Origin: a virus
IMG/VR virus record: IMGVR_UViG_3300042375_000522
Coordinates: 1 to 33,320 of that record
Strand: one strand, 5' to 3'
DNA: 33,320 nt
The notes under the pieces were generated by a model. The model was not told where the DNA came from and did no database searches. It saw nothing but the letters and a program-made list of their open reading frames with translations. Of this stretch, positions 1 through 33,320 are shown piece by piece (the stretch's first letter is position 1; every line of letters begins with the position of its first letter). The translations under genes and the position numbers were made by a program.

Positions 1-256
1 CTTTTCCTGCTGCTGAGATGTCTTGGCAAGGGAATCCTCCGCAGATGATGTCAACATGCCCTTTCCATGGCTTTCCATCAAAGGTTGTGACATCATCCCA
101 GATTGGGAACTTTGGCAAGATGCCGTCTCGTTGTCTTTGGAGTAAGACTTTTCGGCAGTAAGGTTCAATCTCGACAGCGCAAACTGTGGTATGTCCGAGA
201 AGGATTCCGCCGAGGATTCCTCCCCCTGCTCCTGCAAATAAGTGTAGCTCATTCAT
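1..256 (-). CDS. C5 cytosine DNA methyltransferase, N-terminal part
   Basis: The gene runs off the left edge; 85 codons of its start are present. The translation begins MNELHLFAGAGGGILGG, the SAM-binding FxGxGG motif of C5 cytosine methyltransferases, and reaches IICGGFPCQDISAAGK, the catalytic PCQ motif with its nucleophilic cysteine. The family methylates cytosine in a specific DNA site; in phages this usually protects the genome from host restriction. The start ATG lies 8 bases after the helicase stop codon, so it belongs to the same message. Its leader is A-rich with no clear Shine-Dalgarno sequence. Target-recognition region and C terminus lie outside the window, so specificity cannot be judged. 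Confidence 0.92.
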   Translation of the reverse strand, partial: MNELHLFAGAGGGILGGILLGHTTVCAVEIEPYCRKVLLQRQRDGILPKFPIWDDVTTFDGKPWKGHVDIICGGFPCQDISAAGK

Positions 257-264
257 TTTTCTTT

Positions 265-1527
265 CTATTTCACCGACCTATCGACAAAGCGGCTGATGCT
301 GCCCTGCATGATGACCGGCGCCGACACGTGCCGTTCTCCGTTTCGGTTTTTTTGCAGGATGATCTCAACGTCCGGCGCGTTGGCGTGGTCGATGTTGAGA
401 ACATAGTCGGCGTGGTGGCCGATGGCCTTTGACTCGCGCAGCTCGCCTTCCTTATTGAGTTGTGATGCCGTTAGAACGCAGATGTTAAGCTGGAGCGCCA
501 GCAACTTGAGCCTGCGCACGACCTCGTTGACCTGCTGCTCTCGCGTCTCGCTTTTGCTGTCTGTTGACGGCGAGCAGAGCTGCACGTAGTCCACGACGAT
601 CCAATCCAGTCCGGTGCGCTTAGTTTGCCGGCAGAGGTTCTCGATAGATTCGATGTCGCTCAGGTGATCGACCACGGTGATCGGCAGGTGAGAGATTGCG
701 GTGATGCCGGCGATCATTCCGTTGTGGTGTGGCAGGCTCGGCTTCTCAAATGCTGAGACGCACCGCCATCCGCTTTGACATGCGACCAGTCGAGAGAGCA
801 CCTGCACCACGCTCATCTCCAAGCTGAAGATGATGCCATTCTTTGCGTCACAAGCCCCGCAGAGCGCAGTTTGCAGCAAAGCAATGGACTTACCGCCCGA
901 TGTCTCGCTGGCGAACACAGCGAGCGTCCCACGCTCAAAGCCGCCGTTCAGTTTGAGATCGAGCCCGCGGATGTTGGTCGAGAACCGTTCTGGTTTCTCG
1001 GTCTTTTCGAGTTCGGCGAGCAACGCCGCGCACTGATGCTTGAGCGTAGCGGTCTGCACCTGCTCGTCTTCGTCGTCGGTTAAATGTTGCGCGATGCCGT
1101 TTAGGTCAGCACGCATCCCGCAAATGTCGTCTTTGCTCTCAGCCAACTTCGCCAACGCTCTGCGATACCGTCGAGCCTTGAGCAGGTCTTGCCGAAACTC
1201 CAGAGCGGTAGGGATGTCTGGGCCGGGATAGGACGTGAATATTTCGGTGATGTTGCCGTAGCCTCCGGCGGCTTCGATGTGGTTCTTTTCTTCGAGCACC
1301 GACTGGAGCCTGAATATGTCGGCGGTGTGTCCTTGGTGGTGGCACTCTTTCGCGGCTGAGAGGATGACTCGGTGGCTATGCTCGAAAAACAAATCAGCAT
1401 CCCACCGGGCGGCATCAAGAGCGTCGTAGTTTTGGATCAAGATCGACAATGCCGCCTTTTCGGCAGTCGGTGCTTTTGGGATTGCACTTTTTGGCTCTGG
1501 TATTTCGTTTCGTTTTAGCGTCGGCAT
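265..1527 (-). CDS. dnaB: DnaB-type replicative helicase
   Basis: A 420-residue protein with the two-domain layout of DnaB, the hexameric 5'-3' helicase that opens the replication fork. Residues about 20-130 form the helical N-terminal domain. The RecA-like ATPase follows: Walker A SETSGGKS at 207-214, FSLEM at 234-238, Walker B WIVVDY at 309-314, TASQLNKE at 353-360 and the KNRNG loop at 393-397. Length is slightly under that of bacterial DnaB (about 450-470), usual for phage versions. No strong ribosome binding site precedes the ATG. A replisome-organizer-like gene lies upstream, with a repeat array that may be the origin between them, a common phage replication layout. Confidence 0.93.
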   Translation of the reverse strand: MPTLKRNEIPEPKSAIPKAPTAEKAALSILIQNYDALDAARWDADLFFEHSHRVILSAAKECHHQGHTADIFRLQSVLEEKNHIEAAGGYGNITEIFTSYPGPDIPTALEFRQDLLKARRYRRALAKLAESKDDICGMRADLNGIAQHLTDDEDEQVQTATLKHQCAALLAELEKTEKPERFSTNIRGLDLKLNGGFERGTLAVFASETSGGKSIALLQTALCGACDAKNGIIFSLEMSVVQVLSRLVACQSGWRCVSAFEKPSLPHHNGMIAGITAISHLPITVVDHLSDIESIENLCRQTKRTGLDWIVVDYVQLCSPSTDSKSETREQQVNEVVRRLKLLALQLNICVLTASQLNKEGELRESKAIGHHADYVLNIDHANAPDVEIILQKNRNGERHVSAPVIMQGSISRFVDRSVK

Positions 1528-1556
1528 TGCGGTGTTGTTTTCTGAGCTGAAGGCTC

Positions 1557-1614
1557 GCCTCTCGCCGCAGGCGAAAGAGGCGTAGCCATACTCGATAGAG
1601 TATTCTACTCTATC
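1557..1614. repeat. Two adjacent inverted repeats upstream of dnaB
   Basis: On the plus strand GATAGAGTA (1594-1602), spacer TTC, then TACTCTATC (1606-1614) form a perfect 9-bp inverted repeat. A second hairpin at 1557-1581 pairs GCCTCT with AGAGGC and CGC with GCG around a CGCAG loop, with a two-base AA bulge. Neither has a T-run, so they are poor terminators. Next to the 11-bp direct repeats they could be part of a replication origin or an operator for the helicase message. Function is inferred from position only. Confidence 0.5.
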
Positions 1615-1626
1615 TAAGCCACTGAT

Positions 1627-1674
1627 GGTTAGCGTTGGGTTACGGTTGGGTTAGCGTTGGGTTTCGGTTGGGTT
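1627..1674 (-). repeat. Four tandem 11-bp direct repeats, candidate iteron origin
   Basis: On the minus strand there are four head-to-tail 11-mers: AACCCAACCGA, AACCCAACGCT, AACCCAACCGT, AACCCAACGCT, plus a trailing AACC. The first eight bases (AACCCAAC) never vary, and the array is a 22-bp unit repeated once with a single change. An 11-bp period is close to one helical turn, which would place a bound initiator on one face of the DNA. Position between the organizer-like gene and dnaB fits a phage origin. Alternatively it is the remains of a repetitive protein tail (NPT-rich) of the upstream gene. Confidence 0.55.
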
Positions 1675-1677
1675 ATT

Positions 1678-2043
1678 TCAGAGCTTAAAAGGCGACGGCT
1701 TTTTCAACGGCTTAGACTCGCTGTTTTTAGGCCTCCCACCCTTCGCGCCGTTCGTTTGGTTTGCGAACAGGCGTTTGTTTTGATCCTGCCACTGGTGCAT
1801 AATCAACGCATCTCCGTCCCTTCTAGCAAAGCCGCTCTCGATCAACGCTCGCTCTAATACCATCGGATCGCCGTCCCAGTCTGCGATTGCGGCGACGATT
1901 TCGGGTGACTTGTCAAGCCTCTCGCTGCGTCGAAACTGGCACTGCGACCACAACTTTATCAGGCTGAAAACTCCGGCATGACCGGCCAGGCGGAGTAGAA
2001 TTTTTGTCTTGTAATGGTCTGGGAAGTCAGGTGACAGGATCAT
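1678..2043 (-). CDS. Replisome-organizer / helicase-loader-like protein
   Basis: A 121-residue protein. The N terminus looks like the winged-helix domain found at the start of phage replication initiators (IVAAIADWDGDP, LERALIESGFARRDG, then LIMHQWQDQNKR). It ends with a basic linker NGAKGGRPKNSESK. Such proteins bind the phage origin and help load DnaB, whose gene is next. The start overlaps the upstream stop in an ATGA. The protein is shorter than usual, and the same frame continues past its TGA with NPTETQR, a TAA, then an open stretch in phase with dnaB, which suggests a shortened C terminus. Assignment rests on domain feel and synteny. Confidence 0.6.
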   Translation of the reverse strand: MILSPDFPDHYKTKILLRLAGHAGVFSLIKLWSQCQFRRSERLDKSPEIVAAIADWDGDPMVLERALIESGFARRDGDALIMHQWQDQNKRLFANQTNGAKGGRPKNSESKPLKKPSPFKL

Positions 2044-2648
2044 GGCTCGAAAAGAAGTTGCTGAATGTAATATTGTATGCTGTCGCGAGCCGGTTCCTGC
2101 TTGATCATCGTGTGCTTCATCTCATGCATAACAATATCGGCAGGCACGAATAATGCGCGGCTGATCCACTGGGGATTTCTTTGCGTGGTTTCTCTAAATG
2201 TCGCCTTCCAGTCCTTGATCATTCTTTCGGCCGTCATCCGCAGGGTGTGAAAGCAAATCATAAAACAATGGCTGCAGTCGCTGTTGTGCCAGCGATACAA
2301 AATCAAATCAGTTTCCTTCTTGTGATCCAAAGTCCAACCGATTTTCTCGCTTTTACCACCCCGCCCTGCGATGGTTTCGATTGCCAATTCCGGCATTGCC
2401 GATCCTTTGCTGGTTTTGCGTTTCCAGTATCTGGAGCATCCCTGCTCGCGGGTTTTAACATCCACCGTAATCTCTCGCCCGCCAATGAGCCGAACGATGT
2501 AATCAATGCCGCTCTTGTCTTCATCGTCGCTCGCTGGTGTTATTTCTTCGATATGATTTAGCATTGATCGGATGCAGGCGATATCGTCCTCCTGCGCCTG
2601 TTTGCATTTACTGGCGGCAAGCGATTCGTCAAAATCAAAAACCTTCAT
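2040..2648 (-). CDS. PD-(D/E)XK nuclease-like protein
   Basis: About 202 residues from the ATG at 2648, chosen because a strong GGGGGGAGG sits 8-9 bases upstream and the start overlaps the preceding stop (ATGA). Residues 47-65 read as a PD-(D/E)XK core: GIDY with Asp49, a beta turn, then Asp63-Val-Lys65. A Cys/His patch (about residues 130-140, SDCSHCF) follows. This fold occurs in resolvases, restriction enzymes and recombination nucleases; which applies here is not clear. The catalytic triad is inferred from pattern only. It lies between the ParB-methyltransferase and the replication organizer, so a DNA-metabolism role is likely. Confidence 0.5.
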   Translation of the reverse strand: MKVFDFDESLAASKCKQAQEDDIACIRSMLNHIEEITPASDDEDKSGIDYIVRLIGGREITVDVKTREQGCSRYWKRKTSKGSAMPELAIETIAGRGGKSEKIGWTLDHKKETDLILYRWHNSDCSHCFMICFHTLRMTAERMIKDWKATFRETTQRNPQWISRALFVPADIVMHEMKHTMIKQEPARDSIQYYIQQLLFEP

Positions 2649-3808
2649 TTCGATCCCTCCCCCCAAGCAACCCAGCCATCCCGCTTCGATCTGCTGAACA
2701 TTTCAAGAAACGGCCCCGGCGAGCAGGACTCTACGAGATCGTAAAACTCTACCGGCTTTGAGCTGTGGCCATTAGGTCCCCGTGGGGCGGTGAAAAGTGT
2801 TCCCACATCCTTGCGCTTGAGCGGCTGGCTCCCCTTGACTGCAAAAAGGATTTGCTCAGTCTGACCGCGAAAATAGTTGCCCATTCCGAAGCTCGGCTTT
2901 GCCCAAGTGATTGCCGTAATATACCGGAATCCCCACGCTTGAATCAGGTCAAAGCCCTTCGGCAAGCTCCGGTTTGTGATCCACATGTAGAGATGGCAAT
3001 CGTCATCCGCCAGCGTGCCGACAGGCAGCGCCATCAGTTGCTCCTTGCTCATGGTGGCGTAGTCCGGCCTTGCGCGCCCCATCTGGTCTTGGTCGCCCTC
3101 GTCACCCCAATCCCACGGCGGGTCAATGACGATGGTGGCAAACTTTGCCTCGGATTTGATGATGTCCTCGGGGGCTTGCGCTTCCGATACTTTGACGCGG
3201 TTTTCTTCGCGGCGTTCTTCCCTCTTGGCTTCTTTAATTTCGCGCTTTGCTTGTAAAAGTGTGGTTTCCCCGGCTCGGACTTTCTCAATAAGTTCCGGCG
3301 CGGCTTTTTTAACTTCGGCAACAGTTCGAAGTTTGCGCTCAGGCAAATTAAATTCTTTAGCAACATCTTTGCGGGTGTCGGTTTTGGGTTGTTCTTTTAG
3401 CGGTTCGGCCAATGTGTCCGAAACGCTATTCCTTGCGCGGCCCTTTCCGCCTGATTTGCCGCCAATAGATGCCGCTGTCCTTACCGCCACCTTGCTTCTG
3501 CGTTCTTGAATCGAAAGCGCAAATACGCTGCGCTGGTCATCAGAAAGGTTGCGCCTGCCGATCTGGTTTTCTTCCATCCACAATAGCGCTTCATCCCGAT
3601 CCATAAAAACCATTGCTATAGTCTCAAACAGCAGGCCGTGCCGGGTGCAAATCTCGTGGCGGTTGTGGCCGTCAATTAAGATGCCGTCCCACACCACCAA
3701 CGGATCTCGGCACCCGTCGCGCAGAATGTTGGCTTCCAGTTGAGCGAGTTCATCCGGTGCCAACGGCGGGATGAGCGCTTTGAATTCAGCGTCTATTTGT
3801 ATTTGCAT
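2645..3808 (-). CDS. ParB-like nuclease domain fused to MT-A70 adenine methyltransferase
   Basis: A 387-residue fusion. Residues about 1-110 are a ParB/Srx-type domain (LIPPLAPDELAQLEANI, then IDGHNRHE at 45-52). A helix-turn-helix-like section and a highly charged coiled linker follow (about 150-220). The C-terminal 165 residues are an MT-A70 methyltransferase: catalytic DPPW at 229-232, YMWITN at 274-279 and KPVEFYDLVE at 351-360. MT-A70 enzymes make N6-methyladenine; phages use them against restriction or for regulation. The ATG at 3808 matches the usual ParB start. The frame stays open 30 codons further upstream, through a hairpin-U-tract leader, so an N-extended form starting at 3898 is possible. 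Confidence 0.85.
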   Translation of the reverse strand: MQIQIDAEFKALIPPLAPDELAQLEANILRDGCRDPLVVWDGILIDGHNRHEICTRHGLLFETIAMVFMDRDEALLWMEENQIGRRNLSDDQRSVFALSIQERRSKVAVRTAASIGGKSGGKGRARNSVSDTLAEPLKEQPKTDTRKDVAKEFNLPERKLRTVAEVKKAAPELIEKVRAGETTLLQAKREIKEAKREERREENRVKVSEAQAPEDIIKSEAKFATIVIDPPWDWGDEGDQDQMGRARPDYATMSKEQLMALPVGTLADDDCHLYMWITNRSLPKGFDLIQAWGFRYITAITWAKPSFGMGNYFRGQTEQILFAVKGSQPLKRKDVGTLFTAPRGPNGHSSKPVEFYDLVESCSPGPFLEMFSRSKRDGWVAWGEGSK

Positions 3809-3813
3809 AATAA

Positions 3814-3882
3814 TAAAAAAACCCTCCACACCTTCCGGTTGAAAAATTGGCCCATGCAAAGGCTCCGGTCGGTGTGAAGGGT
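3814..3882 (-). terminator. Hairpin with U-tract in the leader of the ParB-methyltransferase gene (terminator or attenuator)
   Basis: In the minus-strand RNA, ACCCTTCACACC pairs with GGTGTGGAGGGT (11 Watson-Crick pairs and one wobble). An inner CCGG/CCGG pairing extends the stem, which is followed at once by a run of seven T. This is the form of an intrinsic terminator. It lies downstream of a good promoter and ends six bases before the ATG at 3808, so it would control this gene's own transcription rather than only end the previous unit. Confidence 0.75.
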
Positions 3883-3929
3883 AAAATGTTTCTTGCATGA
3901 ATGAGAAGGCTTTTTCACGGCCTTATTGG

Positions 3930-3957
3930 AATATACTTAGTTGGTCTGGATTGTCAA
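3930..3957 (-). promoter_or_regulatory. Sigma-70-like promoter
   Basis: The minus strand reads TTGACA (3957-3952), a 16-base spacer, then TATATT (3935-3930): a perfect -35 and a near-consensus -10. Transcription would start near 3923 and enter the leader hairpin before the ParB-methyltransferase gene. It is the best promoter match I saw in the window and marks the start of a separate replication transcription unit. Confidence 0.65.
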
Positions 3958-3971
3958 ATCAGGCGACAGTA

Positions 3972-4238
3972 TCATAATTTCTTCCAACGCTTCAGCGCGG
4001 CAATGACTTTCATGGTCTCTTTTTCGTGGGTCTCATTCGTTTTGGTTGGCGTTACCGCCAATAAAAACGAGAGATATTTAGAGGCGACATCTGACAGCTC
4101 TCCAGCAACGGCCCTCGCCTCGTCGCGCTCGCGCTCAAGTCGTTCCGCTAAAATGCGCAAGTCGCCTGCGCTGTAAGTGTATGGGCTTATGTATTTATCC
4201 CAAGCCACATCCGTCTCTGGTGTAGGTCGTTCACTCAT
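3972..4238 (-). CDS. Small charged helical protein of unknown function
   Basis: An 88-residue protein starting MSERPTPETDVAW, an opening common in short phage-encoded hypothetical proteins. The middle (ILAERLERERDEARAVAG) is a strongly charged amphipathic helix, likely coiled coil. The start at 4238 is chosen because it overlaps the stop of the zinc-ribbon gene in an ATGA; an upstream ATG exists but would lengthen the overlap. It is the last gene before the promoter at 3930-3957. No function can be assigned. Confidence 0.7.
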   Translation of the reverse strand: MSERPTPETDVAWDKYISPYTYSAGDLRILAERLERERDEARAVAGELSDVASKYLSFLLAVTPTKTNETHEKETMKVIAALKRWKKL

Positions 4239-4426
4239 TTTGCTTTTGCCTTCGCAAACCAATTTGGAAAGTGCCCGAAGTCTCTGGGTTCGGTCACGTT
4301 GTTATTTTTGCCGCAGACATCGCACTTGCCGTAGTGCCAGGTCGAAATGCGTGGTGCCTTCCTGCCGTGCAGAGTGCCGCATTGCCAGCATGTCCAGGAT
4401 GGGTAGTCTTGTTTTATTTGTATCAT
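4235..4426 (-). CDS. Small zinc-ribbon-like protein
   Basis: A 63-residue protein with two CxxC knuckles: CWQC at residues 13-16 and CDVC at 35-38, about 20 residues apart, as in a zinc ribbon. Such small phage proteins often bind nucleic acids or host proteins; no partner is evident here. The ATG at 4426 overlaps the upstream stop in an ATGA. The opening codons contain ATACAAATA, the same word that recurs just ahead of other early genes in this window. Confidence 0.72.
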   Translation of the reverse strand: MIQIKQDYPSWTCWQCGTLHGRKAPRISTWHYGKCDVCGKNNNVTEPRDFGHFPNWFAKAKAK

Positions 4427-4671
4427 GATAGTGCTTTCTGTCTGATCTTCCTTGACGGCAATACAACGCCTGCCGCATCGCCCAAGGCCTCGCACAGGTC
4501 TCCGTAAAAAGTTGAGTTAAGAAAAGCGATGGCGCTGCGTTGATTGATCTCCCTGTGCTCGTTAAGGCTTTTAGATTCGTATACATTGTCATTCTTAGCA
4601 TCGAAGACCGCCTGTTGAATCATCGCGCACAGCACCTCTCGCGTGAATAGTATGTCGTAGTCGTCTTTCAT
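4423..4671 (-). CDS. Hypothetical protein
   Basis: An 82-residue, mostly helical protein (MKDDYDILFTREVLCAM...). I recognise no domain. An AGGA about 12 bases upstream is a weak ribosome binding site. About 50 bases separate it from the SSB-like gene upstream, and it overlaps the zinc-ribbon gene in an ATGA, so it is co-transcribed with early genes. Confidence 0.65.
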   Translation of the reverse strand: MKDDYDILFTREVLCAMIQQAVFDAKNDNVYESKSLNEHREINQRSAIAFLNSTFYGDLCEALGDAAGVVLPSRKIRQKALS

Positions 4672-4724
4672 TTTTAATAAATTCCTGCGCGTATCTCGCC
4701 GCGCCCCGGTAACTACGGTTTAGG

Positions 4725-5201
4725 CTAAAACGGAATCTCGTCTCCGTCCTCGTCTGTTGTTACGACAGGTTTCTTCGCGACCGGCTTGGACTTGCCTCCC
4801 AAGAACCCCTCGCGTTCGTCTCCGAAAATCCAACGCTCGATCGTATTGAATTTGTGCTCTGGGTTTGTCTGCCCCGGCTCCTCGCCGATCAGCGCCACAC
4901 CGACTGCGCCGATCAGGTCGATCGCATCGACATCGATATCCTCGCCGGGGATTGTTGCCCGTCCGATGGATGCAAGGAATTGATCGATCTTCCACGCCGC
5001 CTTGGGCGTGAACACCAGGTGATCCCAGACCTCTGGCCCTGAAGAGCCGTCCTCGAGTTGGATTTTGCACACAAGTTTGATCATGGCATTCCCGTTTTGG
5101 CTTGTCTTGTCGGCTGCACTCGCAACCTCCATTTTATAAACGCCGGGTTCCACGTAGTAGATTCCGGCCTGTTTCAATTCACTGCTTTTGTATGTTGGCA
5201 T
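4725..5201 (-). CDS. SSB-like / DUF669-type phage protein
   Basis: A 158-residue protein starting MPTYKSSELK. It has a beta-rich body (GIYYVEPGVYKMEV, AMIKLVCKIQLEDG) and an acidic C-terminal tip, DEDGDEIPF. A tip of this kind is the hallmark of single-stranded DNA-binding proteins, which use it to recruit partners. DUF669-type phage proteins look like this and sit beside a RecB-like nuclease and a Sak4-like ATPase, as here. It probably coats single-stranded DNA during recombination. The start follows the nuclease stop by one base (TAAAATG). The OB fold itself is inferred. Confidence 0.68.
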   Translation of the reverse strand: MPTYKSSELKQAGIYYVEPGVYKMEVASAADKTSQNGNAMIKLVCKIQLEDGSSGPEVWDHLVFTPKAAWKIDQFLASIGRATIPGEDIDVDAIDLIGAVGVALIGEEPGQTNPEHKFNTIERWIFGDEREGFLGGKSKPVAKKPVVTTDEDGDEIPF

Positions 5202-5202
5202 T

Positions 5203-6210
5203 TTAGTTTTTCTTTTTTGTTTGGCGCATTGCTTTTGTGCCTGGGGCGCTTTTAACCAGACTGTGCGGATTCTCGATCTGCAGCTCTTCTGCAAATTCGA
5301 GAAATTTTTCTGCTGACATCTTCCCGCCGCCGGCGAGAAATGCAGTTATTGGATCAAGCCGACCAGCGACATCCAAAGCCGTTGCAGGCTCGATGTATTG
5401 GCGATCTTTTGGGTTGGTCAGTGCCCACCCATCGATTTTCTCTCCTGACTCCAGACGGTCTCGTAGTGCGTCGGTGAGCGGGTCGCCAAATTCTTTGGTA
5501 AAGAATTTGAATCGGGTCACGAAGTCCACGTGCTGTTCACTGTCGGCGAGGATGCGGTCGCGGATGATGGTGAGCGAGTCCTTGTTGACTGATGCAACAT
5601 CAGCCAGCGCGGCCTTGCTCTGCACAACCAGCGCGCTACAAGTGTCCTTGTTCGCGCACCAGTCGCAATACTCGCACGGTGTTGGCTTCGCGTGCACCCA
5701 CGTTGCGCGGTCGATTGCTCGTCGAGTGATCTTCTCCGCCTCCTCGAGCGTAAACTCGTAGGTTCTGACAAGCCGCTGATCTACGTAAACGATGTGTGCC
5801 ACCCAGTAGTCGGCAAAGTATCTCTCCATACATGCCCATGAGTAGGCTGCTGCTTGGGCGAGATAATCCCTGACCTGTCCGGTTTTGATATCTGCCAGCC
5901 ATCCACCGTCTACGCAGAGCGCATCTGCCGTGCCGACCTTGCTGAGAGCGGGGACGGACATGGCGAGGTGAGTCTCGCGGCATTCGATGTCATGGTCGCC
6001 AGCCAACTCCAGAAGCTTGTGGACTCCCCACATGACGGTCTCTTTCTCGTCTTCGGGCATCGGCTCGTGATCCATGATGATATGTATCCGGTCGCGGATC
6101 CACCTATCAACTCGGGTGCCTCGCTCCGCAGCAGGGCTTGTCGTCCACGCCGAGACGTAGACCGGACATCCCTCGAGTTTGGGGAGCATGCTTGGTGATA
6201 GTTCCTTCAT
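5203..6210 (-). CDS. RecB/Cas4-like PD-(D/E)XK exonuclease
   Basis: A 335-residue nuclease. The core motifs are visible: Glu79, GTAD at 93-96, LADIKTG at 105-111 (Asp107, Lys109) and QAAAY at 119-123, the RecB-type QxxxY motif. A cysteine cluster follows (Cys179, 182, 185 and 191, in CEYCDWC...C), placed as in Cas4/AddB-type nucleases that hold an iron-sulfur cluster or zinc. The protein would resect DNA ends for strand annealing. It sits between the SSB-like gene and the Sak4-like gene, overlapping the latter's stop in an ATGA. This three-gene set is a known phage recombination module. Confidence 0.85.
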   Translation of the reverse strand: MKELSPSMLPKLEGCPVYVSAWTTSPAAERGTRVDRWIRDRIHIIMDHEPMPEDEKETVMWGVHKLLELAGDHDIECRETHLAMSVPALSKVGTADALCVDGGWLADIKTGQVRDYLAQAAAYSWACMERYFADYWVAHIVYVDQRLVRTYEFTLEEAEKITRRAIDRATWVHAKPTPCEYCDWCANKDTCSALVVQSKAALADVASVNKDSLTIIRDRILADSEQHVDFVTRFKFFTKEFGDPLTDALRDRLESGEKIDGWALTNPKDRQYIEPATALDVAGRLDPITAFLAGGGKMSAEKFLEFAEELQIENPHSLVKSAPGTKAMRQTKKKN

Positions 6211-7145
6211 TTTGCCTCCGATGTCAGAGCGTGAAACGCTGCCACGGTCGCCAAGAACTTTGGCACATCCTGGCGGATGCGCTCGAGCACGCGGTCAGAT
6301 GCCTCTGTCCAGTCCTGATCCGGTGTGATTTGATCCTTGGCCCGCAGGAATGCTGTTGCAGCCTCGCCGTGTTCGGCCACCTCGGCTGTCCAATCCTCGG
6401 TCTTTACTACCTTGGGTTGTGTTGGCTCCGGTGCCGCCTTTGCTGCTTTGAATAGATGCGAGACGCTGGCCCATTCCAAAGGCAACTCTTCCGCCAGACC
6501 GCTGCGGGTCTTGGCGTCGTAGGCCGCGCTGTGTGTTGTTAGTAGGATGCGCTCCTTGCCACCGATGCCCTTGCCGCGTCCGGTGTCCGTGGTCGAGACC
6601 TTTGTTTTGAAACGCAGGAACCAGAGTTCATCCGCGAACTCCTTGAGCAACGGCGAGCTTTGCTTGCTCAGTTTCAGCTCGTAGCGGTCGTATGGAGCGA
6701 GAGCGTCCGGCGCCTCGAACTTAACGATCCTGCTGTGAGCTATCAGCACGACATGTTTGCCTGCGTCGATCAGCGTATCGATGCTGGCGAGCATACGAGA
6801 CATCCTCTCCGCCACCATCACCCAGCCTTTGCCGAAGCCGAAGTCTTCAATGCTGGTCTTTTTGCTGGTCGCCAGCAGGTCTTCGACGCAGAGCCGCTCT
6901 GCCCAATCTGCCGAGTCTACGACAATGGTTTGATAGTCGGTCGCCTTGGCTTCTGTTAGAGCGTCCGTGAGTTGCTTCCAGCTGCCGATGTCGCAGCGGT
7001 CAACATCGAGGTGGCTCGTGCCCTGCTCGATGTCGAGGAAGAGCGGCCTTGGGAACTGCGCTGCGAAGGTCGACTTTCCGACCGACTCAACGCCGTAGAG
7101 AACTACGCGCTGTGCGCGTGTTTGTTTGCCTGTTGTTATTTTCAT
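6207..7145 (-). CDS. Sak4-like RecA-fold recombination ATPase
   Basis: A 312-residue P-loop NTPase. Walker A is GVESVGKST (18-26), Walker B TIVVDS (73-78), and a sensor-like LIAHS follows. The short RecA-like core with a variable C-terminal tail (rich in AAPEPTQPK near residue 240) matches the Sak4/AAA_24 group of phage proteins that pair single strands with help from an SSB. Partner genes for SSB and exonuclease follow in the same message. A 275-base noncoding leader with two pentamer arrays separates it from the gene upstream. The word ATACAAATAGAAATA lies just before the ATG. Confidence 0.83.
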   Translation of the reverse strand: MKITTGKQTRAQRVVLYGVESVGKSTFAAQFPRPLFLDIEQGTSHLDVDRCDIGSWKQLTDALTEAKATDYQTIVVDSADWAERLCVEDLLATSKKTSIEDFGFGKGWVMVAERMSRMLASIDTLIDAGKHVVLIAHSRIVKFEAPDALAPYDRYELKLSKQSSPLLKEFADELWFLRFKTKVSTTDTGRGKGIGGKERILLTTHSAAYDAKTRSGLAEELPLEWASVSHLFKAAKAAPEPTQPKVVKTEDWTAEVAEHGEAATAFLRAKDQITPDQDWTEASDRVLERIRQDVPKFLATVAAFHALTSEAK

Positions 7146-7151
7146 ACTGTG

Positions 7152-7169
7152 TATTTCTATTTGTATTTT
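7152..7169 (-). promoter_or_regulatory. A-rich leader word ATACAAATAGAAATA before sak4
   Basis: The minus strand carries AAAATACAAATAGAAATA 6 bases before the ATG of the Sak4-like gene. The same word occurs directly before the genes starting at 8249 and, slightly changed, at 10488. There is no Shine-Dalgarno here, so it may act as an A-rich translation enhancer. Its role is inferred from recurrence and position. Confidence 0.4.
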
Positions 7170-7205
7170 ATGTTTGTTTTAGTTGGCTGAATTGCCAGCT
7201 AACTG

Positions 7206-7225
7206 CTGCGCTCCGTAGAGCGCAG
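7206..7225 (-). other. Hairpin with TACG loop closing the second pentamer array
   Basis: On the minus strand CTGCGCTC and GAGCGCAG form a perfect 8-bp stem around TACG, i.e. C(UACG)G in RNA, one of the unusually stable UNCG tetraloops. It follows AACACACTGC at the 3' end of the 16-unit array. There is no T-run after it, so a terminator is unlikely. Confidence 0.7.
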
Positions 7226-7232
7226 TGTGTTA

Positions 7233-7310
7233 GCCTCGCCGTGCCTTGCCGTGCCTCGCCATGCCTCGCCTCGCCCCGCCAAGCCCCGCCCAGCCAGGCC
7301 CCGCCGCGCC
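7233..7310 (-). repeat. Pentamer array NGGCN, 16 units (second copy)
   Basis: Sixteen GGC triplets occur exactly every 5 bases on the minus strand without a single phase break. The two bases between triplets vary freely (GC, GG, CT, TG, GG, TT, GG, GA, GA, AT, GA, AC, AA, AC, GA). The array starts TGGCGCGGCGGGGC and ends in AACACACTGC plus a hairpin, just as the neighbouring 14-unit copy does. It is not a CRISPR or codon repeat. It lies in the leader of the Sak4-like gene. Confidence 0.9.
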
Positions 7311-7316
7311 AAACTT

Positions 7317-7338
7317 CTGCACCCCAAAAGGGATGCAG
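7317..7338 (-). other. Hairpin with TTTT loop closing the first pentamer array
   Basis: On the minus strand CTGCATCCC pairs with GGGGTGCAG (one wobble pair) around a TTTT loop. It occupies the same place after AACACACTGC as the hairpin at 7206-7225. The outer CTGC/GCAG is shared, while the inner stem differs but still pairs, which supports selection on the folded RNA. Confidence 0.68.
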
Positions 7339-7345
7339 TGTGTTT

Positions 7346-7413
7346 GCCGTGCCGTGCCGTGCCTCGCCTCGCCATGCCTTGCCCCGCCCGGCCAGGCCGC
7401 GCCCCGCCGCGCC
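7346..7413 (-). repeat. Pentamer array NGGCN, 14 units (first copy)
   Basis: Fourteen GGC triplets at strict 5-base spacing on the minus strand, starting TGGCGCGGCGGGGC seven bases after the stop of the upstream gene. Variable dinucleotides run GC, GG, GC, CT, CG, GG, AA, AT, GA, GA, AC, AC, AC. G/C-rich pairs lie at the 5' end and A-containing pairs at the 3' end, the same gradient as in the other copy. Copies differ by whole pentamers, which suggests growth and loss by slippage or unequal recombination. Confidence 0.9.
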
Positions 7414-7420
7414 ATAAAAA

Positions 7421-7981
7421 TTATACCCATTCAACCGAATACCTTCCAAAGATTGGTCGGAATGTGCCGAGTCCAAGAATCCCGCCCTGTTCGACCATTG
7501 TCTGCAAACAAGGCAGAGAGAGTAGGGTGTTTTCCTGATGTTCAAACCGCAGAGTGACCCTCCATCCGGTTGGAAGCATTGGCCTCTCCTTGGGGTTTGG
7601 CACACCATCCTTAACCCTTGCCACGTGCTGCAACACTTCGATCCGCGAATCTTGTAGTGTATAGGGATTGTTGTCAGCATCAGCAATCTGAGCGTGCAAA
7701 GGGTCATCTCCGGTAGCTTCAATTGAGACGAATGACATGACACCAAGGGCAACATCACGCGCCTGCTTTCCGTAAAAACGCTTGGCCACCGATGGCGTGT
7801 TTTGCGCTGCGAGTAGAGAGTAAACATTGAGCACCGGAATGACCAAATGCCCCGATCCCGTCACGTAGAATTTGTCCATGACCGGCAGTTTGGTTTTGTT
7901 GTCGCCCGCATAGCGGTCGAATAGTATGGGCCGGATGCCGCGAAGCGTGGCCGTAAGTGTAGTTGTTTTCGTGTCCTTCAT
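7421..7981 (-). CDS. Conserved phage protein with RAMP-like features, function unknown
   Basis: A 186-residue protein. It opens with a beta strand and TLRGIRPILFDRY and ends ILGLGTFRPIFGRYSVEWV. I recognise this as a widespread phage family with an N-terminal G-x-RPLL-type motif and a C-terminal glycine-rich GLGxxRPxFGRF motif. The glycine-rich loop recalls RAMP (Cas5/6/7-type) RNA-binding folds, but that link is my inference. The family is often found near recombination genes. Here it lies between the GIY-YIG-like gene and the pentamer arrays ahead of sak4. The ATG is preceded by ATACAAATAATAAAAAATT; the GIY-YIG reading frame overlaps its first 227 bases. Confidence 0.7.
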   Translation of the reverse strand: MKDTKTTTLTATLRGIRPILFDRYAGDNKTKLPVMDKFYVTGSGHLVIPVLNVYSLLAAQNTPSVAKRFYGKQARDVALGVMSFVSIEATGDDPLHAQIADADNNPYTLQDSRIEVLQHVARVKDGVPNPKERPMLPTGWRVTLRFEHQENTLLSLPCLQTMVEQGGILGLGTFRPIFGRYSVEWV

Positions 7982-8249
7982 AATTTTTTATTATTTGTAT
8001 TGCTTCTGCTTTGCTTATTGCAAACCACTCCCCATTGCCACTTGGCTTAATGAGTCGTTGGTGTGCAAGTTTAAGGTGGATTGTTTTTTCCAGAACATAT
8101 TTCATGCCCGGTTGAGTTGTGACCCAGCCGATAATTTCGAGGGCAAATGGAGACCATACGTGAGCCGCCCAAAGGCGATGCCGTAGGTCTTTTTCCGTGC
8201 AACCGATTTTGCATTCTTTTCCGTTGTGGAAGAAATAAATCCGTTCCAT
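7755..8249 (-). CDS. GIY-YIG/T5orf172-like protein with probably disturbed C terminus
   Basis: The first 90 or so residues form a compact domain: IYFFHNGKECKIGCTEKDL (residues 4-22), then GEWFAISKAEAIQIIKNY. The spacing fits the T5orf172/MUG113 branch of the GIY-YIG superfamily, small proteins related to nicking nucleases. Past this domain the frame runs 75 codons inside the next gene, with low-complexity, frame-shadow composition. Near 7983-7990 the message reads A AAA AAT TAT GAA; in the -1 frame this becomes TTA TGA, whose stop would overlap the next ATG in the ATGA style used throughout. The natural protein therefore probably ends near 7979. ATACAAATAGAA directly precedes the start codon. 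Confidence 0.6.
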   Translation of the reverse strand: MERIYFFHNGKECKIGCTEKDLRHRLWAAHVWSPFALEIIGWVTTQPGMKYVLEKTIHLKLAHQRLIKPSGNGEWFAISKAEAIQIIKNYEGHENNYTYGHASRHPAHTIRPLCGRQQNQTAGHGQILRDGIGAFGHSGAQCLLSTRSAKHAIGGQAFLRKAGA

Positions 8250-8265
8250 TTCTATTTGTATTTTT
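8249..8265 (-). promoter_or_regulatory. Leader word AAAAATACAAATAGAAA before the GIY-YIG-like gene
   Basis: The minus strand AAAAATACAAATAGAA runs straight into the ATG at 8249, and its TAG is also the stop codon of the RuvC-like gene. It nearly repeats the leader at 7152-7169, so its recurrence is unlikely to be chance. No Shine-Dalgarno sequence is present. Confidence 0.4.
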
Positions 8266-8692
8266 CGTTTGTTTCGGCAGCGTAAACGGCCACTGCCAGT
8301 GCCGCCCAGGTGTGGGACTTAATACCATAAGTCCCACCTGGGTTCTTCTTCGTTCCTTGCGGCCCGAAAATGTCGATGAGTCTCTGACGGATGTTTGCAT
8401 CCTTGGCTCGCATCGAGCCGCAGAGATACATTTTGATGTCCTTGCGGTAGCAGAGCCGCACCGGCGTGCGTGCCACCTCGAGGAATCGCCCGATCCACAC
8501 GCAGGTCTCGAAGGTCGAAGCACCTACCGCCATTCCGTAGCTTGCTATCATCTCGCAGGCCACGCTTGTATATTCGCGGCCGATCAGAATCTGCCTGATC
8601 TCCGCATTCGGCAGGTGGCCGTGGTCTACAATGAGACCGTGGTCGAATTGCACGAAGGCGGTGTGCGTCGTGCCGGGGTCAAGGGCGATCAT
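8252..8692 (-). CDS. RuvC-like Holliday junction resolvase
   Basis: A 146-residue protein with the RNase H-like fold of RuvC. It starts MIALDPGTTHTAFV with catalytic Asp5, followed by VACEMIASYGMAVG with Glu47. A C-terminal helix SHTWAALAVAVYAAE takes the place of the RuvC motif that carries the last acidic residues; here the expected aspartate is not evident, so activity is uncertain or uses the histidine variant seen in some phage forms. The enzyme would resolve branched DNA before packaging. It is 2 bases from the GIY-YIG-like gene and 3 from the small membrane protein upstream. Confidence 0.8.
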   Translation of the reverse strand: MIALDPGTTHTAFVQFDHGLIVDHGHLPNAEIRQILIGREYTSVACEMIASYGMAVGASTFETCVWIGRFLEVARTPVRLCYRKDIKMYLCGSMRAKDANIRQRLIDIFGPQGTKKNPGGTYGIKSHTWAALAVAVYAAETNEKYK

Positions 8693-8695
8693 AAG

Positions 8696-8857
8696 TTAAT
8701 CCTCCTCCTCGAACTCGCGCCACCGGCGCTGCCTCTCGCGACGACGCATGTCGTGTTGGCGCATCCGCCACAGGATGTTTTGTTGACCACACCAGTAGGA
8801 TGCGAGGCAACTCCCGAGGGTCAGGACGGCGATGCAGATTGCGAGGGTTGCGCTCAT
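8696..8857 (-). CDS. Small single-span membrane protein (53 aa)
   Basis: This short gene fits exactly between its neighbours. Its ATG at 8857 overlaps the upstream stop in an ATGA and has AAGGA eight bases before it. Its stop lies 3 bases before the RuvC-like gene. The protein has one hydrophobic segment (LAICIAVLTLGSCLASYW) followed by a strongly charged tail (RRRERQRRWREFEEED), giving a membrane anchor with a cytoplasmic charged end. No family is recognised. Its location among early genes argues against a lysis role. Confidence 0.7.
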   Translation of the reverse strand: MSATLAICIAVLTLGSCLASYWCGQQNILWRMRQHDMRRRERQRRWREFEEED

Positions 8858-9327
8858 CTTGTAATTCCTTCTTCAGACAACGCTGAATAAATCCCTCTTC
8901 TCCACCCCTTACCAACTTGCAGAGCTTGCCCGCAATTTGCTACGGTGATATTGTAGAGCCACCAACGCTCCTCTGGGGCAAGTCCGTTCCAGTTGCGTAT
9001 TATTTTAGTAAAATCTTCGTCGCTGGCAGTTTCCACCCCCCAGCAAAGGATGCAGAGTTCCTTCCCCAGTGAAGACGGAACCAATGCCATCCCAAGTTTT
9101 TTAGGGAATCGAAATTTCCCAGCGTTGTTTTTGCTGAATCGCTCAGCAGCAACCCTTTCAAAATCAGGTGCGATTTTATGCCACCGACTCACGGGCATAG
9201 ATACCCGTGCCCTGCGATCCGCGAGATAAGTAACAGGTGCAAGTTGATCAAATCTTTCACACTGGAATACAACAATTTGATCTTCGATTTTACTGACTGC
9301 AAAACCGTGGGTTATTAGCTTTTTCAT
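8854..9327 (-). CDS. DUF3780-like protein
   Basis: A 157-residue protein. Its C-terminal half contains GKEL (88-91), then NWNGLAPEERWWLY (112-125) and GKGWR (139-143). This matches closely what I remember of DUF3780, a domain named in bacterial defence-type gene clusters with DUF499 and DUF1156 proteins. Finding it alone in a phage early region is unusual: it could be a captured part of a defence system, an inhibitor of one, or a general DNA-modification accessory. It overlaps neighbours by ATGA on both sides. Its DNA is AT-richer than the flanking genes. Biochemical role is unknown. Confidence 0.65.
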   Translation of the reverse strand: MKKLITHGFAVSKIEDQIVVFQCERFDQLAPVTYLADRRARVSMPVSRWHKIAPDFERVAAERFSKNNAGKFRFPKKLGMALVPSSLGKELCILCWGVETASDEDFTKIIRNWNGLAPEERWWLYNITVANCGQALQVGKGWRRGIYSALSEEGITR

Positions 9328-9632
9328 CGCGTGGAATCCAATTTTTTGGCAATGCTACGAACCCACGCTGGCGTCTTGTCAGTTACCTCTAAATTCCAAT
9401 CGGTTGTAGTAGATGCAATGCTATTTGCTTTTTTCGGACGACCGACTTGCTTTTTTAAAGGTTTTTGACAGGATTCTTTTGCGATTTCATCACGCAAATA
9501 CTTTGTAATAACTGCGCTAAGCGGCATAAGCATTCCGTCATGGTGGCGTTTACTTTGCAGCCACCCCCAAAGCTCGCAGTCAAATGACAAATTATGCGGA
9601 AAGCTTTTAAGTTTTTGGCGTAGAAAGCTCAT
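9324..9632 (-). CDS. Hypothetical small basic protein
   Basis: A 102-residue protein with a central helical stretch LSAVITKYLRDEIAKES and a basic segment KPLKKQVGRPKKA resembling an AT-hook-like patch (GRPKK). DNA binding is plausible, but no family is recognised. It overlaps both neighbours by ATGA. Composition is AT-rich like the DUF3780-like gene after it, so the two may have arrived together. Confidence 0.62.
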   Translation of the reverse strand: MSFLRQKLKSFPHNLSFDCELWGWLQSKRHHDGMLMPLSAVITKYLRDEIAKESCQKPLKKQVGRPKKANSIASTTTDWNLEVTDKTPAWVRSIAKKLDSTR

Positions 9633-9820
9633 TCTTGATCCTCCTGCGGTGGGTTAGGATACGGCATCCAGTGCGTTACTGGGCTATCAACCTTGCCGCC
9701 GCTCAGAAACCGAAAATCCTGTCCGTCATCGTAGCCAGCATCCACCACACCGTCCTCGGTGTGCAGGATAACATTCACGTCCATGTCCGGCATGGTTTTA
9801 ACGCTTATCCATTCGCTCAT
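9629..9820 (-). CDS. DUF551 protein
   Basis: A 63-residue protein starting MSEWISVKTMPDMDVNVIL and ending VTHWMPYPNPP. These two motifs (WISV near the N terminus, THWMPxPxPP near the C terminus) define DUF551, small phage proteins of unknown function. The ATG at 9820 is chosen because it overlaps the stop of the tiny gene upstream in an ATGA; the frame is open further but without support. Confidence 0.82.
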   Translation of the reverse strand: MSEWISVKTMPDMDVNVILHTEDGVVDAGYDDGQDFRFLSGGKVDSPVTHWMPYPNPPQEDQE

Positions 9821-9936
9821 CGTGCGATCCTCCATGTTGCCCAAGCCAGACCGACGAGCGGTGCGATGGTGCCGAGGTATTGGATGAAGTAGCCGATGGA
9901 TCGGCAAACGGATTCGGGGTCGTTTAGGTCAATCAT
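9817..9936 (-). CDS. Tiny membrane protein (39 aa)
   Basis: A short frame MIDLNDPESVCRSIGYFIQ, then a hydrophobic segment (YLGTIAPLVGLAWATW), ending RIAR. It overlaps the upstream gene and the DUF551 gene in ATGA at both ends, which is the main support for it being real. There is no obvious ribosome binding site, as expected for coupled translation. Function unknown. Confidence 0.55.
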   Translation of the reverse strand: MIDLNDPESVCRSIGYFIQYLGTIAPLVGLAWATWRIAR

Positions 9937-10079
9937 AGTTTTTGGATTTGGGTGTGGAGGGAATGGATGCCAAAGGAGTTAAAGAATTTAGCCTTAGCCT
10001 CGGTAATCGAGGCGGCGTAAACGAGGTCTCTGACTGGGCCGAAGAGAGGGTCGTAGCCCTCGCAGAGGTAAAGTTTCAT
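9933..10079 (-). CDS. Tiny hypothetical protein (48 aa)
   Basis: The translation starts MKLYLCEGYDPLFGPVRDLV and continues YAASITEAKAKFFNSF, an arrangement like short phage proteins that begin with a beta strand and have a T-E-A-K-A-K helix. It overlaps the next gene by ATGA and starts 10 bases after the previous stop, with AAGAAG directly before the ATG. Function unknown. Confidence 0.58.
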   Translation of the reverse strand: MKLYLCEGYDPLFGPVRDLVYAASITEAKAKFFNSFGIHSLHTQIQKL

Positions 10080-10089
10080 CTTCTTGTTT

Positions 10090-10488
10090 TTAGATGTTGT
10101 AGAATTTTGCGCGGACAGCGGAAAGAGCGGTCTTTTCCTGCTCGGCGTTTAAACCGACCTTTATACCGCCGTCTTGGTTCGGGAAAAGATCAACACGTTC
10201 GATGCCGGTAACATACCAGAATGAGCCGCCACGAACTGCTTTGATCCGGTTTGCTATGCGTGTATATTTGTAGGCTTTTGCAACCGATCCGCCAGACGTG
10301 TATGTGAGTTCCGCGCCGATTCTTGAGGACTTGGAAATACCGAATGCGGCGAGTTGCTTCTCTGCGATTTCTGTCGCGTTAAGGATGTCCATTGCGGAGG
10401 CTGTGGCTGATCTAGCCTTGCCGTTTACTTTGTCTAGGGAGTCGGAGAGTTCGCGGCTTTTAGTATTTAGTGCAACTTTGATTTTCAT
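10090..10488 (-). CDS. Hypothetical early protein
   Basis: A 132-residue protein starting MKIKVALNTKSRELSD. Its N-terminal part is helical and charged; the later part is mixed (TYTSGGSVAKAYKYTRIANRIKAV). I recognise no domain. The ATG at 10488 is preceded by CAAATAGAAATAGAAAT, the early-gene leader word. A longer start at 10572 is open but would swallow that leader. It is the first gene after the lysis cassette, so it probably opens the early transcription unit. Confidence 0.6.
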   Translation of the reverse strand: MKIKVALNTKSRELSDSLDKVNGKARSATASAMDILNATEIAEKQLAAFGISKSSRIGAELTYTSGGSVAKAYKYTRIANRIKAVRGGSFWYVTGIERVDLFPNQDGGIKVGLNAEQEKTALSAVRAKFYNI

Positions 10489-10505
10489 ATTTCTATTTCT
10501 ATTTG
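10489..10505 (-). promoter_or_regulatory. Leader word CAAATAGAAATAGAAAT before gene at 10488
   Basis: The minus strand has ATCAAATAGAAATAGAAAT immediately before the ATG. It is the third close copy of the ACAAATAGAAA word placed at a start codon in the early region, here with an internal 6-base duplication (AGAAAT). No Shine-Dalgarno sequence is seen. Confidence 0.35.
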
Positions 10506-10658
10506 ATTTCTTCGTCGGAGGGTTCATCCCTCGTTCGATGTGCAGACCTTCTAACATCTGCGAAAAATGCAAAGATAATTCTTCGCGAAGTGCGAAAATA
10601 AATATTACGAAAAAGCTTTACATGCCTTCGCAACCAATGCCCGCGCGGATCTGCGGGC
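10506..10658. other. Intergenic region between lysis and early genes
   Basis: This is one of the longer gene-free stretches and is AT-rich. Directly after the endolysin stop there is a hairpin, GCCCGC (10639-10644) with GCGGGC (10653-10658), but no T-run follows, so it is at best a weak terminator. A perfect 10-bp palindrome CTTCGCGAAG lies at 10581-10590 and could be a protein site. An early promoter is expected here, yet I see no convincing -35/-10 pair. Confidence 0.4.
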
Positions 10659-11234
10659 TTATTGCGTCATCTGAAAGTGCATCGCGTCGCGCCCGATTGT
10701 CGCTCCGAGATTGATCCACCCGTGCTGTGCAAAGACCTCGATGACGCGAAGCTGCATGTGTGCGCGGGTAGGCCAAGCCGTGTGCAGGCCGTTGCGGTCT
10801 GCGTCAAGATCGATCGCCGCTCCCCACGAGTGTTTGCTCGGCTCGCTGCCGCCTCGCTGGGCGCGCACTGCGTAAGAACCGAAGAACCTGTCTATACCTG
10901 CCTCTGCGCGGTTTGATGGCGTTGGGTAGTAGTCAAGAATGGTTTCTAAGATTGAAGAGAGACTCTCGTGACATTTTGCGTGGATCGCAATGCCGTCGAT
11001 TGGTTTCTGCGTGTCGTAGAGAAACATCTGAAACGGCGGTTTGATCCGCACGAGCGGCACACTGCCGGGGTCTCCGTAGAATGAGGTGCAAGCCGCCGTG
11101 CTCGCTTTTGGCGATGTTCCGGGCTGCATGGACCTAAGATGCCGGTTGAGCGCACGAATGCTCTCCGGCCCCCACCAACCGTCAGGCTTCGCGCCGATGC
11201 GAGCCTGCATAGACTCGATCTGCGCGCGGTTCAC
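10659..11234 (-). CDS. Endolysin: peptidoglycan-binding domain plus M15 peptidase
   Basis: A 191-residue protein starting with GTG at 11234, chosen because it overlaps the stop of the holin-like gene as GTGA and gives a complete N-terminal domain. Residues 3-36 are a short PG_binding_1-type unit (IESMQARIGAKPDGWWGPES). Residues about 60-191 are an M15-family metallopeptidase with zinc ligands HSWGAAIDLD (His135, Asp142) and AMHFQ (His186). Such enzymes cut peptide cross-links in peptidoglycan. No signal peptide is present, so release depends on a holin. It is the last gene of the lysis cassette. Confidence 0.88.
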   Translation of the reverse strand: MNRAQIESMQARIGAKPDGWWGPESIRALNRHLRSMQPGTSPKASTAACTSFYGDPGSVPLVRIKPPFQMFLYDTQKPIDGIAIHAKCHESLSSILETILDYYPTPSNRAEAGIDRFFGSYAVRAQRGGSEPSKHSWGAAIDLDADRNGLHTAWPTRAHMQLRVIEVFAQHGWINLGATIGRDAMHFQMTQ

Positions 11235-11407
11235 TTTTTCTCTTTGCGCACAATATTTATCGCCCCGACGATTGCCAGCCCGCCGGCCACGATGTGGTTC
11301 TGAAGCTCTGGCTCCAGCTGCACTCCGAGGGCGGTGGCAACCAAGATGAGGCCGCGCCAAGTGCTGGATTCGTTCAGTTTGTTAAGTGCAAGAATGAGGT
11401 ATTTCAT
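11231..11407 (-). CDS. Small two-helix membrane protein, holin candidate (58 aa)
   Basis: The 58-residue protein starts MKYLILALNKLNESSTWRG. It has two hydrophobic segments (GLILVATALGVQL and HIVAGGLAIVGAINIV) and a basic end VRKEKK. This layout and its place directly before the endolysin, with a GTGA overlap, match small phage holins. It also overlaps the lipoprotein gene by ATGA. It was found by reading the gap between the neighbours. The pore-forming role is inferred, as a second membrane protein at 11604-11795 competes for it. Confidence 0.75.
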   Translation of the reverse strand: MKYLILALNKLNESSTWRGLILVATALGVQLEPELQNHIVAGGLAIVGAINIVRKEKK

Positions 11408-11607
11408 TTGTCTTTTAGGGTTTTGGAAAACGACTCGAAAGCGTATTTCATGCTCGGAGTCTTTTGCGTTGTGGTGTTGTTGGATTCGTAGGTGATGTTG
11501 ACTCGCACGGAGCCGAGAGCGCCTGCGTGCGAGCCTACTGGCGGGATCGGGATGCTTATGCAGCCCGGGAGTGCAACTGCGGCGAGGGTGATCAGGATTG
11601 GTTTCAT
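11404..11607 (-). CDS. Small lipoprotein, Rz1-like outer-spanin candidate
   Basis: A 67-residue protein starting MKPILITLAAVALPGC: a short signal peptide ending in a lipobox-like LPGC, so Cys16 is probably lipidated. The mature part begins CISIPIPPVG and is followed by a short beta-rich and then helical region. Small proline-containing lipoproteins beside a holin and endolysin are usually outer-membrane spanin subunits. No partner inner-membrane spanin is obvious, so the role is tentative. ATGA overlaps on both sides. Confidence 0.68.
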   Translation of the reverse strand: MKPILITLAAVALPGCISIPIPPVGSHAGALGSVRVNITYESNNTTTQKTPSMKYAFESFSKTLKDK

Positions 11608-11795
11608 TCTTTGGTGTAGGTTTTGTGCCAGAGCTTCAAGCCGACATAAATTGCGGTTAGGATTGCCGTCAGCAGACCCACGCACGAGATGCCGAATTTG
11701 AGATAAATATCAATCTCCTGCACTTGATTTAGGACGAGCGAGGACGCGGCAACGAGCGTTCCAAAAGTTCCAACAAAAGCGGTGTTGTCGATCAT
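11604..11795 (-). CDS. Small two-helix membrane protein, holin or antiholin candidate
   Basis: A 63-residue protein with two hydrophobic segments: residues about 5-22 (TAFVGTFGTLVAASSLVL) and 34-58 (YLKFGISCVGLLTAILTAI), and a short basic tail KTYTKE. It follows the fibre-like gene by an ATGA overlap and precedes the lipoprotein in the same way. Size, topology and cassette position fit a class II holin. With a second such gene at 11231-11407, one may act as holin and the other as antiholin. Confidence 0.7.
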   Translation of the reverse strand: MIDNTAFVGTFGTLVAASSLVLNQVQEIDIYLKFGISCVGLLTAILTAIYVGLKLWHKTYTKE

Positions 11796-13555
11796 GAGAT
11801 TTTCTCTACGCGAACCCAACTTCCTGAAGAAATCTCGTTTGCGGTTGCTGTAACACCAGCGACATTTTTTGCAAACTGGAACGAAACCGTTCCTGCTGTT
11901 GAGCCTGTTCCGAGATATGCTCTTTGATTGCTTGATGCCGTTTGACCCGGTGTCATTACAGTAAATTTAGCCGATGCTGATAAATTTTCGCCGCTTGGAG
12001 AGTAACGTGAATTAGTGCGATCACACGTAATCCATTTGCCATATATATTTGAGCCAGTTGGAGCTGTAATTTGTCCTTGGTGGCTTGCATTAGCTGAATC
12101 TGATACAATCAAGTTGTATTCAACAAGGTATTCAGAGTTTGCTTGAGCAGTCCAGTTTAATGCAGTAATTGCAACAAATGATGTTGTTGCATTTGTTGCT
12201 GCGGCAGTCAGTGCTTGGAAAATATAGCTCGGATACCCAACCACCGGAGAAAACGCATTTGCGTCGATCAACTCCTCCGACACTGAGCATCCGCTCAAGA
12301 TAACGGTCTGGCGTGTGCCTGCATCCGTGAGTTCGATCTCCAGGTCGAGATTGACTGCGTTATCACTGCCGACAAGGTCACGCAGAGCAAAGGTCGAAAA
12401 GTTAACATCCGCAGTCTTGCCGGGCTTGGCCGTCAGGCCGCTCTGGATTGTGATTGCGGGCTGATCGCAAAATCCTTTTTCTCCGCTGAATGTGATGTCG
12501 GCAAACTCTCCGTCAATACCGGCAACAGAGACTCCACCCGCGCCGATGCTATCGAAGGCTTGCAGCGCGGTTGCGATGTCAGCTGCTATGGCAGAGGCTG
12601 GCAGCGGGTCGCTCTGGCGCAGGAATGTTGCAATAGACCCCGAGGTCGTTGCTGCTGTGGCCGATGCAGTAGTGATCGTCGTTCCGCCTGCTGTAGTCGC
12701 GACGAGAAACGAGGTGACAGAAGGGATTGAGTTAATGAAGAGCGTCGATCCGCGAGTAAACCCGGTGATCGTCGTATCGAATCCGGTGATTGTGATCGGC
12801 TGGTTGAGTGCGAGGCCGTGCGTTACGCTTGTGAAAAAAACACCTGCTGTCACGGTGCTGTTGCTGGTCAGTGCGATGTCCGGGAATGTCAGGCGGAACG
12901 TGCCTGCGAAGGGTTTTTGCGAAAATGTGAGTCGTTGGATTTCGTTTTGCAATCCGCTGCCGGTAACGGTAGTTGCAATCGTAGCGGTGACGGTTGTCGA
13001 TAGGTTTGTCCAGGTGGATTGGAATACAGCAGGCGTGAGTCGTAGCTGAATCTCTGCGACCTCCTTGGCCGTTGCGCTCCCGGCGAGCCGCTCGTCGATG
13101 ACGGCAACGGTGTCGGGGATGACCTGCGAGACATCAGCCGTGAACGAGCCGCGCGTGCCTGCTGTAGCGAACCGGATTGTAAAGTGATCGTCGAGTGCGC
13201 CTGTGACGGTCACGCCTCCTGCGCTCGAGATCGCTGTAAGCGCGTTTAAGGCGGTGGCGATCTGTCCGGCGGTGGCAGCGGCGGGGATCGCTGATGTCGT
13301 GTCTCCACCAAACGTGAGCGTGTAGTCACCTGTCTCTGGGAGCAGGCTGCGAGAGCCGATGCCGAGCTTGACGCTGGTCGTAGATCGATCCACGACCGTG
13401 AAGGGAGCGTTGATAATTCCGGTTGCTTGCAGGAAGTAGAGGTTGAAAGTGCCGTTGTCGCCCTTTGTAAAAACGGGTGGTGCGGCGGGTGCAAGGTTGG
13501 TCTCGCTCGCTGCGAGACGGTTATTCGTCAGGTCAATAAATAAATCGCGTGCCAT
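11792..13555 (-). CDS. Fibre-like structural protein with repeated beta-rich domains
   Basis: A 587-residue protein rich in Ala, Thr, Ser and Gly. It starts MARDLFIDLTNNRL, an opening I associate with tail proteins of Verrucomicrobia prophages. A unit reading I-A-x-AL-x-A, IxxxGGVxVxG, then ITF/IRF with a glycine turn occurs near residues 90-135 and again near 335-375, so the shaft appears built from duplicated beta domains. The C-terminal 150 residues differ in composition and are AT-richer, as expected for an exchanged receptor-binding head. Position after the tail-tip genes and before lysis genes supports a fibre or baseplate protein. Confidence 0.68.
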   Translation of the reverse strand: MARDLFIDLTNNRLAASETNLAPAAPPVFTKGDNGTFNLYFLQATGIINAPFTVVDRSTTSVKLGIGSRSLLPETGDYTLTFGGDTTSAIPAAATAGQIATALNALTAISSAGGVTVTGALDDHFTIRFATAGTRGSFTADVSQVIPDTVAVIDERLAGSATAKEVAEIQLRLTPAVFQSTWTNLSTTVTATIATTVTGSGLQNEIQRLTFSQKPFAGTFRLTFPDIALTSNSTVTAGVFFTSVTHGLALNQPITITGFDTTITGFTRGSTLFINSIPSVTSFLVATTAGGTTITTASATAATTSGSIATFLRQSDPLPASAIAADIATALQAFDSIGAGGVSVAGIDGEFADITFSGEKGFCDQPAITIQSGLTAKPGKTADVNFSTFALRDLVGSDNAVNLDLEIELTDAGTRQTVILSGCSVSEELIDANAFSPVVGYPSYIFQALTAAATNATTSFVAITALNWTAQANSEYLVEYNLIVSDSANASHQGQITAPTGSNIYGKWITCDRTNSRYSPSGENLSASAKFTVMTPGQTASSNQRAYLGTGSTAGTVSFQFAKNVAGVTATANEISSGSWVRVEKIS

Positions 13556-13571
13556 TGTGTTGGTGGGTTTG

Positions 13572-13802
13572 TCAAATGCGGTCGGTGTAGTTTCGTGCAG
13601 AGTCGCAACATCCTGAGATTTTGCGCTGCGAGGACGGGTGGGATTGTTCGGCTCTTGCGTTTAGTGCCTGCGCAAACTCGGGCGTGTTCTCGCCGCGCTC
13701 AATGCAGCGGGAGCATGTGCCGTGGCTGGGTCGTCCGCCGTAGAATCCGAGACCGCACGCGTTGTATTCGCGGGTGGTGAAGGTTGTGTGCTGGCAGGTC
13801 AT
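13572..13802 (-). CDS. Small Cys-rich tail-region protein
   Basis: A 76-residue protein: MTCQHTTF, then CGLGFYGGRPSHGTCSRCIE and SGCCDSARNYTD. Six cysteines and two histidines in short spacing suggest metal binding or disulfides. I recall similar proteins (with the LGxYGGRPSHGxC core) in the same place in other phages, but no function. Its ATG overlaps the stop of the Cys-cluster protein before it (ATGA). Confidence 0.68.
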   Translation of the reverse strand: MTCQHTTFTTREYNACGLGFYGGRPSHGTCSRCIERGENTPEFAQALNARAEQSHPSSQRKISGCCDSARNYTDRI

Positions 13803-14653
13803 GAGACGGTGTATCCGCCGCCGTATGAGCCGACAGGAGTGTTCCCATTTCCTATTTTTTCAAAGGTTCCGGTTGGAGTTTTAATTTTCCATTTGCAAGA
13901 ATCTGAAATAGGATTTGTGTTTGAAATATAGTCTAATACGTAATCAAAATATAACATATAACCACCGCCTAAATATCTTCCAAGCACTGCCCACGAGCCA
14001 TACCCCTCGACTTGGCATGAAGCATAGGGAGATAACACCATAGGTGTATTTTGTGCGTTTATTTGCGGCGGATATTGAACCCTTGTCCCGCGAGTAACAA
14101 CTTGGCTGCCTGTTGCAAAAGCAATCGTAAGCGTGTCAGCAAACAAATCAAACATAAAGTAAAAGCGCGAACTATCTAATTCTTCAGGAGGAGGCGCCTC
14201 ACTACATAGAAAATTATATGCGAAAGCATAATCAGAACCTATGTTTGGCCGTATACCGTATTCTTCTTCAGGGTATTCAGGAGATGGCCCAATGTATGAT
14301 GACCAATTCCAGTAGTTTGTCGCGCTTACAATTGCAACCCCAAAAAAAATTTCAGCTCCCGTATCAGGGTCAAATTCTGAAGCTGTTTTATAGTAAAATG
14401 TGCCTGGAGGCCCACTATTAGAGTAGTTTTTTGTAAAAAACGGGGTCATTTTTTGCAAGGAATAGTATTCTAATTGATCTCCAAGTTCGTATTGGACAAA
14501 TTGCATATTATCCGGCAAATCATTGTGATCAAATTTTACATTCATCAAGTTACCCGGATACAAGAGATAGTCTAAGCACCCACAACACTCACAACTCACC
14601 TTGCCGTCCTTAATCACCACCGCGCCGCTCGGCTGTAGCTTGATCGTTGCCAT
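13799..14653 (-). CDS. AT-rich tail-tip protein with N-terminal Cys cluster
   Basis: A 284-residue protein starting MATIKLQPSGAVVIKDGKVS followed by CECCGC at about residues 21-26. The N-terminal 30 residues look like a conserved anchor of phage tail proteins. The rest is aromatic- and Tyr/Gly-rich (for example YYSLQKMTPFFTKNY, GGGYMLYFDYVLDY) and clearly AT-richer than neighbouring genes, as if the body was exchanged behind a fixed anchor. Likely a tail-tip or adhesion protein. It overlaps the next gene by ATGA. Confidence 0.55.
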   Translation of the reverse strand: MATIKLQPSGAVVIKDGKVSCECCGCLDYLLYPGNLMNVKFDHNDLPDNMQFVQYELGDQLEYYSLQKMTPFFTKNYSNSGPPGTFYYKTASEFDPDTGAEIFFGVAIVSATNYWNWSSYIGPSPEYPEEEYGIRPNIGSDYAFAYNFLCSEAPPPEELDSSRFYFMFDLFADTLTIAFATGSQVVTRGTRVQYPPQINAQNTPMVLSPYASCQVEGYGSWAVLGRYLGGGYMLYFDYVLDYISNTNPISDSCKWKIKTPTGTFEKIGNGNTPVGSYGGGYTVS

Positions 14654-14654
14654 G

Positions 14655-14930
14655 TCAGCACTCCTCCGTGGCGATCCATTGTATCGTGCCGCCGACCGAT
14701 CCGAGGACGTGGGTGCCTGAGCCGGGAGGAGAGGGGATCTTCAACCTGCGCTGGCGGTGTCCGCCTACTCCGGTTGTCTCTTCGTAAACGCCCTCGGCAA
14801 TGTCGAGCGTGGCAAAAACAAAATTTTTCATCAAGTCGCTGGCCTTGATCGCGTAGGGGTAGTCCTTGCTCGTCGTGCCAGTGCTACCCTTGACGAGGCC
14901 TTCAAAATCAACTGGTGGGTTGGATAGCAT
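14655..14930 (-). CDS. Small tail-region protein
   Basis: A 91-residue protein (MLSNPPVDFEGLVKGSTG ... LGSVGGTIQWIATEEC) with a basic middle GGHRQRRLKIPSPPG. It starts directly after the stop of the AT-rich gene upstream and lies one base before the Cys-cluster gene, so it is part of the tail-tip block. No domain is recognised. Confidence 0.62.
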   Translation of the reverse strand: MLSNPPVDFEGLVKGSTGTTSKDYPYAIKASDLMKNFVFATLDIAEGVYEETTGVGGHRQRRLKIPSPPGSGTHVLGSVGGTIQWIATEEC

Positions 14931-15686
14931 TTATTTTTTAATAAAATCAACACTAAAAAAACCACGGTATGGGATTGTGTATTCGCTCATCACCCCAAAA
15001 TTCACTGATGTTATTTGTCCTGCGCCTAGAAAACCATATCTTCGTTTAGAAGTAAACGGGAAGCTTGAAAAGAGACCATAAGTAAATAATGTGAATCCAT
15101 TATATGACAACCCAGAAGAAGATGGGCCAGTCATAAAATATTCTTCCCAAATTTTATAAGGGACGTTTACTGCAGCTGTTTCTATTTGCCCTTCTTGGAC
15201 AGTGGTTGAAAACATGCCCACGCTAATTGGCAAAAAATCGGCATCAATTTCAAAAGAAAAATTAGAAACCTCAGAACTCTGTAGAACAATTTTCTGAGTA
15301 TATCTTGGAATTATTGCGCTAACAAAGGTAGAGGGTTGGGGCACTTGATTGTCTATTGTAGAATAATTAAAACCACCAACTTCAAAATTGGTCTCAATTG
15401 ATCCAGTCACGGTTGTCCTGCCATACGCCGTCACGCGAAACTCTACAAATCCATCATCTCGCACAATTTCTTGCGGCCCTGGGAAAATAAAAAGCCCATC
15501 AAACGCGGGAGCGCCATCGTCCATCGGCATCCGTTCGTTAACCCTGATAGTGTTTCGATTTTTCGCAACATCCGCTTTGCGGCAAACAAACGACCGCTCA
15601 ACTCGCACCAGTCCGCTGGGATAGGTTTGCACCGTGCGGTTCGGGAGTGCGATGAGATTTGAGGTTCCGTGGTAAGTGTATGCCAT
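14931..15686 (-). CDS. Tail-tip protein with exchanged AT-rich C-terminal part
   Basis: A 251-residue beta-rich protein. The first 90 residues (MAYTYHGTSNLIALPNRTVQ) are GC-normal and probably conserved. From about residue 85 on, base composition shifts to AT and residues become Phe, Ser, Thr and Asn rich (IPYRGFFSVDF). This is the first gene after the tape measure protein, where distal tail and tip proteins normally lie. No enzyme motif is visible. Confidence 0.58.
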   Translation of the reverse strand: MAYTYHGTSNLIALPNRTVQTYPSGLVRVERSFVCRKADVAKNRNTIRVNERMPMDDGAPAFDGLFIFPGPQEIVRDDGFVEFRVTAYGRTTVTGSIETNFEVGGFNYSTIDNQVPQPSTFVSAIIPRYTQKIVLQSSEVSNFSFEIDADFLPISVGMFSTTVQEGQIETAAVNVPYKIWEEYFMTGPSSSGLSYNGFTLFTYGLFSSFPFTSKRRYGFLGAGQITSVNFGVMSEYTIPYRGFFSVDFIKK

Positions 15687-15690
15687 AATT

Positions 15691-18600
15691 TTATGCGAGT
15701 GCGGTCATCGGCAGGCGATCCCTAATGGTTTCGACGTAGCCCTGTATCGTGGAGACAAGGGTTTCTATGCTTGAGAGCACCCCACCGCCTGCGCCGCCGG
15801 TGACATCGATGCTGCCGATGCTCTTTTTGATTTGCTCAGGGTCCACCGTAAATGTTAGAGGGATGCCAGCGACTCCCGCCTCGATGGTGGCTCGGGTGGA
15901 CTGGATGTTGTTGTCGTCGGTTTGCGTTGTGATGTCCGAGTTGATCGAGCCGACTTTGTCCTTGATATCCCCAGCTGCCGTGTCAGCGGCGTTTGTGTCC
16001 GCAGTTGCTTTCACTGCGGCTTTCGTTGCTTCAGCAAATTTACTTTTGATATAGGTCTGAATCGCGTCAATATTGTCCTGCACCCCGACCTGATCGACTT
16101 TAGGCGTGACATCAGCAGGGTCTGCGTTTTTCAAGATGTTGATTGCTGTTTTGATCGCATCAAGTCTATTTTCCGATCCCTGGATCGCGCTCGGATCGAG
16201 ACCTAATTTTTTCATCGTGTCTACCTGGCTGCCTCCCGCAATATCGATGTTTAAAATTTTAGAAATTCCTGTTAAATCTGTCTGCGCCTGCTTACTTTCT
16301 TTTGCTATATCTCGCACTGGCTTAGTGATGTCTGTGCCATTGATTTTGTTAAGCAAAATCCCAATTTGCCCAATTTCGCCTTTGGTGTCGATAGCGGCTT
16401 TTTTAGCCATTAACATATTCCCCTCCGAACGAAATATCTCGTTGGCCAACCTCGCAGCCTCACCCACCGGCATAGACTTGGCGTATTCTTCTGTGAGCGT
16501 CTTGATTCGCTCCGTCCCTTTTTCCGCTGCAATTATCGCCTCAAGCCGTGCCTGCTCTGCCGTGTTTCCTGTGGCGATTGCATCGTTAAGCTGAATCTGC
16601 ATTTCAACATCTCGCATCTTTGCCTCGGCAATGTCTGCGGCGGCATTAAGTTTTGCTGTTTCAATTCGCGTTGACTCAGCTTGCTTGTCGATCAGATCGC
16701 GCATCTCTTGCGCTGCGTCTTTGATAAGTGCGGGATGTTTTCCTGTTGCCGTGTTGATCTCCTCCTGCACGGCTTTAACTTTTTTAGCCTGCTCTGCCGT
16801 GTTAAAAAACTCTGTATTTGCGGCGGCGAGGTTTGCTTTGAAAGCACTTGGAGCTTGGCTTAATACATTGCCAACTTCTGCTGCGGCATCTGTTCCATAT
16901 TGCTTAAATTTTCTAAAATTGTTATACTGAGCCTGATCCATTTTTTCCAAATTGGATTCTAAATTTGCACGAACCCCATCAAACATCTTCATGTTTGGGA
17001 GAACACTCAACATGGCACTCGCAAAGGCCATTGCGGCTTTTTGCCCTGCAATGAAAAAAGCGGAGTCAATAAATTTCATCGTTGCGCTATCTTGAGAAAA
17101 GAGTGCCCGAATAACCTCCCCGGCTGTTTTGAATGCCGCGCTGAATATATTGATGATCGAATTGCCGGTCTCCATCGCCTGCAATTTCACACTCTCGAAA
17201 ATTGACTTGAGTGCGAGACCTATTTTGCCTGCTTGGAAAGCTTCGACCGCGCTCTGAAACCCCTTCATAGCCTCTCCTGCGCCTACGAATGCCGATCCCA
17301 AATCCTTGCCGATCTGTGCTGCGTCAATCCGTGTCAGCGCAGTGACCACTGCCTCGATAGCCGGAGCCATCACGCTCATTAGCCCGGCGGCAAACTCGGT
17401 GAGTTTACCTTGGGCGACCTTGATTCCGTCACCAATCGCGTCGAACGCATCCGAACTTTCGTTCATTACGCCGACCATCGATCCAAGCTGTTGATTTGCG
17501 GTGCGAGTTTCTCCGCTGAAATTTGTCATGAGCGGCAGCAAGTCCTTGCCGAGTTTTCCACCAAAAACATCGCTCGCGAGTGCGCTGCGTTGCGTCTCGT
17601 TTGCAACGCCAGCCAAAGCGTTTCCGATTTTCTGAAATTGTTGCTCTGCGGGAAGGTTAATGAGTTCCGATGCCGAGAGACCAAGTTGATCAAATGCTTT
17701 TGCTGCCGCTCCTGTGCCGCTTGTTGCGTCCACGATAGACGACGACATTTTGGCTATTGCCGGACTAACCTTCTCCGCTCCTGCCCCTGTGTTGTCGAAT
17801 GCTCGTTGCAGCACTAAAAGCTCTCCAGCTGCAACTCCGGTCTGCGCGGAGAGGTCGGCAAGCTGTCCACCTAAATTCAGAGCGTTGCCAAAACTTGCTG
17901 CGACCGCCTGCACCCCTGCCATCGCCGTGTTGAATACAGCCATACCTGCAGCAAATGCTGCTCCTGCAACGCCGCTGGCCTTCGCAAGCTCGCCCAAGCT
18001 CAAGCCGCCCTTGTCGCTGCCTTTTTTAACATTGTCGCCCATCTCCAGAGCATCCTTGCCAATTTGTGGAGCTGAGGCTGAAAGTTTTGCATCTGCTTTT
18101 GCTACCGCTGTAGCAAAAGTTTCCATCGAAATTCTTCCTTCGTTAAGATGTTTTTGCAACTCCGAAACTTCATCGTTGTAAATTTGAGTCGCTGATCGGT
18201 TCGATCTTGTAATTGCCTCGGCTTTTTTTTGTTCTTCGGATAGCGATCTGGTTTCTTGCTCTGCTTTTTTAAGTGCCTCTTCAAGTTCCCGATTAGCCTG
18301 TTTCGCCTCTTCAGTTTGTGGCGTTGCAGATTTTAACGCTGACTCAGCCTTCTCAATCGCTGTTGCGTATGTTTTTTGAGAGATCGTGCCTGCATCAAGA
18401 TGCTTTTGCAGGTCGTCTACGGTATCGCTATAAATCTCAATCGCTGATCGGTTGGCTTTCGTTATGGACTCTGCAAGTCGCATTTGCTCCTTGAGCTTTT
18501 GCACGCTTGTAGAAGCAGATTCTACCTCTCCACCCAGCTGAGTAAAAATTCCTTGAGATTGTTTAATCTCACGCATTTTTTTTGCGATCTCTTCAAAAGA

Positions 18601-18714
18601 CAAAGTTCCACTATTCACCTCCGTCTCGAGCCGAGAAATCTCGGCCTGCACGGTTTTGAGCGTTGCCTCAAGTCCGGTGTCTTTGGCACCAAATTCTACG
18701 GATACATCAGCCAT
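15691..18714 (-). CDS. Tail tape measure protein
   Basis: At 1007 residues this is the longest gene. It has the typical make-up: charged coiled coils at both ends and a central Ala/Gly-rich hydrophobic region (GVAGAAFAAGMAVFNTAMAG). Such proteins fill the tail tube, set tail length and later enter the host membrane. A tandem repeat lies near the N terminus: ANRSAIEIYSDTVDDLQKHL at about 86 and SNRSATQIYNDEVSELQKHL at about 170, each within an 80-residue unit. The ATG at 18714 has GGAG 10 bases upstream; a TTG nine bases earlier is a weaker option. It follows the chaperone frameshift genes, as usual in siphophages. Confidence 0.92.
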   Translation of the reverse strand: MADVSVEFGAKDTGLEATLKTVQAEISRLETEVNSGTLSFEEIAKKMREIKQSQGIFTQLGGEVESASTSVQKLKEQMRLAESITKANRSAIEIYSDTVDDLQKHLDAGTISQKTYATAIEKAESALKSATPQTEEAKQANRELEEALKKAEQETRSLSEEQKKAEAITRSNRSATQIYNDEVSELQKHLNEGRISMETFATAVAKADAKLSASAPQIGKDALEMGDNVKKGSDKGGLSLGELAKASGVAGAAFAAGMAVFNTAMAGVQAVAASFGNALNLGGQLADLSAQTGVAAGELLVLQRAFDNTGAGAEKVSPAIAKMSSSIVDATSGTGAAAKAFDQLGLSASELINLPAEQQFQKIGNALAGVANETQRSALASDVFGGKLGKDLLPLMTNFSGETRTANQQLGSMVGVMNESSDAFDAIGDGIKVAQGKLTEFAAGLMSVMAPAIEAVVTALTRIDAAQIGKDLGSAFVGAGEAMKGFQSAVEAFQAGKIGLALKSIFESVKLQAMETGNSIINIFSAAFKTAGEVIRALFSQDSATMKFIDSAFFIAGQKAAMAFASAMLSVLPNMKMFDGVRANLESNLEKMDQAQYNNFRKFKQYGTDAAAEVGNVLSQAPSAFKANLAAANTEFFNTAEQAKKVKAVQEEINTATGKHPALIKDAAQEMRDLIDKQAESTRIETAKLNAAADIAEAKMRDVEMQIQLNDAIATGNTAEQARLEAIIAAEKGTERIKTLTEEYAKSMPVGEAARLANEIFRSEGNMLMAKKAAIDTKGEIGQIGILLNKINGTDITKPVRDIAKESKQAQTDLTGISKILNIDIAGGSQVDTMKKLGLDPSAIQGSENRLDAIKTAINILKNADPADVTPKVDQVGVQDNIDAIQTYIKSKFAEATKAAVKATADTNAADTAAGDIKDKVGSINSDITTQTDDNNIQSTRATIEAGVAGIPLTFTVDPEQIKKSIGSIDVTGGAGGGVLSSIETLVSTIQGYVETIRDRLPMTALA

Positions 18715-18715
18715 C

Positions 18716-19513
18716 TCAAGCAATCTCCGTTTCTCTGTATTTTAAGATGCGTTTCATTTGCTGGATCATTTTTGTAATCACGACCGCCTTGGCCGATGCG
18801 ATCTCGTTTTGCGGTATAACTTGCGAGGCCCACGGGGTAGAGTTTGTAAGCTGCACAGATGGGTTACTGGCGTTGCGTGAACGATCTTGAACAGATCCGC
18901 TGCCTGAGTTGCGCGTGACCCAGCCGGGGATGCCACGAGTCATCGATCCCTGCACGACCTGCGGAAGTTGTTTCGCACACTCGGCCCATCCTGCCTTGGT
19001 CAGGCCGACGCGCTTGATGACACCGGCAATGTAGGAGTCGAGTTCTCCCTGTTTTGCAATTGTGAGTTTTGTGCCGCGAGATTTAGTGCGGCCTGTGGTG
19101 CTATTGCGAGCAGATTGGTGGGTGCTCTTGATCGCCCCGCCAGAGATGATTTCCATGCCGCCCCAAGTCTTGAGGAATCCGATATTGGAAAAGATTTTCT
19201 CTACGAGATCAAACCTACCGCCAGAGACCAAGGCTAACAACCTTCCGCGTATCTTCTCGGCGTTTACCCGTGTAGCCATCTGGGTGAGCTGTTCTTCGGT
19301 CTTGATGATTTTGCCGATGTCTTTTTCTGTGCGACCTTCCCCAGCCAATTTTGCTTTGTTATCAGCCCCAAACGGCTGGGTGCGGCGTGCCAGCTCGACG
19401 CAGAGCAGGCGTGCATTTGCAACGACTGCGTCAGGGATTGTTTGCTCTCTGATCTTTGCGTAATCGTCTAAAATGTTTTCTAATTTTGTCGCTGTGAATT
19501 TGAATTTAGGCAT
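18716..19513 (-). CDS. Tail-region protein of unknown function
   Basis: A 265-residue, largely helical protein (MPKFKFTATKLENILDDYAK). It has a Ser/Thr/Lys-rich central loop (STHQSARNSTTGRTKSRG) and a later KAGWAECAKQLPQV. It lies between the chaperone GT frame and the tape measure gene, one base from the latter. Position suggests a tail assembly or minor tail role, but I recognise no family. An HK97-gp10-like connector is one possibility, since such proteins are also basic and helical. Confidence 0.6.
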   Translation of the reverse strand: MPKFKFTATKLENILDDYAKIREQTIPDAVVANARLLCVELARRTQPFGADNKAKLAGEGRTEKDIGKIIKTEEQLTQMATRVNAEKIRGRLLALVSGGRFDLVEKIFSNIGFLKTWGGMEIISGGAIKSTHQSARNSTTGRTKSRGTKLTIAKQGELDSYIAGVIKRVGLTKAGWAECAKQLPQVVQGSMTRGIPGWVTRNSGSGSVQDRSRNASNPSVQLTNSTPWASQVIPQNEIASAKAVVITKMIQQMKRILKYRETEIA

Positions 19514-19518
19514 CGAGT

Positions 19519-20138
19519 TTAGGCATGGCCTTTCAATACGGCATCGAGTGCCGCGTCTATACTGGCGAGAGCGTCAACCGACGCTGTGGTGCGGTTGCGT
19601 GTCCATCTCGGCTTGCGACCGGTCGCGAGGGAATCGCAGAATAAAATCTGCAATCCTGCCGCAAACGGCACCTCTTCCATACATTCTCGGAAGCCCCAGC
19701 CGGTCGCCTTTGCAAGCCGATACACATAGCCTGCGAGCCAACCGGGGCCGCTTAGTTTTTTGAGCCGTTCCCGGATGTCTCGCTCGACGCGGCGGCGTAG
19801 CGTTCAAAAGCCTTAGCCATGATGGATGCAATTGCATTCATTTCGCTGTGGTGGACGACATTTTTATCCATCCAAGCATCCACGGCGTTTAGAAAGTCTT
19901 CTCTGTCGTTCACGCTTTTCTGAATATCGGCGCGTGGTGCGGAGTGTAAAAATGCAAACGCTGCCGACTTCCAGATCAGGTCTTTGTCGTCTGCGAAAAC
20001 TTGGTTGCGTTGCATCCAACTCACGCTTAGTGCCGTGATCGGTCTTAGTTCAAGGTCACCAAATTTCATCGGCCCTTCTGTCATTCCCTCTTCGCGGAGG
20101 ATGTCGTCATCTTTTTCGAGGTCTCTATTTTTTTTCAT
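19519..20138 (-). CDS. Tail assembly chaperone GT fusion made by -1 frameshift
   Basis: Frame G (19752-20138) changes to the -1 frame at the slippery site 19755-19761 and continues without a stop to 19519. The added 78 residues begin LSGPGWLAGYVYRLAKATGW and include GFRECMEEVPFAAGLQ. The T frame lacks a good own start (only a GTG at 19725, no ribosome binding site) but is fully open back to the slip site. G/GT pairs directly before the tape measure gene are a known siphophage feature; the GT form brings tail tube subunits to the tape measure. One gene lies between here, a small deviation. Confidence 0.82.
19752..20138 (-). CDS. Tail assembly chaperone G
   Basis: A 128-residue protein, highly charged at the N terminus (MKKNRDLEKDDDILREEG), with a helical body and a Ser/Gly-rich end (SSETSGNGSKN). 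It is the unshifted product. Its last codons TCA AAA AAC TAA contain the heptamer A AAA AAC. It binds the tape measure protein during tail assembly, as known for the lambda G family. The start overlaps the preceding stop by ATGA. Confidence 0.75.
   Translation of the reverse strand: MKKNRDLEKDDDILREEGMTEGPMKFGDLELRPITALSVSWMQRNQVFADDKDLIWKSAAFAFLHSAPRADIQKSVNDREDFLNAVDAWMDKNVVHHSEMNAIASIMAKAFERYAAASSETSGNGSKN
19755..19761 (-). promoter_or_regulatory. Programmed -1 ribosomal frameshift site A AAA AAC
   Basis: The minus strand reads TCA AAA AAC TAA in the zero frame. The heptamer A AAA AAC fits X XXY YYZ exactly, and slipping back one base gives CTA AGC GGC ..., opening the T frame just as the zero frame hits its stop. 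The GC-rich sequence following (GGCCCCGGTTGG) could form a stimulating structure. Confidence 0.85.
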
Positions 20139-20545
20139 AATTTTGTAGCAAGAGTCTTTTTATCGGCGTCTGTTGCGTCTTCGCGGATCGCAATGCGCTT
20201 GCCGTTACGCTCAATAATGATGCGTCTTGGCGTGCTGTGGACGAGATCAACAAGCGTGTCACGGTTGAGCAATGCGGCGCGGATGTAATTGATCGGGTTC
20301 TCTGGGTCTGATGTATCGAGCACATCAGCTTCCTTGGTCATTCCCAGCACGACATCGCGTGCCTTAGCGCCTGTCGTAGACAATTCGTCAAACCAAAAAA
20401 CGGTGGATTCTTTTCCGTCCGGACGAACCATTCGAGTGACTGGTTCTGGTTGCTTCATCGCAAATCCCATCGTCGCGAGAGCGGTAGCGACTTTGATATT
20501 CGCGGTGTAAAAATACGACTCTTTGTCGTTGTATGTTTCTGTCAT
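20135..20545 (-). CDS. Tail-region protein of unknown function
   Basis: A 136-residue protein (MTETYNDKESYFYTANIKVA) with FWFDELSTTGAKARDV in the middle and a basic end. It lies between the tail tube gene and the assembly chaperone, a position often held by small tail-assembly proteins. The leader TTACAAATAATTT before the ATG is similar to the early-gene A-rich word. It overlaps gene G by ATGA. Confidence 0.62.
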   Translation of the reverse strand: MTETYNDKESYFYTANIKVATALATMGFAMKQPEPVTRMVRPDGKESTVFWFDELSTTGAKARDVVLGMTKEADVLDTSDPENPINYIRAALLNRDTLVDLVHSTPRRIIIERNGKRIAIREDATDADKKTLATKL

Positions 20546-20565
20546 AAATTATTTGTAAAATCTGT

Positions 20566-20591
20566 CTGGCAGGAATTAGCCGTCCTGCCAG
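20566..20591 (-). terminator. Hairpin after the tail tube gene, probable partial terminator
   Basis: CTGGCAGGA and TCCTGCCAG form a perfect 9-bp stem with an 8-base loop, 12 bases after the stop of the tail tube gene. On the minus strand it is followed by ACAGATTTTAC, a weak T-run starting five bases on. A leaky terminator or RNA-stabilising hairpin that raises the tube gene's level over its neighbours is likely. Confidence 0.58.
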
Positions 20592-20602
20592 CGGCGCCCA
20601 GC

Positions 20603-20974
20603 TTAGAGCGAGGGATATTGAGTAGCCTCGATGGAGAGCGTTTTGAACGCATCGCTGCCTTGCTCGGAGGAGACAGAATCAACAACAATCTTGCCGCCAG
20701 TCACACCGAACTCGGTCGTTGCATTGGCAAGTGTGAGAAGCCCACCGATAGTTGCTGTGGCCACTCCGGAAGACCCGTTGATCGCGCCTGTTAGGGAGAT
20801 CGTAGCGGTGCGCCCGTAGTGCGAGACGGCGACGATGTCGCCATCTTCGTCCATGAGTTCAGCTTTTTGGGACTGCACAGAACGAGAAAACGAGGAGAGG
20901 ATGATGCCGGTTTCGGCGGTTGCGCCGAAGATAACACTCGCGGCGGTGGATGATGTAATAACGGATGCGGCCAT
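20603..20974 (-). CDS. Probable major tail tube protein
   Basis: A 123-residue protein, all-beta in appearance: MAASVITSSTAASVIFG, VSHYGRTATISLTGAING and GGLLTLANATTEFGV. The Thr/Ser/Gly/Val-rich strands and turn pattern fit small tail tube proteins. Order (connector, terminator, tube, chaperone, tape measure) is the standard tail layout, and it has its own hairpin terminator, as expected for an abundant product. The start ATG lies in a GGCC...GGCC inverted repeat and shares CCAAGGCATGG with the protease gene's start. Confidence 0.62.
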   Translation of the reverse strand: MAASVITSSTAASVIFGATAETGIILSSFSRSVQSQKAELMDEDGDIVAVSHYGRTATISLTGAINGSSGVATATIGGLLTLANATTEFGVTGGKIVVDSVSSEQGSDAFKTLSIEATQYPSL

Positions 20975-20994
20975 GCCTTGGCCGTGATGTCAAC

Positions 20995-21480
20995 TCATCC
21001 CATCAAACCAGCGTGGACGGTGAGCGAAACGGATCGCTCGAAATGCCGCTCGCTCGTAGACTGCGACACACCACCGTCCCGAAGGATGCCAAAGACAAAA
21101 CATCTCTGTGGTCGGATCGCGTTAATCCTGGGGATCAAAGTTTCGATGTTGTGCGTGACACACAACACCTGTGCGAAATAGCTCTCTAAGTCTTGTGCGG
21201 TCGAGTCGTCGGCCTGCACCAGCAAAGCGACTGCAACCTCGAACTGAAAGATGGCGGAGTTCGTGATACTCTCGCGTTGCCGGGTGGCTTTGACAAAGAC
21301 AGCGGGAAGGGTCATCGCGCTGAAGTTTTCCGCTGCTGTGATCGCCACCGAGTTGCCCAGCTCGTGCTGCAAAGCCTGAATAAATGCGTCGGTGAGTGCC
21401 TTCTCCAACGTCTGGGTGGTGGTCGCTGGCGGCTTTTGCGGTGCTGGCAGCGAAAGAATAGGCGGAAAAAACAAGCTCAT
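20995..21480 (-). CDS. Probable tail terminator / minor tail protein
   Basis: A 161-residue protein (MSLFFPPILSLPAPQKPP) with a central alpha/beta part: LEKALTDAFIQALQHEL, then strands FQFEVAVALLVQA and an ending FERSVSLTVHAGL. The alternation of helix and strands with a late beta hairpin is typical for gpU/tail-terminator-like proteins. It follows the head-tail connector (ATGA overlap) and precedes the tail tube gene, which supports the role. Confidence 0.55.
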   Translation of the reverse strand: MSLFFPPILSLPAPQKPPATTTQTLEKALTDAFIQALQHELGNSVAITAAENFSAMTLPAVFVKATRQRESITNSAIFQFEVAVALLVQADDSTAQDLESYFAQVLCVTHNIETLIPRINAIRPQRCFVFGILRDGGVSQSTSERHFERSVSLTVHAGLMG

Positions 21481-21788
21481 TTATTTAGGTCTTCGAGTGA
21501 AAAATCGACCGAGACGGCATCCTGCGAAAGCTCTGCCGACAACACGCGAAACTTAGCTCCGTCGATTGCAAGTGTGTCGCCAAGCTGGATGAGTTGCGTG
21601 GTCGTATCGTATGCGGTTGTAATCGACATTGAGACCGTGCTCATAAACCCACCGTCACCAAGGTTGTTCTCGCGCCGGAACGCGGTGCGTGCGGCTTGGA
21701 ATGTCTTGCCTTCATGCAAGACGGTAATCGGAAGCTCTCCGACAATCGCGGAGAGATCGGAACGCATGAAGTCGGCAAGCGTGCTCAT
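21477..21788 (-). CDS. Head-tail connector-like protein
   Basis: A 103-residue protein starting MSTLADFMRSDLSAIVGELP. The beta-rich body (ITVLHEGKTFQAARTAF, LGDTLAIDGAKFRVLSAE) resembles small head-tail stopper proteins. The ATG at 21788 overlaps the stop of the DXD glycosyltransferase gene (ATGA); an upstream in-frame ATG at 21809 is less likely. It lies between the sugar-transfer cassette and the tail terminator gene. Confidence 0.5.
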   Translation of the reverse strand: MSTLADFMRSDLSAIVGELPITVLHEGKTFQAARTAFRRENNLGDGGFMSTVSMSITTAYDTTTQLIQLGDTLAIDGAKFRVLSAELSQDAVSVDFSLEDLNK

Positions 21789-22480
21789 ATCAGGCCGGTG
21801 GCCTTGCACAGACGCTCGTATTCGCTGCCCTTCGCAGGCTTCTCCTTGCTCGTGTTGTGCGTTGCGTTGCTCCAGTGAATTATGTCGTAGCTCTGCGCTG
21901 CTGGGTGCGTGTAAGGCGATCCATCAACGCCTCCGCAGTCGTAGTAATTACCGAAAGTGCGTGCTTGAATCCCGTTGTGTTGAATACCGTGGATCATTGC
22001 CACCATTGCATCGTGCCAGTTGCGGCCGGCCATTCCGTCTGCAAGCATGTCTCCGATAGTCTCTGCCATCTCTGCGGCGTATTCACTCCCTTTCGGTATC
22101 GACATAACGACCGGAGAGATCATCGAAAGCCACGGCGTGAATGTGTAGTCCTCGGCAACGATTGGTTTAGTAACAGCCGCATCCATCTGAACCCAGATTC
22201 CTCCGTGCGCGTGCAGAGTTTTGAATGCGAAATAGTCGCTCCAATGTGCGAGCGATCCGATGCCACCATTGGGCAGATGGTGCAAGGGATCGCCCGCGAA
22301 GCCGACGGGCGGCAGTGTGTCCTTGGGGAGCAGTTCAACGGTTACACCTTTTGGAATGCCGGCTAGTTTTGACTGCACCCAGAGCACCGGCTCGTGACCT
22401 GCGTCAATCAAAAGCTGCAAGGTCAACTTTTCCATCAGGCCGAGCTTCGTCCCGATCCACACTGAATGCGTCTGTGTCAT
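21785..22480 (-). CDS. DXD-type glycosyltransferase (capsular/OCH1-like)
   Basis: A 231-residue protein starting MTQTHSVWIGTKLGLMEKL. The core SLAHWSDYFAFKTLHAHGG followed by IWVQMDAAV matches the Gly_transf_sug pattern (SD, R/K, GG-I-x-x-D-x-D) of enzymes that move a sugar from a nucleotide donor; here the second position reads QMDA, so the metal-binding pair is slightly altered. The start at 22480 overlaps the preceding stop (ATGA) and has AAGGAG immediately upstream. It is the third gene of a sugar-transfer cassette inside the head genes. Confidence 0.72.
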   Translation of the reverse strand: MTQTHSVWIGTKLGLMEKLTLQLLIDAGHEPVLWVQSKLAGIPKGVTVELLPKDTLPPVGFAGDPLHHLPNGGIGSLAHWSDYFAFKTLHAHGGIWVQMDAAVTKPIVAEDYTFTPWLSMISPVVMSIPKGSEYAAEMAETIGDMLADGMAGRNWHDAMVAMIHGIQHNGIQARTFGNYYDCGGVDGSPYTHPAAQSYDIIHWSNATHNTSKEKPAKGSEYERLCKATGLI

Positions 22481-23640
22481 CTCCTTGAGAGAATTGTCAA
22501 TCCGTTGCAGTTCTCGTAATGCTCCGCAACCTTCCAGTGTGGGTTGATTTCCATCCACGCATGGATCGCTTCGTTGATGCCCTTGCCGTTATCTTCTCCG
22601 ACAGACCCGAACGCGACCGTGTCGTGGAACACGATATATTTGCTTGCCTGGTTGCCGTGCTTTTGCAGCTCTCCCTTAACCTGATCGTAGGAGTGGAGAG
22701 TGTCGATGAATAGCAACTCCGTCTGCTCGATTATCGGAATGTCCAGCGTCGATCCCTGCGTAAATGTCCAGTCTGTATCGAGCTGCTCGTGGATCGCAAA
22801 AACATTGAAAAAGTCGTGCAGGTCGTGGCTTCGCAGAGTGGCGTTTGGGTTGTCGCTCAGTCCGTGCAGGAATGAATATGTTGACATGCCGGTGCGGACT
22901 CCGAACTCGGTGATGTGGTCGCACTCTGCGGCCAACTGCGCGAGGCGGAGCATGTGCTCGTTGATGTCTCCTACGATCCCCCGGCTCCGGTGAAAGATAT
23001 TAGAGATCGGCCACATCTTGGAAAAAACTCGCGCTCCAAAGTCGTAAGCAAGCCGAGAGTTTTGAATCTTCACGATGTCGTCTTCTTCGCGGCTGCCGTT
23101 GCTCGGGTGGTCGTGCTGCCATTGCAATCCTTTCACGGACAGGATTGGAGCCTTTAGCATCGCACGATTTGTGAAGTCGTTGTCGCAAAAAACTCCGTGG
23201 TATTTCGGACAAAAAACATATTCAAGATGCTCGTAGAGCGCGCGAGATAGCACCGGATGGCACATCAGTCCGTCCTGCCTTACCGAGTCCGGAACATAGC
23301 AAGACCATTTTTGCTTCGGGTCTGGCAATTTGCGGAGTCTGGTGTCCCAGCCCTGCGGCGGAGTGAGATCATCGGCAATCACCACCAAAATGTCCCCCGT
23401 GGAAAACTGCGCGCAAACATTCCAGTTCGCCACGCTTGACGAGGCCCACGCTGGCGGGGGCGGAGTGGGCCACCAGTAAGCCTCCGCTGTGGTGAACGCC
23501 TTGATGCTTTCCATGTCGTCGCTCTGGATTCCAAAGATATGCTCGACCTGAGCAGCATCGTCCGCTCTGTCGATCCATATTTTGCGTGTTGCGAGTGCGC
23601 GTTCTGGCGTGCCACGGGTGGCGTGAAGTAGTGAAATCAT
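22477..23640 (-). CDS. Glycosyltransferase-like domain fused to a SAM methyltransferase
   Basis: A 387-residue two-domain protein. Residues 2-180 are glycosyltransferase-like: ISLLHATRGTPERAL at 2-16, VEHIFGIQSDD at 32-42 and VIADDLTPPQGWD at 87-99 (an acidic pair in place of DxD). Residues about 220-387 are a class I methyltransferase: EFGVRTGMST at 245-254 (SAM-binding loop), LLFIDTLHSYD at 309-319 and FHDTV at 338-342, as in the Methyltransf_24 group. It may add and then methylate a sugar. The N-terminal domain is a paralogue of the C-terminal domain of the neighbouring glycosyltransferase. ATGA overlaps on both sides. Confidence 0.78.
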   Translation of the reverse strand: MISLLHATRGTPERALATRKIWIDRADDAAQVEHIFGIQSDDMESIKAFTTAEAYWWPTPPPPAWASSSVANWNVCAQFSTGDILVVIADDLTPPQGWDTRLRKLPDPKQKWSCYVPDSVRQDGLMCHPVLSRALYEHLEYVFCPKYHGVFCDNDFTNRAMLKAPILSVKGLQWQHDHPSNGSREEDDIVKIQNSRLAYDFGARVFSKMWPISNIFHRSRGIVGDINEHMLRLAQLAAECDHITEFGVRTGMSTYSFLHGLSDNPNATLRSHDLHDFFNVFAIHEQLDTDWTFTQGSTLDIPIIEQTELLFIDTLHSYDQVKGELQKHGNQASKYIVFHDTVAFGSVGEDNGKGINEAIHAWMEINPHWKVAEHYENCNGLTILSRR

Positions 23641-25361
23641 TTTGTTGGTGTGTTGTTTATTTCGTTGTTTATTTCATTGAAGAGTTTTTCCGCACGCTCT
23701 CTCTCCACAGGCTCCGCCACCCTGCGATATGTAGCGTCGAGCGAACGATTCTCAAGAGCCGGGTGATGATGAACGAGAGCAATGTCACGAGCGTTAATGA
23801 TCGCACCAGCCTTCGCGGCACGAACGGTGAAGTCCGCATCGCTGAATTGATTTTTGAATCTGGGGTCGAAGAGTCCGTGTTGCTCATAATATTTGCGAGT
23901 GATGATTGCCATCGTGATTAGTTCGTCGGTTCGATACCCATCGCTTGTGCGTAAAACATACGCTGCACCTGTGTCCAAGCGGCTGTCTACCATATCGTCC
24001 CATCCGGGCGGAGGCTCGATGTCGTCTGAACATTGTATCAAAATTTCTCCTGTGCTGTTTTCTGCGGCGAGGTTCCACGCGCCGACTGAATATCCGCCTT
24101 CCGTCTGCACGACTCCGCCGAATCGGTTGAGAGTTGCAGCTGTTTCGTCGTCATGATCGACGGCAAAGATGTGCTCGACTCGCTCCGGGTTGTTTGCCCG
24201 TTGCAGCCACATTGTCATGTTCTGGATTGCTGCGATCGGTCTGCCACGAGTGGCGTGGAGCAGGGAGATTCGTGTGCCTTGTGCTTCGCTCAGGATCGCT
24301 TGATCGACCGCAAACGCACCTTGTGCATCGCCAAGCTCACGCAAGCACCATGCGCGCAGCCTACGGGCCTTCCAGCCATACCATTCTTTTTTGTGCGTCC
24401 ACTGTGGGAAGGACGGCACCGGTATTTTCTCCATCGCTTCGATGACTTCGAGTGCCGCTTCCGACTCTCCGCAATCGAGCAAGATCGACGCTTCGATGGC
24501 GTAGGCTTCGCGCCTGTTGAGATCGAGTGCCTTTGCGCGGCGAGCAAACTTGAGTGCCGAATCGGTGTGACTCATGTTGCTCAAATTCAAGAGCACTTCA
24601 TAGCGGTGGACTGCGTCAAGATCACGCAGCGCCAGCGACTCCGCGCCGTAGCGCAAAGCGTTCTCGGTGTCTCCAACAATCATCCGCTCGTAGTGCAGAT
24701 AAAACTTAAAATGCGACGACATCCGGTCGTGATGCGCGAGGATGCGTAGGTTGCGGTCATTGCTGGGCCTGCGTCCGAGAGCAGGCCGGTGCTCGATCTC
24801 AAGGTCTCGCCGGAGAAGAATTTTGCGTGGTAGCGGTTCGCCATTTTCGCCGCTTGGTGGGTGTGCGTTTTCGTGGACAGGTCTCCACCACCAGGCTGAA
24901 TCCTTGCGAAAGAATCTCTCCCGTGGTGCGCGCTTGCCTTGCTCGGTTATGACGTAGTCGGTCAGCACCCAATGCACTTCAGGACTGACTTCGCGGAGCA
25001 TCTTTAAGTGCGGCTCGACCATGTTTTCGGCAAGCACATCGTCGCAGTCGGCCCACATGACCCAGTCGCCGTCCTGGATTATCGAATACGCGATTTCGAA
25101 GGCGTCATTTCTTGCTGCTGCAAAGTCATCCACATGCGGCCACGAAGCGCACAGCGGCGAGTTAAAATACTCGTTGACCCTGCACCCAAGCTCTTCGGCG
25201 ATGTCCAGGGTGTTGTCTGGCTTTAAGCTGCCGGTGGCTCGCACAACGACGATCTCGTTGCAGATTTTTTGTAGCGATAAAACGCATCGCTCGATTCTCT
25301 CCTCTTCGTTGCCGCAAATAAGAGCGGCTACCAAACGCGGTTGTGTGCTCATCTTCCCCAT
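23637..25361 (-). CDS. Two-domain glycosyltransferase with helical (TPR-like) middle
   Basis: About 574 residues. An N-terminal GT2-type domain begins LVAALICGNEEERIERCV and has the metal site WADCDD near 104-109. A middle section of repeated helices (ALRYGAESLALRDLD, ALKFARRAKALDL, ALEVIEAMEK) looks TPR-like. The C-terminal domain begins ISLLHATRGRPIAA near 390 and contains VEHIFAVDHDD and QCSDDIEPPPGWDD, a second transferase unit. The start is uncertain between 25361 and 25352; GGGTGG lies before the first. It follows the capsid terminator, so it probably has lower expression than capsid genes. Target, perhaps a virion protein, is unknown. Confidence 0.8.
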   Translation of the reverse strand: MGKMSTQPRLVAALICGNEEERIERCVLSLQKICNEIVVVRATGSLKPDNTLDIAEELGCRVNEYFNSPLCASWPHVDDFAAARNDAFEIAYSIIQDGDWVMWADCDDVLAENMVEPHLKMLREVSPEVHWVLTDYVITEQGKRAPRERFFRKDSAWWWRPVHENAHPPSGENGEPLPRKILLRRDLEIEHRPALGRRPSNDRNLRILAHHDRMSSHFKFYLHYERMIVGDTENALRYGAESLALRDLDAVHRYEVLLNLSNMSHTDSALKFARRAKALDLNRREAYAIEASILLDCGESEAALEVIEAMEKIPVPSFPQWTHKKEWYGWKARRLRAWCLRELGDAQGAFAVDQAILSEAQGTRISLLHATRGRPIAAIQNMTMWLQRANNPERVEHIFAVDHDDETAATLNRFGGVVQTEGGYSVGAWNLAAENSTGEILIQCSDDIEPPPGWDDMVDSRLDTGAAYVLRTSDGYRTDELITMAIITRKYYEQHGLFDPRFKNQFSDADFTVRAAKAGAIINARDIALVHHHPALENRSLDATYRRVAEPVERERAEKLFNEINNEINNTPTK

Positions 25362-25393
25362 CGTTACCACCCGTCAAGATTATTTGCGAAAAC

Positions 25394-25420
25394 AAAAAAG
25401 CCGGGGATTGCTCCCCGGCT
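25394..25420 (-). terminator. Intrinsic terminator after the major capsid gene
   Basis: On the minus strand AGCCGGGGA and TCCCCGGCT form a perfect 9-bp GC-rich stem around GCAA, followed by TTTTT and further T-rich sequence. It lies 37 bases after the stop of the major capsid gene and before the glycosyltransferase genes. It would separate the very abundant capsid message from the genes downstream. The GNRA loop adds stability. Confidence 0.93.
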
Positions 25421-25456
25421 CTCTCGTATGAAAAACCAACAAACCGACACCGAAAC

Positions 25457-26413
25457 TTAGAGTCCGGTCGTGATGCGGATGACACTTGATCCGTCGATGA
25501 CCTTCTCAGAAACATGCTGGCGAACGCGCAGGACGTTAGAGCGACGAGCTTCGTCACGGTAGGTCTCTGCCACGAATGGCACCGGTGAATCTGCACCCCA
25601 GAGGATCGAGCGTCCGAATCCGCCGGCGGCGAACTCTCCACCGACCACATGAGCGAGGGCGATGTATGTGTCCGCCCAGATAAACGATCCCGAGTAGGAC
25701 TTTCCTTTAGCGGCAGAATTTTTCGGAGCACGACCGACGAGGACTTGATCCACGCCGACTGCTTGAGCAACTTCCTGCTCGGAGAGCAAGCGTGTGCTGT
25801 TGGTGGCCACAACGCCGAACATTTGATTTTGAACCTTGGTGGAGCGGCGAACGCGCTCGAACAGAGTAGCAGAAAGAACGAGCGTGTTTGGAAGCACGCC
25901 AACCTTGGCGAGTTCCAGCTTGGCTGCGGCTACGTCGGCAGGGAGATCGAAGCTTGTGATGTTGGCTTCGGTGTAGGCGGCAGTGGCTCCAGCACCGGAG
26001 ATCGCAGTTAGACCGTTAGCAGCAAAGGCGGCAGCAGCAACGCGAGTCTCGTGGCCGATTTGGATTTGGCTCAAGAGCATGTCTGCGATGGCGACTTCGA
26101 CATCGAGGAAACGAGCGAGATCACGCTGGGTTTGGTCGGGAAGAATCTCTTCGAGACCGAACTCCGTGGTGGTGAATGTGTCACTGACGAACTTGCGGGA
26201 CACCCGGGGATATGCGGAGCCAGGAGCGATCTTGGTCGCATCGTCGTTCAGAGCTTCGCTCTGACCGAGATTGATTTTGAGATACTCGCCAGAGCGAACA
26301 TCAGCAACGTATATCGGCATGACTTGCGCGCCGATGAAGAGGTTGGCTTTGTTGCTGCGACCTTCGTAAACAGCCTGGGCGATGTCGCCGCGAATTGTGG
26401 TAGAGGATAACAT
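25457..26413 (-). CDS. Major capsid protein
   Basis: A 318-residue protein. It begins MLSSTTIRGDIAQAVYEG and contains typical capsid stretches such as FIGAQVMPIYVADVRSGEYL, YPRVSRKFVSDTFTTTEFG, VLSATLFERVRRS and a C-terminal VRQHVSEKVIDGSSVIRITT. Length and order after protease/scaffold and decoration genes match an HK97-fold capsid of the lambda gpE-like type. The strong terminator straight after it fits an abundantly expressed gene. No proteolytic delta domain is evident, in keeping with a separate scaffold region in the protease gene. Confidence 0.88.
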   Translation of the reverse strand: MLSSTTIRGDIAQAVYEGRSNKANLFIGAQVMPIYVADVRSGEYLKINLGQSEALNDDATKIAPGSAYPRVSRKFVSDTFTTTEFGLEEILPDQTQRDLARFLDVEVAIADMLLSQIQIGHETRVAAAAFAANGLTAISGAGATAAYTEANITSFDLPADVAAAKLELAKVGVLPNTLVLSATLFERVRRSTKVQNQMFGVVATNSTRLLSEQEVAQAVGVDQVLVGRAPKNSAAKGKSYSGSFIWADTYIALAHVVGGEFAAGGFGRSILWGADSPVPFVAETYRDEARRSNVLRVRQHVSEKVIDGSSVIRITTGL

Positions 26414-26431
26414 ATTGGTAGGATTTTAGGG

Positions 26432-26785
26432 TTACTTTTGGACGATGTATTCGACGACTTCGCCGGTAGCTCCGTTTTCAACGGCGATGCCGAGAGTCAG
26501 GCCAGAGGTAAGAAGTGTGCCGACGATTACTCCGCCGGTTGTGGCGAACACATTTGCGCCTGCGGTGACTGGGCCGGGCGAGACGATGCCGAATTGAGTT
26601 GGTGCGAACAGCTTGACTGCGCCTACGCCGGAAGCGTCAACATCGTCCTGCACAACGCCGATGGCGAGTGAGGCTGTGACGAGCGCAGCGGCTGCATTGT
26701 CGCCGGTGACGGCTACGAGTGTGTTCGCAGAAATCGCCGAGGCGAATGTGAAACTGCGGAATGTATTGTCGATTTGAGTTGCCAT
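26432..26785 (-). CDS. Capsid decoration-like protein (DUF2190 type)
   Basis: A 117-residue protein, almost all Ala, Val, Thr and Gly: ISANTLVAVTGDNAAAALVT, then IGVVQDDVDASGVGAVKLF and VTAGANVFATTGGVIVG. This beta-tandem pattern (initial value, time-course G-V-V, then an A-G-x-x-V-x-x-x-x-G-x-V loop) matches small head-decoration proteins of the DUF2190 group encoded beside the capsid gene. It would bind outside the capsid lattice and stabilise it. Confidence 0.75.
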   Translation of the reverse strand: MATQIDNTFRSFTFASAISANTLVAVTGDNAAAALVTASLAIGVVQDDVDASGVGAVKLFAPTQFGIVSPGPVTAGANVFATTGGVIVGTLLTSGLTLGIAVENGATGEVVEYIVQK

Positions 26786-26797
26786 ATTAGTGGGTGA

Positions 26798-27652
26798 TTA
26801 AAAGTTGAGTTGATTGGAGTCGCGAAGAGCGATGTATTCGGCTGCGTGATTGGTCATCGCGAATTTGATGGCGGCGGTGCGGCTGCCGAGTTCGCGGGTT
26901 TTGTTGTCGATGATTGATTTGATCGAGAGCTTTTCGGCTTCGTTTGCGACCGTGCTGGCCTTGAGCGGAGCGGATCCAAAATTGGAGATGATCAGGTCGA
27001 GCTTTGCGGAGAGCTTGGACATTTCAGAATCCTTCTCTTCGACCATAGGAGCGTCTTCCATCTTTTCTTCGTCCTTGGGCATCTCTTCCATTTTGCTCTT
27101 GTAGTCGCCGAAAGCGGTTTCAAGTGCTGAGAGGCGTTCTACGATGTCAGCGATGGACACAGTGTCCTCGGCTCCGTCTTCCATTTTGTTTTTGTCGTCG
27201 ATCATTTCTTTGGCGGAGGTGTCAACCGACTTGGCCGTAAAACTGAAAAGTCCGGTGGGATTTGCTGCCGGTGTTTGAACGAGATCGGCGCTGTAAAGTT
27301 CGGTGCAGGATGCGAAGGATCGGCCATCCCGCTCGCGCACCGGGCCGCTGAATGCGATAGAGATTCCGAATGTGTCGGGCATGCGTGTGGCGATCTCGAG
27401 CACGTATGCGCGCTTCTCTGCGGTCTCAAGCAGGTTTAGATCGGCAACGAGTTTTTCCCCTACGATGCGAAAGTTGTCACAGAATCCAACGATGTCTCGG
27501 ATCCCTGCGCCGTGGTCGAGATTGACCTTTACGCCACCGGCGTAAGACTCCGCACACGATTTCACTTCCTGCAAGGTTATGTCGTCCACGAAAAGCCCGT
27601 GGCCCTTTGCTTCTCCGACTGAGATGATTGATACGCCTTCGATGATGTCCAT
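26798..27652 (-). CDS. Prohead protease fused to scaffold
   Basis: A 284-residue protein. The N-terminal 150 residues are protease-like: VKVNLDHGAGIRDIVGF (His47 region), EKLVADLNLLETAEKR and MPDTFGISIAFSG, where the Ser could be the nucleophile. A Met/Glu/Lys-rich coiled coil follows (about 165-220, with EEMPKDEEKMEDAPMVEEK), then a basic helical C terminus (ELGSRTAAIKFAMTN) that could bind the capsid protein. This order is that of a head maturation protease with built-in scaffold, as in lambda gpC/Nu3. The ATG lies in the 3' arm of a short hairpin (CATGCC/GGCATG). Confidence 0.82.
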   Translation of the reverse strand: MDIIEGVSIISVGEAKGHGLFVDDITLQEVKSCAESYAGGVKVNLDHGAGIRDIVGFCDNFRIVGEKLVADLNLLETAEKRAYVLEIATRMPDTFGISIAFSGPVRERDGRSFASCTELYSADLVQTPAANPTGLFSFTAKSVDTSAKEMIDDKNKMEDGAEDTVSIADIVERLSALETAFGDYKSKMEEMPKDEEKMEDAPMVEEKDSEMSKLSAKLDLIISNFGSAPLKASTVANEAEKLSIKSIIDNKTRELGSRTAAIKFAMTNHAAEYIALRDSNQLNF

Positions 27653-27678
27653 GCCTTGGTAGGCATGTCAACGGGCGG

Positions 27679-28164
27679 TCAGGCTTCGCGTGCGGCTCTG
27701 TTGCGGCGGAATTGCCTGAGTGCCTCTGTCGCGAGTGCGACAATTTTTCTTTGATCCTGCTCGATGCAGCCGACAAGTCGGAAAGATGTCGAGACCTGTG
27801 GCTTGAGGCGGGACGCGGAAAGATTACTGGTGCATCCTACCAAGTCGGTGGTCGCACCGAGATGGTAGGTCGGTTTTGTCGCGGTTGCTTTTAGCCTGGT
27901 GCTGCCGGTCTCAACCCGTGCCGAGATCGCAATCTCGACTGATGCAGTTGTGAAGTTTCCGACTACTCCGTTTGTTTTTACAACGACTGCCGGGCGGTCG
28001 TATCTGCGAAAGTGCGTGTATGTGCCGCCCACTTCCGGCACGACAACAGGCGGCGGTGTGGGCGGTATCTCTCCTGTCTGCAAGAGTCCCTGCGAGCTGA
28101 TAGACAGCGGCGTAGGACTCGGCAACAAGCCCTGCGTTGCGATGAGCAGGGAGGTCAAGATCAT
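27679..28164 (-). CDS. Hypothetical virion-region protein
   Basis: A 161-residue protein: MILTSLLIATQGLLPSPTPL, a repeated SQGLL, a Pro-rich linker (GEIPPTPPPVVVPEVGG), a beta-rich part and a basic helical end (ALRQFRRNRAAREA). The N terminus is hydrophobic but does not look like a standard signal peptide. It lies in the head block between the protease and the structural protein upstream. No family is recognised. Confidence 0.55.
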   Translation of the reverse strand: MILTSLLIATQGLLPSPTPLSISSQGLLQTGEIPPTPPPVVVPEVGGTYTHFRRYDRPAVVVKTNGVVGNFTTASVEIAISARVETGSTRLKATATKPTYHLGATTDLVGCTSNLSASRLKPQVSTSFRLVGCIEQDQRKIVALATEALRQFRRNRAAREA

Positions 28165-28165
28165 T

Positions 28166-28786
28166 TTAAGTGCGGGTTACGGTGGTCGTTGTCGTGCCGT
28201 CTCCGGTGATGCTTTGGCTGATCGCCCCTGCCGCTCGGCTGGACGGCGTGACCGTGAGTGCGCTGCCGCTTTTCAGCCCGTGGATCGCGTGGATCTCTTG
28301 CAATTCAGGCACAGCAAATGCGGTCAGCACGCTTGCATCGAAAGCGGATGCAGTGATAACGGCAGTTTGAAATTGATGAACATTGGCTGCTGCGTGATTT
28401 TGCGCATTAATTTGCAATTCGTTGTTTGCGTTGGTCGCACGCACGACCCTTCCTCCGTATGTTCCGGATGCCGTGTGATCGCTCGTGGCTTCGTCCCACA
28501 CGGCATCTGCGATGCCTGCGGTGGTGGCGGTAGAGAGATCGTTCACCAGAATCTCGGCGCTGCCATTCCATGCCACGATTCCGCTCGATAGCGGCGTGAT
28601 GCCGGTGTCGTAGAAAACGACTTGGTATGTGCCAGCTGTAATCGCTGGCATGTTGCCAGAATAAAATCTTGAAGTGCTAACTTCGGAGCAAGTTATCGGC
28701 GAGCCGACCGTGATTCCGGTTTTGAAAAGCTGCGCGGTGATGCTCAGTCCACTGGTTGCCTGTGCTGTGTTTAGTTCGTTAGCCAT
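28166..28786 (-). CDS. Virion structural protein, function unknown
   Basis: A 206-residue, Thr/Ala/Ser-rich beta protein. It has an N-terminal jelly-roll-like stretch (LFKTGITVGSPITCSEVS, TAGTYQVVFYDTG) and GIADAVWDEATSDHTASG in the middle, a motif I associate with phage structural proteins. AGGAGG eight bases before the ATG is an excellent ribosome binding site. It overlaps the upstream gene by 16 bases and is one base from the next. Confidence 0.62.
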   Translation of the reverse strand: MANELNTAQATSGLSITAQLFKTGITVGSPITCSEVSTSRFYSGNMPAITAGTYQVVFYDTGITPLSSGIVAWNGSAEILVNDLSTATTAGIADAVWDEATSDHTASGTYGGRVVRATNANNELQINAQNHAAANVHQFQTAVITASAFDASVLTAFAVPELQEIHAIHGLKSGSALTVTPSSRAAGAISQSITGDGTTTTTVTRT

Positions 28787-29133
28787 GTCGTTGCCTCCTG
28801 CATTGTTTGCTCAAAAGTGTGTGGCGCATTCGGCCAATCGCTGCGCTCCGTGGAATACCCTGCACGGATCGTGTTGATCCATGCGCGCACGGCTTGCATT
28901 TTGGGCGGGATTGCGCCTGCCTGCATGAACTGCACTTCCAGATCAAGAAGGCCAAGCAAGCGCATTGCTCCGTAGCCTTCATGCTCCAGCCATGATTCGG
29001 CTGTAAAGGTGGGCGGGACTTCGGCCACAGGCTCTGGCTCGTAAACTTCCCAGCCTTTGCGAACGAGGTTGTTAATGATTACTTGGTCGGATTCGGTGCG
29101 GGTTTGGTCGAGGTAGCGGAGGTGAGTTTTCAT
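28771..29133 (-). CDS. Hypothetical protein of the head/fibre block
   Basis: A 120-residue, mostly helical protein (MKTHLRYLDQTRTESDQVI) ending APHTFEQTMQEATTWL. The short conserved-looking C-terminal phrase resembles small chaperone-like or tail-fibre accessory proteins placed after a fibre gene; here the gene upstream is the LamG-like protein. That link is only inferred. It starts 2 bases after that gene's stop. Confidence 0.58.
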   Translation of the reverse strand: MKTHLRYLDQTRTESDQVIINNLVRKGWEVYEPEPVAEVPPTFTAESWLEHEGYGAMRLLGLLDLEVQFMQAGAIPPKMQAVRAWINTIRAGYSTERSDWPNAPHTFEQTMQEATTWLTN

Positions 29134-29135
29134 AA

Positions 29136-29807
29136 TTAGTTGCAGGCGATTTTAAAGGAAAATGCTAAACTTTTTTCGATTCTTTTTCTTAATGAATTGC
29201 TTGGGCTTGTAGGTAAAACAACCAAGCATCCAATATCCCCGTTTAAATAATTATAACTAGGGCTTGCAAACCCAATGCGATAGGTGCTTCCTGTTGTCCA
29301 AGTAACGGCAGACGCTGTGTTTCTATCCCAAACAACAATTTGCGGATTTGCATTTGTATTTGCAGCGGATGATCCATTTAAAAATGCCCGCTGACCAAAT
29401 GTATATTGACCGGTTGAATTAAACGACTCGCTCCCCCACAAAATTAATTTGTAATTTCCGCCATGCCACCCAGCGACTCTTTCAGCTTGGCTTCCTGCAA
29501 AATTACCTATAAGTGCATGATTTACATCACTATTCAAATCCACAACGCAAAAAACACAGTTAGCTGTATCTGTTTCATTGGGCCGCATTAAATTTGTGGA
29601 GCCGTTAAAACGCACGGTTGGGTTTCCGTTTATTATATTGGTTTTATATGTTGGCCTTTCTGAACCTGATGCAGTTGCATTTGCTGTTCCTCGTGACGAC
29701 CAATTTGATAGCAAGTCGCCATCGCTTTGAGATGCGATAAATCGACTGTCAAGAGTCAGTGTGGATTCTGCTGAATTAGGATTAAAATGTCGCTGCCGCG
29801 CTCTCAT
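29136..29807 (-). CDS. LamG/concanavalin-like surface protein, AT-rich
   Basis: A 223-residue protein starting MRARQRHFNPNSAEST. It reads as a concanavalin-like (LamG/laminin G) beta sandwich: DSRFIASQSDGDLLSNWSSR, PTYKTNIINGNPTVRFNG, then CVFCVVDL and TYRIGFASPSYNYLNGDIG, ending in the typical helix RKRIEKSLAFSF. Such domains bind sugars and decorate phage capsids or fibres. The gene is clearly AT-richer than both neighbours, pointing to recent transfer. The start is chosen one base after the upstream stop; a longer frame runs back but is a shadow of the gene before. Confidence 0.72.
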   Translation of the reverse strand: MRARQRHFNPNSAESTLTLDSRFIASQSDGDLLSNWSSRGTANATASGSERPTYKTNIINGNPTVRFNGSTNLMRPNETDTANCVFCVVDLNSDVNHALIGNFAGSQAERVAGWHGGNYKLILWGSESFNSTGQYTFGQRAFLNGSSAANTNANPQIVVWDRNTASAVTWTTGSTYRIGFASPSYNYLNGDIGCLVVLPTSPSNSLRKRIEKSLAFSFKIACN

Positions 29808-29808
29808 T

Positions 29809-30339
29809 TTAATTAAAGACGATTTCGACGCCGAGGAGGCGGGCATCGACGGCGAGGGTGTCGTTGCCGACTTGGCGGGAGATCTGGAATTGCACCGGCT
29901 CTCCGAGCGCGGGCCCGCCAGTGATTGTGACGGCGGGAGTGAGGCCAGTAATGTGAACATCGTTGGCGGCGAGAAGTGTATCATTAGTTGCCTGCAATGT
30001 GCCGAGCGCCTGATCGATTGCCTCGTCATTGGCATAGGAGCGACCAGCGATAGCCCACTCTACCGTGCCGCTGCCTGTGGTTGCCGTCCAAAAGAATCGA
30101 GCTTGAACTGTGCCGAGATTGTAATTGTTCGGCATCACCGTCATAAATTGTGCAAACTCGGTGATGGCTGTATCAAACTCAAGCGCATCGTAGTTGATTT
30201 TATTTGTTGCCATTTCCACAGAGTTCACTCCGCAGCCTGTTGTGGTTGTGGGGATGAATGCGCTGGCAGGAATCCACATGTTTGTCGATCCCGCTGTGAC
30301 TGCCGCTGCCGGTGGTGCTGGAATGTTTGCGCCAATCAT
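29809..30339 (-). CDS. Conserved phage virion protein
   Basis: A 176-residue protein with a layout I know from many phages: TNMWIPASAFIPTTTTG at the start, VEMATNKINYDALEFDTAI, a beta region, and DTLAVDARLLGVEIVF at the end. It forms a beta-rich particle component, often encoded near collagen- or fibre-type proteins; its exact place in the virion is not known. The ATG overlaps the upstream stop by ATGA. The LamG-like gene follows it by one base. Confidence 0.7.
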   Translation of the reverse strand: MIGANIPAPPAAAVTAGSTNMWIPASAFIPTTTTGCGVNSVEMATNKINYDALEFDTAITEFAQFMTVMPNNYNLGTVQARFFWTATTGSGTVEWAIAGRSYANDEAIDQALGTLQATNDTLLAANDVHITGLTPAVTITGGPALGEPVQFQISRQVGNDTLAVDARLLGVEIVFN

Positions 30340-30749
30340 GCGAATAAAATCAGTGCAGAATTTTCATTAGGTTGTGGAAAGCGAATCTCGAAAGCCCCGT
30401 CGAAAACAGGTCTGTCGTTGCCGAAGTTCAAAGTGCAGAGCACCGAGTTATTCTTACTTGCGTTGTAAACAATCGCGCCGTGCGCCGTAAATGTCGCTCG
30501 GTCGATCTTGGCATCGTTAAAAGTGATCGCGGCGTTCTTGCCGACCATCTCGGCCTTGAATCCGGTGAGCGTGATCCCTCCGCGAGTGTAGCCTTGGCCA
30601 CTCACTTCTCCTTCATCGGTGTAGTGCGCGGTCGCCGGGCCGATGTTCGCGCGCTTTGTGTAGAGCGCGATCTTGTAGGTGTCGGTTGGTTGGTGCATGC
30701 CAATCAGGAACTGGCGCTTTGCTTCGAGTGCGATGCCTTGTGCGATCAT
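30336..30749 (-). CDS. Conserved phage virion-associated protein
   Basis: A 137-residue protein: AKRQFLIGMHQPTDTYKIAL, TAHYTDEGEVSGQGYTRGG, then AIVYNASKNNSVLCTLNFG. I recognise this as a conserved phage family (a head or fibre-base protein with GYTxGG and a YNxSKxN motif) without an agreed function. It overlaps the portal stop by ATGA, so it is translated with the portal. Confidence 0.7.
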   Translation of the reverse strand: MIAQGIALEAKRQFLIGMHQPTDTYKIALYTKRANIGPATAHYTDEGEVSGQGYTRGGITLTGFKAEMVGKNAAITFNDAKIDRATFTAHGAIVYNASKNNSVLCTLNFGNDRPVFDGAFEIRFPQPNENSALILFA

Positions 30750-32974
30750 ATATTTTTCCCTCTGAATTGAGTGTTGCAGACTGCGAGCCGTTGATCGAAG
30801 TCGGGATATTCAGATTCCATCGTGGCATGAACCATGCAACGGTCGATGAAGTCTTCCTCCTGCTCGCGTGGCCCCGGCTCTGGCATGACCATCGCAATCT
30901 CAGACTGCAAGGCTTGAAAACGCCCGTGAACATCGTTCACCACTACGGCAAATTCTTTGACTTCGGGACGGGTCGCCAACCTAATGCCTTTCATCTTATC
31001 CGCTGCCCAGACCTGTCCAGCGTCTCCGCCCCACAACGCCCACGCGATGCGGCCGGCGGAGGGAAAACCGTCTTCGCCTTGTTGAAAACCCTCACCCTTT
31101 TTATCAACTTCGTGCCGTGAAAAAAACGAGTGCATTCGCTTGACGGTATCTTCGCTTAAGTTCTTTCCGTTCGAGATGTCGCGAGCGCGAGCTACACCGA
31201 TCGATGTTCCTCCGCGCTTGAATTTCTCGCGCCACTCCAGACCTTTCTCTGCCTCTGCGATCATGCCAGCTGTAGGTTTGAAGCCGTCCTCAAATGCTGC
31301 CTTTGCTTGTGTTGGTGCGGGTGCGACCTGTTCCTTACTGGGTTGTGCGTCGATGATCTCTTGTGCTGCCACTTCGTCCATTCCGAACACCGTCTTGAGG
31401 ATGATAGCAACCTGCTCTGGCGAGAGTTCGCCGCGTCCCATGCTTGCGAGGATCGCTGCCAGTGCATCCGTGCCGCCGATGCCGATGGACTCAATAAGCG
31501 GAGCCTCGATCTTCTTGCCTTCTTCCACAACACTGTCTCGGAGCAATCCTGATGCGGAGTCGGAGATTCTGCCCGGCTCAATCTGTAGCTCGATGCCGAG
31601 GTCGCGAATCATCGCGGCTTCCTTAGCCCTCGATCTCAATGCCTCTTCGTAGTCTTCGCCGCCCTCAGAGTAGATTTGCGCGGCGGTCTTCAAGCCTGCC
31701 TTCCAGAGATCGATGTCGGCGCGAGCTTCGCGCCCGTAGTCGATGCTTGCTTTGCGCGGCCAGCCCCAGCGACCGTCCAGTAAATACTCGTTATCAGGGA
31801 TCAGCCCCCGACTTGCCGCGTCGAGCAGCACGATGTTCTTGATGCGGTCGAGGAATTGAGTCTCAAGCAACCTGCGCCAGCGTGCAAATGTGCGGTCTGC
31901 CATCTCAGCTTCCATCCGCGCCATCGGGCCGGACTTGTCTGCATCGAACGAGAACCCGTAAGGCAACCCGACCGACATGCAGATGTGCGACTGCACGAGA
32001 CGCACGAACTCCCCGAACGCTCCGGTCGGGCGCGAGTTCTCAAACATCTCCATTTTCTCTCCTGGGGAGAGATAGTTCATCGTGCCGGGGTCAACGCTCT
32101 CGAGCTTCGCCCGTTGCCCGTAGTCGTTCGGCTGCGAGCTTGCGAAGTAGTCGCTGGCCTCGGCTGCACCGGTCTCCGACATGATGATGCCGGTCTGATA
32201 GCTGGCAAACTTGATCGCTTGAATCTCGGCTTTCAGCGCTTCCTGTAGGTCGCGAGCGGCGTTGAGTGCCGTGGCAAATGCAGAGCGTCCACGGTATTCG
32301 TCGAGTCGTGTAGGATCAAAGAGGTGGATAAACTCCGCTGCGGGAATCCGCGTCGGGTCAATGTATTGGTTCGAGATCGTCCGAACATAGAGTTCGTATT
32401 GGTCGGGCCGTCCGTAGTCATCGAGCACGATCCCGCCGATGTAATTGTCCGAGTCGATCAGCCGGTTGTAAGGCGAGCCGATGCGGTCACTCTCAACGCT
32501 CTGGAGTCTCAACTCACCCTGATCGCGCACGATGACAAAGCCACAGTCGCCATCGCGCAAGACCGCCATGACGGCAAGCTGCAAGAGCGTCACAAAATCG
32601 TGCCTGCGCAGGAAGTCGCACTTCGAGCACCAGTTGCGCCAGTATCGCTCGATCTTCATGTCGAGATCGCGGTCGCCGGTGCGTGCTTGGTAGTTAAGCC
32701 GCCCGGCGACATACGTTGCAAACTTCAGAAGAAGCGAACGGATGGGAGGAAAGTTGTCTGCGAGATCGCGAGCCGCACGGATCAGCTTGTATCGCTCTGT
32801 CGTGCCTGCGGTATCCTCGGCACCGGACACATTGCGGCTGATCCCGCGCTTCGTGCTGTCGAGCGCAGAATCGAATCGCCCGAAATTTCGGAGCTTGGCC
32901 TGCGAGATCATTCGCGACATCGCGGCCTGCGGTGAAATAAATGCAATCGCTTGCGTGATGATGTCTTGTTTCAT
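30746..32974 (-). CDS. Portal protein (lambda gpB type) with C-terminal extra modules
   Basis: A 742-residue protein. Residues about 30-480 are a lambda-type portal: FGRFDSALDSTKRG, ARDLADNFPPIRSLLLKFA, AVMAVLRDGDCGFVIV and HICMSVGLPYGFSFDADKSG. Portals form the dodecameric ring through which DNA enters the head. Beyond this are two modules: residues 565-662 (TAGMIAEAEKGLEWREKFKRGG, WALWGGD), a domain I know from other phage head proteins, and 706-735 with DRCMVHATMESEYPDFDQR and AVCNTQF, a Cys-containing phrase also known from phage head proteins. The start abuts the gpW-like stop (TAAATG). Confidence 0.87.
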   Translation of the reverse strand: MKQDIITQAIAFISPQAAMSRMISQAKLRNFGRFDSALDSTKRGISRNVSGAEDTAGTTERYKLIRAARDLADNFPPIRSLLLKFATYVAGRLNYQARTGDRDLDMKIERYWRNWCSKCDFLRRHDFVTLLQLAVMAVLRDGDCGFVIVRDQGELRLQSVESDRIGSPYNRLIDSDNYIGGIVLDDYGRPDQYELYVRTISNQYIDPTRIPAAEFIHLFDPTRLDEYRGRSAFATALNAARDLQEALKAEIQAIKFASYQTGIIMSETGAAEASDYFASSQPNDYGQRAKLESVDPGTMNYLSPGEKMEMFENSRPTGAFGEFVRLVQSHICMSVGLPYGFSFDADKSGPMARMEAEMADRTFARWRRLLETQFLDRIKNIVLLDAASRGLIPDNEYLLDGRWGWPRKASIDYGREARADIDLWKAGLKTAAQIYSEGGEDYEEALRSRAKEAAMIRDLGIELQIEPGRISDSASGLLRDSVVEEGKKIEAPLIESIGIGGTDALAAILASMGRGELSPEQVAIILKTVFGMDEVAAQEIIDAQPSKEQVAPAPTQAKAAFEDGFKPTAGMIAEAEKGLEWREKFKRGGTSIGVARARDISNGKNLSEDTVKRMHSFFSRHEVDKKGEGFQQGEDGFPSAGRIAWALWGGDAGQVWAADKMKGIRLATRPEVKEFAVVVNDVHGRFQALQSEIAMVMPEPGPREQEEDFIDRCMVHATMESEYPDFDQRLAVCNTQFRGKNI

Positions 32975-33223
32975 TTAGGGTAGCTGCGTAGGGAATGCTG
33001 TGACCGTGCGACGAACACGACTTCCGTTCGCGGAAGAGATCGCGGCGGTGAGTTCTTTCACGACCTGCGAAACCTCGTTGAGATTTGCGCGAGTGAACGA
33101 CCGCCCGGCTATGCTGTAGCTGGCTCCTGCCACGGCAATTGCTTCCAAACACTCGATGTATTTTGTCTGCAAACTTTGCAGGGTCGCAAGTGGTAAACCG
33201 AAAAAAGCTTTGTTGAGTCCCAT
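32975..33223 (-). CDS. gpW-like head-tail joining protein
   Basis: An 82-residue protein: GLPLATLQSLQTKYIECLEA, then YSIAGRSFTRANLNEVSQV and KELTAAI. The two helices around a short beta hairpin, ending with a helix introduced by T/S-x-x-N/D-L, are the gpW fold. In lambda, gpW sits between terminase large subunit and portal, and this gene has exactly that place. Confidence 0.75.
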   Translation of the reverse strand: MGLNKAFFGLPLATLQSLQTKYIECLEAIAVAGASYSIAGRSFTRANLNEVSQVVKELTAAISSANGSRVRRTVTAFPTQLP

Positions 33224-33238
33224 TATTAGTTGGTTGCG

Positions 33239-33320
33239 TCAACTCAAGATCGGTATGCCCCAGCGTTCCTGCGCCCTGAGTGCGCAGTCGTGCAGTGCAT
33301 CCAGCTTTTCGGAAAATTCA
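33239..33320 (-). CDS. C-terminal end of probable terminase large subunit
   Basis: Only the last 26 codons are present, ending LDALHDCALRAQERWGIPIL and Ser, then TGA. The gene continues beyond the right edge. It lies 15 bases before the gpW-like gene, which in lambda-like phages follows the terminase large subunit directly; the assignment rests on that order, as the fragment itself carries no diagnostic motif. Confidence 0.5.
   Translation of the reverse strand, partial: EFSEKLDALHDCALRAQERWGIPILS

What the first reader, a model, noticed from the sequence alone, without database searches (positions are those of the whole stretch)
7206..7413. Twin phased NGGCN pentamer arrays in a phage leader
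Seen directly: two neighbouring arrays of 14 and 16 GGC triplets at an unbroken 5-base pitch, with free bases between them. They share the same start (TGGCGCGGCGGGGC), the same G/C-to-A gradient of the variable bases, and the same tail (AACACACTGC plus hairpin). Fixed phase with free spacer bases excludes a simple microsatellite and codon constraint (5 is not a multiple of 3). A repeat-reading protein, a structured RNA, or a slippage-prone copy-number switch ahead of the recombinase gene are possible explanations. I know of no named element with this layout.
Basis: partly seen in the sequence, partly recalled or inferred. Interest (0 to 1): 0.82.

Follow-up and report, generated by a model that had tools for sequence, protein, structure and literature searches.

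The report
Phage VIPR guide RNAs (vrRNA pair)
The two pentamer arrays are the guide RNAs of a VIPR system, a recently described relative and possible forerunner of CRISPR that phages appear to use to silence rival phages; this version also carries a predicted DNA-cutting enzyme whose gene overlaps the guide-binding protein's gene.

Summary
On the minus strand, 14 and 16 GGC triplets at an unbroken 5-nt pitch (7413-7346 and 7310-7233) are each followed by a hairpin tail. Chance expectation is zero. They are not a leader or a copy-number switch. The ORF ending 8 nt upstream (7424-7981, -) is a RAMP (Cas7-like) protein. It belongs to the family whose PDB entry 36pp is "SUSP1 Vipr protein", described in a 2026 preprint as VIPR: a Vipr protein plus vrRNAs of alternating GGY/NN that read DNA with a one-base skip (PMC13142463). 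In 80 viral loci picked by protein only, 72 have such arrays, all on the vipr strand. A phage with a 97% identical Vipr and near-identical tails has completely different NN letters, which is how guides behave. Over 300 guides, NN composition fits codon positions 1-2 read in sense. Apparently new here: a GIY-YIG (T5orf172-type) nuclease ORF overlapping the vipr 5' end by 227 nt. It is present in all 24 closest relatives, and vipr silent sites are constrained exactly over the overlap. The preprint's main text does not mention it; its supplement could not be read. No natural target of the two guides was found. New variant of a known kind.

The parts
7346..7413 (-). vrRNA A variable region: 14 GGC triplets, 13 internal NN (GC GG GC CT CG GG AA AT GA GA AC AC AC)
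   Evidence: family context
7311..7345 (-). vrRNA A tail: AAAC-ACA-CTGCATCCC-TTTT-GGGGTGCAG-AA-GTTT
   Evidence: fold z -4.0; covariation in 10 tails
7233..7310 (-). vrRNA B variable region: 16 GGC triplets, 15 internal NN (GC GG CT TG GG TT GG GA GA AT GA AC AA AC GA)
7200..7232 (-). vrRNA B tail: TAAC-ACA-CTGCGCTC-TACG-GAGCGCAG-CA-GTTA
   Evidence: fold z -5.1; identical tail in L468 and L469; covariation
7424..7981 (-). vipr gene: 186-aa RAMP (Cas7-like) protein, predicted to polymerise on the vrRNA
   Evidence: PDB 36pp 'SUSP1 Vipr': E=2.1e-34 with family profile, 1.4e-4 with own clade profile; AF2 pLDDT 96; Foldseek to type VII Cas7 and Csm3; phrog_4652 in 67/68 members
7755..8249 (-). 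GIY-YIG-type (T5orf172/MUG113) nuclease ORF, 164 aa, overlapping the 5' 227 nt of vipr in another frame; candidate accessory (vap) gene
   Evidence: Pfam PF13455/PF10544 in 5/5; 32 of 80 Vipr-selected loci, all overlapping, including all 24 closest; synonymous constraint in the overlap
6207..7145 (-). neighbour, probably not part of the system: Sak4-like AAA_24 recombinase
   Evidence: phrog_124 E=1.4e-56; PF13479; position relative to vipr not conserved

Best explanation
This is a VIPR locus (Viral Interference Programmable Repeat) of a phage that probably infects Verrucomicrobiota. Each array plus its hairpin tail is one vrRNA. The Vipr protein encoded just upstream polymerises on the GGC/NN tract, one subunit per pentamer, holding GGC and presenting the NN pair. 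The NN pairs base-pair with double-stranded DNA as NNxNNx..., skipping one base per step, usually the codon wobble base. The two guides therefore address two protein-coding sites (reading A-G-A-L-R-G-[KN]-[IM]-[DE]-[DE]-T-T-T and A-G-L-[CW]-G-[FL]-G-[DE]-[DE]-[IM]-[DE]-T-[NK]-T-[DE]) in a competing phage or prophage and block transcription there. In this clade an overlapping GIY-YIG nuclease may add DNA cleavage. Shown here: anatomy, membership, strand and pitch rule, guide hypervariability, tail covariation, dual coding. Taken from the preprint: one-base-skip rule, RNP formation, repression. Inferred: one subunit per pentamer, the targets, the role of the nuclease, the host.
For: Profile match to PDB 'SUSP1 Vipr protein' (E=2.1e-34; clade alone 1.4e-4). 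AF2 model pLDDT 96 with Cas7/Csm3 as best folds. Family present in 87/116 array loci against 0/25 viral controls and 0 of the genome loci without degenerate arrays, same strand 86/87. In the reverse test, 72/80 protein-selected loci have GGY@5 arrays, 0 on the other strand, control triplets or pitches 0-4. L468: Vipr 97% identical, tails conserved, all NN different. NN dinucleotides match codon positions 1-2 in sense (r=0.64; other phases or antisense at most 0.29). Tail covariation 0.205 against 0.098 shuffled, 0/500. Published anatomy and rule: PMC13142463.
Against: No natural target found: 8-NN halves in IMG/VR gave chance-like hits (best 22/26 for A in a tail-sheath-like motif, 23/30 for B), and none with up to 3 mismatches in 289 Verrucomicrobiota genomes. 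The search has low power: the SUSP1 guide used as positive control also found nothing in IMG/VR. Expression, RNP formation and the skip rule are untested in this clade, which sits on a long branch away from SUSP1. The window protein alone has no tblastn match among INPHARED phages.
Confidence: 0.92

Rival explanations
1. The arrays are cis-acting binding sites: Vipr binds the GGC tracts in its own mRNA and in the following sak4 mRNA to regulate translation (TRAP-like), without guiding to DNA.
For: Arrays lie in untranslated stretches next to vipr, on its strand; triplets with 2-nt spacers resemble the TRAP site layout (own knowledge).
Against: A cis site has no need of hypervariable NN: L468 keeps protein and tails but changes every NN. 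NN composition has codon phase. Run lengths vary from 6 to over 50 without an 11-mer ceiling. The fold is Cas7-like, not TRAP. Neighbouring genes differ between relatives.
Confidence: 0.05
2. Slippage-prone microsatellite / copy-number switch ahead of the recombinase gene.
For: Tandem pentamers; array length varies between relatives.
Against: Spacers are degenerate (5 or more kinds in 115 of 120 loci), unlike true microsatellites of the reversed triplet. NN change without change of pitch. The arrays are not tied to sak4.
Confidence: 0.01
3. The GIY-YIG ORF is an unrelated homing-type gene, and its tail overlapping vipr is a chance open frame.
For: Low AF2 confidence for the overlapping C-terminal part; solo T5orf172 genes are common in phages (own knowledge).
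Against: Same geometry (-268 to +227 or close) in all 24 closest and 8 further loci. Vipr same-amino-acid codons are identical 0.77-0.81 in the overlap against 0.38 outside, dropping where the ORF stops.
Confidence: 0.2
4. Assembly artefact or random GC-rich sequence.
For: None found.
Against: Hundreds of independent contigs with the same rule; shuffles give zero.
Confidence: 0.005

Closest known systems
VIPR systems (Vipr + vrRNA), type II of Escherichia phage SUSP1; PMC13142463, PDB 36pp
   Same: RAMP protein of about 190 aa with glycine-rich end; flanking arrays of GGY/NN pentamers (published range 9-16 repeats) each capped by a structured 3' tail; phage-borne; hypervariable NN.
   Different: Only GGC is used (SUSP1 mostly GGT). 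Different tail: simple hairpin with 3x2 internal loop, AACACA...AGTT. Vipr lies in a distinct long-branch clade. A GIY-YIG nuclease ORF overlaps the vipr start, whereas the preprint's main text assigns predicted nucleases only to types III and V, which it finds enriched in defence islands.
Class 1 CRISPR effectors (Cas7 of type VII, Csm3 of type III)
   Same: RRM-type RAMP fold (Foldseek E about 2e-6, TM about 0.56); expected to line up along a guide RNA.
   Different: No CRISPR repeats or spacers, no other cas genes; pentamer instead of 6-nt register; non-contiguous guide.
TRAP (trp RNA-binding attenuation protein) sites
   Same: Many triplets separated by 2-nt spacers in RNA.
   Different: GGC instead of (G/U)AG, strict pitch, hypervariable spacers, unrelated protein fold.

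Membership tests
VIPR | Vipr (ancestral RAMP) protein at the locus | tested here: met
   invariant G15 R133 W140 G167 G170 G179 across 68 members
VIPR | vrRNA with tandem YNNGG repeats (9-16 in the preprint) | tested here: met
   14 and 16 GGC at pitch 5
VIPR | Conserved GGY, hypervariable NN | tested here: met
   Window against L468/L469: Vipr 97/89% identical, NN unrelated
VIPR | Invariable structured 3' tail after the repeats | tested here: met
   10 tails, 99.1% of cells paired, 3 pairs with compensatory change
VIPR | Arrays in long intergenic stretches flanking vipr, same strand | tested here: met
VIPR | vipr-accessory gene (vap) acting on DNA | tested here: inconclusive
   Conserved overlapping GIY-YIG ORF; whether it equals one of vap1-6 unknown, supplement not readable
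VIPR | One-base-skip DNA targeting (NNxNN) | tested here: inconclusive
   Codon-phase composition supports it; no target found, positive control also empty
VIPR | vrRNA expressed and bound by Vipr | not testable with these tools
   needs sRNA-seq / pull-down
Class 1 CRISPR-Cas | CRISPR repeat-spacer array and cas genes | tested here: not met
   Pentamer arrays only; no cas gene among the window proteins scanned
Simple tandem repeat / microsatellite | Identical repeated unit | tested here: not met
   Spacers degenerate
Known Rfam RNA | Match to any Rfam 15 model | tested here: not met
   No match up to E=1 in 6900-8300

The most novel reading that the evidence does not exclude
A phage-encoded, nuclease-armed VIPR subtype: the GIY-YIG enzyme, dual-coded with the 5' end of vipr, is recruited to guide-selected DNA and cuts rival phage genomes, so that target destruction by VIPR arose within phages and is not confined to host defence islands.
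Probability: 0.35. Interest if true: 0.85.

Novelty: new variant of a known kind. Interest (0 to 1): 0.72.

Why it matters
VIPR is a months-old, preprint-stage discovery proposed as the forerunner of CRISPR. This locus was reached blind from raw sequence and gives independent support for its main claims: array-protein linkage, guide hypervariability, and codon-phased NN that favours the one-base-skip reading. It extends VIPR to a divergent clade of uncultivated phages, with a new tail type and a conserved nuclease gene overlapping vipr. That makes a testable case for whether phages themselves use VIPR to cut rather than only silence DNA.

Tried and rejected
TRAP-like attenuation and cis-regulation: rejected on NN hypervariability and fold. 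Microsatellite: rejected by the CGG control. Integron attC-like reading of the AAC...GTT tail: a passing thought, dropped once the tail proved to sit 3' of every array in the close clade. Target search by brute force over held loci with skip 0-3: no signal. Target search in IMG/VR with 8-NN halves: 19, 16, 38 and 105 stretches, chance-like; guide A's best (22/26) falls in a 'WFAPAGALRGKID' tail-sheath-like gene in seven related contigs, suggestive only. SUSP1 guide as positive control: no hit, so the negatives say little. 289 Verrucomicrobiota genomes, up to 3 mismatches: none. Self-targeting: best in-window matches are no better than shuffled guides. GIY-YIG structure prediction: too few sequences, pLDDT 46. 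Profile search of PDB with the GIY set: none. Paper searches for pentanucleotide repeats: nothing useful; the name came only through the PDB hit. The preprint's supplement could not be opened, so the VIPR type could not be assigned.

Full report
What is there. On the minus strand between 7413 and 7200 lie two units of the same design: a tract of GGC triplets at an exact 5-nt pitch (14 and 16 triplets) followed by a hairpin tail. Six-unit windows occur 20 times and never in 100 shuffles. The tails read AAAC-ACA-stem-loop-stem-AA-GTTT and TAAC-ACA-stem-loop-stem-CA-GTTA and fold well below shuffles. On ten tails from related phages the structure is 99.1% paired, three pairs show compensatory changes, and the covariation score is 0.205 against 0.098 in shuffles (0/500); sliding the partner strand destroys it. 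Rfam has no match.

How special it is. In about 115 of 120 loci the spacers are degenerate. The same scan with CGG gives 27 stretches in the whole collection, all microsatellites. In 50 whole contigs the forward pattern occurs hundreds of times and the backward control once.

The partner gene. An iterated profile from the ORF just upstream (7424-7981, -) finds the family in 87 of 116 array loci, 0 of 25 viral controls, 5 of 9 degenerate genome loci and none of the other genome loci. It is on the array strand in 86 of 87, at a median distance of 76 nt. The family is phrog_4652, function unknown, and is absent from Pfam. Its profile matches PDB 36pp, 'SUSP1 Vipr protein', at 2.1e-34; the window's own clade does so at 1.4e-4. 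The AlphaFold2 model (pLDDT 96) matches Cas7 of type VII CRISPR and Csm3.

The name. The preprint PMC13142463 describes VIPR: Vipr, a RAMP thought older than CRISPR, and vrRNAs of 9-16 YNNGG repeats with a structured tail. These recognise double-stranded DNA as NNxNN with one skipped base, mostly the wobble base, and repress competing phages and prophages. The window fits every anatomical feature that can be tested by sequence.

Independent tests of that reading. (1) Eighty viral loci selected by Vipr protein alone: 72 have GGY@5 arrays within 1.5 kb, none on the opposite strand; other pitches and triplets give 0-4. (2) L468 has a Vipr 97% identical to the window's and near-identical tails, yet all NN of both arrays differ. 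(3) Over 300 distinct guides the NN dinucleotides resemble codon positions 1-2 in sense (r=0.64, JS 0.025) and no other phase or strand (r at most 0.29); both window guides score as sense-coding (log2 odds 4.2 each). (4) Guides of different phages share NN blocks, mostly at shifted offsets, more than shuffled guides do (18 against 2 pairs at score 16 or more), as expected if they address the same genes; a few of these pairs are near-identical phages.

What seems new. Directly upstream, overlapping the vipr start by 227 nt, is a T5orf172/MUG113 (GIY-YIG superfamily) ORF, 7755-8249. It is found in 32 of the 80 loci, including all 24 closest, always overlapping with nearly the same geometry. In the overlap, same-amino-acid vipr codons are identical 0.77-0.81 of the time against 0.38 in the rest (window against L467/L466). 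Across 18 distinct sequences the constraint drops after codon 75, where the GIY ORF ends. This points to dual coding. The block GIY-vipr-arrays stands after sak4-exo in L466 and L467 but before sak4-exo in the window, and the sak4-exo-methyltransferase prophage in G180 lacks it. It behaves as a cassette. The Vipr tree places the window in a clade of 15 on a long, fully supported branch, away from SUSP1. [quoted passage not shown] its supplement was not available, so the claim of novelty is provisional.

Host and targets. The Sak4 neighbour is 62% identical to a protein in a Verrucomicrobiota genome against at most about 47% in sequenced phages, so the host is probably in that phylum (inference). 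No target was found in IMG/VR or in 289 Verrucomicrobiota genomes, and the phage does not target itself. Because a SUSP1 guide also finds nothing in IMG/VR, this absence is weak evidence. The best partial match for guide A (22/26) lies in a tail-sheath-like 'PAGALRGKID' motif; it is a lead, not a result.

Shown against inferred. Shown by sequence: anatomy, statistics, family membership, hypervariability, covariation, constraint consistent with dual coding. Published elsewhere: RNP formation, skip rule, repression. Inferred: that this locus is active, that its guides hit rival phages, and that the GIY-YIG enzyme cuts what the guides mark.

Noticed in passing
7755-7981: Overlapping genes in different frames (GIY-YIG tail and vipr start), with synonymous-site constraint confined to the overlap.
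   Followed up: yes
L028, L088, L116, L122, L042, L102, L195: Longer Vipr-family proteins (about 244-255 aa), some with an extra C-terminal part after the glycine-rich end; not analysed.
   Followed up: no
IMGVR_UViG_3300046723_000197 (G028, locus L064): A 55-kb contig with 60 forward and 54 reverse six-unit matches: the richest array carrier seen and one of few with arrays on both strands.
   Followed up: no
L096, L100, L113, L117, L461: Runs joined by a single A (GGC-A-GGC), a 4-nt slip repeated about every 44-54 nt without a tail between; may be the 'staggered arrays with overlapping vrRNAs' of the preprint.
   Followed up: partly
array ends in 300 guides (L003-L229): The last NN of a run is A-rich (A 0.47, AA in 25%), against about 0.26 inside: the 3'-terminal unit may not be used for pairing.
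   Followed up: partly
7230-7430 and similar ORFs in 63 loci: Arrays read as protein give spurious ORFs rich in R, A, G, H (for example RARHGEARHG) that will pollute gene calls.
   Followed up: no
7150-7168, 8254-8270, 7988-8000: A-rich leader ATACAAATA (minus strand) just upstream of several start codons in place of a clear Shine-Dalgarno site.
   Followed up: no
22477-25370: Two ORFs with glycosyltransferase matches (phrog_14945, phrog_13126) lying next to the major head protein gene.
   Followed up: no
8854-9327: DUF3780 protein, also listed among PADLOC defence-associated models.
   Followed up: no
1627-1675: Tandem 22-bp repeat GGTTAGCGTTGGGTTACGGTTG, 2.2 copies, between dnaB and a replication-initiation-like ORF.
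   Followed up: no
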